From Bacteroidales bacterium (GTDB lineage Bacteria > Bacteroidota > Bacteroidia > Bacteroidales > UBA932), in contig JAFQFD010000038.1 in assembly GCA_017415715.1 (NCBI GenBank), positions 1 through 64,000 on the forward strand: DNA of 64,000 bases. Reading direction: 5' to 3'. Positions 1 to 64,000 of this stretch are shown here, in pieces; within the stretch, counting starts at the first letter, position 1; every line of letters starts with the position of its first letter. A model generated the notes under the pieces. That model was not told where the DNA came from. It saw only the letters and a list, made by a program, of their open reading frames with translations, and searched no databases. A program made the translations under genes and the position numbers.

Positions 1-19
1 AACACATAAACACTAACCC

Positions 20-3000
20 ATGAAACACCTAACTTATCGAATCGCCCTTATCTTTGCGATAATGGGTCTGAGCTGCGCCAGCGCGTTCGCTCAGCAAGTG
101 AAAGGTACAGTCAAGGATTCAGCAGGTGAGCCGGTAATCGGTGCGGCAATCGTTGTCGAAGGCACGACCACCGGTACAACTGTTGACATTGACGGTAATT
201 TCGTGTTTAACACAGCTGTCCCTAAGGATGCTGTCCTCGTGGTCACTTCGATCGGCTACAAGACAGTGAAGGTTCCTGTAGGAAACGGCTATGTAGAAGT
301 AGTCCTCCAGGAGGATTCTGAACTGCTCGACGAAGTGGTGATGATCGGATACGGTACTCAGAAGAAGGCCGTGGTATCAGCAGCCATCTCTACAGTCGGA
401 ACAGAGATGCTCGACAAAGTGTCAGCTGTCCGCGTAGACGATGCCCTCAAGGGACTTACACCTGGTGTCAATGTTACATCGACTTCAGGCCAGCCGGGCG
501 CAGGTTCTCAGATCCGCATCCGTGGTATCGGTACCATCAACGATGCAAGCCCTTTGTATGTGGTTGACGGTATGGCGGTAAACGGAGGCATCGACTATCT
601 CGCTCCAAGCGACATCGAGCGTATCGACATCCTCAAGGATGCTGCTTCTTGTGCTGTCTTCGGAACACGTGGAGCAAACGGTGTGATCCTCGTGACAACC
701 AAGAAGGGTTCAAAGGACAGAGTATCCGTAAGCTATGATTTCCAGTACGGCATGTCAAGCCCTTGGCGTCAGCGTGAGGTTCTCAATGCTACAGAGTATG
801 CAGTGATGATGAACGAGGCGGCCATCAACGATGGCAATGCTCCGAAATATGCTGATCCTTATTCATTCGGTGCAGGTACTGACTGGCAGAAGGAAGTCTT
901 CAACTGGAACGCTCCTCAGCAGCGCCATCAGCTGACAATCAGCGGAACCAGCGGCAAGAACCAGTATTTCGTCTCAGCAGGATATTATACTCAGGAAGGT
1001 ATTGTCGGCGGTAACTACGACCGTTCAAACTATGAGCGTTTCAGCGTACGCGTAAATGACAACTACAGCATCTTTGATGCGACACAGGAGCGTACATGGC
1101 TCAACAAGATGGATCTCAGCGTGAACGCAGCATATTCGCGCACTTTCACAAGAGGAATCTCAACCAACTCTGAGTTCGGTTCTCCTCTCGGATCGGCAGC
1201 TGCCCTTTCTCCACTCCTCAGCGTATACGTTGATCCTGCAGACGAGCAGGCTGTGATAGATAAGTATTACTACAATGATGCAGCACATGCTGTAGATGAG
1301 GCGACAGGCGAGCTCCTCAATCCTGACTGGAGCGACTTCAATCTCATCCGTGACCCAAGAAACGGACGCCTCTTCACAGTACCGGGAACAGAGTTCCAGG
1401 AAATGGTCAACCCTCTTGCTGACCTTTCTCTCCCGGGCACAAGAAATAATTATGACCGTCTCGTAGGAGGTGCGGAACTCGCATTCCAGATCTATGACGG
1501 ACTCACTTTCCGTTCTTCAGTAAACGTTGACTTCTCTGTCGGCGGTTCTGATGGCTGGACACCAAACTACTATCTTTCATCTACACGTCATCAGGGCTAT
1601 TCTTCAGTATGGGGCTCTATGAACCGTGGCCTTGTATATCAGATAGAGAACTACCTGACATACAATAAGACATTCGTCGAGAAGCATAACCTTACAGTGA
1701 CTCTCGGTCAGTCTGCAAGCGCAGAGCAGGGCCGCAACATCAATGCTTCAAGAATGTACCTGACAGAGGAGGATCCTGACAAGGCAAACATGGGATTCGC
1801 AACAAGCCAGCGTGAGGACAATGACGGAGGCGGATCGCTCTACGTAGACTATCGTCTGTCTTCTCTCTTTGCGCGTGCGTCATATGACTATGATAACCGC
1901 TATATGATCCAGGCGACTGTACGCCGTGACGGTTCTTCACGTTTCGGACCTGGACGTCGTTTCGCCATCTTCCCTTCAGCATCTGCAGCCTGGAACGTAA
2001 AGAACGAGCCTTGGATGCAGGATGTGGCTCCTTGGCTTTCTACAATGAAGGTGCGTGCATCTTGGGGTATCAACGGTAACGACCGTCTCGGTAACTTCAT
2101 GTTCGCAGCACAGACAGCACCTGGCAACAATTACGTATTCGGCAGTGGAGCTCTCGGAAACGAGACCATCATCAACGGTGTGAAGACTACAGTTACTCCT
2201 AACGAACTCCTTGAGTGGGAAAGAAGTAACCAGACGGACTTCGGAGTTGACTTCGGATTCTTCGGAAACTCTCTCCAGTTCACAGCCGACTACTTCTACA
2301 AGAGAACAGACGGAATGCTCATCGAGATGCCTGTTCCTTCATACCTTGGTGAGTCAAAACCATGGGGTAACGTGGGCTCTATGTCAAATACCGGTGTCGA
2401 GCTCGATCTCAACTACCGTTATTCTGTAGGTGACTTCAACTTCACGGTAGGTGCAAACGCTACATATATCAAGACTCTCCTCATCAATGCAGGTAACGAG
2501 TCAGGTATCCTCGACAGAGGTTCAGTACACCAGATGGGTACAATCATCCGTGGTGAGAACGGCCAGCCGTTCCCTTACTACTATGGTTACAAGACAGACG
2601 GTGTGTTCCAGAACTGGGACGAGGTCCGTGCATATACAAATGCTGAAGGCGGTCTTATCCAGCCGGACGCACAGCCTGGTGACTTCCGCTATCAGGACCT
2701 CAACGGCGACGGCAGCATCACAGCTGAAGGCGACCGTACAAATCTCGGAAAGTGCGTTCCATCATGGACCTTCGGTTTCAATGTGGGATTTGACTGGAAG
2801 GGTATCGACTTCTCAATGGTATGGCAGGGCGTAGCAGGAAACAAGATCTTCGATGCTACACGTCGTACAGACATCCCTACAATGAACCAGCCTAAGTATG
2901 TCCTCAACCGCTGGACAGGTGAAGGCTCGACAAACGAGTATCCTCGTTTCACTGTGACTGACCCTAACCAGAACTGGTCAAAGGCATCTGACTTCTTCAT

Positions 3001-3229
3001 CAAGGATGCAAGCTATCTCCGTCTCAAGAATGTGACCCTCGGTTACACTCTTCCTGCAAAGTGGACCAATAAGGTATTCGTCAAGAAGCTTCGCGTTTAC
3101 GCATCTTGCGAGAATGCCTTTACTTTCACAAAGTATGACGGTTTCGATCCTGAAATCGCTGACTACGTCGACAGAGGCATCTATCCTCAGGCACGTACCG
3201 TTCAGTTTGGTGCAAGCATTACTTTCTAA
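20..3229 (+). CDS. SusC/RagA-family TonB-dependent outer-membrane transporter (PUL 1)
   Basis: This is the outer-membrane beta-barrel that imports oligosaccharides, powered by TonB, with the SusD lipoprotein acting as a lid. The 1069-residue protein has a signal peptide (about residues 1-24, ending SAFAQ), a carboxypeptidase-regulatory-like domain (about 25-100), a plug domain starting near the DEVVMIGYGTQ motif (about 105-225) and a long barrel ending in the aromatic-terminated strand GASITF. Length and order are typical of the family. It is the first gene of a plus-strand run through 13326 and is followed after 21 bases by its SusD partner. The neighbouring GH16 and GH5 enzymes suggest a beta-glucan ligand; that is inference from context. 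The promoter lies outside the window. Confidence 0.96.
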   Translation: MKHLTYRIALIFAIMGLSCASAFAQQVKGTVKDSAGEPVIGAAIVVEGTTTGTTVDIDGNFVFNTAVPKDAVLVVTSIGYKTVKVPVGNGYVEVVLQEDSELLDEVVMIGYGTQKKAVVSAAISTVGTEMLDKVSAVRVDDALKGLTPGVNVTSTSGQPGAGSQIRIRGIGTINDASPLYVVDGMAVNGGIDYLAPSDIERIDILKDAASCAVFGTRGANGVILVTTKKGSKDRVSVSYDFQYGMSSPWRQREVLNATEYAVMMNEAAINDGNAPKYADPYSFGAGTDWQKEVFNWNAPQQRHQLTISGTSGKNQYFVSAGYYTQEGIVGGNYDRSNYERFSVRVNDNYSIFDATQERTWLNKMDLSVNAAYSRTFTRGISTNSEFGSPLGSAAALSPLLSVYVDPADEQAVIDKYYYNDAAHAVDEATGELLNPDWSDFNLIRDPRNGRLFTVPGTEFQEMVNPLADLSLPGTRNNYDRLVGGAELAFQIYDGLTFRSSVNVDFSVGGSDGWTPNYYLSSTRHQGYSSVWGSMNRGLVYQIENYLTYNKTFVEKHNLTVTLGQSASAEQGRNINASRMYLTEEDPDKANMGFATSQREDNDGGGSLYVDYRLSSLFARASYDYDNRYMIQATVRRDGSSRFGPGRRFAIFPSASAAWNVKNEPWMQDVAPWLSTMKVRASWGINGNDRLGNFMFAAQTAPGNNYVFGSGALGNETIINGVKTTVTPNELLEWERSNQTDFGVDFGFFGNSLQFTADYFYKRTDGMLIEMPVPSYLGESKPWGNVGSMSNTGVELDLNYRYSVGDFNFTVGANATYIKTLLINAGNESGILDRGSVHQMGTIIRGENGQPFPYYYGYKTDGVFQNWDEVRAYTNAEGGLIQPDAQPGDFRYQDLNGDGSITAEGDRTNLGKCVPSWTFGFNVGFDWKGIDFSMVWQGVAGNKIFDATRRTDIPTMNQPKYVLNRWTGEGSTNEYPRFTVTDPNQNWSKASDFFIKDASYLRLKNVTLGYTLPAKWTNKVFVKKLRVYASCENAFTFTKYDGFDPEIADYVDRGIYPQARTVQFGASITF

Positions 3230-3250
3230 TCACCAGTAAAGAGATTTAAG

Positions 3251-4786
3251 ATGAAAAAGATATATTACATTATAGCAGCGGCGCTGCTCTCTATGACTCT
3301 CAGCTCTTGTGGTGAGGACTGGCTTAACGTACAATCTCACGATAAGATTTACATTGACGAGTACTATAACTCTGAAGCTCGTATCAAGGAAGCTCTCGTA
3401 GCTGCGTACGACCCTCTTCAGTGGTTTGACTGGGGAATGGGCATGTACAATCCTGTTCCTATGATCTATGAGGTTATGGCTGACGACATATATCCTGGAG
3501 GATCAGGTGTGTCAGACAACCGTCACTATCACTTGATGTTCGACTACTCTGTAGACTCTCAGAACACTCCTGCATCAGTATGGACCATCGCTTACTCAGG
3601 TGTGAACCGTGCGAACTGCGTTCATAAATATATGCCGGGCGTTCAGGGCATCTCTGACGAATCAAAGGCTGAGATCCTCGCTGAGGCTACAGTTCTCCGC
3701 AACTGGTATTACACTCAGATGTGGAAGCTTTGGGGAAACATCCCATACTATGAGACAAACCTTGACTTCCCTTACGCTTGCCCTCAGTGGAAAGCTGACG
3801 AGGTGTACGAGGCAATGGCTAAGTCTCTCGAGGAAGCAATTGATTCCAAGGCTCTTCCTATGAAGCGCACTGCAGAGCTCGGCCGCATCACTCAGGCTGC
3901 TGCAATGATGCTCTATGCAGAGATCGTGATGTATCAGAACGACAAGACCAGAATGCAGAAGGCCCTCGATTATATGGAGGAGATCATCACCGGCGGTGAG
4001 TATGCTCTCGTTTCATCTGCTGACCTCGCAAACATGTGGGAGCCTGCAGGCGAGTGGAGCTCTGAGACAATCCTCGACATCAACTTCTTCAGCCAGGGCG
4101 CATATCGTTCATGGGGCAGCCCTCTCGCAGCCGGCGGTACTGTTCTTCCTACCCTCATGGGTCTGAACAGCATGGCAGGCAGCGCGAAGTATGGCAACGA
4201 AGGCTGGGGATTCTTCCCTCTCACTACAATGGCTCCTAAGGCATTCGAGGAAGGCGACCTCAGAAAGGCTGTCACAGTTTATGAAACAGCTTCCGAGCCA
4301 GGCATGACCTTCACAGCACGTTACCAGGAGACCGGATACCACCTTGCAAAGTATCTCCCTCGTCTTGACGGCAACGCAGGTCAGATCGCTGACGCAACAT
4401 TGAACTATGGTACTAACATCCGTCTCTACCGCTACGCTGAGACTCTCCTCAACGCTGCCGAGCTCATCGCCGTTCATGGCTGCTCAGGAAAGGGATCTGC
4501 TGACGCTTACCTCAATGAGGTGCGTACACGTGCGGGCCTCGGTACTGTAGGCGCAAGCCTAGAGACTATCCTCCAGGAGCGTCACGTCGAGCTCATGGGT
4601 GAAGGAAAGCGCTACTGGGACCTCATCCGTCTCGGTCAGGCTGCTACAGTCCTTACTCCAGCTAACGACGAAGGCGGTTTCCGTACAAAGGCGTGGTCTG
4701 AGAACAAGAAGTATCTGCCGTTCCCTCAGTCGGAGATGGATGCAACTGCAAGTACTCAGTACCCTCTTACCCAGAACAACTATTAA
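3251..4786 (+). CDS. SusD/RagB-family starch-binding-like lipoprotein (PUL 1)
   Basis: This is the surface glycan-binding lipoprotein that pairs with the SusC barrel at 20-3229. The 511-residue product starts with a lipoprotein signal (hydrophobic stretch, then LSSC with the lipidated Cys near residue 20). It has the all-helical, tetratricopeptide-like body of SusD proteins and the usual C-terminal segment with RHVELMGEGKRYWDLIRLG followed by a YLPFP stretch near the end. Length is normal for the family. It begins 21 bases after susC and is followed after 19 bases by the multi-module lipoprotein, which fits a co-transcribed PUL core. Family assignment is firm; glycan specificity cannot be read from the sequence. 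Confidence 0.95.
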   Translation: MKKIYYIIAAALLSMTLSSCGEDWLNVQSHDKIYIDEYYNSEARIKEALVAAYDPLQWFDWGMGMYNPVPMIYEVMADDIYPGGSGVSDNRHYHLMFDYSVDSQNTPASVWTIAYSGVNRANCVHKYMPGVQGISDESKAEILAEATVLRNWYYTQMWKLWGNIPYYETNLDFPYACPQWKADEVYEAMAKSLEEAIDSKALPMKRTAELGRITQAAAMMLYAEIVMYQNDKTRMQKALDYMEEIITGGEYALVSSADLANMWEPAGEWSSETILDINFFSQGAYRSWGSPLAAGGTVLPTLMGLNSMAGSAKYGNEGWGFFPLTTMAPKAFEEGDLRKAVTVYETASEPGMTFTARYQETGYHLAKYLPRLDGNAGQIADATLNYGTNIRLYRYAETLLNAAELIAVHGCSGKGSADAYLNEVRTRAGLGTVGASLETILQERHVELMGEGKRYWDLIRLGQAATVLTPANDEGGFRTKAWSENKKYLPFPQSEMDATASTQYPLTQNNY

Positions 4787-4805
4787 TCGTTAATTCTGAA
4801 AGAAT

Positions 4806-7715
4806 ATGAAGATATTTAAATATATGGCGTTGGCTCTGGCGGCTGTCATGACTATGGGCTGCGTTCAGGAGTATATGGAGATCGACCCGGACAAGGTCCC
4901 TTCAGCTTCTGATCTTCAGGTCAAGATCGCTGTAGACAATGAGACCAACTATGTGACATTCTCGGTAGAGAACGAGGGTGTGGTTCCTATGTGGCTTTTC
5001 GGAGAGGAGAAGATCGACGGAAAGGCCAACAAGAAATATGCATACACCGGAAACGGTCTCCAGCTTCGTCTTCGCGACGCAGGTACTCACTCAGTTGAGG
5101 TGAAGGCATATAACGCTCACGGTGTATCCGTAGGTTCAAAGGTTGTCGAGTTCACTCTCGAGAACACTTATCGCGATCCGTTCGACCCTTCAAAGTACAT
5201 CACTTTCTTCGCAGGAAGCGAAAGCAAGACCTGGGAGTGGAACTCTACAGTCAAGGGCCATATGGGCTGCGGTGAGCCGGGTACAGATGGTACAAACTGG
5301 TGGTCGGCAGGTCCAGACGAGAAGAAGGACTGGGGTCTTTATGACGACAGACTCACCTTCACAAAGGACATGAAGTATACTTATAACCCAGGTGAGGGCG
5401 GAATGGTATATGTAAACAAGGATTCAGGATATGGTCCGGAGTACAAAGTCGACGAAAATGACTACATGGTTCCTATCGAAGGCTTCACAACAGACTATTC
5501 ATTCGAGAACGCTTGGAACGACGCAGGTATCGAGGAGATCTATCTCGTGCTTCCTGCCAACACCAACCTTTCTTATATCCCTAACCCTGACGCTTTGGCA
5601 GAGCCTCGCTACAAGCTCCTCGAGGGAACAAATACCAAGAAGATCGCCCTTGTACACGACAATGGTGCCATCGCATGGAAGTATGAGTTCATCGTAGAGG
5701 GCAGCGCCAAGCCTGAGGATCCTAAGCCAGGTGAGGTCGTATTCGATCCTAACTCAGACCGTAACCTCTGGAAGAACGCCGTAATGGACGTTTCATTCTG
5801 GTTCGCAAACAACGATTGGGGCCAGATCGACAACCCTGCATACACAGCAGAAGGCAACAAGCATACAATCGTGATCCCTGAGGGAATCGGTACTCAGCGT
5901 TGGCAGGGTCAGATGGTATTCAATAATACAGGCATCGTGACATCTGCAGACAAGCTGTATGACTTCCAGCTCGTCCTTAACTCTACAGCAGACCACGGCG
6001 GAGTTACCATCAAGCTCACCCAGCAGGACAATGACAATGTCTTCTTCTTCGAGGATGCACATGTAGTGAAGGCATATGAGGAGTTCAAGTATCAGGTCAA
6101 GGGTGTTCAGGGTGTTGACCTTACAAACGCCAAGCTTGTTCTTGACTTCGGTGGTGCAACTCCTGGTTCGACTGTAGAGATCAAGGATATTGTTCTCCAG
6201 GAGCACATCGGTGGTGCGCCTGCAGGTCCTGCACCGTTCGATCCTTCTGCAGCTGACAACCTCTGGAACTCAGCTGTGACTACAGATCATCACTTCTATT
6301 TCGCTAACAACGACTGGGGTGCAATCGAAAATGCGACTGTTACTTCAGACGGCGGTACTCATACATTCGTACTTCCTGAGGGTCTCGGCGGACAGCAGTG
6401 GCAGGGTCAGTTCTTCTTCCAGAACACAGGCCTCGCATCTTCAGCAGCGAAGACTTATGACTTCCACCTCGTGCTCAACTCTACAGCAGATCACCCAGGC
6501 GTGACAGTGAAGCTTTGTTCACAGACCGATGACGGCGCTATCATCACCGACGGCCGCTATGCTCTTACAGCATATGAGGACTTCGTTCTTGATGTATATG
6601 CAGCTCCTGGTATCGATTGCGACAACCTTAAGCTCGTCTTCGACTTCGGCGGCGGACAGGGTGGTTCGACAGTAGTTGTGAAGGATATCGTATTCCGCGA
6701 GGCAAAGACAGTCGGCGGTTCGACAGAGCCGACATTCGATCCTACTGATGCAAGCAATATGTGGCTTACTGCCAATACGACAGAAATGACATATTACTAT
6801 GCACCAGGCTGGGCTCAGATCGACAATCCTGGATTCGTGGCAGATGGCAACAACTATACTGTAACTCTTCCGGAGGCTACAACTGACCAGTGGCAGGCAC
6901 AGGTTGCATTCGCCAACACAGGTATGTCTGCGACATCTGACAAGGCATATGACTTCTATCTCGTGATGAACTCGACTCAGGATCATCCAGGTGTGACTGT
7001 GAAGCTTACTCAGGACGGTGATGACAATCTGTTCTTCTTTGCTGACAGACATCAGCTTGCAGCATATGAAGATTATGTCTACAAGGTGGTGGCAATGCCA
7101 GGTATCGATGCAAGCAACCTCAAGCTCGTGCTTGACTTCGGAGGAAATGCGGCAGGTACAGAGGTGACCATCAAGGACATCATCTTCCGCGAGAGCCAGA
7201 GCACTCCTGCACCGGAGCCAGAGCAGCCTGAGGCGCTTGATCCGAACTCAGCGGCAAATCTCTGGAAGACTGCGGCTATCGATATTTCTTATTGGTTTGC
7301 AGACAACAACTGGACTCAGATTGCAAATCCTGAATTGACTCAGGGTGACAATGAGTACACTCTCATCATGCCGGAAGGAATCGGCGGTTCTCAGTGGCAG
7401 GGACAGTTTGTCTTCAACAAGACAGGCATCAAGATCTCTACTGACAAGACATATGATTTCCAGGTTACATTGTATTCAGAGGCAGATCATCCACATGTTA
7501 CCGTGAAGCCATGCTATGAACAGGCACCTTCAAATGACGTGAACGAACTCTTCTACAAGCCGGATATCGTTCTCTCTGCATATGAGGAGTATGTATATAC
7601 CGTGACAGGCCTTCCTGGAACTGATATTCCTGACATGAAGCTCGTATTCGACTTCGGTGGTGCGGTTGCAGGTTCTAAGGTAATCGTCAGCGGCATTACT
7701 CTTATCGAACATTAA
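4806..7715 (+). CDS. SusE-like surface glycan-binding lipoprotein with four tandem CBM-like modules
   Basis: This is a 969-residue lipoprotein (lipobox MTMGC, Cys19) in the position where PULs encode surface glycan-binding proteins. After the signal come a PKD/Ig-like domain (about 30-115), a separate beta-rich domain (about 120-305), and four modules of about 155-160 residues starting near residues 313, 478, 644 and 811. Each module opens with a [FL]DP...N[LM]W motif, carries a WQ[GA]Q motif and a YDF..[VT][LM][NY]S stretch, and ends with L.[FL]DFGG..GS followed by a short strand. Similar modules are usually CBM4/9-like beta-sandwiches that bind polysaccharide; that function is inferred. Linkers are Pro/Glu-rich. 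I recognise no catalytic motif. It probably holds beta-glucan chains at the cell surface for the downstream GH16 and GH5 enzymes. Confidence 0.85.
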   Translation: MKIFKYMALALAAVMTMGCVQEYMEIDPDKVPSASDLQVKIAVDNETNYVTFSVENEGVVPMWLFGEEKIDGKANKKYAYTGNGLQLRLRDAGTHSVEVKAYNAHGVSVGSKVVEFTLENTYRDPFDPSKYITFFAGSESKTWEWNSTVKGHMGCGEPGTDGTNWWSAGPDEKKDWGLYDDRLTFTKDMKYTYNPGEGGMVYVNKDSGYGPEYKVDENDYMVPIEGFTTDYSFENAWNDAGIEEIYLVLPANTNLSYIPNPDALAEPRYKLLEGTNTKKIALVHDNGAIAWKYEFIVEGSAKPEDPKPGEVVFDPNSDRNLWKNAVMDVSFWFANNDWGQIDNPAYTAEGNKHTIVIPEGIGTQRWQGQMVFNNTGIVTSADKLYDFQLVLNSTADHGGVTIKLTQQDNDNVFFFEDAHVVKAYEEFKYQVKGVQGVDLTNAKLVLDFGGATPGSTVEIKDIVLQEHIGGAPAGPAPFDPSAADNLWNSAVTTDHHFYFANNDWGAIENATVTSDGGTHTFVLPEGLGGQQWQGQFFFQNTGLASSAAKTYDFHLVLNSTADHPGVTVKLCSQTDDGAIITDGRYALTAYEDFVLDVYAAPGIDCDNLKLVFDFGGGQGGSTVVVKDIVFREAKTVGGSTEPTFDPTDASNMWLTANTTEMTYYYAPGWAQIDNPGFVADGNNYTVTLPEATTDQWQAQVAFANTGMSATSDKAYDFYLVMNSTQDHPGVTVKLTQDGDDNLFFFADRHQLAAYEDYVYKVVAMPGIDASNLKLVLDFGGNAAGTEVTIKDIIFRESQSTPAPEPEQPEALDPNSAANLWKTAAIDISYWFADNNWTQIANPELTQGDNEYTLIMPEGIGGSQWQGQFVFNKTGIKISTDKTYDFQVTLYSEADHPHVTVKPCYEQAPSNDVNELFYKPDIVLSAYEEYVYTVTGLPGTDIPDMKLVFDFGGAVAGSKVIVSGITLIEH

Positions 7716-7729
7716 TAGTTGTATGGGAC

Positions 7730-7771
7730 GGCAGGGACAAAAGCCCGCAATGGGCTTTGCCCCTGCCTTTT
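7730..7771 (+). terminator. GC-rich hairpin with T-run inside PUL 1
   Basis: Arms GGCAGGG and CCCTGCC enclose a second nested stem (AAAGCCC pairing with GGGCTTT), followed by TTTT. It lies 15 bases after the stop of the 969-residue lipoprotein and before the first GH16 gene. It looks like an intrinsic terminator or attenuator that would separate expression of the binding proteins from that of the enzymes. Confidence 0.65.
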
Positions 7772-7785
7772 AATGTTTCGTCTCT

Positions 7786-7820
7786 GTCATTTCGACTGAG
7801 CGAAGCGAATGGAGAAATCT
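7786..7820 (+). repeat. REP-like palindrome, GTCATTTCGA...GAAATCT subtype
   Basis: A 35-bp imperfect palindrome starting GTCATTTCGA and ending GAGAAATCT, with GAGCGAAGCGA in the middle. It ends five bases before the ATG of the first GH16 gene. Related copies occur at 10428, 17406, 17443 and, inside murB, 32215. Confidence 0.85.
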
Positions 7821-7825
7821 AAAAA

Positions 7826-9268
7826 ATGAGATTCAAGACTATATTATCACTTGCTGCCCTGGCCATTATGACCATTGCCTGCGGCGAGAAGGATCCGCAG
7901 GGAGGCGATGCCCCCGAGGTGAAGCTGCAGGTGACCCCTGCAGAGATTTCCGTGTCATCAGCAGCACAGGATGTTGTCCTGACTGTAGGTGCAGAGAAGG
8001 ATTGGGGCGTGACTCCTATAGATTCATGGGTGAAGACTTCACCTACAGGAGGTGTCAAGGGGGAGACTACGGTCAAGGTGACCATTGAGGAGAACAAATC
8101 TTTGGAAGAGCGCGCGACAACGCTTCTCTTCAGGTCGGGTTCCATGAAGCTGGAAATCCCTGTGAAGCAGCATTATATGGTCCAGAACGTCATAGTGGAG
8201 AACAAGGCTCTGCTGGATGCTCTGCTCAAGAATCTCGACAAGGACGGCGACGGCGTCCTCAGCACAAAAGAGATAGAGGGTGTCACATCTCTCGATCTTT
8301 CTGACAGTGGGCTTTCGGATGTTTCCGAGCTCGCGGAACTGTTCCCTGACCTTGTGTCTCTCGACCTGTCAGGAAACAATCTCACATCCATTGACATCCA
8401 GATGCTCGGCAAACTTAAGGACCTGGATCTCAGCGGAAACCCTTTGACTTCAGTCTATGTGTGGTCAGACTTTACGGCACCTGCGGGATTCAAGATCCCT
8501 GAAGGTGCGCAGTATGTCGAGCCGGAAATCTATACTCCGGCAGGATATAAGCTCGTATGGAGGGACGAGTTCAATGACCCTTCGCTCACTATGCCTGACA
8601 CCAAGGAATGGTGGTATGAGACCGCTGAGCCGGGTTGGGTGAATAATGAGCTTCAGACTTACGTTGCCGGTCGCACTGGTGATATCGTCACAGCCGACGT
8701 GAGTGACGGCACTTTGAAGATCCGCGCCATAAAGAGCGGAAACAGAGTGTATTCGGCACGTGTGAACACGAGAAAGAACTGGACCTACGGCTACTTCGAG
8801 GCGCGCCTCAAGCTGCCGAAGGGCAAGGGCACCTGGCCGGCGTTCTGGATGATGCCGTCAGTATGGTCAGGCTGGCCTGAAGGAGGCGAGATCGACATCA
8901 TGGAGCACGTGGGATGTGTCCCTACCGAGGTGTCGTCTTCGATCCACTGCAAGGCATATTATCATGCCATAGGCACTCAGAAGACTGCCGCCAGAAAGGT
9001 GGCGGGCGTCATGGACGAGTTCCATACATATGCCCTTGAGTGGACTCCGGAATATATAAAGACCTATGTGGACGGCAAGCAGCTGTTCTATTACAATCCA
9101 GACGACTATTCACAGGGACGCAATGCCAATACCTGGCCTTTCAACAAGCCGTTCGAGCTCAAGCTCAACCTCGCATGGGGCGGCGACTGGGGAGGAATGA
9201 TGGGCGTTGACGAAAGCTGCCTCCCTGCAACATATGAAATCGATTACGTACGCGTATTCCAGAAATGA
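7826..9268 (+). CDS. GH16 laminarinase-type beta-glucanase lipoprotein with BACON domain, EF-hand-like loop and leucine-rich repeats
   Basis: This predicted lipidated endo-beta-glucanase (lipobox TIAC, Cys19) has 480 residues. Residues about 31-118 form a BACON domain, a family thought to bind carbohydrate or mucin-type surfaces. Residues about 127-212 contain a DKDGDGVLSTKEI loop resembling a calcium-binding EF-hand or dockerin loop, followed by about three short leucine-rich repeats (LDLS..GL, LDLSGNNL, LDLSGNPL). The GH16 catalytic domain spans about 240-480, with motif GEIDIME giving E355 (nucleophile), D357 and E360 (acid/base). This ExDxxE form is the laminarinase type. Its last codons overlap the next gene by 4 bases (ATGA), indicating translational coupling. 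The LRR insertion is unusual for GH16. Beta-1,3-glucan specificity is inferred from the motif. Confidence 0.92.
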   Translation: MRFKTILSLAALAIMTIACGEKDPQGGDAPEVKLQVTPAEISVSSAAQDVVLTVGAEKDWGVTPIDSWVKTSPTGGVKGETTVKVTIEENKSLEERATTLLFRSGSMKLEIPVKQHYMVQNVIVENKALLDALLKNLDKDGDGVLSTKEIEGVTSLDLSDSGLSDVSELAELFPDLVSLDLSGNNLTSIDIQMLGKLKDLDLSGNPLTSVYVWSDFTAPAGFKIPEGAQYVEPEIYTPAGYKLVWRDEFNDPSLTMPDTKEWWYETAEPGWVNNELQTYVAGRTGDIVTADVSDGTLKIRAIKSGNRVYSARVNTRKNWTYGYFEARLKLPKGKGTWPAFWMMPSVWSGWPEGGEIDIMEHVGCVPTEVSSSIHCKAYYHAIGTQKTAARKVAGVMDEFHTYALEWTPEYIKTYVDGKQLFYYNPDDYSQGRNANTWPFNKPFELKLNLAWGGDWGGMMGVDESCLPATYEIDYVRVFQK

Positions 9269-10413
9269 CGATGAAAATGATAGCAAAAATATTTGCAATT
9301 GCCCTTCTGGCAATTTCATGCACCGGTCCTGAGCAGACCGAAACCCCGAGAGGAGGCATCGTGCAGGTGTCTCCATCAGAGCTTACATTGGATTTTGAAG
9401 AGCAGGAGACTTATGTCACAGTCACAGCTGATGCCGATTGGGGCTCAACAGTTTCTGATCCTTCATGGTGCTCGGTCTATCCGACCGGAGGAATGAAAGG
9501 CGAGACCAAGGTGAAGATCACCGTCAAGAAGAACCTTCTGACAGAAGATCGTCACAATACGATTACTTTCAGGACCACATCGTCGAAAACTGAACTTCCT
9601 GTCATTCAGCAGACAAGCTCTACCGGCGAGGCCATGTTCGTGCCGGAGGGCTATAAGCTGTTCTGGAGTGACGAGTTCGACGGTCCGTCACTTGATGCCG
9701 ACAACTGGACATGCGAGATCGGACGCGGAAGCAACGGCTGGGGTAATGCCGAGCTTCAGTACTATACTGACCGTACGGAGAATGTGGATGTGCGTGACGG
9801 TAAGCTCGTGATGACCGCCCGCAAGGAGAGTTATCAGGGTGCTACAGCGACGTCAGCACGTCTCATTACCCTCGGCAAGGTATATTTCAAGTATGGATAC
9901 ATAGTGGCTTCCATCAAGCTCCCTAAGACAGCGAACGGCCTCTGGCCGGCGTTCTGGATGATGGGCAACGACTTCAAGTCCAAGGGTTGGCCGAACTGCG
10001 GCGAGACGGATATCCTCGAGATGGGACACTCGAATGGTTATAACAATCGTCAGGAGACGTTCCTCAACGGAGCATGCCACTGGGGAGCGCCAGGTCATCA
10101 GTATTATGCTCATGACATCAACAACAGCTATTCTGTCCAGGACGGAAATTTCCATACATTCACATGCATCTGGACGGAGGACAAGATATCAATGTATATC
10201 GATCTTGAGACCTATCCGTCTGCAAAGCCATATTTCGAAATGACCCTCAAGGACTTCGGTGACAACGAGTTCCGCAAGGACAACTTCATTCTCCTGAACC
10301 TTGCCGTAGGAGGAAACTTCCCTGGCATATGGGACATCAACCAGGTTACGGCCCTGAACAACGGCCCGGCCGAAATGGAAGTGGACTACGTCCGTGTTTT
10401 CCAGCAGAAATAA
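9265..10413 (+). CDS. GH16 laminarinase-type beta-glucanase lipoprotein with BACON domain
   Basis: This is a second GH16 enzyme, 382 residues, with a lipoprotein signal (LAISC, Cys19), a BACON domain (about 32-117) and a GH16 domain (about 125-382). The motif GETDILE places the nucleophile at E247, with D249 and the acid/base E252, again the ExDxxE laminarinase form. The WPAFWMMG strand just before it is typical of the family. It overlaps the preceding GH16 gene by 4 bases. The two catalytic domains differ enough that they are probably not a recent duplication, so they may cut different positions of the same glucan. I chose the overlapping ATG; a second in-frame ATG three codons later is also possible. 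Confidence 0.92.
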   Translation: MTMKMIAKIFAIALLAISCTGPEQTETPRGGIVQVSPSELTLDFEEQETYVTVTADADWGSTVSDPSWCSVYPTGGMKGETKVKITVKKNLLTEDRHNTITFRTTSSKTELPVIQQTSSTGEAMFVPEGYKLFWSDEFDGPSLDADNWTCEIGRGSNGWGNAELQYYTDRTENVDVRDGKLVMTARKESYQGATATSARLITLGKVYFKYGYIVASIKLPKTANGLWPAFWMMGNDFKSKGWPNCGETDILEMGHSNGYNNRQETFLNGACHWGAPGHQYYAHDINNSYSVQDGNFHTFTCIWTEDKISMYIDLETYPSAKPYFEMTLKDFGDNEFRKDNFILLNLAVGGNFPGIWDINQVTALNNGPAEMEVDYVRVFQQK

Positions 10414-10427
10414 CTGCCATTTCTGCT

Positions 10428-10462
10428 GTCATTTCGAGCGAGCAAAGCGAGTCGAGAAATCT
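10428..10462 (+). repeat. REP-like palindrome, GTCATTTCGA...GAAATCT subtype
   Basis: This has the same layout as the copy at 7786, with GAGCGAGCAAAGCGAG in the centre. It fills the gap between the second GH16 stop and the CotH ATG at 10469, ending six bases before that ATG. Confidence 0.85.
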
Positions 10463-10468
10463 AAAATT

Positions 10469-12091
10469 ATGAAAAGAATACTATACATATTATCAGCCCT
10501 CTCCGTAGCTCTATTCATCTCCTGCGACAAGCCTCAGCCTGACGGCGGGCAGGAGAAGAGGCTCACGGGTTACATTGAACTTCTGGAGGCTTATGATGCC
10601 GGCAAGCTCTTCAGAGCAGTCGAGGCATCTGCAGAGCAGAATGTCGTGATATTTGATGACGGTTCCAAGATTATGGTCCCGACATCGTCTTTCGCGATTC
10701 ATGACCATACCGAGACCTCTGCACCGTCCATAGACTTCCTTGCAGGCTCTCCTTGGTGGAGGATTGACGGGAATATGACAGGGATACCTGTCGTGGCTTC
10801 GTCTCTGCCGAAGGAAGAGGCCGAGCCGGTCTATGTATACTATGACAGGAAGACGCTCCATATGCACATCAGCAACCGCGAAGTGCTTGACTTTGACAGC
10901 AGGTTGCTGGATGAAGAGGCCGAGCTTGCGCGCCGCCAGAATATTCCTGTAGTATATATAGATACAGGCGGAAAGGGTATTTATGACAAGGATAATTATG
11001 TCAAAGGCACTATCAAGATCCTGGATCCTGAGAGATTGTATAGTGATGAGACCGAATTCTATACATCGATGGGCATCCGCGGCCGAGGCAACTCTACATG
11101 GAGCTTCCCTAAGAAGCCATGGAAGGTGAAGCTTGACAACAAGGCCTCCATCTTCGGTATGGGTGCAGACAAGGAGTGGTGCCTTCTGGCAAACTACAGC
11201 GACAGGACCCTTATGCGCAACATCCTGGCCATGAAGCTGTCAGAGATCTGCGGTTTTGCATGGACTCCTCATATGTATAGCGTCCATGTATACCTGAACG
11301 ATGAGTATCAGGGAGTATACAATCTGTGTGAGCATAAGAAAGTGTCTGAGCATCGTGTGGATATAGATCTTGATGCCGGGGATGTATATCTGGAGATCGA
11401 GGAACAGCAGGATGAGACCACATGCTGGTGGACAGGAATGGGTGTGCCTATGATGTTCAGCGACCCTGAGGAGCCTTCTGCCGAGCTTCTGGCGGAGATC
11501 AAGAAGCATTTCGAGGACTTCGAGAACTCGTTGTACAGCAAGGATCTTGCAGACCCGCAGAAGGGCTATGCGGCCTATATAGATGTGAATTCGTTCATAG
11601 ATTATTATATAGTCCAGGAGATTGCGAAGAATACTGACGGCAACCTTCGCAAGAGCTCATTCATTACCAAAAAGAAAGGTGGCAAGCTTGTGATGCACCA
11701 CCTGTGGGATTTTGACCTGACATTCGGTAACGGCGGCGGACTCCTCCATGATCCTGAAGGATTCTTCATCAAGGATTATGCACCGAACTGGACCCCGGGT
11801 GACAACTGGTTCAACAGGATGCTCAAGGATCCGGCGTTTGCAAATAAACTCAAGGCGCGTTGGAACAACCTGTACCATCAGCTTCAGTCCATGGTGGACT
11901 TCATCGACCAGCAGGCTAAGATCCTGGACAAGGCTCAGCAGCAAAACTTCCAGGTGTGGGACATAAACACAGATGTTGTCGATTGGGTGGACTGCCCTTC
12001 ATTAGGCTCGTATGAAGCTGAAGTAGAATTCCTCAAGGAGTTCTACTCTAAGCGCATAGAGTGGCTGAATAAAGAAATCAACAAACTATAA
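10469..12091 (+). CDS. CotH-family lipoprotein in PUL 1
   Basis: I place the start at the ATG at 10469, which gives a lipoprotein signal (MKRILYILSALSVALFISC, Cys19) and a 540-residue product; an upstream in-frame start would read through the REP element. The CotH kinase-like domain covers about residues 165-540. It contains a GRGNSTW...PKKPWKVKLD segment, which in CotH-like atypical kinases includes the nucleotide-binding Lys, and a WDFD motif at 413-416 matching the metal-binding DxD. CotH proteins phosphorylate proteins in spore formers. In Bacteroidales PULs their role is unknown, and they may act on sugars or on surface proteins. It is followed by the GH5 gene after 2 bases, so co-transcription is likely. 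Confidence 0.85.
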   Translation: MKRILYILSALSVALFISCDKPQPDGGQEKRLTGYIELLEAYDAGKLFRAVEASAEQNVVIFDDGSKIMVPTSSFAIHDHTETSAPSIDFLAGSPWWRIDGNMTGIPVVASSLPKEEAEPVYVYYDRKTLHMHISNREVLDFDSRLLDEEAELARRQNIPVVYIDTGGKGIYDKDNYVKGTIKILDPERLYSDETEFYTSMGIRGRGNSTWSFPKKPWKVKLDNKASIFGMGADKEWCLLANYSDRTLMRNILAMKLSEICGFAWTPHMYSVHVYLNDEYQGVYNLCEHKKVSEHRVDIDLDAGDVYLEIEEQQDETTCWWTGMGVPMMFSDPEEPSAELLAEIKKHFEDFENSLYSKDLADPQKGYAAYIDVNSFIDYYIVQEIAKNTDGNLRKSSFITKKKGGKLVMHHLWDFDLTFGNGGGLLHDPEGFFIKDYAPNWTPGDNWFNRMLKDPAFANKLKARWNNLYHQLQSMVDFIDQQAKILDKAQQQNFQVWDINTDVVDWVDCPSLGSYEAEVEFLKEFYSKRIEWLNKEINKL

Positions 12092-12093
12092 CT

Positions 12094-13326
12094 ATGAAAA
12101 GACTTTCTATCATCCTCGCGGCAATGCTTTGCTGCCTGGCATGCGCGCAGAAGCCGCAAGACCTCCCCGAAAGCGCTTTTGTACGCGTAAGCGGACCGTA
12201 TCTGATCGAGCCGTCAGGCGACACCCTTTTCATCAAGGGTACAAACCTCGGCAACTGGCTTAATCCTGAGGGCTACATGTTCGGATTTCGCAAGACAAAC
12301 TCTGCGGGTATGATCAACCAGATGTTCTGCGAACTCGTAGGACCTGACTTCACCGCAGAGTTTTGGAAACTCTTCAAGGACAACTACATCACCCGCAAGG
12401 ACATTGAGTTCATCGCCTCTACGGGCGCGAACACTATCCGCGCTCCGTTCCACTACAAACTCTTCACGGATGAAGACTACATGGGACTTACGGTGAATCA
12501 GGACGGCTTCGAGCGCCTTGACAGCGTGGTCACATGGTGCCGTGACAACGGCCTGTATGTGATCCTGGACATGCACGACGCCCCTGGCGGACAGACAGGT
12601 GACAACATTGATGACAGCTACGGCTACCCTTGGCTCCTTGAGAGCGAGGCTTCGCAGCAGCTCTTCTGCGACATCTGGAAGCGCATTGCAGAGCATTACA
12701 GGAACGAGCCTGTCATCATCGCATACGACCTTATAAACGAGCCGATCGCGCCATACTTCGACAATGTAAAAGAACTTAACGCAAAGCTGGAACCGCTTCA
12801 CAAGAGAGTGACAGCGGCAATCCGCGAAGTGGACCCGAACCATATAATAATGCTTGGCGCGCCGCAGTGGAACAGCAACTTCGACCCGTTCACCGACTGG
12901 ACCTATGATGACAAGCTGATGTATTCATGCCACCGCTACGGCGGCGACGCCTGCGTCGAGGCCATCGGCAATTTCATCGCCTTCCGTGACAAGACAAATC
13001 TGCCTATGTACATGGGAGAAATCGGTCACAACACTGACGAATGGCAGGAGTCATTCTGCAAGGCCATGGAGCAGAGCAACATAGGCTACACATTCTGGCC
13101 ATACAAGAAGATCCGCAACTCATGCTTCTCAGGCATTACCCCTCCGGAGAACTGGGACAAGGTGATCGAATTCTCCGAGGCTTCGCGCTCGACCTACTTC
13201 GAGATCCGCGACGCCCGCCCTGACCAGGCCATGGCCCGTCAGGCGATGCTCGACTTCATCGAAGCGGCGAAATTCGAGAACTGCACCCCGCAGGACTCAT
13301 ACATAAAATCACTCCGCTTGAAATAA
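12094..13326 (+). CDS. GH5-family glycoside hydrolase lipoprotein
   Basis: This is a 410-residue lipidated (LACA lipobox, Cys17) TIM-barrel hydrolase. Motif LINEPIAPY gives the acid/base E216, and YMGEIGHNT gives the nucleophile E309. The N-terminal KGTNLGNWL segment resembles GH5 exo-beta-1,3-glucanases and endoglucanases. With two GH16 enzymes next door, the likely job is trimming beta-glucan oligosaccharides at the surface. It ends in LRLK followed by TAA, directly abutting a 108-bp palindromic repeat. The same 15 bases (CTCCGCTTGAAATAA) end the CoA-transferase gene at 44979, also next to a copy of that repeat, so the last residues may come from the repeat. The GH5 subfamily is not assigned. 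Confidence 0.9.
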   Translation: MKRLSIILAAMLCCLACAQKPQDLPESAFVRVSGPYLIEPSGDTLFIKGTNLGNWLNPEGYMFGFRKTNSAGMINQMFCELVGPDFTAEFWKLFKDNYITRKDIEFIASTGANTIRAPFHYKLFTDEDYMGLTVNQDGFERLDSVVTWCRDNGLYVILDMHDAPGGQTGDNIDDSYGYPWLLESEASQQLFCDIWKRIAEHYRNEPVIIAYDLINEPIAPYFDNVKELNAKLEPLHKRVTAAIREVDPNHIIMLGAPQWNSNFDPFTDWTYDDKLMYSCHRYGGDACVEAIGNFIAFRDKTNLPMYMGEIGHNTDEWQESFCKAMEQSNIGYTFWPYKKIRNSCFSGITPPENWDKVIEFSEASRSTYFEIRDARPDQAMARQAMLDFIEAAKFENCTPQDSYIKSLRLK

Positions 13327-13434
13327 GTGACATCTAACTACTTGATAGTGAGTGATATAAAAGAGGCTGCGTGCTCCCCATGGGGAGCACACAGCTATTA
13401 GTAAGAGCTTGTGATTCAGCGATTTATGTGCCAC
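13327..13434 (+). repeat. 108-bp palindromic element (REPIN-like), orphan copy
   Basis: It starts GTGACATCTAA and ends TTATGTGCCAC, which are inverted ends, with a central stem GTGCTCCCC/GGGGAGCAC. It fills the gap between two convergent genes: it begins directly after the GH5 stop and ends six bases before the DUF1015 stop codon. Its length is identical to the copies flanking the transposase at 49726-50643. Confidence 0.88.
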
Positions 13435-13440
13435 GATCCG

Positions 13441-14679
13441 CTACGCCAGCTTATGGATTGCGAGGCCGGAGCGGAGCTTAGGCTCGAACCATGTGGTCTT
13501 CGGTGGCATGATGTTGCCTGAATCGGCGATGTCTACGAGCTGTTTCATTGAAACAGGGTAGAGGGCGAAGGCTACCTTCATCTCGCCGTTGTCTACGCGG
13601 CGCGAGAGCTCGCCGAGGCCGCGGATGCCGCCGACGAAGTCGATGCGCTTGTCGGTGCGGAGGTCCTTGATGCCGAGGATCTTGTCGAGGACAAGGTTTG
13701 AGAGTATGGTCACGTCGAGAACGCCGATAGGGTCGTTGTCGTCATAGCGGCCTTCCTTTGCAACGAGTGAATACCACTTGCCGCCGAGGTACATTGAGAA
13801 CTCGTGGAGCTTTTCTGGCTTGTAGATCTCAGCACCTTCCTCTTTCACGTCGAAATCTTCAGCGAGAGCTGCGAGGAGCTGCTCCTCTGTGAGTCCGTTG
13901 AGGTCTTTCACAACGCGGTTGTAGTCGATGATCTTGAGCTGGCTGTCAGGGAATGCTACTGTCATGAAGTAGTTGTATTCCTCCTCTCCTGTATGATTTG
14001 GATTCTGTGCCTTCTTCTCGGCGCCTACAAGGGCAGCGGCAGCTGTACGGTGGTGGCCGTCAGCAACATAGAATGCAGGAATCTCTGCGAAGATCTCTGT
14101 GATGCGGTCGATGTCGGCCTGCTCGTCGATCACCCAGAAGTGGTGTCCGAAGCCGTCCTCTGCTACAAAGTCATACTCAGGCTCCTGAGCTACATACTTG
14201 GCTACGATTGCGTTTACTTCAGCGTTGTCAGGGTATGAGAAGAATACAGGCTCGATGTTGGCATTCTGGATGCGGACGTGGATCATGCGGTCCTCTTCCT
14301 TGTCCCTGCGGGTGAGCTCGTGCTTCTTGATTGCTCCTGAAGCGTAGTCATCAGTGTGTGCACATACTACGAGGCCGTACTGTGTGCGGCCGTCCATTGT
14401 CTGTGCGTATACATAGTAGTATGGCTTGTCATCCTGTACGAGCCATCCCTTCTCCTGCCATGCCTTGAAGTTCTCGACAGCCTTGTCGTATGCAGGCTGG
14501 CTGTGCTCGTCGATGATAGGGTCGAAGTCGATCTCAGGCTTTGTGATGTGGAGGAGAGACTTCTCGCCGGCCTCTGCCTTTGCCTCTACCGAGTTGAGGA
14601 CGTCATATGGCCTTGCTGCCACTTCCTCTACATACTGCTTCGGCGGACGTACCGCCGCAAATGGTCTGATCTTTACCAT
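13441..14679 (-). CDS. DUF1015-family protein, third gene of the serine cluster
   Basis: This is a 412-residue cytosolic protein of the DUF1015 family, recognisable from the N-terminal IRPFAAVRPP segment, the FYVADGHHRTAAA motif near the middle and the long conserved region between them. The biochemical role is not established. The DGHHR motif resembles the DGHHR of ParB/Srx-type nucleotide-binding folds, so an ATP-linked activity is possible. It follows serC and serA on the minus strand, a gene order common in Bacteroidales, suggesting a link to serine metabolism. The gap to serA (47 bases) holds a REP-like palindrome. I saw no sign of disruption. Confidence 0.88.
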   Translation of the reverse strand: MVKIRPFAAVRPPKQYVEEVAARPYDVLNSVEAKAEAGEKSLLHITKPEIDFDPIIDEHSQPAYDKAVENFKAWQEKGWLVQDDKPYYYVYAQTMDGRTQYGLVVCAHTDDYASGAIKKHELTRRDKEEDRMIHVRIQNANIEPVFFSYPDNAEVNAIVAKYVAQEPEYDFVAEDGFGHHFWVIDEQADIDRITEIFAEIPAFYVADGHHRTAAAALVGAEKKAQNPNHTGEEEYNYFMTVAFPDSQLKIIDYNRVVKDLNGLTEEQLLAALAEDFDVKEEGAEIYKPEKLHEFSMYLGGKWYSLVAKEGRYDDNDPIGVLDVTILSNLVLDKILGIKDLRTDKRIDFVGGIRGLGELSRRVDNGEMKVAFALYPVSMKQLVDIADSGNIMPPKTTWFEPKLRSGLAIHKLA

Positions 14680-14687
14680 AATAGATT

Positions 14688-14721
14688 AGATTCTCACGGC
14701 CCTTCAGGGCCTCAGAATGAC
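14688..14721 (-). repeat. REP-like palindrome, GTCATTCTGAGG...AGAATCT subtype
   Basis: Read on the minus strand it starts GTCATTCTGAGGCCCT and ends GTGAGAATCT, a near-perfect stem. It occupies most of the serA-DUF1015 gap. Confidence 0.8.
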
Positions 14722-14726
14722 ACTTG

Positions 14727-15647
14727 TTATTTATTCAGCTGGAACTTTGTGCAACCTGTTGCAAAGTAGTCGCAGATCTGCTGAGCTGCAGCGAGGCCTG
14801 CGTTGATGTTTGCCTCTGCAGTCTCCGCTCCCATCTTCTTAGGAGTAGCGAACACCTGCTTAGGGAACTTCTCGTTGAGCTCTGCCTGGATGGCCGCAGC
14901 GACGTCAGTCACATACTTCAGGTCAGGACGGTCAGAGAGCACCTTCACGAGCTCAGGCTCGTTGATCACTTCCTTGCGGGCAGTGTTGACGAGGCATCCG
15001 CCCTTAGGCATCCTTGACACGAGGTCATAGTTGATGGATCCGATTGTCGCAGGGATTGCAGGGATGTGGAGTGAAATGAAATTGCACTGCTCGTACATCT
15101 GCTCGAGAGTCTCAGCAGGGATGACACCCTCAGCGACCATCTTTTCAGCAGGAACGAACGGGTCGAATGCCATCACTTCCATTCCGAGAGCCTTGGCCTT
15201 CTCGGCAACGAGACGGCCAACGTTGCCGTATGCCTGAATACCGACCTTCTTGCCCTTGAGCTCCATGCCGGTGCCAGGGGTGAACTGGTTGCGTGACATG
15301 TAGATCATCATTGCGAGAGCAAGCTCGGCAACAGCGTTGGAGTTCTGGCCAGGAGTGTTCATTGCCACGATGCCTCTTTCTGTACATGCAGGAAGGTCGA
15401 GGTTGTCGAATCCGGCGCCGGCACGTACGACGATCTTGAGCTGAGGAGCGGCTGCGATCACCTCGGCAGTCACCTTGTCAGAGCGCACGATCATTGCGTC
15501 GACATCGGCTACAGCCTCGAGGAGCTGTGCCTTGTCTGTATATTTCTCGAGAAGGACCACCTCGTGGCCGGCCTTCTGTGCGATGTCCTTGATGCCGTTT
15601 ACCGCAGCTGCTGCGAACGGCTTTTCGGTTGCTACTAATATTTTCAT
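14727..15647 (-). CDS. serA: D-3-phosphoglycerate dehydrogenase, short form with Lys in place of the catalytic His
   Basis: It oxidises 3-phosphoglycerate to 3-phosphohydroxypyruvate, the first step of serine synthesis. The 306-residue protein is a two-domain D-2-hydroxyacid dehydrogenase: substrate-binding segments at both ends around a Rossmann fold (GIQAYGNVG, about residues 136-144). It lacks the C-terminal ACT regulatory domain of long SerA forms. Arg224 (NTARKEV) is present. In the position where most family members have His in a TPHIGA motif, this protein reads TPKKMGA (Lys270/271). A His-to-Lys exchange is known for the type IIIK phosphoglycerate dehydrogenases described from Entamoeba, so it is probably functional. 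It lies directly downstream of serC, separated by 53 bases holding a palindrome. Confidence 0.93.
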   Translation of the reverse strand: MKILVATEKPFAAAAVNGIKDIAQKAGHEVVLLEKYTDKAQLLEAVADVDAMIVRSDKVTAEVIAAAPQLKIVVRAGAGFDNLDLPACTERGIVAMNTPGQNSNAVAELALAMMIYMSRNQFTPGTGMELKGKKVGIQAYGNVGRLVAEKAKALGMEVMAFDPFVPAEKMVAEGVIPAETLEQMYEQCNFISLHIPAIPATIGSINYDLVSRMPKGGCLVNTARKEVINEPELVKVLSDRPDLKYVTDVAAAIQAELNEKFPKQVFATPKKMGAETAEANINAGLAAAQQICDYFATGCTKFQLNK

Positions 15648-15660
15648 CGGTTATTATTTT

Positions 15661-15686
15661 AGATCCCCGGTCGGGCCGGGGATGAC
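15661..15686 (-). repeat. REP-like palindrome, GTCATCCCCGG...CCGGGGATCT subtype
   Basis: A 26-bp element with stem ATCCCCGG/CCGGGGAT between serC and serA. It shares the GTCAT...ATCT ends with the other small palindromes in this window. Confidence 0.78.
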
Positions 15687-15700
15687 GTATGGTGTGCGTG

Positions 15701-16774
15701 TTATTTATGGAGCTGTTCGAATTCCTTCATGCAGTCTACTAGGGCCTGTACGCTCTCGAGCGGGCATGCGTTGTAGATCGATGCACGGAATCCGCCTACT
15801 GATCTGTGGCCCTTGATTCCTGTCATTCCCTTCTCCTTTGCAAATGCGAAGAACTCGTCCTGGAGGTTCTCATAGCCCTCTGCCATCACGAAGCATACGT
15901 TCATGAGTGAACGGTCCTCGACAGCTGCAGTACCCTTGAAGAGAGGGTTGCGGTCGATCTCAGCATAAAGAAGTGCTGCCTTCTCCTGGTTCATCTTATA
16001 GATAGCCTCGACACCGCCGAGCTCCTTGAGCCACTTGAGGGTCTCGTTCATCACGAAGATAGAGAATACAGGAGGTGTGTTGAACATCGAAGCTCCGTCG
16101 ATGTGTGTGCGGAGGTCGAGCATTGTAGGGATGTAGCGGCTCACCTTTCCGAGAAGGTCCTTCTTCACGATGAAGAATGTAACGCCTGCAGGGCCTACGT
16201 TCTTCTGTGCACCACCATAGATCATCGCATACTTGGTCACGTCTACCGGACGGCTCATGATGTCGGACGACATGTCTGCGATGAGCGGAACTGGAGACTC
16301 GAGGTCCTCGTGGATCTCTGTACCGTAGATTGTGTTGTTTGTGGTGATGTGGAAATAGTCGACATCTGTAGGGATCTCGTAACCCTTTGGAATATAGTTG
16401 AATACGGTGTCGGCTGAAGAAGCGACTGCATATGCGTTGCCAAGTCCCTTTGCCTCCTTGAGGGCCTTCTTTGCCCATACGCCTGTCTCAAGGTATGCTG
16501 CCTTGTTTTCGAGGAAGTTCATTGCCACATAGAGGAAGCCCATGCTTGCTCCGCCGCCGAGGAAGAGTATTTCATAGTCTTCAGGAATGTTGAGGAGCTC
16601 TCTCCAGAGGGCGCGGCACTCGTCCATTACGGCGTCCCACTCCTTTGTCCTGTGTGAGATGGAGATTACAGGAATGCCTGTTCCCTTGAAGTCCTTCAAA
16701 GCCTCGATAGCGTTGTCGATGGCCTGCTGTGGCAGAACGCATGGTCCTGCGGTGAAATTATGAACCTTTTTCAT
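15701..16774 (-). CDS. serC: Phosphoserine aminotransferase
   Basis: This PLP-dependent enzyme converts 3-phosphohydroxypyruvate and glutamate to phosphoserine, the second step of serine synthesis, and also serves pyridoxine synthesis in some bacteria. I start at the ATG at 16774 ([15 protein letters not shown]), giving 357 residues, the usual length. A longer reading frame continues upstream through a repeat-like region and is unlikely to be translated. The PLP-binding lysine is K191 in [11 protein letters not shown], and the [12 protein letters not shown] substrate/cofactor motif is at about 142-153. It is first in the minus-strand serC-serA-DUF1015 cluster. Confidence 0.96.
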
Positions 16775-16795
16775 TTTATGAAAATGTTTATACGT

Positions 16796-16860
16796 TACCT
16801 TCCTCCTAAATCCTCCTCCTCGGGAGGTGGACTTACTTTCGGCCTTTGGCCTCAAATGGT
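16796..16860 (-). repeat. GC-rich palindromic stretch upstream of serC
   Basis: It contains two hairpins, CCTCC.. pairing with GGAGG and GGCCTTTGGCC. It lies in the 167-base gap between serC and pyrI and looks like yet another intergenic palindromic element. I found no second copy in the window. Confidence 0.4.
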
Positions 16861-16941
16861 GACGTGTGGATGTTAATTATTAATGTTATTATTCTGGTTA
16901 TGATGTGTAATTAAATATGTGGCGAAAGATAATGATTTATT

Positions 16942-17394
16942 TTAAAACGCGTGCCTTATGTCGGTATTTTTTTCGCAATAATGACATTTTAGTGATATTT
17001 CGTCACCGCTGACAACTGTCTTGAACCATGTCCTGATCGGCTGATGGTTCGTCACGCATTTAGGATTCCTGCACTTTGCGATGCCGATGACTTCCGCCGG
17101 AGTCTCCAGCTTTTTCTTCTCGACGACCTTGAAGTCGCGGATGATGTTCACGGTTGCCTTCGGTGCTATGAGCGCGAGCTTGCCAAGCTCCTCGTCTTCG
17201 AAGAACCTGTCGGCTATCTTGATGATGCCCTTCCTGCCCTGCGCCTTGCTGGTGAGGTTGATTCCGATTGTGATCTGGCTCTCTATGTCCTTGAGTCCGA
17301 GGAGGTCGAGTGCCTTGTATACATTTTCCGCAGGGATGTGGTCCAGTACGGTGCCGTTCTCCAGTGCGCTTACTACTAATTCTTTTCTAGTCAT
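16942..17394 (-). CDS. pyrI: Aspartate carbamoyltransferase regulatory chain
   Basis: This is the zinc-containing regulatory subunit that binds CTP/ATP and controls the PyrB catalytic trimers in pyrimidine synthesis. I start at the ATG at 17394 (MTRKELVVSAL), giving 150 residues; an upstream in-frame start would translate a REP element. An N-terminal nucleotide-binding domain is followed by the zinc domain with C108, C113, C137 and C140 (CRNPKC and CHYC). It lies 77 bases downstream of pyrB on the same strand, with a pair of REP-like palindromes in the gap. Length and cysteine pattern are normal. Confidence 0.96.
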   Translation of the reverse strand: MTRKELVVSALENGTVLDHIPAENVYKALDLLGLKDIESQITIGINLTSKAQGRKGIIKIADRFFEDEELGKLALIAPKATVNIIRDFKVVEKKKLETPAEVIGIAKCRNPKCVTNHQPIRTWFKTVVSGDEISLKCHYCEKNTDIRHAF

Positions 17395-17405
17395 AATGAA
17401 ATAGG

Positions 17406-17469
17406 TTTCTCCGCTCGCTTCGCTCGGTCGAAATGACAAATTGTCATCTCGAGCGAAGTCGAGAGATCT
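17406..17469. repeat. Inverted pair of GTCATTTCGA-type palindromes between pyrB and pyrI
   Basis: One copy runs on the minus strand (17406-17437) and a shorter one on the plus strand (17443-17469, ending GAGAGATCT). They are arranged head to head with five bases between them, a REPIN-like arrangement. The pair lies upstream of the pyrI start codon. Confidence 0.82.
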
Positions 17470-17471
17470 GT

Positions 17472-18377
17472 TTAACGATATCCGAGCAGGTATGAAATGA
17501 TGGCCATGCGGACGTAGAGACCGTTCTCAGCCTGCTTGAAGTAATATGCATAAGGGGTCTCGTCGACATCCTGGTCGATCTCTGTGACCCTTGGAAGCGG
17601 GTGAAGGATCTTCATGTTGTCCTTTACTGAGCCCAGCATCGATGCATTAAGAGTGTATACATCCTTCACTCTCTCATACTCCATGAGATCGGTGAACCTC
17701 TCCTGCTGGACACGTGTCATATAGAGGATGTCGCAGTCGTTGAGGTACTCGTCGAGCGAAGTGGTCTCGATGTACTCGATGCCTTTGGCGTCGAGGAAGT
17801 CCTTGTATTCCTTCGGCATCTTGAGCTCTTCCGGAGCGGTGAAGATGAATCTCGGGTTGAAGTGAGACATCGCCTGAAGGAGCGAGTGGGTGGTGCGGCC
17901 GTATTTAAGGTCGCCGACCATGTTGATGGTCAGTCCTTCGAGCCTGCCCTGCGTCTGGAGGATGGAGTACAGGTCCAGAAGGGTCTGCGACGGGTGCTGG
18001 TTTGCGCCGTCTCCGGCGTTCACAACCGGGACTGTAGCCACTTCAGAGGCATATCTCGAGCTTCCCTCGAGAGGGTGTCGCATTACAATCATGTCCACAT
18101 AGTTGTTCACCATCTTGATGGTGTCCTTTAGAGTCTCGCCCTTGCTCTGGCTGGTGTTGCTTGCGTCGGAGAAGCCGATGACCTTGGCGCCGAGGCGGTT
18201 TATTGCAGTCTCGAAGCTGAGCCTTGTCCTGGTTGAAGGCTCGAAGAAAAGGCTTGCGATCACCTTGCCTTCAAGGAACTTCTGCTCTCTGTTCTGCTCG
18301 AATTCCCTTGCGGTCTCGAGCACGTGGAGGATCTCCTCTTTGGTGAAATCCCTGATTGAAATCAAACTTTTGGCCAT
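17472..18377 (-). CDS. pyrB: Aspartate carbamoyltransferase catalytic chain
   Basis: It condenses carbamoyl phosphate with aspartate in the second step of pyrimidine synthesis. The 301-residue protein has the carbamoyl-phosphate motif [15 protein letters not shown] (about residues 47-61) and the C-terminal [11 protein letters not shown] motif that contacts aspartate. Length is standard. It is preceded by the IMPACT-family gene 16 bases upstream and followed by pyrI, so it sits in a three-gene minus-strand unit. Confidence 0.97.
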
Positions 18378-18393
18378 ATTGAGTTGTGTTAAT

Positions 18394-19008
18394 TTATATT
18401 TCTTCTACGTTGCAGCCTTCGACGTCGTTCATCCTTTCCAGGAAGGTGTCCACGAGGGAGAGCCTTACGCTTGTGTCCAGACTGCATTCCATGTCGAACT
18501 TCTGGTTCTTCTGCTCCAGCCCCATGTCCTTGAACACTTTCATGACACTGTTCATGCTCATATATCCAAAATGTACGCGGTACATTCTGGACGCGATCTT
18601 CTCTACGATCTGCGCATTTTCTATTGCGTCTGCTGTTGCTGTCTTATATGCTCTGATAAGTCCCGGGATGCCCAGCTTTATGCCTCCGAAATAGCGGACT
18701 ACCACGACAAGAATGTCGCTCAGGCCGTTGGAGTCTATCTGGCCGAGGACCGGCCTGCCGGACGATCCGGACGGCTCGCCGTCATCGTTGGCACGGAACT
18801 TATCTCCCAGATAGCCAAGCCTGTATGCGTATACATGATGTCTCGCGTCGTAGTACTCCTTCTTGAGCGCAGCGACGATTTCCTTCACTTCTTCTTCGGT
18901 TTCAACGGGATATGCATGGGCAATGAACCGGCTTCCATTGTCCTTGAAGAGGCCCCTCGACTCGGCGGCGATGCTCTTATATGAATCCTGGATTTGAGTG
19001 TTATCCAT
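18394..19008 (-). CDS. IMPACT/YigZ-family protein
   Basis: I use the ATG at 19008 ([11 protein letters not shown]), giving 204 residues; a TTG four codons upstream is less likely. The protein has the UPF0029/IMPACT fold, with the signature segments [40 protein letters not shown] and [12 protein letters not shown], and a C-terminal DUF1949-like half. YigZ proteins are related to eukaryotic IMPACT regulators of Gcn2; the bacterial function is unclear. It heads the pyrB-pyrI unit. A candidate -7 box (TAATTTTG) lies at 19018-19025 and would give a very short leader. Confidence 0.9.
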
Positions 19009-19017
19009 ACCGAGAAT

Positions 19018-19025
19018 CAAAATTA
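19018..19025 (-). promoter_or_regulatory. Candidate Bacteroidales -7 box for the IMPACT-pyrB-pyrI unit
   Basis: The minus-strand sequence TAATTTTG fits TAnnTTTG. It lies 9 bases upstream of the ATG, implying an almost leaderless transcript. Confidence 0.4.
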
Positions 19026-19067
19026 GTGAAAATATGGCAGAAAATGAAATAGGAAAGAAAAAATTAT

Positions 19068-19075
19068 TATCTTTG
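19068..19075 (+). promoter_or_regulatory. Candidate -7 box for the pRiA4b-ORF3-like gene
   Basis: TATCTTTG fits TAnnTTTG. Transcription from about 19082 would leave a leader of about 50 bases before the ATG at 19133. Confidence 0.55.
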
Positions 19076-19132
19076 ACATCGCTTCTGGGGTTCTGGAGGC
19101 TATTTTTATGTGGATTTCAATTCTAACTTTCT

Positions 19133-19672
19133 ATGATACTGAGATATAAGGTTTCCCTTCCGGGAATAAAGGGATTTGCGCGAGTTTATGAGGTGAAGGG
19201 CAGTTCATCGCTTTACAGTCTGCACAAGCAGATGAGGTCGGATATGGATTTTCCGCAGGATCAGATCGTGCTCTTCAAGGCTTTTGACAAAGCGGGCAAC
19301 GTGGCTGCCCGTTATAGTGTGTTCACTGACTTCGGAGCAGGAACTATCGACAGCGTGACAGCTGAGCAGTGCCACAAGAAAGGTGAAGACAAGTTCATAT
19401 ATTTCTATGACACCACAAATGTCAAGAGCGTGATCGTGACATTTGACGGAGAAGGCGAGGAGCGCCGCAATGTGCTTTATCCGCTCCTGGTGGAGTCGAA
19501 GGGACCTAACCCGATCGAGTTTGAGAACGGTTACGTAGCCTTTGAGGACCTTCCGGACGACAAGAAGAAGGATCCGGATGACGAGGACTTCGATGACGAC
19601 GAGGACTTCGACGACGAGGAGGAAGAGGACGACGACACGGAGGAAATCTACGGCGACGACGAGGAGGACTAG
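19133..19672 (+). CDS. Plasmid pRiA4b ORF-3-like protein with acidic tail
   Basis: This is a 179-residue soluble protein. The N-terminal region (about 1-135) resembles the pRiA4b ORF-3/IS1096 passenger-like family, a small fold found in many bacteria without an established function. The LHKQMRSDMDFPQDQIVLFKAFD stretch, the phrase FIYFYDTT and the following VTFDGEG strand support this. Residues about 137-179 are almost entirely Asp and Glu, giving a strongly negative tail that could bind basic proteins or metal ions. It is followed by three tandem copies of a REP-like unit and then miaA. The family call is moderate; function unknown. Confidence 0.75.
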   Translation: MILRYKVSLPGIKGFARVYEVKGSSSLYSLHKQMRSDMDFPQDQIVLFKAFDKAGNVAARYSVFTDFGAGTIDSVTAEQCHKKGEDKFIYFYDTTNVKSVIVTFDGEGEERRNVLYPLLVESKGPNPIEFENGYVAFEDLPDDKKKDPDDEDFDDDEDFDDEEEEDDDTEEIYGDDEED

Positions 19673-19674
19673 CC

Positions 19675-19764
19675 TGTCATCCTGAGGAATGAGTGCTCCC
19701 AATGTCATCCTGAGGAGCGAGTGCTCCCAATGTCATCCTGAGGAGCGAAGCGACGTGAGGATCT
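19675..19764 (+). repeat. Tandem REP-like units, GTCATCCTGAGG subtype, period 28 bp
   Basis: Units begin TGTCATCCTGAGGA at 19675, 19703 and 19731. The first two are 28-bp truncated forms ending GTGCTCCCAA. The third runs on as a full palindrome ending GTGAGGATCT, with its last base directly before the miaA ATG. Confidence 0.88.
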
Positions 19765-20679
19765 ATGAAGAAACTGATGATCATACTGGGCCCCACAGCT
19801 GTAGGCAAGACCGACTACAGCATCGAGACTGCGCTCAGATATGGTTCCCCGGTGATCTCCTGTGACTCCCGTCAGATATATAAGGAAATGACCATAGGCA
19901 CGGCTGTGCCTTCTGCTGAGCAGCTCGCCGCTGTTCAGCATTATTTTATCCATTCACATACGGTCACCCAGCTATACACGGCCGGTAAATACGAACTGGA
20001 GGCCCTTGAACTCATAAACCGCTTGTTTGCAGAGGGACATGAGACCCTTGTCATGGCAGGCGGTTCGGGTTTCTATGTTGATGCGCTGGTGAACGGTCTG
20101 GACGACTTTCCGTCGGCAGACCTGAAGCTTCGGGGCGAACTGATGACACGTCTGCAGGAAGAGGGTGTCGAGGCCCTCAGGCTTGAGCTGAAAGCCCTTG
20201 ATCCTGAGAGTTATGCGACCATAGACATCGCAAATGGTCAGCGCGTTGTCCGTGCTCTCGAGGTGTGCCTCATGACCGGCAGGCCGTTTTCGTCATTCAA
20301 GACGGCGGCTCGCAAATCCCGTGATTTTGAAATAGAAAAGATCGGTCTGGTCAGACCACGTGAAGTTCTATATGACAGGATCAACCGTCGCGTGATCCAG
20401 ATGATCGATGACGGTCTGGTCGAGGAGGTCCGCTCGCTCACACAGTATCGCGACCTCGCGGCCCTTCAGACCGTAGGCTATAAGGAAATATTCGACTGGT
20501 TTGACTACCAGGACGGAAAAGTCTCTGCAGAAGGCTGGACTCCACAGACTCCGGGAGACGGTCCAGTCACCACGCTCGACCGCGCCATAGAACTCATCCA
20601 GCGCAACACCCGCCACTACGCCAAGCGCCAGCTCTCCTACTGGAACCGCGACAAATCCATCCGCTGGCTGGAGCTCTAG
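19765..20679 (+). CDS. miaA: tRNA dimethylallyltransferase
   Basis: It transfers a dimethylallyl group to A37 of tRNAs that read UNN codons. The 304-residue protein has the P-loop GPTAVGKTDYS (about residues 8-18), the SCDSRQIYKEMTIGTAVPS substrate motif and the conserved GGSGFYV segment. The C-terminal region ends with the usual NTRHYAKRQLSYWNRD motif. Length is normal. The start codon abuts a REP-like palindrome, so the ribosome loads on repeat-derived sequence. A 51-bp-period repeat array begins 26 bases after the stop. Confidence 0.96.
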   Translation: MKKLMIILGPTAVGKTDYSIETALRYGSPVISCDSRQIYKEMTIGTAVPSAEQLAAVQHYFIHSHTVTQLYTAGKYELEALELINRLFAEGHETLVMAGGSGFYVDALVNGLDDFPSADLKLRGELMTRLQEEGVEALRLELKALDPESYATIDIANGQRVVRALEVCLMTGRPFSSFKTAARKSRDFEIEKIGLVRPREVLYDRINRRVIQMIDDGLVEEVRSLTQYRDLAALQTVGYKEIFDWFDYQDGKVSAEGWTPQTPGDGPVTTLDRAIELIQRNTRHYAKRQLSYWNRDKSIRWLEL

Positions 20680-20705
20680 TCCGCCCCAACCTCGTACACT
20701 CTGCA

Positions 20706-20845
20706 TCAAAAGCACAAAAAAGCCCTCTGGTGTGCTTTTAACCCTGAAATATGCAGTCAAAAGCACAAAAAGGGCCCAATATGTGCTTTTAACCCGAAAA
20801 TATGCGTTCAAAAGCACAAATATGCCCGTTTTTGTGCTTTTGGCA
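20706..20845 (+). repeat. 51-bp-period hairpin array, three units upstream of Y1 transposase 1
   Basis: Units start TCAAAAGCAC at 20706, 20757 and 20808, exactly 51 bp apart. Each contains a 32-bp hairpin: arms AAAAGCACA and TGTGCTTTT around a 14-base loop that differs between units. A 19-base spacer follows. Two more units lie just after the transposase gene (21934 and 21985). Confidence 0.92.
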
Positions 20846-20862
20846 CTTTAGAAAATAATGTA

Positions 20863-20870
20863 TAGCTTTG
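20863..20870 (+). promoter_or_regulatory. Candidate -7 box for Y1 transposase 1
   Basis: TAGCTTTG fits TAnnTTTG and lies 18 bases after the upstream hairpin array. A leader of about 115 bases would precede the ATG at 20992; it contains GC-rich inverted stretches. Confidence 0.5.
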
Positions 20871-20991
20871 CATCTGTGTGACATCGCGCGAACATTGTTA
20901 TGTACGCAAGCTCTGCAGGCCGTTCTGGCCGGGGTCTCTGAAGCCCCTATCAAGGCGCGCATTAAATATTAACTAAATATAATGTGTAGCT

Positions 20992-21930
20992 ATGGTTAAA
21001 GAACCAATAGCGGTCTCGTTCTGGGATAAAGAGCGTGACTGCGAATATATATTCAATACATCCGGTCCATTCTGGCATGTATATACCGACGGACATTCGT
21101 CTGATATGATCTTCACTTGCAAAGAGGACATGGTGATGGCGATGAATATCATGGGAGTGTGTTCTACATATTTCCCCGATGTCGGCATATACACCTTTGT
21201 CCTGATGAATAATCATGTTCATAACATAATGTCCGGCAGACGGGAGAGGTGCGAGCAGTTCTTCGAGATGGTCAAAGGGAAGTTGTCGAGGTGTTTTGCC
21301 CGAAACGGAAAGGTGGTCAATCTGAAGGACTTCAATTGCCAGATGATTGAAATCACTTCTCTGCAAAGTCTTCGCAATGAAATAGCATATGTCAACCGCA
21401 ATGGCTTCGTCGCCATATCTTCATGCACTCCATTCTCCTATCCATGGGGAGCAGGAGCATGCTTTTTCAACCCTTTTCTAGGAAGACTTTCGTCAGTGAG
21501 GTTTGACGACTTGACCATCAGGGAGAGAAGACGTATTTCTCATAGCAGCAGCCTGGACTTTGCCTCGGGTTCATTAATGGTGCATGATGGAGTTATCTTG
21601 CCATCTTCATTCTGTCGGATCAAGGAGGCAGAAGCTCTGTTCAGGAATGCTCACCATTATTTTCAGCATCTTTCAAGAAGATTTGAGGCGTATAGTGAAA
21701 TAGCATCTCGCCTGCATGAGAAAGTATTCATTACCGATGAGGAAATGTATTCGGCGGTCTGCGCGATCTGTCAGAAATCATATAATGTCAAGCACCCGGG
21801 GCATCTGTCTGCAGAGAAGAGGGTAGAGCTGGCCAGAAGAATGAAGTTTGAATATAATGCATCCAACCGTCAGATCCGGAACATACTGAAACTGGATAAG
21901 ACCATAGTTGACGAACTGTTCCCTGACTAG
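20992..21930 (+). CDS. REP-associated Y1 transposase (RAYT-like, IS200/IS605 superfamily) 1
   Basis: This is a 312-residue single-domain HUH endonuclease of the Y1 transposase type. The metal-binding HUH motif is NNHVHNIMSG (H75, H77), and the likely nucleophile is Y133 in EIAYVNRNGF, the position matching Y-x-x-N-P/G of RAYTs. A C-terminal helix-turn-helix-like segment (about 277-312, ARRMKFEYNASNRQIRNIL) extends beyond the catalytic core. RAYTs are single-copy, non-self-mobilising enzymes thought to spread REP/REPIN repeats. Here the gene sits inside five copies of a hairpin repeat at 51-bp spacing, which are its probable substrates. It is intact. Confidence 0.85.
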   Translation: MVKEPIAVSFWDKERDCEYIFNTSGPFWHVYTDGHSSDMIFTCKEDMVMAMNIMGVCSTYFPDVGIYTFVLMNNHVHNIMSGRRERCEQFFEMVKGKLSRCFARNGKVVNLKDFNCQMIEITSLQSLRNEIAYVNRNGFVAISSCTPFSYPWGAGACFFNPFLGRLSSVRFDDLTIRERRRISHSSSLDFASGSLMVHDGVILPSSFCRIKEAEALFRNAHHYFQHLSRRFEAYSEIASRLHEKVFITDEEMYSAVCAICQKSYNVKHPGHLSAEKRVELARRMKFEYNASNRQIRNILKLDKTIVDELFPD

Positions 21931-21933
21931 CAA

Positions 21934-22020
21934 TCAAAAGCACAAAAAAGCCCCAATATGTGCTTTTAACCTCTAAATATTATGTCAAAAGCACAAAACC
22001 GGTCGATTTTGTGCTTTTAG
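21934..22020 (+). repeat. 51-bp-period hairpin array, two units downstream of Y1 transposase 1
   Basis: Units start at 21934 and 21985 (51 bp apart) with the same AAAAGCACA/TGTGCTTTT arms and 14-base loops as the upstream units. The first begins four bases after the transposase stop codon. Confidence 0.92.
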
Positions 22021-22044
22021 TTTATTGGGAATGACAGAATTCTG

Positions 22045-24246
22045 TCAGTTTGCGACTTCGCAGAGGAATTTTATGCGGACGAGGCGGACTTCCATTTCGT
22101 CGTAGTCGTCTTTGAGGTCTTCCATCACGGTGGCCAAGTCGTCTGACTCGGCTTCGTTGTGGAAGTAGTCGTAGATCTCCTCTATCACGTCTTCGTCGAG
22201 CGTCTGCTCCAGATAGTAGTCCAGATGGAGTTTGGTGCCGGAGTATACTATCGCCTCGATCTCGTCGAGAAGTTCTTCCATCTCAAGTCCCTTTGCGTCG
22301 GCGATGTCCTCCAACGGCAGTTTCCTGTCTATGCTCTGGATGATGAACACCTTGTTTACCGACTTGTTGACGATCGACTTCATGACAAAGTCGTCAGGGC
22401 GTTCTATCTCATTCTCTTCCACATACTTGGCAATCAGCTCAAGGAACTCCTTGCCGAACTTCTTCGCCTTTCCTTCTCCCACTCCCTGGCAGTTCTTCAG
22501 CTCGTCTACGGTGATAGGGTACATTATGGACATGTCCTCGAGAGACGGGTCGCCGAAGATCACCCAAGGCTGCAGGCCGCGCTTGCGCGCCACATCCCTG
22601 CGCAGATCCTTCAGCATCGCCAGCAGAGTCGGGTCTCCTCCTCCGCCGCCGCGTGCTGCAGCCGCTGCTGCAGGATCGTCGTCGTCATCCTCTCCGTCAG
22701 CGAACTCCCTGTCCTCGGTGAGCATTAGCGTATAAGGCTTCTCAAAGAATGCGCGTCCCTCATCAGTCACGGATATGAGTCCATATGACTCGATGTCCTT
22801 ATAGAAGAAATGCAGCACGAGGCCCTGATGGATAACGGCGTTCCAGAATCTTACCGAGTGGTCCTTGCCGGCTCCGAAGAGCTCCAGCTTGTCGTGCTTG
22901 TATGACTTTATTATCGAATTCGACTCTCCGGCAAGGATGTTCGCCAGATGTTCCATCTTGAATCTCTCCGGCAGAGTCTCGATCAGTTCGATGACCATGG
23001 CCATCTCCTCGCGTCCGTCAAACTGCTTCTTAGGGTGCAGACAGTTGTCGCACGCTCCGCAGTTGTCGACTTCGTAATTCTCTCCGAAATAGTTCAGCAG
23101 CAGCTTTCTGCGGCATGAGTTGGACTCGGCATAGGCCACAGTCTCCACGAGCAGCTGCTTTCCGATCTCCTGCTCGGCGATCGGCTTGCCCTGCATGAAC
23201 TTCTCCAGCTTCTGTATGTCCTTATAACTATAGAATGTTATGCACTGTCCCTCTCGTCCGTCACGACCTGCTCGTCCGGTCTCCTGATAATATCCCTCAA
23301 TGCTCTTCGGGATGTCGTAATGTATGACGAAACGCACATCCGGCTTGTCGATGCCCATTCCGAATGCTATCGTCGCCACAATGACGTCAATCTCCTCCAT
23401 CAGGAACTTGTCCTGGTTCTCGGCTCTTGTCTTCGCATCAAGACCTGCATGGTATGGCGCCGCCTTGATGCCGTTGATGTTCAGCAGTTCAGCAAGCTCT
23501 TCCACCTTCTTTCTGCTGAGGCAGTAGATGATGCCTGACTTGCCCGGATTCTGCCTGATGTACTTGATTATGTCTCTCTTCGGGTCTGACTTGTCCCTTA
23601 TTTCATAATATAGGTTAGGCCTGTTGAACGACGACTTGAACACAGTCGCGTCAGGCATGCCGAGGTTCTTGAGAATGTCGCTCTGCACCTTCGGTGTCGC
23701 AGTCGCTGTCAGCGCTATGATGGGCGCCACGCCTATTTCCTCTACTATATTCCTTATCCTTCTGTATTCAGGTCTGAAATCGTGTCCCCACTCGGAGATG
23801 CAATGAGCCTCGTCCACAGCATAGAACGAGATCTTGATCTCCTTGAGCATCGCCACATTCTCTGCTTTTGTGAGCGACTCCGGAGCGACATAAAGCAGTT
23901 TGGTCGCGCCGGACATGAGGTCGTTGCGCACTTCTGCTATCTGCGCCTTGCTCAGTGATGAATTCAGGAAGTGGGCTATGCCGTCATTGCCCGAAACGAA
24001 TCCTCTGATGGCGTCGACCTGGTTCTTCATCAGGGCGATGAGAGGTGATATGACTATGGCTGTACCCTCCATGACGAGCGCCGGAAGCTGGTAGCAAAGG
24101 GATTTGCCGCCTCCGGTAGGCATGAGAACAAAGGCATTGTTCTTATCTACGAGGTGTCTGATGATACGTTCCTGGTCGGCCTTGAATGAGTCAAAGCCGA
24201 AGAATTCTTTCAATTTGGCATGAAGCACGGCAGAGTCTATATTCAT
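22045..24246 (-). CDS. recQ: ATP-dependent DNA helicase RecQ
   Basis: This is a 3'-5' DNA helicase for recombination and fork repair. The 733-residue protein has Walker A MPTGGGKS (K48), a DEAH box (DEAHCISEWGHDFRP, about residues 142-156), the helicase C-terminal domain with the QETGRAGRDG motif, an RQC zinc site (C..Y...CGACDNC, about 377-402) and an HRDC domain (about 540-615). Between RQC and HRDC is a low-complexity linker of Asp, Ala and Gly runs. A further C-terminal stretch of about 120 residues, rich in acidic residues, extends past HRDC. It is transcribed away from the FKBP gene. Confidence 0.96.
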   Translation of the reverse strand: MNIDSAVLHAKLKEFFGFDSFKADQERIIRHLVDKNNAFVLMPTGGGKSLCYQLPALVMEGTAIVISPLIALMKNQVDAIRGFVSGNDGIAHFLNSSLSKAQIAEVRNDLMSGATKLLYVAPESLTKAENVAMLKEIKISFYAVDEAHCISEWGHDFRPEYRRIRNIVEEIGVAPIIALTATATPKVQSDILKNLGMPDATVFKSSFNRPNLYYEIRDKSDPKRDIIKYIRQNPGKSGIIYCLSRKKVEELAELLNINGIKAAPYHAGLDAKTRAENQDKFLMEEIDVIVATIAFGMGIDKPDVRFVIHYDIPKSIEGYYQETGRAGRDGREGQCITFYSYKDIQKLEKFMQGKPIAEQEIGKQLLVETVAYAESNSCRRKLLLNYFGENYEVDNCGACDNCLHPKKQFDGREEMAMVIELIETLPERFKMEHLANILAGESNSIIKSYKHDKLELFGAGKDHSVRFWNAVIHQGLVLHFFYKDIESYGLISVTDEGRAFFEKPYTLMLTEDREFADGEDDDDDPAAAAAARGGGGGDPTLLAMLKDLRRDVARKRGLQPWVIFGDPSLEDMSIMYPITVDELKNCQGVGEGKAKKFGKEFLELIAKYVEENEIERPDDFVMKSIVNKSVNKVFIIQSIDRKLPLEDIADAKGLEMEELLDEIEAIVYSGTKLHLDYYLEQTLDEDVIEEIYDYFHNEAESDDLATVMEDLKDDYDEMEVRLVRIKFLCEVAN

Positions 24247-24356
24247 AACCTGGTGATTTGGTTTACTAAGTTAACTAAATTTCCTCCAAAATTCCAAAAA
24301 AATCTTTCAAAGTCAACTTAACGGTGAATATGTCCGTCTCATATTCAAAAAATACT

Positions 24357-24364
24357 TATATTTG
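24357..24364 (+). promoter_or_regulatory. Candidate -7 box for the FKBP isomerase gene
   Basis: TATATTTG fits TAnnTTTG. Predicted transcription start is near 24371, about 37 bases before the ATG at 24408. Confidence 0.65.
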
Positions 24365-24407
24365 CACGATGTATTTGAAAATTTTAACAATTAAATACTT
24401 TTATAAA

Positions 24408-25163
24408 ATGAAGACAATCAAGATTATCGCAGCAGCTCTCGCAGCAATGACAATGGTAATGTCATGCAAGAGCCAGGGAGATGCAGATCTCCAGAAGATG
24501 CTTCCAAGAGCGTCTGAGATCGATTCAGTAAGCTACCTCGTAGGTATTCAGCTCGGTTCATTCCTCAAGGGACAGCTCGCAGTTGAGGATCCTTCAGAGA
24601 TCAACCTCGCAGAGGTGAAGAAGGGTATGATCGACGTGATCAAAGGTGAGGATCCTAAGGGATACAACGACACTACTTTCGCAAAGCAGTTCAAGGTAAG
24701 CCCTTATGAGATGCAGCAGGTTCTCGGCGCATACATCCAGAAGAAGATGGATTACAAGGCAGAGAAGAACCTCCGTGCAGGTGAGAAGTTCCTCGCTGAG
24801 AACGCTCTCAAGGAGACAGTGGACACAACAGCAAGCGGTCTCCAGTACACTATCGTGAACGAGGGTGCAGCTGAGAAGATCCAGCCACAGGACACTGTAT
24901 GGGTTAACTACAAGGGTACTCTCCTTGACGGTACAGTATTCGACGAGAACGAGAACACTCAGTTCATCGCCAACAGAGTGATCAGAGGATGGACAGAGGG
25001 TCTTGGCCTCCTCGGTGAGGGTGGAAAGGCAACTCTCTATATCCCTGCAGACCTCGCTTACGGCGAGAGAGGAAACCGTGGCATCGAGCCTAACTCAGTT
25101 CTCATCTTCGACGTTGAGGTTCTCAAGGTAGGCAAGTTCGTTCCAAAGGAAGAGACTAAGTAA
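24408..25163 (+). CDS. FKBP-type peptidyl-prolyl isomerase lipoprotein
   Basis: It catalyses cis-trans isomerisation of prolyl bonds and probably assists folding of exported proteins. I start at the ATG at 24408, after the promoter, giving 251 residues with a lipobox (VMSC, Cys20). Residues about 35-140 form the helical dimerisation region typical of FkpA/Mip-like proteins (SYLVGIQLGSFL). The FKBP domain (about 145-245) includes VWVNYKGTLLDGTVFDEN and LAYGERG..GIEPNSVLIFDVEVL. The stop codon overlaps the next gene's ATG by one base (TAATG), suggesting coupled translation with the DUF3127 gene. Confidence 0.94.
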   Translation: MKTIKIIAAALAAMTMVMSCKSQGDADLQKMLPRASEIDSVSYLVGIQLGSFLKGQLAVEDPSEINLAEVKKGMIDVIKGEDPKGYNDTTFAKQFKVSPYEMQQVLGAYIQKKMDYKAEKNLRAGEKFLAENALKETVDTTASGLQYTIVNEGAAEKIQPQDTVWVNYKGTLLDGTVFDENENTQFIANRVIRGWTEGLGLLGEGGKATLYIPADLAYGERGNRGIEPNSVLIFDVEVLKVGKFVPKEETK

Positions 25164-25561
25164 TGGCACTCGAACTCGAGGGCAGGATTGTCCGTAAGCT
25201 TCCTGTGCAGTCAGGCACTTCGGCAAGAGGCGCATGGTCAAAGCAGGAGTTCATATTCGAGTACAAGGAGGGAAATTTCCCGACCCAGGTATGCATGAAT
25301 GTCTGGGGAGAGGACAAGGTCAGAGAGCTTGATAAGTATCAGATCAACGACCAGGTGAAGATTTCCTTCAATCTCAGCAGCCGTGAATACAACGGACGTT
25401 GGTATACAGACGTAAGGGCTTGGCGCATAGAGCCGCAGGCATCTCAGCAGCCGTCATATGACTACAATCAGTCAGCGGGTGCATACTCGGCTCCGACAGG
25501 AGCACCGATGCCTTCCGGTGAGGATCTCCCTGATTCTCTGGACAACGACCTTCCGTTCTAA
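25163..25561 (+). CDS. DUF3127-domain protein
   Basis: This is a 132-residue cytosolic protein with the DUF3127 domain (about residues 1-93: LEGRIVRKLPVQSGTS..G.W.KQEFI, then VCMNVWGEDK and EYNGRWYTDVRAW). The family is common in Bacteroidota and has an OB-like look; its role is unknown, and single-stranded DNA or RNA binding is one possibility from the fold. The C-terminal 40 residues are a Gln/Ser/Pro-rich tail ending DNDLPF, similar to the acidic C-terminal tips of SSB proteins. It overlaps the FKBP stop by one base and is followed by a strong terminator. Confidence 0.85.
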   Translation: MALELEGRIVRKLPVQSGTSARGAWSKQEFIFEYKEGNFPTQVCMNVWGEDKVRELDKYQINDQVKISFNLSSREYNGRWYTDVRAWRIEPQASQQPSYDYNQSAGAYSAPTGAPMPSGEDLPDSLDNDLPF

Positions 25562-25583
25562 GGCTCATCCTGAAAATAATAGT

Positions 25584-25626
25584 GCAGCGCAGACGCATAT
25601 TAATAGGTGTCTGCGCTGCTTTTATT
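25584..25626 (+). terminator. Intrinsic terminator after the FKBP-DUF3127 pair
   Basis: An 11-bp perfect stem GCAGCGCAGAC/GTCTGCGCTGC with a 14-base loop, followed by TTTTATT. Confidence 0.88.
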
Positions 25627-25638
25627 GTAAAAAAATCT

Positions 25639-25646
25639 TATTTTTG
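25639..25646 (+). promoter_or_regulatory. Candidate -7 box for the DUF308-dnaG unit
   Basis: TATTTTTG fits TAnnTTTG, placed directly after the terminator and 28 bases before the ATG at 25674. Confidence 0.6.
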
Positions 25647-25673
25647 CAGATTATGCATTAAAATGCCTGTACT

Positions 25674-26300
25674 ATGATAACTTTTGGATACAACAGCAGA
25701 TTTTCTGCTCCGCTCAGAGCCTTGCTCTTCATCGCGTTCGGCGTGTTGATGATTCTTGCCAAGGCTGACGCGATGGAACTGGTGGTCAAGGTCGTCGCAG
25801 CCTTCGTGCTGGCGACAGGGCTGGTGTCTTTCTTCCTCGGATATAAGAAGAAGGCAGACGGAACAATGCCGCTTTCGACAGTAGGTGCGGTGACAAATAT
25901 CGTGATTGCCGTACTCCTTTTTGTGTTCTCTAAAGGAGTGGCGGGATTCATAAGCTATCTCCTGGGCTTTGTGCTTCTGGGCTTTGGCATATTCCAGATT
26001 TCAGTGCTTGCCAGCGTGCGCAAATCTGTCAAGGTGGGATTCGGAGCATATGTAATCCCTCTTGTCGTTGCGCTTGTGGGCCTGTTCATCATAATATGGC
26101 CGAAGGCGCTCGGACAGAGCATAGGCCTCGTGGCGGGCATAGCGCTCATAGCATATGGTATATCGGAATTCATAGCTGCGTTCAAGGTAAGCTCGGCTAC
26201 GGATCCTGACAAGATCACCCCTGCTCCCGCACAGGAAGAGCCGGCTCCGGAAGCTCTTGAAGCAAAGGATGTGGATTACGAAAAGGTGGACGAGCAGTAA
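25674..26300 (+). CDS. DUF308 (HdeD-like) integral membrane protein
   Basis: This is a 208-residue inner-membrane protein with about six transmembrane helices between residues 10 and 175, arranged as repeated pairs, matching the DUF308/HdeD family. HdeD is linked to acid stress in Escherichia coli; the role here is unknown. The C-terminal 35 residues are a soluble, Pro/Ala/Glu-rich tail. Its TAA overlaps the ATG of dnaG by one base, so the two are translationally coupled, although no functional link is apparent. Confidence 0.85.
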   Translation: MITFGYNSRFSAPLRALLFIAFGVLMILAKADAMELVVKVVAAFVLATGLVSFFLGYKKKADGTMPLSTVGAVTNIVIAVLLFVFSKGVAGFISYLLGFVLLGFGIFQISVLASVRKSVKVGFGAYVIPLVVALVGLFIIIWPKALGQSIGLVAGIALIAYGISEFIAAFKVSSATDPDKITPAPAQEEPAPEALEAKDVDYEKVDEQ

Positions 26301-28327
26301 TGATACCACAGGAAACGGTAAACAGGATACTTGACCTCGCGCAGATCGAGGACGTGATAGGTGACTTCGTGACCCTGAAGAGGGCGGGAGCCACCTACAA
26401 GGCCTGCTGCCCTTTCCATAACGAGAAGACTCCGTCATTTGTCGTGTCTCCGACAAAGGGCATATACAAATGCTTTGGCTGCGGCAAGTCGGGTACGGCT
26501 GTGGGCTTTGTGATGGAGCATGAAAGCCTTTCGTATGTCGATGCCCTGAAGTATCTCGCGAAGAAATACAATGTCGAGGTCGTGGAGACGGAGGTGAGCG
26601 CGGAGGAGATCGCGAAGCGTCAGCGCGGCGAGAGCCTCCTGCTGGTGTCGGAGTTTGCAGGGAAGTTCTTCCAGGACACTTTGTGGACCACAGATGAGGG
26701 ACAGACCATAGGATATCAGTATTTCCGCAGTCGCGGACTTACTGACGAGACCATAAGGAAATATGGCCTGGGATGGGCCCCGGCCAACAGGACGACGTTC
26801 CTGGAGAAGGCCCGTGCGGCAGGATATAAGGAGGAGTACCTCCTCGACACAGGTCTGTGCAAGCAGTATGAGGACGGCAGGATTGTGGACAATTTCTGCG
26901 ACAGGGCCATGTTCCCGATCCATTCTGCAAGCGGCCGCGTCATCGCCTTCGGAGGAAGGACGCTGCACAAAGACCCGAAGTTCCCTAAATACGTCAATTC
27001 GAAAGAGACCGAGATCTATGTCAAGAGCAAGTCTCTTTATGGAATATATTTCGCCAAGAACGAGATTTCGCGTCAGGACAAGTGTATCCTTGTAGAAGGC
27101 TATCTTGATGTCCTGTCGATGCATCAGCTTGGCATCACCAACGTGGTGGCCTCGAGCGGAACATCTCTCACGGTCGAGCAGATCAGGCTCATAAAGAGGT
27201 TCACCTCGAATGTGACCATCATCTATGACGGCGATGGTGCGGGCATAAAGGCGGCTCTCAGGGGCATAGACCTCGTGCTGAAGGAGGGACTTAACGTCAA
27301 GGTGGTCCTTCTGCCTGACGGCCAGGATCCGGACGACTTCTCGAAGAAGCATACGCTGGAGCAGTTCCAGGAATATATAGCCTCAAACGAGCAGGACTTC
27401 ATCAATTTCAAGACCGACCTGCTTCTTGACGAGGCTGGAACCGATCCGCTCAAAAGGGCGAATCTTATAAATGAGATAGCGGACACGATTGCGCTTATGC
27501 CGGACCCGATAACAAGGGCCGTGTATATACAGGCGACAGCCGTGAGGTTCGAGATCGACGAGCATATCCTCACAAACCGCATCAACAAGGTGCGTATGAA
27601 GATGATAGAGGAGGAGCGCAAGCAGTGGGAGAGAGAGAAGGCAAGGCAGCAGGCGGCGGCCATGCCGGACCAGGGTCCGTATCCTGTCGGACCGGACATG
27701 GGGCCGGAGCCGTCATATCCGGAGGTCCCTTATGACGTTCCGGTAATAGAGGTCCCTCAGACAGGTCCGATAAAGATAGAGAACAAGTATGTGGAGGCAT
27801 GCGAAAGGGAACTTCTCGGATTCATATTGGAGGATGGCTGCTCGACGCTTGAGTTTGAGGCCGAGTCCAAGTATTATTCGGAAGAGCCGATCACTGTGGC
27901 TGACTTCATTGACGCCACACTTGCCGACAGCGACCTCGTATTTCTTAATTCGTCATACGACAAGACATATGAGGCATTCTTCGAACTCTATCAGGAGGGA
28001 CTGCCACAGAATGTCATCAGCCAGAGACTGATGAACAGCCAGGACGAGGAGATCGCGGCTGTGGCCAAGGAAATCCTCATAGAGAAATATGAGATCACGG
28101 TAAAGAACTATGAGCAGTCGATGACTGCAAGGTCGACAGTGCTTGTGATGTTCGTGCCGAAGTCGCTTCTTGCATATCAGTGCAAGAGAGTGGACCTGGA
28201 TATCCAGGAGAAGATGAAACTGTTGGCTTCCATGCAGGATCAGGATGCCATGGAAACCCTCCTCAAGGAAATCCAGAACCTGAATAAAGTCAAGACGAGG
28301 CTCAACAACGAGCTGGGCAGAGTCTGA
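26300..28327 (+). CDS. dnaG: DNA primase
   Basis: It makes RNA primers for chromosomal replication. The 675-residue protein begins with a CHC2-type zinc finger (C37, H40, C58, C61, in CPFHNEKT and YKCFGCG). The catalytic core follows, with the conserved FGGR segment and a TOPRIM domain including [11 protein letters not shown] and the DGDGAG metal motif (about 310-316). The C-terminal helical region would contact DnaB helicase. A Pro-rich linker lies at about residues 453-495. It starts on the last base of the preceding DUF308 gene. Length is normal for the order. Confidence 0.97.
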
Positions 28328-28362
28328 CTGTAACCCTGAAAAATGTATTAAAGAATAAACAT

Positions 28363-30558
28363 ATGAGCAAGAAATTCAACAGAACACTGGTGACCTGTGC
28401 GCTTCCATACGCCAACGGTCCCGTGCACATCGGCCACCTCGCCGGTGTATATGTACCGGCAGACATCTATGTGAGGTACTTGAGAATGAGGGGAGAGGAC
28501 GTGCTGTATGTCTGCGGATCGGATGAGCACGGAGTGCCGATCACCATCAAGGCGCAGAAGGAAGGATGCACTCCGCAGGATATCGTGGACAGATATCACA
28601 AGATCATCAAGAATTCATTCACAGGACTCGGAATCAACTTCGACATATATTCGAGGACATCTTCGAAGACTCACCACAAGAACGCCTCTGACTTCTTCAG
28701 AAAGCTCTATGAGGAGGGCAAGTTCATTGAGAAGGTGAGCGAGCAGTACTATGACGAGGAGACCAAGACCTTCCTCGCTGACCGCTACATCACCGGCACC
28801 TGCCCGCGCTGCGGCGCAGAGGGCGCCTATGGCGACCAGTGCGAGAAGTGCGGTGCGACACTCAGCCCGGACGAGCTGATCAACCCGAAGTCGGCCCTCA
28901 GCGGCGGCGAGCTCGTCAAGAAGGAGACTAAGCATTGGTATCTGCCTCTCGACCAGTATGAAGGATGGCTCTCAGAGTGGATCCTCGACGGACACAAGGA
29001 GTGGAGAAGCAATGTCTACGGCCAGTGCAAGAGCTGGATCGACGGCGGCCTTCAGCCACGTGCCGTGAGCCGTGACCTCAACTGGGGCGTCCCTGTGCCT
29101 GTTGAAGGCTCGGAGGGTAAGGTCCTCTATGTATGGTTTGATGCCCCTATAGGATATATCTCCAACACTCAGGAACTTCTTCCTCAGTCATGGGAGAAGT
29201 GGTGGAAGAGCGAGGACACCAAGCTCGTGCACTTCATCGGAAAGGACAACATCGTGTTCCACTGCATCGTATTCCCTTCAATGCTGAAGGCTGACGGCAG
29301 CTACATACTTCCTGACAACGTTCCTGCAAACGAGTTCCTCAACCTCGAGGGTGACAAGATCTCGACATCACGCGGCTGGGCTGTATGGCTCCACGAATAT
29401 CTCGAGCAGTTCCCTGGACAGGAGGATGTGCTCCGCTATGTCCTCACTGCCAATGCTCCTGAGACAAAGGACAACGACTTCTCATGGAAGGACTTCCAGG
29501 CACGCAACAACAGCGAGCTTGTCGCTATCCTCGGAAACTTCGTCAACCGTGCAGTGGTTCTTACACATAAGTATTTTGACGGCAAGGTGCCTGCAGACCT
29601 CAAGCCGGAGGCTGTGGATGCAGAGACTCTTGCCCAGATCCAGCCACTCAAGGAGGAGATGCAGCGCTATCTGGACGGCTACAAGTTCCGCGAGGCCCTC
29701 AAAGAGGCCATGAACATTGCCCGTCTCGGAAACAAGTATCTCACTGACACCGAGCCGTGGAAGGTTGCCAAGACAGACATGGACAGGACAGCTTCTATCC
29801 TGAATGTTTCTCTCCAGATCTGCGCATCGCTTGCGGTGGCCTTCGAACCGTTCCTCCCATTCTCGGCAGAAAAGCTCCGCAGCATCCTCAACGTAGGCAT
29901 CGTAGCGGGTACAGACCATCGCGAAGGCGAGGAAGGTGCGACAAGCGAGAACATATACAAGGCAGGCGAAGGTGCAGCACTTCATACAACACATTGTGCA
30001 GACTCACGTCATTGCGAGGAGCGTAGCGACGTGGCAATCTCCCTCTCATGGGACGACCTCGGCAAGCCATCCCTCCTCCCAGCGGGCCATCAGCTCAACC
30101 CTGCAACCCTTCTCTTCGCCAAGATCGAGGACGAGGTTGTAGACGCTCAGATCGCACGTCTTGAGGCGATCCGCGCCGAGCGCGAGGCGGCCGCTAAGGC
30201 CGCTGAAGCAGCCGTAGTGACGCCTCAGAAGGAAGAGTGCACATTCGACGACTTCCAGAAGATGGACATAAGGACAGCGACAGTCCTCGAGGCTGAGCGA
30301 GTGCCAAAGACTGACAAGCTCCTGAAGCTTACCATCGATACTGGCATCGACAAGAGAGTGATCGTGTCAGGCATAGCCGAGCAGTATTCTCCTGAGGAGA
30401 TGGTCGGCAAGCAGATCTGCATTCTCGCCAACCTTGCACCTCGCAAGATCCGTGGCATCGAGTCCAAGGGAATGATCCTCATGGCTCGTCAGAACGATGG
30501 CAAGATGCGCTTCATCACTCCGCAGGAAACTCTCTGCAACGGAGCGGAAATAGGATAA
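28363..30558 (+). CDS. metG: Methionyl-tRNA synthetase with a REP-derived insertion
   Basis: It charges tRNA-Met. The 731-residue protein has the HIGH motif (VHIGHLAG, about residues 21-28), a four-Cys zinc site (CPRCG...CEKCG, about 147-167), the KMSKS-equivalent DKISTSRGW and a C-terminal tRNA-binding EMAP-II-like domain (about 625-731). Residues 549-560 read [12 protein letters not shown], the in-frame translation of a GTCATTGCGAGG-type palindrome. The segment lies within about 50 extra residues between the anticodon-binding helices and the LLPAGHQLN stretch that normally follows them. The reading frame remains open and all catalytic motifs are intact, so the enzyme should work. Confidence 0.96.
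30008..30040 (+). repeat. REP-like palindrome, GTCATTGCGAGG...GGCAATCT subtype, inside metG
   Basis: A 33-bp element with stem ATTGCGAGG.../...GTGGCAAT inserted in frame in metG and translated as [13 protein letters not shown] near-identical copy lies in murB at 31555-31587. Confidence 0.9.
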
Positions 30559-30562
30559 TATC

Positions 30563-31285
30563 ATGAAGAACATTTTCAGAATCATTGCGGTTGCAGTGCT
30601 CCTGTCGGGCGCTGTGACTGCTTTCGCACAGGGCTATGGCCGTTATGAGGTGCGATGGGGAAAGGTATATTACGGTAATGTGGAACTTCGCGAAGCGGAT
30701 GCCAGGACTATCCAGGACCTGGGTTACGGTTATGCAAAGGATTGCTGCAATGTCTACTGGAAAGGTCAGATCCTTCCATATGTCGATCCGACATATTTCA
30801 GACTCAATGACCGTTATGCCGACAGACCTCCTTTGAAGCATGAGCCGGGCGGAAGGCCGGGACAAGGCCATTATGACAATTACGGATACATCGTCACCGG
30901 CAATGCAGTGCTTTTCAACGGCAGACTGGTTCCGGGCGCCAGAGCTTCCTCTTTCAAGGATCTGGGATGGGGATATGCTGCAGACACATACAATGTGTAT
31001 TATTGCGGCGAGGTCATCCAGGGGGCGTCTGTCCGTAATTTCAAGGTCGTAAAGGACGGCTATGCAAAGAACAGTTACGATGTGTACTATCTTGGTCAGA
31101 AGATCCACGGGGCAGCGCCTTCATCATTCAAGCTGCTCTCGGACGGATATGCAAAGGATTCGTTCAGCGTATATTATTGCGGTGAGAAGATACATCTGGC
31201 AAATGTGCATACCTTCAAGGTGCTTCGCGGCGGATATGCGCAGGATATTTTCCATTCGTACTATCTTGGCAAGGTTCTGAACTAG
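30563..31285 (+). CDS. DKNYY-type repeat protein, exported
   Basis: This is a 240-residue protein with a cleavable signal peptide (about residues 1-23, ending TAFAQ). The rest consists of about five repeats of some 35-40 residues, each containing GYAKDxxNVYYxG and then a turn such as A.SFK.L, the pattern of the DKNYY family. These repeats probably form a beta-structure in the periplasm or at the surface; no activity is known. It lies four bases after metG and four before murB, so it may be carried on their transcript. Confidence 0.78.
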   Translation: MKNIFRIIAVAVLLSGAVTAFAQGYGRYEVRWGKVYYGNVELREADARTIQDLGYGYAKDCCNVYWKGQILPYVDPTYFRLNDRYADRPPLKHEPGGRPGQGHYDNYGYIVTGNAVLFNGRLVPGARASSFKDLGWGYAADTYNVYYCGEVIQGASVRNFKVVKDGYAKNSYDVYYLGQKIHGAAPSSFKLLSDGYAKDSFSVYYCGEKIHLANVHTFKVLRGGYAQDIFHSYYLGKVLN

Positions 31286-31289
31286 TACT

Positions 31290-32468
31290 ATGATAAAGAC
31301 CGAATACTATAAGGATCTGACGAAGATGAACACCTTCGGAATGAAGGTGAAGGCGCGCTGTTTCATGGAGTATGATTCAGTGGCTGACCTTGTGGACATA
31401 GAGTTCGAGGAGCTTGCCCGCCCGGTGCTGCACATCGGCGGCGGAAGCAACCTCCTCTTCACCGATGACTTCAAAGGCACAGTCCTGCACTCGAAGATCA
31501 ACTTCATCGAGATCCTGGATGATTCCCCATGTCATAGCGAGGAGCGTGTCTCTTGTCATTGCGAGGAGCGTAGCGACGTGGCAATCTATGTCTCCGTCGG
31601 CGCCGGCGTAGTCTTCGACGACTTCTGCGCATGGGCTGCCAAGGAAGGCCTTTGGGGTGTGGAGAATCTGTCATATATTCCTGGAGAGGTGGGAGCGTCA
31701 GCTGTCCAGAACATCGGAGCTTATGGTGTTGAGGTCAAGGATGTGATCCATAAGGTTTATTGCTATGACACTGTCGAAGAGGAGTTCGTGAATTTCTCTG
31801 TCGAGGAGTGTGAGTATGGCTATCGTGATTCGATTTTCAAGGATCCGGAGATCAAGGGAAGATATATCGTGACTCATGTGGTGTTTGCGTTGAGTCGTGA
31901 GCCGAGACCAAGACTGGAGTATGGTCATCTGAAAGAAGCAGTAACATCGCCGGAGAATGGTGATGCGTCAATAGAGCGATATCTGACGCCGGAGATGATC
32001 AGGCGGGTGATTATCAAGATCAGGAAGGAGAAGTTGCCTGAGCCTTCTGTCATGGGAAGCGCCGGCAGTTTCTTCAAGAATCCGGTCATCACGATGGAGC
32101 ACTACCAGCGCATAGAGGCCGCAGCAAAAGCCGAACACGGTCCAGACTACAAGGTGCCGCATTATATCATCCCGAGCGACACCCCAACAGTCGTTCCGAG
32201 CGACACTTCCTACTGTCATTTCGAGCGACCGGAGGGAGTCGAGAAATCTCCTATGGTCAAAGTCCCGGCAGCATGGATGATCGAGCAGTGCGGCTGGAAG
32301 GGCAGACGCAGCGGCGGAGCCGCCGTCTATGACAAGCAGCCGCTGGTGATAGTCAACTACACCGGAGAGGCATACCCGGAAGAAATCATAGGCCTGGAGC
32401 GCCGCATCATAGCGTCAGTAAAAGCAAAATTCGGCGTAGACCTCCACCCGGAAGTGGAACATATATGA
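31290..32468 (+). CDS. murB: UDP-N-acetylenolpyruvoylglucosamine reductase with REP-derived insertions
   Basis: This FAD enzyme reduces UDP-GlcNAc-enolpyruvate to UDP-MurNAc in peptidoglycan synthesis. Key segments are present: HIGGGSNLLFTDDF, SYIPGEVGASAVQNIGAYG, GSAGSFFKNP with the catalytic Ser, and the terminal LHPEVEHI with the catalytic Glu. At 392 residues it is longer than the usual 330-345. The excess maps to two places that translate palindromic repeats: residues 81-100 (CHSEER, then [12 protein letters not shown]) and about 293-321 (ending CHFERPEGVEKSP). The frame stays open and catalytic residues are unaffected, so it is probably functional. It follows the DKNYY gene by four bases. 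Confidence 0.95.
   Translation: MIKTEYYKDLTKMNTFGMKVKARCFMEYDSVADLVDIEFEELARPVLHIGGGSNLLFTDDFKGTVLHSKINFIEILDDSPCHSEERVSCHCEERSDVAIYVSVGAGVVFDDFCAWAAKEGLWGVENLSYIPGEVGASAVQNIGAYGVEVKDVIHKVYCYDTVEEEFVNFSVEECEYGYRDSIFKDPEIKGRYIVTHVVFALSREPRPRLEYGHLKEAVTSPENGDASIERYLTPEMIRRVIIKIRKEKLPEPSVMGSAGSFFKNPVITMEHYQRIEAAAKAEHGPDYKVPHYIIPSDTPTVVPSDTSYCHFERPEGVEKSPMVKVPAAWMIEQCGWKGRRSGGAAVYDKQPLVIVNYTGEAYPEEIIGLERRIIASVKAKFGVDLHPEVEHI
31531..31587 (+). repeat. Partial plus full GTCATTGCGAGG-type palindromes inside murB
   Basis: A truncated copy (31531-31547, GTCATAGCGAGGAGCGT) is followed by a full copy (31555-31587) that matches the metG copy almost exactly. Both are translated in frame. Confidence 0.88.
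32215..32249 (+). repeat. GTCATTTCGA-type palindrome inside murB
   Basis: A 35-bp element ending GTCGAGAAATCT in the 3' part of murB, translated as CHFERPEGVEKSP. It belongs to the same subtype as 7786 and 10428, which are intergenic. Confidence 0.85.
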
Positions 32469-32638
32469 TCGGTAGGTTAAACACATGATGAATTGTAACT
32501 GGTTGGGTTTCAAGGCGTTATAAAATTGAATGCACTTAACCCCCACTTTAAAGAAGGGGTTAAACACAAAGCATTTTACAAATATCTGATTATCAGGTTG
32601 TTAAAAATAAACCTGCACTAGACCTGCAATATGAGAAT

Positions 32639-33733
32639 ATGAAATACGACCTGTTCATAAGTTATTCGAGGAAGGATTTCGAGGAAGTGTCGGCTCTTAT
32701 CGAAAAGATAAAGGCTGCGCTACCCGGCATTTCATATTGGTTCGACATCGACGGCATTGAGAGTGGTGACGAGTTCGAAGACAAGATCATCTCGGCAATC
32801 GACAACTCATCATATGTCCTCTTCGCTCTGTCGGAAAATTCCATCGGCTCCCAATGGACTAAAGATGAGGTGATGTATGCCAAGAATACAGACAAGAAAG
32901 TCATCCCCGTCCTCCTCAAAGGAGCCCAGATGAAAGGCTGGTTCCTCTTCAAGTTCGGTCGCGTCGATTGCATAGACTCCACAAACCAGCTCCAGATGGA
33001 CAAACTCCTCCACAATCTGGCGACCTGGACAGGCCAGCCGATTCCAGAGCAAAAGCCTGCGCCAGTCGTAGAGACGGCTCCGACTCAGAAGATCCAGTCA
33101 GAGACATTGTGCCCATGCGGAAGCGGTAAACTTTTCAAGGATTGCCACGGAAGGTCTGTTGCGCTGACTCCAGCTCCGGTTGTAGGGCCGACCCCTACAC
33201 TGGCCCCGAAACCATCAGAAAAGACATGGAAAGTGGGTGACTACTACAATGTCGGCGGAAAGGAAGGTGTGGTGTTCTGGGTTGATGAGACTGGAAAGCA
33301 TGGCAAGATCGTGAGTATGGATCAGGCGGAGTTGCAATGGTGTACAAAGGATGAGTATAATAAGGGGTTGACAGGTATTGCAACAGATTCCTCAAATGGA
33401 ATGAATAATCTTCGGTCTATAATGAAGATTGCGGCCTGGAAAGATAAATATCCGGCATTTGCATGGTGTGCAGATCATGGCGATGGCTGGTATCTTCCTG
33501 CCATAGATGAACTGAAGGAACTTCTGTTGAACGATGAAGTACATTCCAAAGTCAATGGAACACTTGAACAAAAGAGGGGATCTGTAATGTACTCAAAGGG
33601 ATCTTACAAAAGGTATAGGTCTTCTACTGAAGAAGATAAGCGGTGTGCGTGGCTCGTCCTTATGTACGGTGGCAGCACGAGCCACTACCTTAGGTACCTC
33701 AATTACTATGTGCGTGCAGTGTCCGCTTTTTAA
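32639..33733 (+). CDS. TIR domain - SEC-C motif - DUF1566 fusion protein
   Basis: This is a 364-residue protein without a signal peptide. Residues 1-130 form a TIR domain (YDLFISYSRKD at the start; W73 and E77 in SQWTKDEVMYA match the position of the NADase catalytic Glu). A Pro-rich linker leads to a SEC-C zinc motif (CPCGSGKLFKDCHG, about 158-171). Residues about 198-364 form a DUF1566/Lcl-like domain with a C-type-lectin-like look (YLPAIDEL, RSSTEE, VRAVSAF end). TIR proteins with intact Glu can cleave NAD+ or signal in anti-phage defence. The lectin-like domain would act as sensor; both roles are inferred. Its end resembles target proteins of diversity-generating retroelements, but no reverse transcriptase is in the window. 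It stands alone between murB and an SPFH gene. Confidence 0.8.
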   Translation: MKYDLFISYSRKDFEEVSALIEKIKAALPGISYWFDIDGIESGDEFEDKIISAIDNSSYVLFALSENSIGSQWTKDEVMYAKNTDKKVIPVLLKGAQMKGWFLFKFGRVDCIDSTNQLQMDKLLHNLATWTGQPIPEQKPAPVVETAPTQKIQSETLCPCGSGKLFKDCHGRSVALTPAPVVGPTPTLAPKPSEKTWKVGDYYNVGGKEGVVFWVDETGKHGKIVSMDQAELQWCTKDEYNKGLTGIATDSSNGMNNLRSIMKIAAWKDKYPAFAWCADHGDGWYLPAIDELKELLLNDEVHSKVNGTLEQKRGSVMYSKGSYKRYRSSTEEDKRCAWLVLMYGGSTSHYLRYLNYYVRAVSAF

Positions 33734-33802
33734 ACATAAGGTTTTGTCCTTTGAACTTGAAACTTTTTGCTGACAGGATTATAAACTTTTAAACTATATA
33801 TT

Positions 33803-34678
33803 ATGAAGACTTATTATGACATGAAGCGTGTGTGGACGCTTGTCGGGGTTGTTTTTGTTATGGCTGCCATGGTTGGCGGTCTGACCGGATGTTCGCTTTG
33901 CGGCGTGGATGGTGATGAGGAAGGCGTGTTCATCAAGAAGCCGTACATCTTCGGAAAGGGCGGTGTGGATCCGCAGGCTCTGGTCGAGGGATCGGAGTGG
34001 AAGGTGTTCTCTACTGACTTCGTGACATATAAGAATGTGCCGGTGAAGTATACCGAGACTTTCGACGACGTGTTCTGCGATGACAATACTCCGCTCGACC
34101 TCAGCGCGCACCTTACCCTGAGGATCCAGAGGGGAAAGTCTCCGATTCTTCATATGAATTACGGTCCTGACTGGTATAGCAACAACATCAAGGAGAACTT
34201 CCGCGAGATCGTGCGTAACTTCATCAGTACCTATGACATGTACACCCTGGTGAGCAACCGTGAGGTGTATGATTCGGTTAAGGTGGACATCACAGAGAAG
34301 CTTCATGAATATATCGTAAGGCTGGACGGTGACAAGGAGTTTCCTGTGGACATCGTGAACGTCGTTGTGGACAAGGCGAAGCCGAACAGCGAGGTCATGG
34401 CCGAGCTGAACAAGACGGCGACCATGGCGCAGCAGAAGCAGACCCAGCTCAAGCAGCAGGAGATGGAGGAGCAGAGACGCATCACCGAGAACAAGCGTGC
34501 GCTTGCGGACAAGGAGTACCAGCGTCAGATGGGACTCTCTCCGGAGCAGTTCATAGCGTTGCGCGCCCTTGAACTTGAGAACCTCAAGGTCGAGATGGTC
34601 CGCGACAAGCCGAACGTGAATGTGGATGTCCTCCTGGGCAACCATTCGAATTCATTCTGGGACATAAAGAAGAAATAA
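33803..34678 (+). CDS. SPFH/Band 7 (prohibitin-like) lipoprotein
   Basis: This is a 291-residue membrane-anchored protein. An N-terminal hydrophobic stretch (about residues 11-30) ends in LTGC, which fits a lipobox, although a plain transmembrane anchor is also possible. The SPFH domain covers about 45-200 (FVTYKNVPVKYTE, DLSAHLTLRIQ and the helix IVRNFIST). A Gln/Glu/Lys-rich coiled coil follows (about 200-245). SPFH proteins form membrane microdomain scaffolds. It ends six bases before murA, so the two may share a transcript. Function beyond the scaffold role cannot be stated. Confidence 0.82.
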   Translation: MKTYYDMKRVWTLVGVVFVMAAMVGGLTGCSLCGVDGDEEGVFIKKPYIFGKGGVDPQALVEGSEWKVFSTDFVTYKNVPVKYTETFDDVFCDDNTPLDLSAHLTLRIQRGKSPILHMNYGPDWYSNNIKENFREIVRNFISTYDMYTLVSNREVYDSVKVDITEKLHEYIVRLDGDKEFPVDIVNVVVDKAKPNSEVMAELNKTATMAQQKQTQLKQQEMEEQRRITENKRALADKEYQRQMGLSPEQFIALRALELENLKVEMVRDKPNVNVDVLLGNHSNSFWDIKKK

Positions 34679-34684
34679 CATCAT

Positions 34685-35998
34685 ATGAGTTCATTTGTAG
34701 TAGAAGGCGGTTATAAGCTCAGCGGAACCATCAGGCCGCAGGGCGCCAAGAACGAGGCTCTGCAGATAATCAGCGCGGTGCTTCTGACCAAGGAGGAGGT
34801 GACGATCTCCAACATTCCGGAGATTCTTGACATCAAGAACCTTATCATCCTCCTTGAGGGAATGGGCGTCAAGGTCACCCGTCACGAGAAGGGCGTATAC
34901 ACATTCAAGGCGGACGAGATCGATGCTGAATATGTGATGAGCGCAGACTTTGTGGCCAAGTGCGCCAAGCTCCGTGGCTCCGTCATGGTCGTAGGACCGC
35001 TCCTCGCCCGTTTCGGCAGGGCGTATTTCCCTAAGCCGGGCGGAGATCAGATCGGCCGCCGCAGGGTCGATACGCATATCTTAGGCTTCATGAACCTCGG
35101 TGCCGAGCAGGAGTATGACATGGACAAGAGGGCCTTCTATCTCCATCTGCCGGAGGGCAGGAAGCTCCAGGGCCGCTATATGCTCCTGGACGAAGCGTCG
35201 GTTACCGGTACTGCCAACATCGTGATGGCTGCTACATTGGCAGAAGGCGTGACAACTATCTATAACGCAGCGTGCGAGCCATACCTCCAGCAGTTGTGCA
35301 AGATGCTGGTGAGGATGGGCGCAGACATCAAGGGCATAGGTTCTAACCTCCTCACAATCACAGGAGTGAAAACACTTGGAGGCACGCAGCATACCATACT
35401 TCCGGACATGATCGAGATCGGCTCGTTCATAGCTCTGGCAGCCATGAACAGAAGCTCCATCACTATCAAGGATGTGGCGTATGATGAACTGGGAATGATT
35501 CCGGATGTGTTCCGCAAGCTCGGAGTGAAACTCGAGCGTCGCGGAGATGACATCTTCGTTCCGGAGCAGGAAAGCTACGAGATAGACTCGTTCATGGATG
35601 GTTCGATTCTGAATATAGCAGATGCACCATGGCCTGGCATTTCACCTGACCTCCTCAGTGTGATCCTCGTGATGGCAACCCAGTGCAAGGGCAGCGTCCT
35701 CATCCATCAGAAGATGTTCGAGAGCCGCCTCTTCTTCGTGGACAAGCTCATAGACATGGGAGCGCAGATCATCCTCTGCGACCCGCACAGAGCTGTCGTG
35801 GTCGGTCACGACCACCGCTACCAGCTCCGCGCCGGCAAGATGGCCTCGCCGGACATCCGCGCCGGCATCGCCCTGCTGATCGCGGCAATGTCAGCCAAGG
35901 GCACAAGCGTCATCAGCAACATCGATCAGATCGACAGAGGCTACGAAGACATAGACATCCGCCTCAACGCCCTCGGCGCAAGAATCACCCGACAGTAA
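34685..35998 (+). CDS. murA: UDP-N-acetylglucosamine 1-carboxyvinyltransferase with Asp in place of the catalytic Cys
   Basis: It adds enolpyruvate from PEP to UDP-GlcNAc, the first committed step of peptidoglycan synthesis; murB, the next step, lies 2 kb upstream. The 437-residue protein has the usual two-domain EPSP-synthase-like fold, with the substrate motif RPQGAKNEALQ at 18-28. The catalytic loop reads KPGGDQIGRRRVD. D121 replaces the Cys (Cys115 in Escherichia coli numbering) that fosfomycin alkylates. Known Asp variants in Mycobacterium, Chlamydia and Borrelia are active and insensitive to fosfomycin, so the same is expected here. The stop codon lies inside a bidirectional terminator. 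Confidence 0.97.
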   Translation: MSSFVVEGGYKLSGTIRPQGAKNEALQIISAVLLTKEEVTISNIPEILDIKNLIILLEGMGVKVTRHEKGVYTFKADEIDAEYVMSADFVAKCAKLRGSVMVVGPLLARFGRAYFPKPGGDQIGRRRVDTHILGFMNLGAEQEYDMDKRAFYLHLPEGRKLQGRYMLLDEASVTGTANIVMAATLAEGVTTIYNAACEPYLQQLCKMLVRMGADIKGIGSNLLTITGVKTLGGTQHTILPDMIEIGSFIALAAMNRSSITIKDVAYDELGMIPDVFRKLGVKLERRGDDIFVPEQESYEIDSFMDGSILNIADAPWPGISPDLLSVILVMATQCKGSVLIHQKMFESRLFFVDKLIDMGAQIILCDPHRAVVVGHDHRYQLRAGKMASPDIRAGIALLIAAMSAKGTSVISNIDQIDRGYEDIDIRLNALGARITRQ

Positions 35999-36034
35999 AA
36001 AATAAGCTCAACATTGTGTTGAGCTTATTTTTTA
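35996..36034. terminator. Bidirectional terminator holding both stop codons of convergent genes
   Basis: A perfect 18-bp stem with a 3-base loop, A-rich on the left and T-rich on the right, so it terminates in both directions. The murA TAA (35996-35998) and the O-methyltransferase TAA (minus strand, 36025-36027) both fall within its arms. Confidence 0.92.
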
Positions 36035-36696
36035 CGGATGATGTTCAGACCGTCGCGCAGGGGCATGATTACTGATTCCACGCGCGGGTCTTTTGATACC
36101 ATGTCGTTGAAGCGGGCTATACCCTGGGTCTGTTTGTCCTGCGGGAGGGGATCCTGGCAGACCTTGCCGTCCCAGAGGACGTTGTCTGCGAGGATGAGGC
36201 CGCCGGGGCGGACCATGTCGAACACAAGGTCGTAGTATTCGCAGTATTCGCGCTTGTTGGCGTCCATGTAGACTATGTCATATAACTTGTCAGGGGCGGC
36301 TTCCATGCCATCTGCGAGGCCCATGTCTGACCGCATTGCTGCAAGCGTCTCCTTGCAGTCTCCTATATGGAGAGATATCCTGTCGGCAACTCCTGCGCGG
36401 TCGAATCCCTCAAGGATGAGGTCTTCGAGCTCGTCGTTCAGCTCGAGCGTGTCGAGGTGTCCGTCTTCCGGCATGGCCATGGCAAGGCATATTGCGGAAT
36501 ATCCTGTGAATGTGCCGAGCTCAAGTATGCGCCTGGCTCCGCTGGTCTTCACGATTATGCGGAGCAGCTCACCCTGAATGGCTCCGGAAAGCATTCTGGC
36601 ATGATTCGTCCTGATATGGGTCTGCTTCTCCACCCAGTCCAGAGCCTCACCCTGAGCACTCACATGCTCCTCAATATATTTATAAACCTTCTCCAT
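36025..36696 (-). CDS. Class I SAM-dependent O-methyltransferase
   Basis: This is a 223-residue cytosolic methyltransferase of the O-methyltransferase 3 (catechol/caffeoyl-CoA-like) family. Motif I is LELGTFTGYSAICLA (about residues 57-71). An acidic stretch with DTLELNDEL follows, then YDIVYMDANKREYCEYYD, which carries the metal-binding Asp, and the ILADNVLWDG motif. Substrate unknown; homologues methylate small phenols. Its start lies 15 bases from a 106-bp inverted-repeat element that separates it from the upstream M16 peptidase gene. Confidence 0.9.
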   Translation of the reverse strand: MEKVYKYIEEHVSAQGEALDWVEKQTHIRTNHARMLSGAIQGELLRIIVKTSGARRILELGTFTGYSAICLAMAMPEDGHLDTLELNDELEDLILEGFDRAGVADRISLHIGDCKETLAAMRSDMGLADGMEAAPDKLYDIVYMDANKREYCEYYDLVFDMVRPGGLILADNVLWDGKVCQDPLPQDKQTQGIARFNDMVSKDPRVESVIMPLRDGLNIIRKK

Positions 36697-36710
36697 AATC
36701 TTATTTTTTG

Positions 36711-36816
36711 TGGAGACACATGTATTCTAAAACCCTGGCCGCCCGTGGCCTGGTGAACGGGAGGGGCCCATCGCTAGCGATGGGAGGGATTTAGTTTTAG
36801 AATACATGTGTCTCCA
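36711..36816. repeat. 106-bp element with 23-bp perfect inverted ends (MITE- or REPIN-like)
   Basis: Left arm 36711-36733 and right arm 36794-36816 are perfect inverted copies (outer bases TGGAGACACATG). The interior holds an 18-bp perfect palindrome (36767-36784, core CATCGCTAGCGATG). It lies between the M16 peptidase stop, which directly abuts the right arm, and the O-methyltransferase start. It has no coding capacity and no second copy in the window. Confidence 0.88.
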
Positions 36817-38046
36817 TTATATATATATAAGTCTTGACAGTTTTTCGGGGTTGAAGATGGTGCGGGCCATTTCGCGGATGTCTTCTGCCGTTATGGCTTC
36901 CACCAGCTCTCTGTTCTCCTTGCCTGTGCTTATCTTTCCATATGCCAGGAGCCCCTTGCCCATGGACAGGCACTGGGTCTCCCCGTTGTCGCTGCTTATG
37001 GCCAGCTGGCCCAGCAGCTGTTTCTTCGCCGCCTTGAGGCGACGCTCGGACATCAGCTCCTCCTGAAGTCGCTTCAGCTCCTTGTCAATGGCCTTGATGC
37101 ACTTCTCCAGATTATGCTTGTCGCATCCCAGACTTATGGCCACGATGCCCGTGTCTGCATACTGCGTATATCCGCACTCCACTCCGTATACCCATCCGTT
37201 CTTCTCACGCAGGATGGAGTTGAGGATAGAGTTGTTGGCCGGACCTCCCAGAATGTTGCACAGCAGGACAGTGGCAAGCCTCTCGCGATCCTGATAAAGC
37301 GACGGCGCGAGGCCTCCGATGACGCAGTTCGCCTGATGGTTTCTCTTGTTCAAGGTCATGTCGAACGGCTCTGCAGAAGGTGCTATGTTCCTTGGCTCGG
37401 AAGGCATGTCCGGCACATCTGAAGGGAAGAACTTGCCCGCAAGCTTGAGGACGGTCTTCTCCATCACCTTCTCGTCCAGGTCGGCCACGATGCTGAATGC
37501 CATCCTGCCAGGCACGAATTTCTCCTTGACGAATCTCATGAGTTCGTCTCTGGTGATCTTTCTTACGGACGCTTTGGTGCCGAGGATGTTGCCGCTGAGC
37601 GGATGTCCCTTGAACAGCAGTTCCTCGAACTTGTCGTATATGTCTTCGGACGGAGTGTCCTTGTATGACTGGATCTCGTCGATGACCACGCCTTTCTCGG
37701 TGTTGATCTCGTGATCTGGGAAGACAGGGTCTGTCGCAAGCTCAAACAACAGAGACGCAGCCTTGCTGAGGTCCTCCTTGAGGACCGTCGCATGGAGCAC
37801 GATCTCCTCTTTTGTGGTGAATGCGTTGAGCTCTCCGCCCAGCTTGTCCAGATAATTGTTGATTACAGCGGCGCTCCTGCGTCCTGTGCCCTTGAATATG
37901 GTGTGTTCGACAAAATGGGCTATCCCGCTGTGGAAGCCCTCTTCGTCTCTTGTGCCGCATCGTATGCTGAGCGCGCAGTAGGCAACGGCAGAGCCGCCAC
38001 GCCTTACGGCATATTGCAGACCGCAGTCCGCCTTACCTGTCATCAT
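36817..38046 (-). CDS. M16-family zinc metallopeptidase
   Basis: This is a 409-residue peptidase of the insulinase/mitochondrial-processing-peptidase family. The inverted zinc motif HFVEH gives H44, E47 and H48, and the distal Glu lies in the following helix (about 120-125, NTEKGVVIDEI). The second half is the inactive-type M16C domain. No signal peptide is visible, so it is probably cytosolic. Its start overlaps the stop of the upstream secreted protein by 4 bases (ATGA), indicating coupled translation. Its stop codon is immediately followed by the 106-bp inverted-repeat element. Confidence 0.93.
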   Translation of the reverse strand: MMTGKADCGLQYAVRRGGSAVAYCALSIRCGTRDEEGFHSGIAHFVEHTIFKGTGRRSAAVINNYLDKLGGELNAFTTKEEIVLHATVLKEDLSKAASLLFELATDPVFPDHEINTEKGVVIDEIQSYKDTPSEDIYDKFEELLFKGHPLSGNILGTKASVRKITRDELMRFVKEKFVPGRMAFSIVADLDEKVMEKTVLKLAGKFFPSDVPDMPSEPRNIAPSAEPFDMTLNKRNHQANCVIGGLAPSLYQDRERLATVLLCNILGGPANNSILNSILREKNGWVYGVECGYTQYADTGIVAISLGCDKHNLEKCIKAIDKELKRLQEELMSERRLKAAKKQLLGQLAISSDNGETQCLSMGKGLLAYGKISTGKENRELVEAITAEDIREMARTIFNPEKLSRLIYI

Positions 38047-38891
38047 TTCCTTCCGCGGTATGAGTTTATGCGTCTGATGTCCTCGGCCAGGAATCCAGGG
38101 CCGAACTTCTTGGTTATCCTGTGACGGCGGAAGTAGTATAGCTCGTGCGTCTCAGAGTTGATGAGCATCTTGTAGCAGAATGAACCTGGCTGGGCATCAG
38201 TCGGTGCAACGACATAGCTGACAAGCGTATTAGGCGCATTCTCGAGCATATAGTCGTCTGCGCTGTCCTCGTCGGTGATGACCATGTCGGAGTCGAAGTT
38301 GAGGTCTCTGAACTCCCTGGTGATCTCGCTGCTGAGGTCGTCCTCGGAGAATACGAACTCCATGTTCTTGGCCTTCGCTATGTTCATAGAGTTGTTGCTG
38401 AGGCCGATATAGCCGTCGGTGTCCTTCTCCATGGACATGAGGGCATGTTTCTGGATGATGTCCAGGAATGCAGGAAGGAATACCATCTCCCTTCCTGAAG
38501 GGTCTTCCGCAGGGGCAAATGGTATGAATACAACCTCAAGCATTGAGTTGATGGTTGCACCGGTGCCTCCCTTTACAAGTGACAGCAGGTCGAGACCTGG
38601 TTCGGACTCCTTCTTGAACTGGCTGCTGGTTGTCAACAGGAAATAGAAGTCGCTGCTGTTCCTGTCCTTCTGGAACTCATCCCATGTGCAGAACTCGTAT
38701 GGGGAAACTCTCCACCTTGCCTTAACTTCGTCCTGGAGGGCAATGTCGTAGAAATCGTTACCGGTCAGCACGACCTTTGTTATTTTCTCAGTAAAATCGC
38801 TGATCTTGACCTTCTTCGTGTTGATCTGGGCCTGAGCGCCTGCCATCAGCGGAAGCAGAGCCACAGCCAGCATAATAAAAACCTTTCTCAT
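38043..38891 (-). CDS. Conserved exported protein of unknown function, upstream of the M16 peptidase
   Basis: I start at the ATG at 38891, which gives a clean signal peptide (MRKVFIMLAVALLPLMAGAQA, about 20 residues) and a 282-residue product; upstream in-frame starts would lie before the likely promoter. No enzymatic motif is apparent. Features include a KVKISDFTEKITKVVLTGNDFYDIAL stretch, acidic segments and a C-terminal ELYYFRRHRITKKFGPGF segment. It is probably periplasmic. It is translationally coupled to the M16 peptidase gene by a 4-base overlap, so the two may work together, but I do not recognise the family. Confidence 0.72.
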   Translation of the reverse strand: MRKVFIMLAVALLPLMAGAQAQINTKKVKISDFTEKITKVVLTGNDFYDIALQDEVKARWRVSPYEFCTWDEFQKDRNSSDFYFLLTTSSQFKKESEPGLDLLSLVKGGTGATINSMLEVVFIPFAPAEDPSGREMVFLPAFLDIIQKHALMSMEKDTDGYIGLSNNSMNIAKAKNMEFVFSEDDLSSEITREFRDLNFDSDMVITDEDSADDYMLENAPNTLVSYVVAPTDAQPGSFCYKMLINSETHELYYFRRHRITKKFGPGFLAEDIRRINSYRGRK

Positions 38892-38900
38892 ATCAGGGCA

Positions 38901-38916
38901 CAAAGTTACAAAAATA
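38901..38916 (-). promoter_or_regulatory. Two overlapping candidate -7 boxes for the exported protein-M16 unit
   Basis: On the minus strand TATTTTTG (38909-38916) and TAACTTTG (38901-38908) both fit TAnnTTTG. The first gives the more usual leader length before the ATG at 38891. Confidence 0.5.
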
Positions 38917-38920
38917 GTGC

Positions 38921-38928
38921 TATATTTG
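38921..38928 (+). promoter_or_regulatory. Candidate -7 box for dnaX
   Basis: TATATTTG on the plus strand. Transcription would begin near 38935, at the first base of the 98-bp tandem array, making the array the dnaX 5' leader. Confidence 0.5.
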
Positions 38929-38935
38929 TAAGTTG

Positions 38936-39229
38936 TGAAAACCAAAGTTTACGCAATGGTTTTCACAACCCGGCCCGGGCAGGGCCGAAATGCCCTTTGG
39001 GGCTGTCACGGAGTGACTGGGGGATAATATTAATGAAAACCAAAGTTTACGCAATGGTTTTCACAACCCGGCCCGGGTAGGGTCGAAATGCCCTTTGGGG
39101 CTGTCACGGAGTGACTGGGGGATAATATTAATGAAAACCAAAGTTTACGCAATGGTTTTCACAACCCGGCCCGGGCAGGGCCGAAATGCCCTTGGGGGCT
39201 GTCACGAAGTGACTTGGGGATAAGAACAT
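38936..39229 (+). repeat. 98-bp tandem repeat, three copies, upstream of dnaX
   Basis: Units start TGAAAACCAAAG at 38936, 39034 and 39132 and are nearly identical. Each contains an inverted pair GAAAACCA/TGGTTTTC, a GC-rich CGGCCCGGGC region and a GTCAC..GTGAC hairpin. The array fills the gap between the divergent exported-protein gene and dnaX, ending seven bases before the dnaX ATG. Confidence 0.95.
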
Positions 39230-39236
39230 AATTTTT

Positions 39237-40967
39237 ATGAGCCAATACATAGTATCAGCAAGAAAGTACAGGCCAGACTCCTTCGGGACACTGATCGGCC
39301 AGGATAATATAGCGCAGACCCTGAAGAATTCCATTCTTCGCGGTCAGCTTGCGCATGCATACCTCTTCTGCGGACCGCGTGGCGTCGGCAAGACGACCAC
39401 CGCGCGTATCTTCGCAAAGATGATCAACTGCTCCAACCCGTCAGCAGAGATGGAGCCATGCGGCACATGCGAGTCGTGCCAGTCGTTTGCTGAGGGACGC
39501 TCATACTGCATCCATGAGCTTGATGCCGCGTCGAATAACGGAGTTGAGGACATCAAGACCCTGATGGACCAGGTCCGTATACCTCCGCAGGTAGGCAAGT
39601 ACAGCGTATACATCATCGACGAGGTGCACATGCTCTCTCAGTCGGCATTCAACGCCTTCCTCAAGACCCTTGAGGAACCGCCTGCACACGCGATCTTCAT
39701 CCTGGCAACTACTGAAAAGCACAAGATCCTTCCGACTATCCTGTCGCGCTGTCAGACATACGACTTCAACAGGATCACTGTGGAGAATATCGTGAAGAAT
39801 CTCCGCATGGTGGCGACAAGCGAGGGCATAACCATCGATGACGAGTCGCTTCATGTGATAGCCCACAAGGCTGACGGAGCGATGCGTGATGCGCTCACCA
39901 TTTTTGACCAGACTGTCGCTTTCTGCGGCACTGACGTGAAGTATCAGGATGTGCTTCGCAACCTGAATGTGCTTGATTATGAGTATAGCTTCTCTCTTGT
40001 GGATGCATTCCTCAAAGGGGACTATCCGTCTGCACTTCTCGCCTTTGACGAAATACTGACAAAAGGTTTCAATGCACTGCATTTCGTTGCGGCATTGTCT
40101 TCGCATCTGCGTGATCTGATCGTCAGCAAGAGCGGGGGACTGGAGGCTCTTCTCGAGCTTCCTGATTCACTCAAGAAGAAATATAAGGAACAGGCTGACA
40201 GATGCCACATGAAGTTCCTCTATGACGCCCTTGGCGTGACCACGGCATGTGAGGCTGGATACAGGGCCAGCGTGAATCCTCGTCTGCATATCGAGTTCGC
40301 GCTCATGCGCCTCAGCTTCCTGATGGCAGCTCCGGCTCCGGTTCCGGCATCAGCATCGGCACAGGCCGCTCCGGTAGCGACGCCTGTCGCTCAGCCTGCA
40401 CCGGCTCAGCCGGCTCCAGCTGCCGCACCGGCAGCACAGCCTGCGCCAGCAGCGGCTCCGGCCGCTGAGGCCGCTCCAGCTGCAGAGCATCCGCAGCGCC
40501 GCGCCCGCGCCGTGCGTCAGACTCCATCTGCCGCTTCGATGAAGGCAATGGTCGACAAGGAGGCGGAAGAGGTGGCTGTCGTCAGCGGCGATATGGCACC
40601 GTCTGAGGAGCTGCTCAAGGCAAAGTGGCCTGAACTCGCTAAGGAATATGCGTCCAAGCCTCGTATGGCAAGCATGCTTGCTACTACGACGTTGAAGATC
40701 ACAGGTGATGACACTCAGCGTGTCGTTACATTCATGGTGGATAATGACGCCCAGAAGGTGTGGGTGGAGAGCAAGCTTCTCCACGACCTCGAGGGAAGGT
40801 TCCAGAGGATAGTCGGCTCGCCGAAGGTGCTGCTGCGTGTGGATGTGACTCCTGCGGAGGAAGTGAAACCTGTGGCATATATGCCAGAGGACAAGGCAAA
40901 GGAGCTTATGGCAGAAAATGCTGAGGTCAAGAATCTGGTGAAGGACCTCGGACTTGATGTAAAATAG
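39237..40967 (+). CDS. dnaX: DNA polymerase III subunits gamma/tau
   Basis: This clamp-loader ATPase assembles the sliding clamp and organises the replisome. The 576-residue protein has Walker A GPRGVGKTTTARIF (about residues 43-56), a four-Cys zinc module (CGTCESCQ region), the DEVHMLSQSAFNAFLKTLEEPP Walker B segment, and sensor motifs in the AAA+ domain (1-about 360). An Ala/Pro-rich linker (about 363-425) leads to a C-terminal tau-like domain. The start follows a triple 98-bp repeat array. It is followed after seven bases by lptB. I did not identify a frameshift site. Confidence 0.96.
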   Translation: MSQYIVSARKYRPDSFGTLIGQDNIAQTLKNSILRGQLAHAYLFCGPRGVGKTTTARIFAKMINCSNPSAEMEPCGTCESCQSFAEGRSYCIHELDAASNNGVEDIKTLMDQVRIPPQVGKYSVYIIDEVHMLSQSAFNAFLKTLEEPPAHAIFILATTEKHKILPTILSRCQTYDFNRITVENIVKNLRMVATSEGITIDDESLHVIAHKADGAMRDALTIFDQTVAFCGTDVKYQDVLRNLNVLDYEYSFSLVDAFLKGDYPSALLAFDEILTKGFNALHFVAALSSHLRDLIVSKSGGLEALLELPDSLKKKYKEQADRCHMKFLYDALGVTTACEAGYRASVNPRLHIEFALMRLSFLMAAPAPVPASASAQAAPVATPVAQPAPAQPAPAAAPAAQPAPAAAPAAEAAPAAEHPQRRARAVRQTPSAASMKAMVDKEAEEVAVVSGDMAPSEELLKAKWPELAKEYASKPRMASMLATTTLKITGDDTQRVVTFMVDNDAQKVWVESKLLHDLEGRFQRIVGSPKVLLRVDVTPAEEVKPVAYMPEDKAKELMAENAEVKNLVKDLGLDVK

Positions 40968-40974
40968 GACTGAT

Positions 40975-41793
40975 ATGAAACTTAGATGTGAGAATCTGGT
41001 CAAGAAGTATGGACCAAGAACAGTGGTGAAGGGTGTCTCGATGGAAGTCGAGCAGGGAGAGATCGTCGGATTCCTCGGACCGAACGGTGCGGGAAAGACA
41101 ACCAGCTTCTATATGATTACAGGACTGATCGTGCCGAATGCCGGCAGGATTTTCCTGGATGATGAGGATATAACCAAGCTGCCGATGTTCAAGCGCTCGC
41201 AGAAGGGCGTGGGATACCTTGCGCAGGAGGCGTCGGTGTTCCGTCATATGACAGTCGAGGACAACATCATGTCGGTAATGGAGATGTCCAAGCAGTTCAC
41301 CAAGGAGGAAAGAATGCAGCGTCTGGAAGACCTTCTTGACGAGTTCAACCTCCATAAGGTCCGCAAGAGCAAGGGAATCCAGCTCTCCGGTGGCGAGCGT
41401 CGCCGCTGCGAGATCGCCCGTGCGCTGGCCATAGACCCGAAGTTCATCCTCCTGGACGAGCCGTTCGCCGGAGTCGACCCTATCGCGGTGGAGGACATCC
41501 AGTACATCATCGCCAAGCTCAAATACAAGAATATCGGAGTCATCATTACTGACCACAATGTGGGTGAGACTCTCGCGATCATAGACCGTGCATATCTTCT
41601 CTACGAGGGGTCTATCCTCCAGAGCGGCACTCCGGAAGCCCTCGCGGCAGACGACGAAGTGCGTACCAAGTACCTTGGTTCGAACTTCGTCCTCAAGCGC
41701 TCCGATGCCTTCCTCCGCGCCGAGGCCGGCGGCCCTCAGCGCATCAACACTCAGGCCGAGCACGATGCTGCGGCCAAAATCAAGATCGACTGA
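40975..41793 (+). CDS. lptB: LPS export ABC transporter ATP-binding protein
   Basis: This is the ATPase of the LptB2FG complex that extracts lipopolysaccharide from the inner membrane. The 272-residue protein has Walker A GPNGAGKTTSFYM (about residues 36-48), the signature LSGGERRRCEIARAL (about 138-152), Walker B FILLDEPFAGVDP and the switch His in ITDHNVGET. It is about 30 residues longer than the usual 240, with the extra at the C-terminus (after VLKRSDAFL). It follows dnaX closely and converges on the cupin gene, whose stop codon is adjacent. Confidence 0.94.
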   Translation: MKLRCENLVKKYGPRTVVKGVSMEVEQGEIVGFLGPNGAGKTTSFYMITGLIVPNAGRIFLDDEDITKLPMFKRSQKGVGYLAQEASVFRHMTVEDNIMSVMEMSKQFTKEERMQRLEDLLDEFNLHKVRKSKGIQLSGGERRRCEIARALAIDPKFILLDEPFAGVDPIAVEDIQYIIAKLKYKNIGVIITDHNVGETLAIIDRAYLLYEGSILQSGTPEALAADDEVRTKYLGSNFVLKRSDAFLRAEAGGPQRINTQAEHDAAAKIKID

Positions 41794-42144
41794 TTACTGC
41801 TTGGGAACGACCGCGTAGAAAACGAGGTCGGACTCTGAAGCTGACGGATTCGAGAGGCTGTGCGTATGTCCTTTAGGACAGTACAGGCAGTCTCCCGTAT
41901 GTAGTTCCTGTGTCTTTTCTGTTCCGTCTGGAGCCGACTCGTATATCTTGCCGTCTCCGCTGATGATGAATATCACCTCGCAGCTGTCGTCATGCGTGTG
42001 TACACCTATGGATGCACCAGGGACAAGGCAGCCTTTGAATATGCGGTTTGTGCCGTCGAAGAACATGTTTGCGGCAAGTTCCTTCTCTCCGCCTTTGAAT
42101 TCCGGGAGATGTGAAAGCTCTATTTGGTCGAATTTCAGAATCAT
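41794..42144 (-). CDS. Small cupin-domain protein
   Basis: This is a 116-residue single-domain cupin. I start at the ATG at 42144 (MILKFDQIEL); a TTG six codons upstream is less likely. The metal-site motif is GVHTHDDSCEVIFIISGDGKIYE with two His and a Glu, and the second cupin motif is YCPKGHTHSLSNPS. Such proteins bind a divalent metal and act on small molecules or sense sugars; the substrate is unknown. It is divergent from the aminotransferase gene, with the two candidate promoters only some 20 bases apart, so they may be co-regulated. Confidence 0.88.
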   Translation of the reverse strand: MILKFDQIELSHLPEFKGGEKELAANMFFDGTNRIFKGCLVPGASIGVHTHDDSCEVIFIISGDGKIYESAPDGTEKTQELHTGDCLYCPKGHTHSLSNPSASESDLVFYAVVPKQ

Positions 42145-42188
42145 ATGATTTTCTTCTTTCAAGTTACAGATTGTTAAGAATCGGTCTG

Positions 42189-42196
42189 CAAATGTA
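42189..42196 (-). promoter_or_regulatory. Candidate -7 box for the cupin gene
   Basis: Minus-strand TACATTTG fits TAnnTTTG, 45 bases upstream of the ATG at 42144. Confidence 0.55.
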
Positions 42197-42217
42197 GCAA
42201 TTCTGCAGGATTTTTGT

Positions 42218-42225
42218 TATATTTG
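42218..42225 (+). promoter_or_regulatory. Candidate -7 box for the aminotransferase gene
   Basis: TATATTTG fits TAnnTTTG. The ATG at 42254 lies about 22 bases after the predicted transcription start. Confidence 0.6.
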
Positions 42226-42253
42226 GTGCGGTTTATCCCCGCCATTACAAGTT

Positions 42254-43582
42254 ATGAAGCTACCTATCGACAGACAGGTCTATGACTCCTTGCTGGAGCA
42301 GATGGACATTCTAGACATTTCCTGTGCAACCATAAGACAGTCCGGCGCCATAGCCAGGGCTCTTGAAAGTCAGAGCGGCACAGAGTTCCTTCATCTTGAA
42401 ATGGGCATACCTGGCCTCCCGCCGATGCGCGTGGGCATCGAGGCGGAAAAGGAGGCCCTGGATGCCGGAGTCGCATCGGAATACCCGAACATGTATGGAA
42501 TCCCTAAGCTGAAAACCAATGCGTCAAGATTCCTGAAGGCATACCTCGACATCGATGTCGCGCCGTTGGGATGTATCCCTACGGTCGGATCGATGCAGGG
42601 AAGTTTCTCGACATTCCTTCTATGCTCGCATCTGGTGGAAGGCCGTGACACCATTCTGTTCATAGATCCCGGATTCCCGGTACAGCGTACCCAGACACGC
42701 ATTCTTGGCATACCGAGCGACTCGTTCGACATTTATGACTATCGCGGCGAAAAGCTTGGACCCGAGCTTGAAAGGCATCTTGCGACAGGAAAGATAGCGG
42801 CCATAATATATTCAAGTCCGAACAATCCTGCCTGGTTCAACCTCACGGAAGATGAGTTGAAGACCATAGGCGAACTGGCCACTAAGTACGATACTATAGT
42901 CATCGAAGACCTTGCATACATGTGCATGGACTTCCGCAAGCCTCTCGGCAAGCCGTACGAGCCGCCGTTCCAGCCGACGATAGCAAAGTATACGGATAAC
43001 TATATAATAATGATGTCCGGGTCGAAGATGTTCAGCTATGCCGGACAGCGAATTGCGATCATAGCCATATCTGATGCACTGTATCATAGGGAATATCCTC
43101 TTCTTAAGGAGTGGTATAAGATGTCACGTCTGGGCGATGCATATGTGTTCGCAGTGCTGTATGCCGTATCCTCCGGCGCTACGCATTCGGCGCAGTATGC
43201 ACTGGCCGAAATGCTCCGCGCTGCTGCGGACGGCGAACTGGATTTCGTGACATCTGCCGCAGAATATGCCCGCAGGGCCAAGGTCAGCAAGAAGATGTTC
43301 CTGGACAATGGCTTTCATATAGTATATTCCATGGATGGCGACGAGCCTGTCAGTGACGGCTTCTTCTATACTGTCGGATACGGCGGAATGTCCAGCGGTG
43401 AGCTGATGGGGGAGATGATACGCTATGGAATGGCTACCATCGCTCTGTCGACAACGGGCAGTCATCAGAACGGAGTGCGCATATGCGTCTCTCAGCTGAA
43501 CCGTCCTGAACAGTTCGACCTCCTCGAAGAGCGCCTCCGCCTCTTCGCTGCCGACCATCCATGCTCGATCTCCCGTCCGTAA
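42254..43582 (+). CDS. PLP-dependent class I/II aminotransferase
   Basis: This is a 442-residue fold-type I aminotransferase. The PLP lysine lies in MMSGSKMFSYAGQRIAI (about residues 254-270), preceded by IYSSPNNPAWF (the Asn contacting PLP) and VIEDLAYMCMD (the Asp that pairs with the pyridine nitrogen). Substrate is not assigned; related proteins act on aspartate, aromatic or branched amino acids. The last residues, SISRP, and the TAA stop are encoded by the first of two palindromic repeats at 43568, so the natural C-terminus may have been altered. A CoA-transferase gene follows. Confidence 0.9.
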   Translation: MKLPIDRQVYDSLLEQMDILDISCATIRQSGAIARALESQSGTEFLHLEMGIPGLPPMRVGIEAEKEALDAGVASEYPNMYGIPKLKTNASRFLKAYLDIDVAPLGCIPTVGSMQGSFSTFLLCSHLVEGRDTILFIDPGFPVQRTQTRILGIPSDSFDIYDYRGEKLGPELERHLATGKIAAIIYSSPNNPAWFNLTEDELKTIGELATKYDTIVIEDLAYMCMDFRKPLGKPYEPPFQPTIAKYTDNYIIMMSGSKMFSYAGQRIAIIAISDALYHREYPLLKEWYKMSRLGDAYVFAVLYAVSSGATHSAQYALAEMLRAAADGELDFVTSAAEYARRAKVSKKMFLDNGFHIVYSMDGDEPVSDGFFYTVGYGGMSSGELMGEMIRYGMATIALSTTGSHQNGVRICVSQLNRPEQFDLLEERLRLFAADHPCSISRP

Positions 43583-43656
43583 ATCAGCCCTTTTTACGGA
43601 CGAGAACCCCAAAATAGCATCTCCCGTCCGTAAATCAGCCCTTTTTACGGACAAGA
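43568..43656 (+). repeat. Two palindromic repeats with 51-bp period
   Basis: 38-bp units at 43568-43605 and 43619-43656, exactly 51 bp apart. Each has arms GTCCGTAAA and TTTACGGAC around a short loop containing AGCCC. The first unit carries the stop codon of the aminotransferase gene; the second ends 31 bases before the CoA-transferase ATG. Confidence 0.9.
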
Positions 43657-43686
43657 AACGATAACTTGAAAGATAACGAACGAAAT

Positions 43687-44979
43687 ATGAAAATCATGAC
43701 CGCGGCGCAGGCCGTACAGCTTATAGAGTCAGGCGACAGCATATATATCCAGGGAAGCACATCCATTCCTGAGGTGCTGTCCCAGGCGTTGGCAGACAGA
43801 GGCCACGAGTTGAAGGATGTCACTGTCTACGCCGCGTTCGCTGTCGGACGTTGCGAGGCTCCATATTGCAAGCCGGAGTACAAGGATGCCTTCCATGTGA
43901 AGAGCCTTTTTGTTGCAAATAACATAAGGCGTTGGCTTGCAGATGGATATGGAACTACGATACCGGCATTCCTTGGTGAGATTCCCGGCCTTTTCAGGGA
44001 CGGAACCTTGCCGCTTGATGCTGTCTTCCTCAATGTGTCGCCTCCGAATGAAGACGGCTACTGCTCTTTTGGCGTGTCGGCCGACCTGGCTGTTTCCGCT
44101 ACTGAATGCGCGCGCAAGGTGATAGTCCAGATAAACAAGGCCATGCCTTTCTCATATGGTGACGCATTGATTCATGTTTCAAGGATTGATGCTGCCGTTG
44201 AGGTCGATGACCCTCTTGTTGAGGTGCCTACGGCGGTACCGACAGAGATCGATACGGCCATAGGACGACATATTGCAGAGATGATCCCGGATGGGGCGAC
44301 TCTGCAGATCGGTGTCGGAGGTATTCCTAATGCCGTTCTGGCTGCGCTGAAAGGCCATCAGCATCTCGGTCTGCATACCGAGGCGATGACTGACGGAGTC
44401 CTTCCGCTTCTGGAGAGTGGCGTGATAGACAATTCATGCAAGAAGGTCTGCCCGGGGATCTCGGTGGCCTCGCTGGCCCTCGGTTCGCGCAGGCTGTATG
44501 ACTATATGGACTACCGTCAGGACCTGTTGCTGAAAGATGTGGCCTGGACAAACGATCCGTTCAGGATCGCTCAGAATCCGAAGGTCATGGCCATAAACTC
44601 TGCCGTAGAGGTCGATCTCACAGGACAGATATGTGCCGATTCGGTCGGCACCCGCATAATTTCCGGAGTCGGCGGTCAGCATGACTTCATGTATGGTGGC
44701 TCTCTCTCAGAGGGCGGCAAGACATTCATAGCGATACCGTCCATGACGGAGAAGGGCGTCTCCAAGATAAAGCCTGTGCTCACAGAAGGTGCCGGCGTGG
44801 TGACGACCCGTCATATGATCCAGAACATAGTCACTGAATACGGCGTTGCTCAGCTCAGAGGCAAAAGCCTCGCCGAGCGTGCCCGCGCGCTCATTGCCAT
44901 CGCGCACCCTTCGGTCCGCGAAGACCTCGACCGCGCCGCCGCAGCCCGCTTCGGCCACTCCTACCTCCGCTTGAAATAA
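43687..44979 (+). CDS. Acetyl-CoA hydrolase/transferase-family CoA-transferase
   Basis: This is a 430-residue enzyme of the family that includes 4-hydroxybutyrate and succinyl-CoA:acetate CoA-transferases, which moves CoA between carboxylic acids in fermentation. I start at the ATG at 43687; the TTG at 43666 is an alternative. The catalytic Glu is expected in HLGLHTEAMTDGVLP, and the GVGGIPNAVLAAL and GGQHDF segments match the CoA-binding region. It ends LRLK-stop in the same 15 bases as the GH5 gene, next to a diverged 108-bp repeat, so the terminus may be repeat-derived. Substrate not assigned. Confidence 0.9.
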   Translation: MKIMTAAQAVQLIESGDSIYIQGSTSIPEVLSQALADRGHELKDVTVYAAFAVGRCEAPYCKPEYKDAFHVKSLFVANNIRRWLADGYGTTIPAFLGEIPGLFRDGTLPLDAVFLNVSPPNEDGYCSFGVSADLAVSATECARKVIVQINKAMPFSYGDALIHVSRIDAAVEVDDPLVEVPTAVPTEIDTAIGRHIAEMIPDGATLQIGVGGIPNAVLAALKGHQHLGLHTEAMTDGVLPLLESGVIDNSCKKVCPGISVASLALGSRRLYDYMDYRQDLLLKDVAWTNDPFRIAQNPKVMAINSAVEVDLTGQICADSVGTRIISGVGGQHDFMYGGSLSEGGKTFIAIPSMTEKGVSKIKPVLTEGAGVVTTRHMIQNIVTEYGVAQLRGKSLAERARALIAIAHPSVREDLDRAAAARFGHSYLRLK

Positions 44980-44982
44980 TCT

Positions 44983-45090
44983 GTGGCACGTAACAATTTG
45001 ATTCATAGTGATATGTCAGTTTGCGCGTGCTCCCCGTTGGCGGCACGCGCATATAATTAATGCGCTGAAATTCAGCGCATTGTGTGTAAT
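44983..45090 (+). repeat. 108-bp palindromic element (REPIN-like), diverged orphan copy
   Basis: It starts GTGGCACGTAAC and has the central stem GCGTGC...GCACGC of this family, plus a local hairpin TGCGCTGAA/TTCAGCGCA. The right end is degraded. It fills the gap between the convergent CoA-transferase and uridine-kinase-like genes. Confidence 0.78.
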
Positions 45091-45094
45091 GATT

Positions 45095-46789
45095 TTACAG
45101 CGTCTGGCCCGCGATGAATTCGCGGAGGATGGATGTCGGCGGGATTGCCGCGATTTCCGCTGGGGAGAGGGCTACGATGCAGTCCAGGAACTTGAGCATG
45201 CGGGAGGCCTCAGTGTATGCTGGGGACGACGGCGAAATGCGGCGCAGAAGCGGCTCTGCGTAGTATTTCAGGACCGGAAGCTCGAAGATGTGGGCCGAGT
45301 TGAATATGGCGTCGGCGTTCTCCTGGAACGGGAAGATGTTGCGGTTTTCGCCTCTGCGGACGCTCTGCCAGCGCATGATGGTATCCTCAGGTATGACGCC
45401 GCGTGTGCGGTTGTCGCGTATCATGCGACGGAGCATGCGGTTGTCCGATGTCGAGATGTTGTTGTTTTCGTCGATTGACAATGATGTAAGGGCAGAAGCG
45501 TATACTCTGAAAACCTTTGAAGGGTCTACTCCCGGAATCATCGCAGGATTCAGTGCATGGATGCCTTCCATGATGAGGATGTCCTTCTCATGGAGCTGCA
45601 TCATGTTGCCTTCGAAATACTTGCATCCGTCCTTGAAGTCAAAGCGCGGAAGCTCCACCTCTTTACCTGCAAGCAGATCATTAAGCTGGGTCCCCAGAAG
45701 TTCCAGATCCATTGCGCCAAGCGCCTCAAAGTCATATTCTCCATTCTCGTCACGAGGAGTGAACTCCCTGTCTACAAAGTAGTTGTCCAGCTCGATTACA
45801 CGCGGGTTAAGGCCGAGGATGCGGCACTGGAGCGCCAATCTCTTTGATGTCGAGGTCTTGCCGCTGCTTGAAGGGCCGGCGATGAAGACTATCTTCACGC
45901 TGCCACGACGGGCATATATCTGGTCTGCGATGTCTGCATATTTGCGTTCGTGCAGAGCCTCGGAAAGATTGATCAGGTCCACGATCTTGCCAGAAAGCAC
46001 CCTGTCATTGAGCTTGCCGACTCCTCTTATGCCCATTATCGAGCACCAGTCGGAATGCTCCTTCAGAGCGGTAGCCAGCTTGGACTGTCTTTTCAGAGGA
46101 AGGACCCTGTCGGTGTCGCCATCCATAGGATACTGAAGGCAGAATCCGTTGTTGTATCCGGCGATGTTGAATGTATTCAGCATGCCGGTCGATGGAACGA
46201 GCGGGCCATAAAAGGTATCTACCTGATCTCCAAGAGTATATACATTGTAGTTGAATCTTCCGAGAGTCTTCAGCAGACGGACCTTTTCCGGCTGGTTGTT
46301 ATGCTCATATATCCTGCAGCACTCTTCGAGGCTCAGCATGGTCTTGCCGAAAGGAATGTCAGTGGCAATAACTTCGCGCATCCTCGCCTCGACCTTCTCC
46401 AGCTCCTCGTCGGTGATGAAATATACGCAAGGGCGGCCGTCCTCCATAGGACGGATCTCGCGAACTTCGCAATACAACCCGCTCGGAAGCGAATAGTCTA
46501 TCACGAGGACCTTGTCCGGATACATTTCACGTATGACCTTCTGGAGCACGAAGCAGAGCGAACGGATGTATGTGCGCCTGCCGTCCGGGTGGTCATATCC
46601 TATAAACCTCACATTGTGGGGGTTGATGATCTTATAGTCAAGTGACTTCAACTTGTTGTCTACAAGGGCTGCGAGCACCGGCTCTTCGCCGCCGAGCCCA
46701 AGTGAGGCGCAAAGCTGCGAAAGGGTCGTCCCCAGAGCCACTTTTTCATACGCCTTGATGTTCTCGCAATATATTCTGATGTCTTCCAT
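45095..46789 (-). CDS. Nucleoside (uridine-kinase-like) kinase with N-terminal TGS/threonyl-tRNA-synthetase-like regions
   Basis: This is a 564-residue cytosolic protein. The C-terminal kinase domain (about 295-500) has the P-loop AGPSSSGKTSTSKRLA and the DNYFVDREFTPRDENGEYDFEALGA segment typical of uridine kinase/phosphoribulokinase. The N-terminal part (about 1-70) resembles a TGS-like domain. Residues about 70-230 resemble the second additional domain of threonyl-tRNA synthetase. This three-part form is common in Bacteroidales and annotated as nucleoside kinase. It probably phosphorylates uridine or a related nucleoside. It sits eight bases downstream of uvrA. Confidence 0.85.
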   Translation of the reverse strand: MEDIRIYCENIKAYEKVALGTTLSQLCASLGLGGEEPVLAALVDNKLKSLDYKIINPHNVRFIGYDHPDGRRTYIRSLCFVLQKVIREMYPDKVLVIDYSLPSGLYCEVREIRPMEDGRPCVYFITDEELEKVEARMREVIATDIPFGKTMLSLEECCRIYEHNNQPEKVRLLKTLGRFNYNVYTLGDQVDTFYGPLVPSTGMLNTFNIAGYNNGFCLQYPMDGDTDRVLPLKRQSKLATALKEHSDWCSIMGIRGVGKLNDRVLSGKIVDLINLSEALHERKYADIADQIYARRGSVKIVFIAGPSSSGKTSTSKRLALQCRILGLNPRVIELDNYFVDREFTPRDENGEYDFEALGAMDLELLGTQLNDLLAGKEVELPRFDFKDGCKYFEGNMMQLHEKDILIMEGIHALNPAMIPGVDPSKVFRVYASALTSLSIDENNNISTSDNRMLRRMIRDNRTRGVIPEDTIMRWQSVRRGENRNIFPFQENADAIFNSAHIFELPVLKYYAEPLLRRISPSSPAYTEASRMLKFLDCIVALSPAEIAAIPPTSILREFIAGQTL

Positions 46790-46797
46790 AGCAATGG

Positions 46798-49551
46798 TTA
46801 TAATACTTCCTTAAGAAATGGTCCTGTCACCGAATCGGGATTGTCCGCCAGCTGCTCAGGCGTGCCTTTCGCAACTATCATTCCTCCGGCCTTTCCTCCC
46901 TCCGGGCCCATGTCGAAGATGTAGTCCACAGACTTGAGCACGTCCAGATTATGCTCTATGACTATGACGGTGTTGCCCTGCTCCACCAGCTGCTGCATCA
47001 CATCCAGCAGGACCTTAATGTCCTCGAAATGCAGACCTGTGGTTGGCTCGTCCAATATATATAATGTGTTTCCCGTGCCTTTGCGCGCGAGTTCGGCCGC
47101 CAGCTTCATACGCTGGCTCTCGCCACCGGAGAGCGTCACTGCGGACTGTCCGAGCTGCACATATCCCAGACCTACATCCACCAGCGCCTTCAGCTTCTGG
47201 GCGATCGACGGGATGTTCGCAAAGAACTCATAGGCCTCGCTTATAGGCATCTCAAGCACGTCATTGATGCTCTTTCCCTTATATTTCACGGCGAGCGTGT
47301 CATTCTTGTAACGCTTGCCGCGGCACTCGCTGCACACCACATTCACTGACGGCAGGAAGTTCATCTCGATGACCTTGATTCCCGCTCCCTTGCACTCCTC
47401 GCAACGGCCTCCGGCCACATTGAACGAGAACCTTCCGGCCTTGAAGCCACGGACCTTGGCGTCCGGGGTCGCCTCGAAGAGGGTGCGGATGTCATTGAAC
47501 ACGCCCGTAAAGGTCGCCGGATTGCTTCGCGGCGTACGCCCTATCGGGCTCTGGTCTATCTCGATAAGCTTGTCTATGTTTTCAACGCCCACAAGCTCTC
47601 CATGCGGGAGCGGCTGCATCTTGGCATTGTAGAACCTGTTCTTCAGGACAAGCATGAGGGTCTCGTTTATGAGCGACGACTTGCCGCTGCCGCTGACTCC
47701 TGCCACTCCGATCAGCATTCCGAGCGGGAAGTCCACGTCGACATTCTTGAGGTTGTTGCCGCATGCACCGCGTATCCCCAGAGTCAGGCCGTTGCCCTTC
47801 CTGCGCTGAGCGGGCACCTCTATGCTTTTCCGGCCACAGAGGTAGTCCAGAGTAAGGGAAGATCCCTTGGCTATATCCGAAACGGGGCCGCTGTAGCATA
47901 TCTCTCCGCCGTTTTCACCGGCTCCGGGACCGACGTCCACGAGCCAGTCTGCCGACATCATGGTCTCGGCATCATGCTCCACGACCATCACCGAGTTGCC
48001 CTCGTCGCGAAGCTTCTTCAGCGAGGCGATAAGCTTACGGTTGTCGCGCTGATGCAGGCCTATCGACGGCTCGTCAAGTATGTACAGGACATTCACCAGT
48101 TTCGAGCCGATCTGGGTTGCGAGCCTAATGCGCTGGCTTTCGCCGCCGGAGAGCGACGAAGTCGCGCGGTCGAGCGAAAGATAGTCCAGGCCGACATCGA
48201 GCAGGAACGCAGTCCTGTCTTTGAGTTCCTTGAGGATGTCTCTTGCTATGAGGCTTTCGCGCTTTGCAAGCTTGTCATCAAGAGAATTAAACCATTCGGC
48301 AAGCTGCGAAATCTCCATTGCAGCCACTTCTGAGATGGTTTTCCCGTCTATCTTGAAGTATGTAGTCTCCTTGTTAAGTCTTGTTCCGCCGCAGACCGGG
48401 CATACGATCTTGTCCTGTATGTCGCTTACGATGCCCGAGAAGGAAACCATCTCCGATGATGTTCCTTCTCCGACGCGGAAGAGCTCGTCGGAGCCGAAGA
48501 CTATCAGCGAAATGACATCGTCCGAGAGTTCTTCGACCGGATCATATAATGAGAAGTTATATTTACGGGCAATCGACCTTATGACATCGAATTTCTTGGT
48601 CTCGCGCACCTTTCCCAGAGGGATGATGGCGCCATCTGCGATCGACTTGGAACGGTCCGGGATTATGGTGTCCATGTTCACGTCCACTATGATTCCCAGT
48701 CCCTTGCAGTGGTGGCAATATCCCTGAGGAGAGTTGAACGAGAACGAGTGCGGAGCCGGCTCTGCGAGCGAAATGCCCGTGTCCGGGCACACCAGATGCT
48801 TAGAATAGTGATTGACCTCGCCGGTCTCCATGTCCATGATGGCAAGAGAACCCTTGCCGAAGTTCAATGCAGACATCACCGAACTCTTGATGCGCTTCTC
48901 ATCCTTCTCCGATGGCTTGAGTTTGTCTATCACGAGCTCTATGAAATGTGCCTTGTAGCGGTCCAGAGCCGTCACTTCGTTGAGTTCGCACAGTTCCCCG
49001 TCGATGCGTATCTGCGTGTATCCTCTCTTGCGCATCTGCTCGAGAAGCTCCTTGTAGTGGCCCTTGCGGCCCTTGACGACAGGAGCAAGCAGATAGCATT
49101 TGCGTCCGGCATAATTCTCCATTATGAGCGACACGATCTGCTCGTCCGTATACCTCACCATCGGCTTGCCGGTCTCGGGAGAATACGCCGTCGACGCACG
49201 CGCATAGAGAAGTCTCAGGAAGTCATATATCTCAGTGATGGTGCCTACGGTCGATCGCGGGTTGTTTCCGGTCGTCTTCTGCTCTATTGCGATGATAGGA
49301 CTGAGGCCTGTGATGGACTCCACCTCGGGCTTTTCCAATATGCCCATGAAATGCTTGGCATATGTGGAAAGCGTATCCATATACCTCCTCTGCCCCTCTG
49401 CATATATGGTGTCGAACGCCAGCGAGGACTTTCCGCTGCCGCTCAGTCCCGTAACCACGACAAACTGCCCCCTCGGTATCGAAAGGGTGGCATCCTTGAG
49501 GTTATGCGCACGTGCCTTTACTATCTCTATATAATCGTTCTTCTTCTCCAT
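46798..49551 (-). CDS. uvrA: Excinuclease ABC subunit A
   Basis: This is the damage-recognition ATPase of nucleotide excision repair. The 917-residue protein has two ABC modules: Walker A motifs GLSGSGKSSLAFDT (about residues 34-47) and GVSGSGKSSLINET (about 620-633), and two LSGGESQR signatures. Zinc sites are CPVCGG (first module) and CEECKG...CSECRG (second module). Length is close to the normal 940. The start codon overlaps no neighbour; the second Y1 transposase element lies upstream. No disruption is visible. Confidence 0.97.
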   Translation of the reverse strand: MEKKNDYIEIVKARAHNLKDATLSIPRGQFVVVTGLSGSGKSSLAFDTIYAEGQRRYMDTLSTYAKHFMGILEKPEVESITGLSPIIAIEQKTTGNNPRSTVGTITEIYDFLRLLYARASTAYSPETGKPMVRYTDEQIVSLIMENYAGRKCYLLAPVVKGRKGHYKELLEQMRKRGYTQIRIDGELCELNEVTALDRYKAHFIELVIDKLKPSEKDEKRIKSSVMSALNFGKGSLAIMDMETGEVNHYSKHLVCPDTGISLAEPAPHSFSFNSPQGYCHHCKGLGIIVDVNMDTIIPDRSKSIADGAIIPLGKVRETKKFDVIRSIARKYNFSLYDPVEELSDDVISLIVFGSDELFRVGEGTSSEMVSFSGIVSDIQDKIVCPVCGGTRLNKETTYFKIDGKTISEVAAMEISQLAEWFNSLDDKLAKRESLIARDILKELKDRTAFLLDVGLDYLSLDRATSSLSGGESQRIRLATQIGSKLVNVLYILDEPSIGLHQRDNRKLIASLKKLRDEGNSVMVVEHDAETMMSADWLVDVGPGAGENGGEICYSGPVSDIAKGSSLTLDYLCGRKSIEVPAQRRKGNGLTLGIRGACGNNLKNVDVDFPLGMLIGVAGVSGSGKSSLINETLMLVLKNRFYNAKMQPLPHGELVGVENIDKLIEIDQSPIGRTPRSNPATFTGVFNDIRTLFEATPDAKVRGFKAGRFSFNVAGGRCEECKGAGIKVIEMNFLPSVNVVCSECRGKRYKNDTLAVKYKGKSINDVLEMPISEAYEFFANIPSIAQKLKALVDVGLGYVQLGQSAVTLSGGESQRMKLAAELARKGTGNTLYILDEPTTGLHFEDIKVLLDVMQQLVEQGNTVIVIEHNLDVLKSVDYIFDMGPEGGKAGGMIVAKGTPEQLADNPDSVTGPFLKEVL

Positions 49552-49621
49552 CTTCCGGATTCATTTAAGCAGAATCACAAATTTACAAAAATTTTCCGTT
49601 TGTTGCATCCAATTTCACACC

Positions 49622-49729
49622 GTGACATCTAACTCCTTGATCCTCAACGGGAAGATTGTGGCCGCGTGCTCCCCGTTGGCGGCACGCGTTAGCTGGTATG
49701 TTAGTGACTACTAGTGTGTTATGTGTCAT
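49622..49729 (+). repeat. 108-bp palindromic element (REPIN-like), left of Y1 transposase 2
   Basis: It starts GTGACATCTAA and ends with TTATGTGTCAT, inverted ends of the family, with central stem GCGTGC...GCACGCG. The transposase stop codon (minus-strand TGA, 49726-49728) lies within the repeat's right end. It is in the opposite orientation to the copy at 50799. Confidence 0.92.
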
Positions 49730-50643
49730 AATTTGATGTGCAGAAATTTGCATATCTGCCATGGTGTGGCGTTGAAATGAATCTTGATCCACTCGAAAAT
49801 CTTCCTTTTCTTATCTTCCGGCATAATAGTGACTTTTCGTATTTCTACATGGGACATATGTTTGCTCAGTTCGTTCAGTACTTTTGTGAATATTGTGTGG
49901 GATGAGTAATCTTTTTCTTCACTGATGTCGTGTTCGCTGCCAGTGTTTGCATTCATAGCAATAATCATTTCCTCGTATGTCCCATAATATGACAGGACCG
50001 CATCGAAATCTATTGGCAGATATGCTTTAATGACCTGATCAACGAACTGTTCAGTCTCTTCATGTGACAGTCTTTTCATCATGCGTTTCAAATGGACATA
50101 TTTAAGAGGCAGATTTTGTTTTGACAATTCTCTGACCTCCCTGATCGCATTTCTCAGATGTCTTGAAGCCTTGCTTGATATGTATGGCTTTGAAAATGGA
50201 TGATCCGATGCGGCATATGCCAGAAAATTCCATCGGTAGCCCTGCGCCAGGGAGCATATATTCTTTTCTACAGGGTTGTTGCCGACATAATTGATGGCGC
50301 TTCGGATTGCCTTGTCTCCCCATTTGGGAGCACTACCGAAATTCTTATGAAACATTTTACCCTTTCTTCCGATGGCGTGATTGTATTCCTGTACATACCA
50401 GGCAGTGTATCTGTCAACAAAAGCACTCAATTCCTTGCGGTTTTCAGTCTTGGTCAATGAGTGAATGTGGTCGTACATCAGACATAGTCCGAGAATACAG
50501 ACATCAGCGCATTTTGCACAGACGCTGAAAATAGTGAAGAATACCAGAAAGTCTTCATAACAATAAAAGATATTGTTCCAGTTGACGGTTCTTTGGTAGA
50601 CGTGGTTGACAGCATCCCGATAAAATTTTCTCCTTCTCCTCAT
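49726..50643 (-). CDS. REP-associated Y1 transposase (RAYT-like, IS200/IS605 superfamily) 2
   Basis: This is a 305-residue HUH endonuclease of the Y1 type. The HUH motif is MYDHIHSL (H59, H61) and the likely nucleophile is Y119 in AINYVGNNPVEK, which closely matches the RAYT Y-x-x-N-P motif. An additional C-terminal helical segment (about 275-305, IFEWIKIHFNATPWQICKFL) resembles the helix-turn-helix of the first transposase. It is flanked by inverted 108-bp repeats, whose left copy contains the stop codon. A candidate -7 box (TAGATTTG, 50663-50670) lies upstream. It is intact and is probably the enzyme that spreads the 108-bp family. Confidence 0.88.
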   Translation of the reverse strand: MRRRRKFYRDAVNHVYQRTVNWNNIFYCYEDFLVFFTIFSVCAKCADVCILGLCLMYDHIHSLTKTENRKELSAFVDRYTAWYVQEYNHAIGRKGKMFHKNFGSAPKWGDKAIRSAINYVGNNPVEKNICSLAQGYRWNFLAYAASDHPFSKPYISSKASRHLRNAIREVRELSKQNLPLKYVHLKRMMKRLSHEETEQFVDQVIKAYLPIDFDAVLSYYGTYEEMIIAMNANTGSEHDISEEKDYSSHTIFTKVLNELSKHMSHVEIRKVTIMPEDKKRKIFEWIKIHFNATPWQICKFLHIKL

Positions 50644-50662
50644 AGCTTAAATATTTTATTCA

Positions 50663-50670
50663 CAAATCTA
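50663..50670 (-). promoter_or_regulatory. Candidate -7 box for Y1 transposase 2
   Basis: Minus-strand TAGATTTG fits TAnnTTTG, 20 bases upstream of the ATG. The remaining 50671-50798 is AT-rich with no other signal that I recognise. Confidence 0.5.
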
Positions 50671-50798
50671 TAGGAGAAAAATGGAATATCAGGTAAAGAA
50701 AAGTGACATGAATATAAGAAAAAGAAAAATCTTATATAAAATAAATAAAAATCTGCAGTTCCGGGTCAAAGCCCATAGATGTGAAGTGTTTTCGCAAT

Positions 50799-50906
50799 GT
50801 GACACCTAATTCATTGATTGATAGATAAATACCTATATACGCGTGCCGCCAATGGGGAGCACGCGTGTATAGGTAAGTTGTTGATTTAGAGTGTGTTATG
50901 TGTCAC
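50799..50906 (-). repeat. 108-bp palindromic element (REPIN-like), right of Y1 transposase 2
   Basis: It starts GTGACACCTAA and ends TTATGTGTCAC, about 12-bp inverted ends, with central stem CGCGTGC...GCACGCG. It has exactly the same length as the left copy and is inverted relative to it. Confidence 0.92.
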
Positions 50907-50917
50907 GAGATGTGACA

Positions 50918-51580
50918 TCAGTCTTCGTATGGTTCGTTGAAGGGGAGGAGGAACGGGTTGGTCATGCCTTCCTTGGCTATGTCTGTGCATGGACCGTGGC
51001 CCGGGATTACGGCTATGGAGCCGTCGAGGACCATGAGTTTCTCCAGAATGCTCTTCATGAGCTGGTCGTAGTCGCCGCCCGGATGGTCGCTGCGGCCTAT
51101 GGCTCCGGCGAAGAGAGTGTCGCCGCTGATCAGTACCTTCTCGGTGCGTTCCAGATAGCATACTCCGCCGCGTGAGTGGCCAGGGGTGAATATCACTTCA
51201 AAACGGAGACCGCCCACTTCTATGATATCGCCCTCGGCAATGTCGACGGTTTCGAATGCAGCCGGCATCGGCGCTCCGAAGCATCGTGCGAAGAAGTCGT
51301 TGTTGGCCAGGGTGAACTTGTCTTCCGGATGCATGTATATCGGAAGGTCGCCATATAATGATGCCAGCTCCGCCACACCCAGGACATGGTCGAAATGTCC
51401 GTGGGTGAGCATTATGCATACGGGCTTGAGGCCGCGCGAGGCCACGAGGCCTGTCAGCGCGTCGCGCTCTGAAGCAGTTGAAAATCCCGGATCGAATATG
51501 GCGCAGCTGCCTGTCTCGTCCCATATCACGCTGCAGCGTGTCTGGAAGCTGTTGAAAGTGAATTCTTGTATGTGTATCAC
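50918..51580 (-). CDS. MBL-fold metallo-hydrolase (glyoxalase II-like)
   Basis: This is a 220-residue single-domain metallo-beta-lactamase-fold hydrolase. I place the start at the GTG at 51580 (MIHIQEFTFN), downstream of the candidate -7 box at 51603-51610; the more upstream TTG at 51613 would lie before it. The metal motif LTHGHFDH gives H60, H62, D64 and H65, with further His at FTPGHSRGG and near the C-terminus (VIPGHGP). Homologues hydrolyse thioesters such as S-lactoylglutathione; the substrate here is unknown. It is divergent from the deoxynucleoside kinase gene. Confidence 0.9.
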   Translation of the reverse strand: MIHIQEFTFNSFQTRCSVIWDETGSCAIFDPGFSTASERDALTGLVASRGLKPVCIMLTHGHFDHVLGVAELASLYGDLPIYMHPEDKFTLANNDFFARCFGAPMPAAFETVDIAEGDIIEVGGLRFEVIFTPGHSRGGVCYLERTEKVLISGDTLFAGAIGRSDHPGGDYDQLMKSILEKLMVLDGSIAVIPGHGPCTDIAKEGMTNPFLLPFNEPYED

Positions 51581-51602
51581 GACATTAAATCTTAACTTTT
51601 GG

Positions 51603-51610
51603 CAAAAATA
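51603..51610 (-). promoter_or_regulatory. Candidate -7 box for the MBL hydrolase gene
   Basis: Minus-strand TATTTTTG. A TTTG about 22 bases further upstream could be the -33 element. Confidence 0.6.
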
Positions 51611-51623
51611 CAAAAGAAGTTAT

Positions 51624-51631
51624 TAACTTTG
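51624..51631 (+). promoter_or_regulatory. Candidate -7 box for the deoxynucleoside kinase gene
   Basis: Plus-strand TAACTTTG, back to back with the minus-strand box at 51603. The ATG at 51670 follows about 32 bases after the predicted start. Confidence 0.6.
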
Positions 51632-51669
51632 CCAAATTAGATATACGAAAACATTAAAATTACGATAAT

Positions 51670-52290
51670 ATGCATATCGCGATCGCAGGTAATATCGGCA
51701 GCGGAAAGACTACTCTTACAAAGATGCTAGCCGCACATTACGGATGGACTCCAAAGTTCGAGTCTGTAGACTACAATCCATATCTCGCAGACTTCTATGA
51801 GGATATGGAAAGATGGTCATTCAATCTTCAGGTATACTTCCTCAACAAGCGCTTCAAGGATGTCGTAGACATCTCTAAGCTTGACGAGGTGATCATCCAG
51901 GACCGCACCATCTATGAAGATGCGCGCATCTTTGCGCCGAACCTTCACGGCATGGGCCTCATGAGCACGAGGGACTTCGAGAACTACTCGGACCTCTTCG
52001 ACCTCATGATGTCTCTGGTGAATCCGCCTGACCTTCTCATCTATCTTAGAAGTTCCATCCCTAACCTCGTGAGCCAGATCCAGAAGAGAGGACGCGAGTA
52101 TGAGAAGAGCATCCGCATCGACTATATCACCGGTCTCAACGAGCGATATGAAAACTGGATCAGGGACTACAAGCACAACCTGCTTATCCTTGACGTTGAC
52201 AGAATCAAGTTCGAGAACCGTCCAGAGGATTTCCAGGAGGTGATCGACAAGATAGATGCCGAGCTTTTCGGCCTCTTCCCTAAAGAATAA
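51670..52290 (+). CDS. Deoxynucleoside kinase
   Basis: It phosphorylates deoxyadenosine, deoxyguanosine or related nucleosides for salvage. The 206-residue protein starts with a P-loop (GNIGSGKTTLTKML, residues 7-20) followed by FESVDYNPYLADFYED. It has the family DRTIYEDARIFAPNLH motif (the DR[ST] signature) and LLIYLRSSIPNLVSQIQKRGRE, the lid segment. Length is normal. The acyl-CoA synthetase gene starts 22 bases later; nothing ties the two functionally. Confidence 0.93.
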   Translation: MHIAIAGNIGSGKTTLTKMLAAHYGWTPKFESVDYNPYLADFYEDMERWSFNLQVYFLNKRFKDVVDISKLDEVIIQDRTIYEDARIFAPNLHGMGLMSTRDFENYSDLFDLMMSLVNPPDLLIYLRSSIPNLVSQIQKRGREYEKSIRIDYITGLNERYENWIRDYKHNLLILDVDRIKFENRPEDFQEVIDKIDAELFGLFPKE

Positions 52291-52312
52291 CGTTACTAAA
52301 CCTAAAACAGTT

Positions 52313-54223
52313 ATGGCAGAAAGATTAACAATCATCGACTTTGTCGAGAAGTATGTTGCCGAGTTTTCCAAGAACCCTTTTATCTGGGAGAAGAACCTGG
52401 ATACAAATGAGTGGGAACCAACAACTTATGAGGAGACGTTGAAGAAGGCTAAGCGTATCGCTGCCGGTCTCATGGCGCTCGGCGTCCAGAAAGGCGAAAA
52501 AGTGTCATACCTCAGCGAAGGACGTGACATGTGGATCATCGGAGAGCTTGGTGTTCTCTATGCAGGAGCAGTCAATGTCCCGCTCTCAATAAAACTCGGA
52601 GAGGCTAATGACCTGGTGTTCAGAGTGAAGCACTCTGATTCCAAGTATATCATAACCTCAAAGTTCCAGCTTCCTAAGATCAGGACCATCCTTCCTGACT
52701 GTCCGATGGTGGAGAAGGTCATCATCTTCGACCAGGTGGACGACATGAAGGAGAACGAGATGTATATCGGAGAGATTCTCGAAATGGGAGACAGGTTCCT
52801 TGCTGAGCATGAGGACCTGTTCATTCAGAGATACAAGTCCATCGGACCTGACGATTATGCAAACATCAGCTACACATCGGGTACGACAGCAGATCCGAAG
52901 GGTATCCTCCTGACTCACAGAAACTACACAGCGAACGTAGAGCAGGCGCACTCTGTGATCGGAGTAGGACCTGAGGACAGGATGCTCATCATCCTTCCGC
53001 TCGACCACTGCTTCGCGCATGTGGCAGGATTCTATACAATGATGTCATATGGTGCATCCCTCGGTATGGTTCCGTCAGGAAAGTCCGGCAAGGAAGCCCT
53101 CCGCAACATTCCGATCAGCATCAAGGAACTCAAGCCGAGCGTGATGCTTTCAGTGCCTACCCTCGCAAAGAGTTTCAAGAAGAACATCGAGAACACGATC
53201 CAGAAGAGCGGTCCTGTGGTGGAGAAGCTCTACAACTTCGCTCTCAAGAATGCAATTGCATATAATAAGGAAGGATACAACAAGGGTACACAGTTCGTTG
53301 ACATCTTCCGCAAGCCTCTCATGCTCCTGTTCGACAAGATCATCTTCAAGAAGGTGCGTGAAGGCCTCGGCGGCAACATGAAGTTCTTCGTCGGCGGCGG
53401 TGCGCTTCTGGACATCGACCTCCAGAGATACTACTATGCGATCGGCATCCCTATGTATCAGGGCTACGGTCTGTCAGAGGCGACTCCTATCATCTCTGCG
53501 AACTCTCCTGCAAAGCACATCTTCGGATCGTCAGGTAAGATCGTTCAGCCAATGGAGATCAAGATCCTCGACGCCGACGGCGTAGAGCAGCCTTTCGGCT
53601 CGAAGGGTGAGATCTGCATCAAGGGTGAGAACGTGATGGCAGGATACTGGAAGAACCCTAAGTCTACAGCTGACACAATCGTGGACGGATGGCTTCACAC
53701 AGGTGATATGGGATATATGCGTGACGCGGAGATGCTTTATGTGGTAGGCCGCTTCAAGTCTCTCCTCATCGCGGCTGACGGTGAGAAGTATTCACCGGAG
53801 GGAATAGAGGAGAACCTCGTGGAAAGCTCTAAATATATTGACGGAGCTCTTCTCCACAACAGCCAGGACCCATATACTATCGCTCTCATCACTCCAAACA
53901 AGGAGGCTCTCAAGGCTTATGCCAAGGAACTCGGCCTCGATCCGTCAACCAAGGAGGCGAAGGTGAAGATGCTTGAGCTTCTCCAGGACGAGGTGAACAT
54001 GTACCGCAAGGGCGGCCGCCTCTATGGCGCGTTCCCTGAAAGATGGCTTCCAGCAGCAGTCTGCGTGCTTCCTGAGCCTTGGACTGAGCAGAACCACTTC
54101 CTCAACAGCTCGATGAAGGTCGTTCGCGGAAGAGTGGAGGAGGCTTATAAGGAGCATATGGAATATGCATACACGGTAGAGGGCAAGAATATCGTCAACG
54201 ATATGAACCTCGCATCACTCTAA
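52313..54223 (+). CDS. Long-chain-fatty-acid-CoA ligase (AMP-forming)
   Basis: It activates fatty acids to acyl-CoA using ATP. I start at the ATG at 52313 (MAERLTIIDF), giving 636 residues; an earlier in-frame start would overlap the upstream gene. The AMP-binding signature YTSGTTADPKGILLTHRN lies at about residues 183-200, followed by the GYGLSEATPII motif and the C-terminal TGDMGYM.D...VVGRFKSL segment. Similar ligases in Bacteroidales lack transmembrane segments. The gene is followed after four bases by a nitroreductase gene, so they are probably one transcript. Confidence 0.93.
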   Translation: MAERLTIIDFVEKYVAEFSKNPFIWEKNLDTNEWEPTTYEETLKKAKRIAAGLMALGVQKGEKVSYLSEGRDMWIIGELGVLYAGAVNVPLSIKLGEANDLVFRVKHSDSKYIITSKFQLPKIRTILPDCPMVEKVIIFDQVDDMKENEMYIGEILEMGDRFLAEHEDLFIQRYKSIGPDDYANISYTSGTTADPKGILLTHRNYTANVEQAHSVIGVGPEDRMLIILPLDHCFAHVAGFYTMMSYGASLGMVPSGKSGKEALRNIPISIKELKPSVMLSVPTLAKSFKKNIENTIQKSGPVVEKLYNFALKNAIAYNKEGYNKGTQFVDIFRKPLMLLFDKIIFKKVREGLGGNMKFFVGGGALLDIDLQRYYYAIGIPMYQGYGLSEATPIISANSPAKHIFGSSGKIVQPMEIKILDADGVEQPFGSKGEICIKGENVMAGYWKNPKSTADTIVDGWLHTGDMGYMRDAEMLYVVGRFKSLLIAADGEKYSPEGIEENLVESSKYIDGALLHNSQDPYTIALITPNKEALKAYAKELGLDPSTKEAKVKMLELLQDEVNMYRKGGRLYGAFPERWLPAAVCVLPEPWTEQNHFLNSSMKVVRGRVEEAYKEHMEYAYTVEGKNIVNDMNLASL

Positions 54224-54227
54224 GCAT

Positions 54228-54761
54228 ATGGAATTTTCAGAATTAGTTCAGAAAAGACAAAGCGACAGAAAATATGCTCCCAAGCCAGTGGCGAGGGAGC
54301 ATATTCTCAAATGTCTTGAGGCGGCCCGGATGGCGCCGTCGGCGTGCAACTCGCAGCCATGGAAGTTTGTGGTGGTAGATGACAGGGTCAAGCTCATTCA
54401 GATATCCGACGCCGCAATCGGACTTGGCATGAACAAGTTCACGGTCCAGGTGCCTGTGCTCGTGGCTGTGGTTCAGGAAAACATGAACCTCGAGGCCAAG
54501 GCCGGAGCAGTGGTCAAGAACAAGGACTACAGCATGATGGACCTGGGCATGGCGGTGGAGAATTTCTGCCTCCAGGCCGCGGAGCTCGGTCTGGGAACAT
54601 GCATAATGGGCTGGTTCGACGAGAAGAAAGTCAAGGAGGTTCTCGGCGTTCCGCGCGGCAGGAGGGTGCAGCTCCTGATCGCTCTGGGGCATCCTGACGC
54701 TCCGACGCGTAGCAAAGTCCGCAAACCACTTGAAGAAATGTCATCCTGGAACGAATATTAG
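54228..54761 (+). CDS. Nitroreductase-family protein
   Basis: This is a 177-residue FMN-dependent oxidoreductase, the usual length for a short nitroreductase. The FMN-binding residues lie in QKRQSDRKYAP (N-terminal Arg pair) and MAPSACNSQPWKF (about residues 36-48). The C-terminal segment GLGTCIMGWF followed by LLIALGHPD matches the family. Substrate unknown. The last codon and stop (TAG) fall in the loop of an intrinsic terminator at 54743-54775. It is the last gene after the acyl-CoA ligase. Confidence 0.9.
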   Translation: MEFSELVQKRQSDRKYAPKPVAREHILKCLEAARMAPSACNSQPWKFVVVDDRVKLIQISDAAIGLGMNKFTVQVPVLVAVVQENMNLEAKAGAVVKNKDYSMMDLGMAVENFCLQAAELGLGTCIMGWFDEKKVKEVLGVPRGRRVQLLIALGHPDAPTRSKVRKPLEEMSSWNEY

Positions 54762-54775
54762 TTCCAGGATTTTTT
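54743..54775 (+). terminator. Intrinsic terminator overlapping the nitroreductase stop codon
   Basis: A 10-bp perfect stem ATCCTGGAAC/GTTCCAGGAT with an 8-base loop followed by TTTTT. The stop codon TAG spans the end of the loop and the start of the right arm. Confidence 0.92.
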
Positions 54776-54840
54776 GTATTCAAATTGTTCAAAAGGTAGA
54801 ATAAAAGGGGCGAAAAACGCTAAACGGAACAATTTTTGTG

Positions 54841-54848
54841 TATATTTG
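54841..54848 (+). promoter_or_regulatory. Candidate -7 box for the AraC-family regulator
   Basis: TATATTTG fits TAnnTTTG. It supports the ATG at 54884 as start, about 30 bases downstream of the predicted transcription start. Confidence 0.6.
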
Positions 54849-54883
54849 TCGCTTTAATGCAAAGGATTCTTAACACTATTAAA

Positions 54884-55789
54884 ATGACAACAGACACTTT
54901 ACACACCATTTCCCTTTCAAAATTCAAAAGTCTTTTCCCGGGGGCACCTCAGATTGGTGTCGGTGATGATTTCTTTATCATGGACATACGTCTGACGGAA
55001 CGTCATCAGCCGTTGGGACACCCATGCCGTTTTGATGGCTTTCTCCTTCTATATTGTGTGACCGGAAGGATCAGACTCAACGTCAACCTCGCGGAGTATG
55101 AAATAGGCGAGGGGATGATGTACATGCATGTCCCTGGAAATATAGTAAGGGTGAATGATCTTGTCGATACGGCCAAAGAGGATGTAAGATACATATGCAT
55201 GGCCATGTCGAACGAGTTCGTGAAGGGACTCTCGTTTGACGCCAACAAGATATTCAACGAGGGAATGGCCATGCTGGACAATCCGAGCGCCAGGCTCAAT
55301 GAAGCGGAGATGGACATCATGAACCACGGCATAGGTCTTATCGGAAAGATTGTGGGGGCGGAACTTCCATATAAGAAGGAAGTCCTCAATTCTGTGGTTT
55401 CGTCCATGTTCTATATGATCATGGGAGTGTGGAATGACCGTGCGGAGGACAACAGACTGAGCAATTCGACAAGAAGCAGAATGATATTCGACCAGTTCAT
55501 AAAACTTGTCTCAGAATATCACACTCAGTATCGCAATGTGGGATTCTATGCGGACAAGCTGTGCCTGACACCGAAATATCTGTCAAAGCTTATCAAGAAT
55601 GCGACAGGACGTTCCGCTCCGGACTGGATCGATTCATATGTTATTCTTGAGGCGAAGAATCTTCTCAAGTATTCGAGCGTTACGGTCAAGGAGATAGTAT
55701 ACAAGCTGAATTTCCCGAATCAGTCGGTTTTCTATAAGTTCTTCAAGGCCCGCACAGGCATGACACCTACAGAATACAGGAATTCTTAG
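54884..55789 (+). CDS. AraC-family transcriptional regulator
   Basis: This is a 301-residue DNA-binding regulator. I chose the ATG at 54884 (MTTDTLHTISL) because upstream ATGs lie too close to or before the -7 box. The N-terminal half (about 1-180) is a cupin-like sensing domain (FDGFLLLYCVTGRIRLNVN). The C-terminal AraC double helix-turn-helix spans about 200-300, with NVGFYADKLCLTPKYLSKLIK and VKEIVYKLNFPNQSVFYKFFKARTGMTPTEYR. Its position just upstream of the sugar transporter/ROK pair makes these genes plausible targets, but I cannot show that. Effector unknown. Confidence 0.93.
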   Translation: MTTDTLHTISLSKFKSLFPGAPQIGVGDDFFIMDIRLTERHQPLGHPCRFDGFLLLYCVTGRIRLNVNLAEYEIGEGMMYMHVPGNIVRVNDLVDTAKEDVRYICMAMSNEFVKGLSFDANKIFNEGMAMLDNPSARLNEAEMDIMNHGIGLIGKIVGAELPYKKEVLNSVVSSMFYMIMGVWNDRAEDNRLSNSTRSRMIFDQFIKLVSEYHTQYRNVGFYADKLCLTPKYLSKLIKNATGRSAPDWIDSYVILEAKNLLKYSSVTVKEIVYKLNFPNQSVFYKFFKARTGMTPTEYRNS

Positions 55790-55873
55790 AGTGTCAAAAG
55801 GAAACTAAATTGCTTCCAATAGTGTAATCTGTGGGGCGTTTTGTGGAAAAATCGTTTTAATTTCGATTTAAAA

Positions 55874-55904
55874 TTTGGATGTAAAGTTTAAATCCTTAAC
55901 TTTG
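55874..55904 (+). promoter_or_regulatory. Strong candidate promoter (-33 TTTGG, -7 TAACTTTG) upstream of the MFS gene
   Basis: TTTGG at 55874-55878 and TAACTTTG at 55897-55904, 18 bases apart, fit the Bacteroidales consensus. Transcription would begin near 55911. Confidence 0.65.
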
Positions 55905-55910
55905 CATCCA

Positions 55911-55999
55911 GACATCCGAAATTAATTTTCGTGTCTATTTGTTAAGTTCGTTTTATATACGGCAGGGTTCCTTGGGGAGGGAACCCTGCTAATTTTTTG
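55911..55999 (+). ncRNA. Candidate small RNA or attenuated leader upstream of the MFS/ROK pair
   Basis: The region between the promoter at 55874-55904 and a terminator at 55962-55999 encodes no plausible ORF. A local hairpin GACA..CGAAA/TTTTCG.GTC lies near its 5' end. The terminator stops 88 bases before the MFS ATG. It could be an independent RNA of about 90 bases or a leader with an attenuator controlling the transporter operon. The 5' end is estimated from the -7 box. Confidence 0.35.
55962..55999 (+). terminator. Intrinsic terminator upstream of the MFS gene
   Basis: A 10-bp perfect stem GCAGGGTTCC/GGAACCCTGC with an 8-base loop and a T-rich tail (TAATTTTTTG). It separates the AraC-region promoter from the transporter gene. 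The remaining 56000-56087 has only a weak -7-like TAACTTGG near 56031. Confidence 0.88.
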
Positions 56000-56087
56000 T
56001 CTTTTGGCCCCGTGTCTTGAAAATTTTTCGTAACTTGGGCGCGATTTTAACGAATCTATATAATTATTAACATAAAACTATCAAAAA

Positions 56088-57365
56088 ATGAACAAGAACA
56101 AGATCAACTGGGTTGCAGTCCTTACCATGATGTTCCTCTTCGGAATGATCTCATTTGTGACCAACCTCGCGGCTCCAATCGGTGTAATCTGGAAGCAGGC
56201 CCCTGGTATCGAGGGTTCTAACTTCTGGGGTATGATGGGTAACATGATGAACTTCCTCGCATACCTCTTCATGGGTATTCCTGCAGGCAAGCTCATCACA
56301 AACCTCGGTTACAAGAAGACAACCCTTATCGGTGTCGCTGTGGGATTGTGCGGTGTGTTTATCCAGTATCTTTCAGGTAAGGTGGGTGTGGGCGCATCCC
56401 TCGCCGGTCTTCCTGCAAACTTCTTCGTATATCTTCTCGGAGCATTCATCTGCGGTTTCTCTGTATGTATCCTTAATACAGTTGTAAATCCTATGCTTAC
56501 TCTTCTGGGCGGCGGTGGAAACAGAGGCAACCAGCTCGTTCAGATCGGCGGTACATTCAACTCTCTCACCGGAACACTTACCCCTATGCTTATCGGTGCC
56601 CTCATCGGTGCGGTTACAGCTGAGACTCAGATCGCTGACGTGAACACTGTCCTCTTCATCGCAATGGGCGTATTCGCTGCAACATTCGCAGTCCTCATCT
56701 TTGTACCTTTCGTTGAGCCTGAACAGGAGAAGTCTGACGCTTCAGTGAAGAGCCTCTTCAAGTACAGCCACCTCGTATACGGCGTGATCGCGATCTTCCT
56801 TTATGTAGGTGTTGAGGTCGGTATCCCTGGTACCATGAACTTCTTCCTTACTGACACCCTCGGAACAGAGAATGCTGCAACTACAGCAGGCTTCGTTGCC
56901 GGTACATACTGGCTCCTCATGCTCTGCGGCCGTTTCATCTCAAGCCTCATCAGCGGAAAGGTTTCAGCAAAGGTTCAGCTCGCAACCACTTGTGCTGTTG
57001 CTATCGTTCTCGTGATCACAGCGATGTTCACAACCAACGTACAGGCATCTATGCCGGTATTCACAGGTTCTGGCTTCGGCATGGCACAGGTTCCTCTTAC
57101 AGCGGTTCTCCTCGTATGCTGCGGTCTCTGCACTTCAGTGATGTGGGGTACGATCTTCAACCTTTCAGTAGAGGGTCTCGGCAAGCACTCTGCTCTTGCT
57201 TCAGGTCTCTTCATGACAATGGTTGTCGGCGGTGGAGTCCTTCCGCTCGTACAGAACGCTATCGCAGACGCAGTTTCATACATGGCAAGCTACTGGGTGA
57301 TCGTTGCAGCTCTTGCATACATGCTGTGGTTCGCCCTCTTCGGATCAAAGGTAAAGAACGCATAA
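56088..57365 (+). CDS. Sugar transporter of the MFS (glucose/galactose, FucP/GluP-like) family
   Basis: This is a 425-residue inner-membrane sugar importer with about 12 transmembrane helices. The segment NPMLTLLGGGGNRGNQLVQIGGTFNSLTGTLTP (about residues 136-170) is characteristic of the glucose/galactose MFS group. No signal peptide is present, as expected. It lies 18 bases upstream of a ROK kinase gene, so imported sugar would be phosphorylated by the neighbouring kinase. The substrate is probably a monosaccharide released by the PUL enzymes; that is inference. Confidence 0.92.
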   Translation: MNKNKINWVAVLTMMFLFGMISFVTNLAAPIGVIWKQAPGIEGSNFWGMMGNMMNFLAYLFMGIPAGKLITNLGYKKTTLIGVAVGLCGVFIQYLSGKVGVGASLAGLPANFFVYLLGAFICGFSVCILNTVVNPMLTLLGGGGNRGNQLVQIGGTFNSLTGTLTPMLIGALIGAVTAETQIADVNTVLFIAMGVFAATFAVLIFVPFVEPEQEKSDASVKSLFKYSHLVYGVIAIFLYVGVEVGIPGTMNFFLTDTLGTENAATTAGFVAGTYWLLMLCGRFISSLISGKVSAKVQLATTCAVAIVLVITAMFTTNVQASMPVFTGSGFGMAQVPLTAVLLVCCGLCTSVMWGTIFNLSVEGLGKHSALASGLFMTMVVGGGVLPLVQNAIADAVSYMASYWVIVAALAYMLWFALFGSKVKNA

Positions 57366-57383
57366 CATTAATTCTGATATAAT

Positions 57384-58340
57384 ATGAATTCATCTTACGT
57401 GGTAGGTATCGATGTCGGAGGTCAGACCTCCAAGATCGGAGTCGTTGACGCAAGAGGCACTGTCCTCGCACAGACAGTAATCCGCACGGACACTTATGAC
57501 AAGGTAGAGCCTTATATTGCAGAGCTTGCAGAGGCTGTCAACAAGCTTATCAAGGAGTCTGGCACTGAGGGCAAGGTAAGGGGCATCGGAGTCGGCGCAC
57601 CTAACGGAAACTATTATACAGGAACAATCGAGAACGCTCCTAACCTTCTTTGGGGACGTCAGAGAGTAGAGTTCGCAAAGCTCCTTTCTGAGGCTATGGG
57701 AGGTCTTCCTGTTGCTCTTACAAATGATGCAAATGCAGCAGCCGTGGGTGAGATGACCTATGGCGCGGCAAGGGGAATGAAGAATTTCATCATGATCACT
57801 CTCGGTACAGGAGTAGGTTCGGGTATTGTGATCAACGGTGAGGTTGTCTACGGACACGACGGCTTCGCAGGCGAGCTCGGCCATACGGCAGCGGTGCACA
57901 ACAACGGACGCACCTGTGGCTGCGGCAAGACCGGCTGCCTTGAGACTTATGCATCTGCGACTGGTGTAGCTCGTACTGCACGCGAGTGGCTCGAGCTTTC
58001 AGATGAGCCTTCTGTGCTCAGAAGCCTTGACAGCATCGCTTCAAAGGATGTTTACGAGGCGGCAAAGGAAGGTGACAAGCTTGCTCTCAAGATATTCGAG
58101 TTCACAGGAAAGATTCTTGGACGCTCATTCGCGGACTTCATAGCATTCAGCGCCCCTGAGGCGATTGTCCTCTTCGGTGGTCTCGCTCGTGCGAAGGAGT
58201 TCCTCACAGAGCCTATCCTCGAGTCAATGAACGCAAACGTACTCCCGTTGTGGAGAAACAAGGTACAGCTGGTTTACTCTCAGCTCAAGGAGTCTGACGC
58301 TGCCATCCTCGGCGCATCAGCCCTCGCCTGGGAGCTCTAG
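57384..58340 (+). CDS. ROK-family sugar kinase (glucokinase-like)
   Basis: This is a 318-residue cytosolic kinase. The N-terminal ATP motif is VGIDVGGQTSKIG (about residues 6-18). NDANAAAVGE contains the catalytic Asp. The ROK zinc motif is CGCGKTGCLETYAS, and GHTAAVH carries the zinc-binding His. The family phosphorylates glucose, N-acetylglucosamine or other hexoses; glucokinase is the best guess from the MFS neighbour but not provable. Its stop is followed closely by the convergent YhhN-like gene. Confidence 0.93.
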   Translation: MNSSYVVGIDVGGQTSKIGVVDARGTVLAQTVIRTDTYDKVEPYIAELAEAVNKLIKESGTEGKVRGIGVGAPNGNYYTGTIENAPNLLWGRQRVEFAKLLSEAMGGLPVALTNDANAAAVGEMTYGAARGMKNFIMITLGTGVGSGIVINGEVVYGHDGFAGELGHTAAVHNNGRTCGCGKTGCLETYASATGVARTAREWLELSDEPSVLRSLDSIASKDVYEAAKEGDKLALKIFEFTGKILGRSFADFIAFSAPEAIVLFGGLARAKEFLTEPILESMNANVLPLWRNKVQLVYSQLKESDAAILGASALAWEL

Positions 58341-58350
58341 CATATCCTCT

Positions 58351-59040
58351 CTAGAATCTCATCAGCCTCATTTCGGGTCCCACTCGGAATGAGGTTGATC
58401 TTATATAGAGGAGCCATTGTGCCAGATAGTATGTCACAAGCACGAGATAAGTCCTGTACGGGACAGGCTCCACGAACATGTTCCAGGCGATGATGAAGTC
58501 TGAGAACACGAAAAGCACGGCTCCGAGCGCGAAGAGGCTGCTTCGCTGAAGCAGGGCGGTAAGGAGCATCAGGCTGATGATGCAGGCATATATGCCGACG
58601 CCAACTTTTATGATTCCCGGTTCTGCTCCGGGAACTATCTTTATGAATGCTGTAGCGAGGAGGGCCAGGGTGCAGAATATGACCATGGCCAGGTATCCCT
58701 TGGCCTTGGCGGTCAGCTTCATGTCTTTCTCCACCTTGCTGAAGTATCTTCTGATGAAGTAGGCTATGAACCATATGTGTCCGATGGCGAAGAATCCCAT
58801 CTGGGCCAGAAAGTTTCCGCATGAGCCCATGTAGTCTCCTATTGCGCTGAAAATGAATGCCATCGCCATCTGCCAAGGGCACATCCACAGTGCTGAGACA
58901 CCGAGTATGGCTACCGGTATCGTTATCTTGTGCGGTATTTCTACGGGTATGAAAAATAAAGCCGAGGCGATAAGGTATAAGGCTGTAACAGTCAGCGCAA
59001 CGCAGCGGATTCTTGATTCTTTTACTTTTATGATTGACAT
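58351..59040 (-). CDS. YhhN/TMEM86-family membrane protein (possible lysoplasmalogenase)
   Basis: I start at the ATG at 59040 (MSIIKVKESRIR), giving 229 residues; a start ten codons upstream is less likely. The protein has about seven to eight transmembrane helices and matches the YhhN family, whose animal member TMEM86B is a lysoplasmalogenase. Motifs include IGDYMGSCGN in the middle and FVFSDFIIAWN towards the C-terminus, with the acidic residues thought to be catalytic. It is convergent with the ROK gene and divergent from susC of PUL 2. Confidence 0.75.
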   Translation of the reverse strand: MSIIKVKESRIRCVALTVTALYLIASALFFIPVEIPHKITIPVAILGVSALWMCPWQMAMAFIFSAIGDYMGSCGNFLAQMGFFAIGHIWFIAYFIRRYFSKVEKDMKLTAKAKGYLAMVIFCTLALLATAFIKIVPGAEPGIIKVGVGIYACIISLMLLTALLQRSSLFALGAVLFVFSDFIIAWNMFVEPVPYRTYLVLVTYYLAQWLLYIRSTSFRVGPEMRLMRF

Positions 59041-59110
59041 ATTTTTGTCTTTTGATGCCAATATAAGCATTATTTGCGAAATTGCGTTTTTTTCTCTCGT
59101 AAATTGTTGT

Positions 59111-59118
59111 TACCTTTG
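59111..59118 (+). promoter_or_regulatory. Candidate -7 box for PUL 2 susC
   Basis: TACCTTTG fits TAnnTTTG, 65 bases before the susC ATG at 59183. Confidence 0.6.
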
Positions 59119-59182
59119 TATGATAGGTTTATAATGCCTTGAAAAGACTAATATTTATGTATAACTAATAAAAGTATTGAAA

Positions 59183-62155
59183 ATGAGAAAAATCAAACTG
59201 TTTCTCACAGTATTGGCGGTACTTATGACTTCTGTAGCATTTGCGCAGAGCCTTACAGTCAAAGGAGTTGTCCTTGACCAGGCTACAGGAGACCCTGTAC
59301 CGTTTGCTTCAGTTCATGAGAAAGGAACAATGAACGGCATCAATACAGATGTGGATGGTAATTATTCCATCACTGTGTCTAAGGATGCTGTCCTCGTATT
59401 CTCTTCAATCGGCTACACAGCTGTGGAGATTCCGGTAGCAGGTTCGGCGGTGGTGAACTGCGAACTCCCGGTAGACTCAGAGACTCTGGAAAATGCTGTC
59501 GTTGTGGGATACGGTTCCGCTAAGAAAGTCGGAACAATTGTAGGATCTGTTACAACAGTGAACTCAGATGCGATCAAGACAGCGCCATCATCATCTGCCC
59601 TTGACCAGCTTCAGGGACAGGTTGCAGGTCTCTCTGTCATGACTACAGGTGGTGTCGCCGGTGAAAACAACGTCTCTATGCAGCTTCATGGACAGGGATC
59701 ACTCGGTGCATCTTCTACTCCGCTGTACATCATTGACGGTATGCAGGCCAGCAGCCGCGCGATCCAGGCGATGAACCCTAACGACATCCTCAGCATCACC
59801 ATCCTCAAGGATGCTTCAGCGACTTCCATCTATGGTTCCCGTGCAGCTAACGGTGTCGTTGTGGTTACGACAAGAGCCGGTTCATACGATGCAAAGGCTT
59901 CAGTGACCATCAGAAGCCAGGCAGGTATCTCGACTCTCGCCGACATGACTCTCTACAAGAACATGATGTCAGGTCCGGAGCTCAAGGAATTCTGGATGAG
60001 GTCAGGTCTGATGTCTCCTGACCAGATCAGGACTACTTATACAGACAAGGGATTTGATGCAGATACCAAGTGGTATAACTACTACCAGCAGTTCAACAAC
60101 CCTCAGTTCCAGAACGACGTGATCGTCGAGGGTGGTGGAAACAAGGTGGCATACATGATCGGTGCTTCACAGTTCCATCAGAGAGGTACTGCAATCGGTA
60201 ATGAATATGACCGTTATACCGTACGTACGAACGTACAGGGACGTCCGAAGGATTGGCTCAAGGTCGCTGGAAACATTGCAGTCTCATACGACAAGAGGTC
60301 TACCAACCCTAACTGGGGTGGCGCTTCAGGCGGTGCAGGCTATACTGCCGGTGGTCTGTCATATCTTAACAACCCTCTCTATCCTTCAACAGAGGAGAAC
60401 GGTCAGTTCCCGGACGGTATGTATACTCCTACATATTACGTAGCTAACTTCCCTAATGTTGCCAACCGTTACGGACTCCTGGCTTCATTCAATGTGGAGA
60501 TAGAGCCTATCCCTAATCTCAAGATCGCGTCACGTGCCGGTATGGACGGATATGTATCTATGTCGGAGTCTACAAGAGTTCCGTCATTCCTCGGAACACA
60601 GGGTAATGGTACAAGGTCAAGGAGTGCAGGTCTCAGCTATACTGCGACTATTACCAATACCATCGAGTATGCTTTCAATATCGCCAATGACCACCAGTTC
60701 ACAGTACTCGCCGGTCATGAGGGTGTTGCTGAGTATGCAGATGCTTTCTCGGCATATGCTGAGGAAATCAAGGATGACCGTCTGACAAATCTCCAGAACG
60801 GTAATAAGGAGACTAACGAGGTAAGTGAGTCTTTTGCAAGAGGTAACTTCCTTTCGTTCTTCGGAAGAATGGATTACTCTCTGATGAACAAATATTATTT
60901 TGATGCATCGGTACGTAATGACGCCTGCTCACGCTTCGGTCCGAATAACAAGCGTGCAACCTTCTGGGCTGCAGGAGCCATGTGGAAGATGAAGAGGGAG
61001 AATTTCATGCAGAATGCATACTGGCTTGATGACCTTAACTTCAAGGTAAGCTACGGTACTCAGGGTAATGCATCTATCGGAGACTATCAGTATCTTGCAC
61101 TCATCGGCTCGATGACTGACTATGCTACCGGAAGTTCGCTCGGTCTTGGACAGCCTTCTAACTTCGACCTTACCTGGGAGAAGCAGGCTCTCCTGACTGT
61201 AGGTTTCAATGGCCGTGTCGCGGACAGAGTTGATTTCAACATTGAGTACTATTACAGAAAGACATCATCAATGCTGATGGATGTGCCTTATAACTACACG
61301 ACCGGTGTGACTTCGCTTTACGGAAACGTGGGCGGTCTCCTCAACCAGGGTATCGACATCACTCTCGGCGTGGACATTCTCAGAGGTCAGGATCATTTCC
61401 TCCGCTTCAACACAACATTCAACTGGAATGCTGAGAAGGTTACAGAGCTTTTCAACGGACTTGACAGATGGGAGATGGTCGGCTATGGTTTCGCTTATGT
61501 AGTAGGCGAGCCGGTATCATTATACTATCCTGTATATGCCGGTGTGAATCCTGAGAACGGTAAGCAGCAGTGGTATCTGCCAGGTGAGAATGTAGATGTC
61601 ACTACAATGGATCCGTCCAGGGTGACAGAGGACTTCGACGAGGCAGGTCTTACTCAGAACACAGGCAAGAGACTCAACCCGCCTGTAAACGGAGGTTTCA
61701 ATATCAGTGCAGGCTGGAGAGGCATTTCGCTTCAGGCAGACTTCTCTTATGTCCTGGGCAAGTACCTCATCAACAACGACGCATTCTTCTATGCAAACCC
61801 TCACCAGAATCTTGACTGTACTCAGCATAAGGATGTTCAGGACTTCTGGACTCCATATAACACAGATGCAAAGTATCCAGACTGGAGTCAGGGTGCAACA
61901 ATGCAGTTCGATACCCACCTTCTCGAGAAGGCTAACTTCCTTCGTCTGAAGAACCTTCAGGTGGCTTATGACTTACCAAGAAGACTTCTCGGCAACCAGC
62001 AGGTAGTAAACGGACTGAAGTTCACTTTCACTGCCCGTAACCTTTTCTGCCTCACAAACTATTCAGGTATCGACCCTGAGGTTGCAGGAAACCTTACATA
62101 TGGTCGTGTAGGTAACTCAAAGCAGTACCTTTTAGGTGTTGAACTTACTTTCTAA
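59183..62155 (+). CDS. SusC/RagA-family TonB-dependent outer-membrane transporter (PUL 2)
   Basis: This is the second SusC-like barrel. I use the ATG at 59183 (MRKIKLFLTVLAVL); the TTG two codons earlier is an alternative. The product is 990 residues with a signal peptide (ending VAFAQ, about residue 20), a carboxypeptidase-regulatory-like domain (about 23-95), a plug starting near ENAVVVGYGSAKK and a barrel ending VELTF. It differs clearly from the PUL 1 transporter and so probably imports another glycan. SusD follows after 21 bases. Nearby AraC, MFS and ROK genes may belong to the same system. Confidence 0.96.
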   Translation: MRKIKLFLTVLAVLMTSVAFAQSLTVKGVVLDQATGDPVPFASVHEKGTMNGINTDVDGNYSITVSKDAVLVFSSIGYTAVEIPVAGSAVVNCELPVDSETLENAVVVGYGSAKKVGTIVGSVTTVNSDAIKTAPSSSALDQLQGQVAGLSVMTTGGVAGENNVSMQLHGQGSLGASSTPLYIIDGMQASSRAIQAMNPNDILSITILKDASATSIYGSRAANGVVVVTTRAGSYDAKASVTIRSQAGISTLADMTLYKNMMSGPELKEFWMRSGLMSPDQIRTTYTDKGFDADTKWYNYYQQFNNPQFQNDVIVEGGGNKVAYMIGASQFHQRGTAIGNEYDRYTVRTNVQGRPKDWLKVAGNIAVSYDKRSTNPNWGGASGGAGYTAGGLSYLNNPLYPSTEENGQFPDGMYTPTYYVANFPNVANRYGLLASFNVEIEPIPNLKIASRAGMDGYVSMSESTRVPSFLGTQGNGTRSRSAGLSYTATITNTIEYAFNIANDHQFTVLAGHEGVAEYADAFSAYAEEIKDDRLTNLQNGNKETNEVSESFARGNFLSFFGRMDYSLMNKYYFDASVRNDACSRFGPNNKRATFWAAGAMWKMKRENFMQNAYWLDDLNFKVSYGTQGNASIGDYQYLALIGSMTDYATGSSLGLGQPSNFDLTWEKQALLTVGFNGRVADRVDFNIEYYYRKTSSMLMDVPYNYTTGVTSLYGNVGGLLNQGIDITLGVDILRGQDHFLRFNTTFNWNAEKVTELFNGLDRWEMVGYGFAYVVGEPVSLYYPVYAGVNPENGKQQWYLPGENVDVTTMDPSRVTEDFDEAGLTQNTGKRLNPPVNGGFNISAGWRGISLQADFSYVLGKYLINNDAFFYANPHQNLDCTQHKDVQDFWTPYNTDAKYPDWSQGATMQFDTHLLEKANFLRLKNLQVAYDLPRRLLGNQQVVNGLKFTFTARNLFCLTNYSGIDPEVAGNLTYGRVGNSKQYLLGVELTF

Positions 62156-62176
62156 CCGGGAAAGCAATAAAAGAAG

Positions 62177-63739
62177 ATGACAACAATGAAGAATATATTA
62201 AAGACTATTTTACTGGTGGGAGTGACTGCGGTAACCGTAGCGTCATGTGACCTTGATCTTCGCCCTAAATCGGCGATTGTCTTTGATGAGGACAAGCCGT
62301 TCTTCACCAGTGTGACTGACATTGAAAGCTTCCGCAATGGAGTGCTCGCGTCTTACAGGGCTGTTCAGTATGGCTCATTCACTCAGAGTACCGAAGTCAT
62401 GTGTGACGGCTTCAATGCGCTTATCAGCTATGGTAACAACTATGGCTCCATCCATAGGACAGATGCCACTTTCACAACCAGCGACTCATATGCAGAGTCA
62501 ATGTGGGCAAATCACTACTCTGTCATCAAGAACTACAATATCGCGATGGAGCAGGCCGATCATATCATAGATCCTGATTCGGAGTTCTATAATGAGGAGC
62601 TCGCGCCATATGCCGAGTGGCTCAAGGGAACCGCTCAGTTCTGCAGAGCCTCTTCATACCTGATGCTGGCTCGCCATTTCGGCCCGGATTATGATCCTGA
62701 TACAGCAGAAGAGGATCTTTGCGTTCCTCTTGTTCTCAAGTATGACCAGTACGAGAAACCTTTCCGAGCAACTATGGCCGAGGTCTATGCTCAGATTGAC
62801 TGGGATCTGTCAGAAGCTCAGAAACTGCTCGAAGGCAAGATTCAGCAAGGCGCTCCAAGGTCGGCTGACGTCACTGTTGATGCCATCAAGGCTCTCAAGG
62901 CACGTATGTATCTTGACATGGAGGAGTATGCTGATGCTGCGAAGATGGCCGATGAGGTTATCTCTTCTGAGGCTGGCTATGCATTGTCTGCGACTCTCGC
63001 AGAAATGGATGCGGAGTTCAATGATGACAGCGGCAAGGAGGCCATTATACAGCTGTATGCATCCAAGGCTGAAGGTATCGTTGGAAATACAATCTACACA
63101 CAGGTCAACCGTGACGCAAAGGGTAAGTATTTCCAGCCATATTACATTCCGTCAAAGAAGCTCATTGATGCTTATTCGATGAACGACCTCCGTTTCAGAA
63201 CATGGTTCTCGAACAACCTGTATCCGGTCTTTGCGAACGGAACACGTTATAAGAACATATATACTTTCATCAAGTATCTCGCCAACTGGTCCCTCGAACC
63301 GGGAACTGAAAATGCAGGTGATCCAGAGACTGGTGCACATGCGGCAAAGCCACTGATGATCAGCGAAATGTATCTGATTTCTGCCGAGGCTAACCTTCTT
63401 GACAACAATCTTATGAAGTCGAGAGCGTCACTCAATGCTCTTCAGACAGCCCGTGGAGCATCCCTTACATCTGCTACCATGGAGAACATCAAGCTTGAGT
63501 GGTTCAAGGAGACTGTAGGTGAAGGTCTTCGTCTCTCATGCCTCAAGCGTTGGGGTGATGGTTTTGCGGGAAGACCGGCACAGTCTGCCGCACTTGAAGC
63601 CAATATCGTGAATACCGGTACATATTTCGATGAGAGGACCATTGATCCTGATGCTCATGTTCTTGTATGGCCGGTTCCTTCTTACGAGCTCAAGTTGAAC
63701 CGTAATCTTGTGCAGAACCCGGGTTATGGTGCCGAATAA
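62177..63739 (+). CDS. SusD/RagB-family lipoprotein (PUL 2)
   Basis: This is the 520-residue partner of the SusC at 59183-62155. A lipoprotein signal ends VASC (Cys near residue 24). I use the ATG at 62177; the ATG at 62186 is equally plausible. The helical SusD body contains FCRASSYLMLARHFGPDYD and the C-terminal region contains LEWFKETVGEGLRLSCLKRWGDGF, followed by the VWPVPSYELKLN strand near the end. Length is typical. It precedes a lipoprotein gene cut by the window edge. Confidence 0.95.
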   Translation: MTTMKNILKTILLVGVTAVTVASCDLDLRPKSAIVFDEDKPFFTSVTDIESFRNGVLASYRAVQYGSFTQSTEVMCDGFNALISYGNNYGSIHRTDATFTTSDSYAESMWANHYSVIKNYNIAMEQADHIIDPDSEFYNEELAPYAEWLKGTAQFCRASSYLMLARHFGPDYDPDTAEEDLCVPLVLKYDQYEKPFRATMAEVYAQIDWDLSEAQKLLEGKIQQGAPRSADVTVDAIKALKARMYLDMEEYADAAKMADEVISSEAGYALSATLAEMDAEFNDDSGKEAIIQLYASKAEGIVGNTIYTQVNRDAKGKYFQPYYIPSKKLIDAYSMNDLRFRTWFSNNLYPVFANGTRYKNIYTFIKYLANWSLEPGTENAGDPETGAHAAKPLMISEMYLISAEANLLDNNLMKSRASLNALQTARGASLTSATMENIKLEWFKETVGEGLRLSCLKRWGDGFAGRPAQSAALEANIVNTGTYFDERTIDPDAHVLVWPVPSYELKLNRNLVQNPGYGAE

Positions 63740-63763
63740 TAATGAATAATTAAGATTTCAGAT

Positions 63764-64000
63764 ATGAAGAAGATTTTATTTATAGCAGCGATGATCATGA
63801 TGCTGGCTTCATCTTGCGGAAGAAAGGTGGAGTTCGAGCATATGACTTTTGCCACCTTTGATGCTTCATCATATTCTTTTGATGAGGATGTGCAAGAGTT
63901 CAGGATTCCTGTGAAGATAGTCAATCCTAATGGTATGGAGATATCTCTTTCTGTTGCTACCAATGACGGAAAGGCCGAGGAAGGAGTAGACTATGAGATT
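63764..64000 (+). CDS. Lipoprotein of PUL 2, partial (N-terminal 79 residues)
   Basis: The open frame from the ATG at 63764 encodes a lipoprotein signal (MLASSC, Cys18) followed by a beta-rich region. The phrase NDGKAEEGVDYE near the edge resembles the Calx-beta or DUF4843-type domain found in surface proteins of PULs. It starts 25 bases after susD. The gene continues beyond the window, so length and further domains cannot be judged. Confidence 0.75.
   Translation, partial: MKKILFIAAMIMMLASSCGRKVEFEHMTFATFDASSYSFDEDVQEFRIPVKIVNPNGMEISLSVATNDGKAEEGVDYEI

Follow-up and report, generated by a model that had tools for sequence, protein, structure and literature searches.

The window, by which we mean the whole stretch of 64,000 nucleotides analysed here, carries at 20992..21930 on the plus strand a gene for a RAYT-like Y1/HUH transposase homologue of 312 aa. 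It lies between a miaA-type IPP transferase gene on the left (19765..20679, plus strand; PF01715, E 2e-71) and a recQ-type helicase gene on the right (22045..24246, minus strand; DEAD, RQC and HRDC domains), both of which are kept in the related genome G414. Five hairpins, given without strand, surround the transposase, each with 9-bp arms AAAAGCACA and TGTGCTTTT around a 14-nt loop. Three lie upstream, at 20708..20739, 20759..20790 and 20810..20841, and two downstream, at 21936..21967, 5 nt past the transposase stop codon, and 21987..22018; on each side a hairpin begins 51 bp past its predecessor, leaving 19-bp spacers at 20740..20758, 20791..20809 and 21968..21986. A sequence-only reading had described five such hairpins with exact 51-bp spacing on each side, a different loop in every unit and no further arm copies in the window, all of which we confirm; its hairpin places were right, but the starts it gave (20706 and the others) fall 2 nt before the 9-bp arm, the exact matches beginning at 20708, 20759, 20810, 21936 and 21987. 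The pattern AAAAGCACA-N14-TGTGCTTTT thus has 5 exact matches in the window, against 0 in 100 dinucleotide shuffles, and single-strand folding of both flanks, on both strands, is far stronger than in shuffles (z -5.3 to -6.5). When the hairpins were compared with known structured RNAs, the sole Rfam match was to a microRNA family at E 0.39, far below the cut-off.

Ahead of the transposase gene, a leader at 20910..20950 (plus strand) contains two small stems, GGCC-GUUCU-GGCC and GGGG-UCUCUGAAG-CCCC, and is common to six other loci. Among the 7 sequences compared, 3 of 10 pairs show a two-sided change that keeps pairing and 1 pair is broken once, modest evidence that the stems are kept by pairing. 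The leader is possibly a translational control element.

The window protein has the HUH motif N-H75-V-H77 and a catalytic Tyr133 within YVNRNG, and this HUH and Tyr core, as in RAYTs, is invariant in 36 aligned sequences (M72, H75, H77, Y133, R136, N137 and Y150). In its Y motif the N is kept and P is replaced by G; some distant homologues have YVLRNP or YILRNP. The protein alone has no Pfam match above cut-off, and its match to the NCBIfam REP-associated tyrosine transposase model (E 0.0066) is under the model's cut-off. We assign it to the family because its homologues match RAYT and Y1 models, 9 of the 36 matching the NCBIfam model (best E 3.1e-9) and 6 of the 36 Pfam Y1_Tnp. A profile search of solved structures gave a weak match, in the HUH region only, to a transposase, PDB 2xm3 (E 0.044), which we take to be ISDra2 TnpA. 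The long C-terminal half, in which no Pfam match rises above cut-off, is possibly a helix-turn-helix.

Homologues at E<=1e-20 are found in 79 of 199 sampled genomes of the window's family, the window's own included. Among 296 genomes spread evenly over the phylum, few of them from the window's own order, only the own genome has a match at E<=1e-10. Named genomes queried with the single window protein yielded no relatives; queried with a close alignment, they yielded 74 loci, titled Bacteroidales, Bacteroidia, Rikenellaceae or Candidatus Egerieousia and, with few exceptions, labelled as MAGs. Carriers of this transposase family are uncultured Bacteroidales of the gut.

A Y1 gene with direct hairpins to its left and right might point to an insertion sequence of the IS200/IS605 kind, one that would move as a whole, gene and array together, with the hairpins acting as several left and right ends; in one relative the gene does sit elsewhere. 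The G498 homologue (56% identical over residues 7-201) is not between miaA and recQ and adjoins the equivalent of window 34685-35998, presumably a murA-type gene; the gene on its far side differs from the one at that place in the window, and, with an open frame of only 263 aa, it may be inactive. Against such an element, the window's genome, in an assembly ~86% complete, holds 7 transposase matches including the window's own, the closest paralogues being only 43% identical, a low copy number and low paralogue identity as in RAYTs. The near-identical mobile copies of IS200/IS605 are therefore missing, so that, as far as this assembly goes, the gene is no multi-copy insertion sequence. In G414, moreover, a transposase with 60% identity occupies the same miaA-recQ site, which implies a long-resident gene. 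We regard a mobile gene-plus-array as very unlikely.

The paralogues of the window's genome have hairpins of their own. A second Y1 gene in the window, at 49726-50643 on the minus strand (region 49645-50875), encodes 305 aa above the Pfam Y1_Tnp cut-off and has another hairpin, CGCGTGC-N12-GCACGCG, on either side, at 49663 and 50840. Elsewhere in the genome, the arms are GTGGACA at locus L037 (contig C33), CGCTCAACGG at L038 (C6), where the steps are 61-62 bp and not 51, and TTTACGGA at L036 (C12). Near the C12 transposase, G380 (L264:3232-3310) differs from L036:1184 by a 78-bp insertion in which no arm hairpin is visible. A further paralogue, on C24, is 27% identical to the window protein and scores above the Pfam cut-off. 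As another observation on the window, the predicted protein at 32639-33733 begins MKYDLFISYSRKDFEEV and is presumably TIR-domain-like; the segment 32464-34677 that holds its gene is unmatched at L250, the corresponding locus of G431.

To establish how hairpins and transposases are related, 149 transposase loci were taken, from which 15 duplicates were removed, leaving 134; the own-genome Y1 genes of C13 and at 50 kb are outside this set. Hairpins were scored by a common 7-base arm within 800 bp on each side, or less at contig ends. At least two same-arm hairpins flank the gene at 79 of the 134 Bacteroidales loci, with hairpins on both sides at 56 and three or more at 40, whereas control flanks 1600-2400 bp off have same-arm hairpins at 0 of 41 loci and shuffled flanks, in an earlier run on 75 loci, in 0 of 375 cases. 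At the sensitivity used, the other 55 loci show no same-arm hairpin family. The proposal that hairpins and transposase belong together is thereby borne out, and these 79 loci, together with the intergenic copies described below, give the arrangement known from RAYTs, a gene flanked by its own hairpins.

The arms differ widely among loci (GTGCAAA, CGTCCAT, CGGTGAG and TTGTCAC, among others), and the step between hairpins nevertheless stays near 51 bases while the arms change from gene to gene. Of 117 same-side steps, 74 are 50-52 bp and 20 are 100-104 bp; in all, 109 fit n x 51 +-(n+1), compared to about 25% expected if steps were uniform. The hairpin span ranges over 24-38 bp while the pitch stays at 50-52 (41 loci), although the two are slightly correlated (r 0.31). 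The 51-bp rule belongs to the window's clade, where 49 of the 54 loci that have same-side pairs show a step of 49-53 or 100-105; in the distant clade B, hairpins occur at 11 of 23 loci and such a step at 1 of 2 same-side loci. Arrays can be large, with 11 units at L089, about 12 at L065 (52 bp) and about 20 at L085, and a 50-bp pitch at L096; some are built of near-identical 51-bp or alternating 102-bp units.

Arm sequence tracks transposase similarity, clearly for close relatives and weakly overall: a Mantel comparison of arm similarity and protein identity over 79 loci gives rho 0.149, a value reached by 1 of 1000 permutations. Among locus pairs at 70-90% protein identity, 63% of 19 share arms, compared to 8% of 85 at 50-60% and 1% of 1737 at 30-40%. 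The arms are also specific to the genome: those of L085 have 52 matches in genome G114 against 0-4 in 15 other genomes (reversed control 0-4), and those of L089 have 35 in G172 against 0-2 in 15 others (reversed control 0-2). The G498 homologue sits among hairpins with GAAAGCAC arms, which the dispersed sites of that genome share. In G414, three hairpins upstream and two downstream are laid out as in the window, at 52-bp steps, and are of two types, AAAAGCACA/TGTGCTTTT and AAAAGAACA/TGTTCTTTT, which we read as compensatory substitution in the arms within a single array. The base pair adjoining the arm on its outer side shows only suggestive covariation (9 TA, 6 CG, 3 CA, 2 TG; p 0.065).

A closer look at loops and spacers bears on orientation, and with it on a classical REPIN or BIME, that is, inverted REP pairs moved by a RAYT, simply in Bacteroidales. 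The window's own pairs gave no decision. Adjacent loops at 41 loci are more alike in direct orientation at 30, inverted at 7 and tied at 4, with mean identities of 0.65 and 0.39. Spacers were compared in 8 arrays from two relatives: in 7, neighbours match better directly (0.42-1.0 against 0.12-0.37), and the remaining one, L255 at the G498 transposase, alternates. There, next-but-one spacers have 0.91 identity, and neighbours match a little better inverted (0.40) than direct (0.32), as inverted pairs would have it. In P. fluorescens, by comparison, 93% of 430 doublets are inverted, and two REPIN groups have spacings of 71 and 110 bp, according to the sections of PMC3116915 used here; group-specific spacings of this kind differ from the single pitch found across our families. 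The GT[AG]G foot of canonical REPs occurs in only 6 of 252 hairpins (3 of 79 loci), against a background of 8%. Dispersed doublets, one transposase per repeat family and clusters at the gene are shared with P. fluorescens as described in those sections, and classical REPINs are nonetheless quite unlikely.

These patterns of likeness in loops and spacers imply direct-orientation growth of the arrays, in increments of 51 and of 102 bp. A one-unit step is seen directly at the C22b site, where the window's genome and its sister G437 differ by exactly 51 bp, leaving one fused hairpin. Slippage between 15-bp direct repeats would explain this difference equally well and may account for part of array growth. 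Copying by 51-bp steps, as the sequence-only reading had supposed, is thus consistent with the 51- and 102-bp changes visible in arrays and at C22b, but these may be plain slippage.

That reading had also called for a genome-wide search of the arm-N14-arm pattern and for a test of whether copies cluster near the transposase. In the window's own genome there are 12 exact copies of the window arms and 29 at <=3 mismatches, with 0 for the reversed-pattern control. Arrays do lie at the gene, but of the 29, only 5 are in the window, while 22 form 11 dispersed pairs and 2 are single; the two unpaired 3-mismatch matches (C14 and C32) look like chance and are excluded from the copies. All 11 further sites are pairs, ten at 51 bp and one (C1) at 48, which argues that the unit of spread is a two-hairpin element. 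By script, 10 of the 11 are intergenic, and the eleventh, at C9, lies inside a long open frame yet upstream of the likely true start, which has a lipoprotein-like signal. Convergent genes flank 4 of the 11. The C9 pair (L026:1475-1557) lies directly upstream of this lipoprotein gene, presumably for an efflux-type membrane fusion lipoprotein-like product, and may affect its expression.

The boundaries of the dispersed unit were examined by aligning 10 of the 11 pairs, each turned for best fit, with the 48-bp pair at C1 left out. Information is close to 2 bits at most positions of the arms, drops in the loops and spacers, and reaches background about two bases beyond the outer arms. Homology thus ends at the hairpin feet, and what is dispersed is the pair.

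Other genomes show the same pitch away from the transposase. In G114, 50 of the 52 matches were listed, of which 17 are at the transposase and 33 were used for off-locus steps; among the matches listed, 21 of 22 such steps are 51 bp and one is 102. In G172, of 35 matches, 11 are at the transposase, 20 entered the step count and 4 single matches with 2 mismatches were set aside; 10 of 11 off-locus steps among the matches listed are 51 bp and one is 55. With the window arms or near variants, sites with at least two hairpins make up 10 of 14 in G437, 9 of 9 in G431, 7 of 8 in G498, 1 of 1 in G380 and 0 of 1 in G414, and all 38 steps at the dispersed sites of these five genomes are 51 bp. Single-hairpin sites, at <=4 mismatches, account for 4 of 14 in G437, 1 of 8 in G498 and 1 of 1 in G414. 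Among 398 genomes of the family, a sample that G437, G431, G498 and G414 are outside, the exact-arm doublet pattern is found in the own genome only.

Numerous copies unlinked to the transposase would, on the sequence-only reading, argue against a transposase-repeat unit, and in part such copies exist. G437 (~71% complete) has 24 hairpins, with locus L194 kept out of the total as a duplicate of L239, and 5 homologues, the nearest 52% identical with TAAATCC arms; G431 (~74% complete) has 19 hairpins and 4 homologues, the nearest 41% identical. By coordinates, none of the listed hairpins in these incomplete assemblies lies <=3 kb from any of the 9 detected homologues. Flanks were read for 2 of the 5 homologues in G437 and 1 of the 4 in G431. 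A G498 array (L254:1383-1771), 8 units long with a pitch of exactly 51 bp, has no homologous transposase in the 3.3 kb around it.

Seven orthologous pairs could be compared with G437. The share of changed positions is 9/252 for arms, 25/196 for loops, 17/131 for spacers and 132/1562 for flanks, so that arms changed less than loops plus spacers (42/327; Fisher p 9e-5) and less than flanks (p 0.005). This slower change suggests that loops drift while arms are held by selection or conversion. At the older C1 site, arms have changed more than loops in G498 (11/35 and 5/28), and in G414 the counts are 5/36 for arms and 7/28 for loops. A clean empty site was sought at C1: G380 is without the C1 pair, but another terminator-like hairpin is in its place. 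G431, also without the pair, likewise carries another terminator-like hairpin there, which implies that some pairs may now serve as terminators.

Several of these observations would suit host elements, either bidirectional terminators or protein-binding sites, that change by slippage, the transposase being a bystander or domesticated user. The C22b difference fits deletion between 15-bp direct repeats, the terminator-like replacements at C1 and the 4 of 11 sites between convergent genes fit terminators, the G498 array of 8 units stands without a nearby transposase homologue, and arms are constrained at dispersed sites. Against them, same-arm hairpins flank homologous transposases at 79 of 134 loci but are seen in 0 of 41 control flanks, the arms are specific to genome and transposase, and slippage does not predict one pitch for unrelated arms. 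Host elements of this kind are, on balance, an unlikely explanation.

We therefore turn to the reading that we favor. Seen at the level of sequence are the transposase association, the locus-specific arms, the 51-bp pitch and the sharp-edged dispersed pairs, as well as slower arm change at the seven orthologous pairs and one 51-bp step between sister genomes. Quite probably, these belong to a REPtron-like system in which an arm-recognising Y1 enzyme mobilises or maintains two-hairpin units. The cognate repeat would be a palindrome of about 32 bp, with recognition information in its conserved arms and a largely free loop, and the dispersed element would be two hairpins 51 bp apart, mostly direct in the family, spread to intergenic sites. 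The element would be amplified in tandem by 51- or 102-bp steps beside the transposase and in certain other places.

As to enzyme activity and the reason for 51, we infer the following. The enzyme would bind the arms in single-stranded DNA, probably the lagging-strand template, a step suggested by analogy with the studied TnpA_REP enzymes, by arm specificity and by arm constraint. It would then cut near the hairpin feet and paste two-hairpin units, a movement to which the sharp ends of the dispersed pairs point. The constancy of the pitch suggests a ruler, which may be set by two enzyme subunits holding two neighbouring hairpins. Some copies have probably been adopted as transcription terminators. 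More tentatively, and as a conjecture that we find plausible rather than probable, this may be a third kind of REP system, so far Bacteroidales-only, in which one complex holds two direct hairpins, so that 51 nt is a geometric ruler that persists as the arm code drifts; in that case the two-hairpin unit would be a minimal IS200/IS605-like left-end/right-end element, with arms selected at dispersed sites.

These observations bear on the spread of REP sequences, on the nature of the unit that moves and on the reason why hosts retain RAYTs. With dozens of transposases that have different arm codes and one spacing, recognition (arms) and geometry (pitch) become separable experimentally. They also show that regular arrays of hairpins, constant in their arms and variable in their loops, can form next to a transposase and should be told apart from CRISPR and from random tandem repeats. 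Among the papers listed, judged by titles and abstract openings, none deals with such hairpin arrays in Bacteroidales, which is not proof of absence, and the sections of the RAYT/REP papers compared describe no fixed pitch.

Among known systems, IS200/IS605 elements (ISDra2, IS608) share the HUH/Y1 enzyme and hairpins on both sides in the same strand sense; in contrast, our locus has no near-identical gene copies, has many hairpins per side and has hairpin pairs dispersed without the gene. TIRYTs and TIRtrons, largely subclass 2.1, resemble it, in the parts of PMC3733652 drawn on here, in a longer Y1 protein with a C-terminal extension and in flanking repeats of which some are self-complementary, with dimers or clusters elsewhere. 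Subclass 2.1 is reported to be without REP-like hairpins and to have GGGG[AT][CG]A[CG] inverted repeats, which does not agree with many short hairpins that have different arms and a fixed pitch, with AAAAGCACA arms in the window.

The nearest label for the window enzyme is TnpA-Y1 subclass 2.6. The sections of PMC6006769 compared here describe this subclass, RAYT group 5, from Bacteroidetes, with the NH[LIV]H motif, atypical flanking secondary structures and copies elsewhere in the genome, all of which are like our case, and mention no regular pitch. The protein does not fit: those sections give a median of 179 aa, YIH[QN]NP and a median of 82 residues from HuH to Y, whereas the window protein has 312 aa, YVNRNG and 56 residues.

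The system works like RAYT/REP and yet departs from canonical REPs (by the GT[AG]G foot), from REPINs and BIMEs (by the inverted pair) and from subclass 2.6. In what the consulted portions of PMC6006769, PMC3116915 and PMC3733652 relate, each REP transposase has its own repeat, several such transposases are possible per genome and doublets act as units. Compared to REPtrons as known from these portions, ours lack the GT[AG]G foot, have doublets that are mostly direct where this can be told, keep one pitch near 51 bp across many unrelated arms and encode an enzyme of about 310 aa with Y..RNG where REPtrons have Y---NP. For two group 3 RAYT enzymes, the consulted part of PMC8266576 reports that some loop positions matter, and the E. 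coli enzyme as described there fits constant arms with variable loops. Like the RAYT/TnpA_REP REPtrons in those partial accounts, the Bacteroidales loci place a Y1 gene among hairpins of its own family, with further copies between genes; doublets serve as units, tandem clusters occur, and a genome has several transposases, each with its own repeat.
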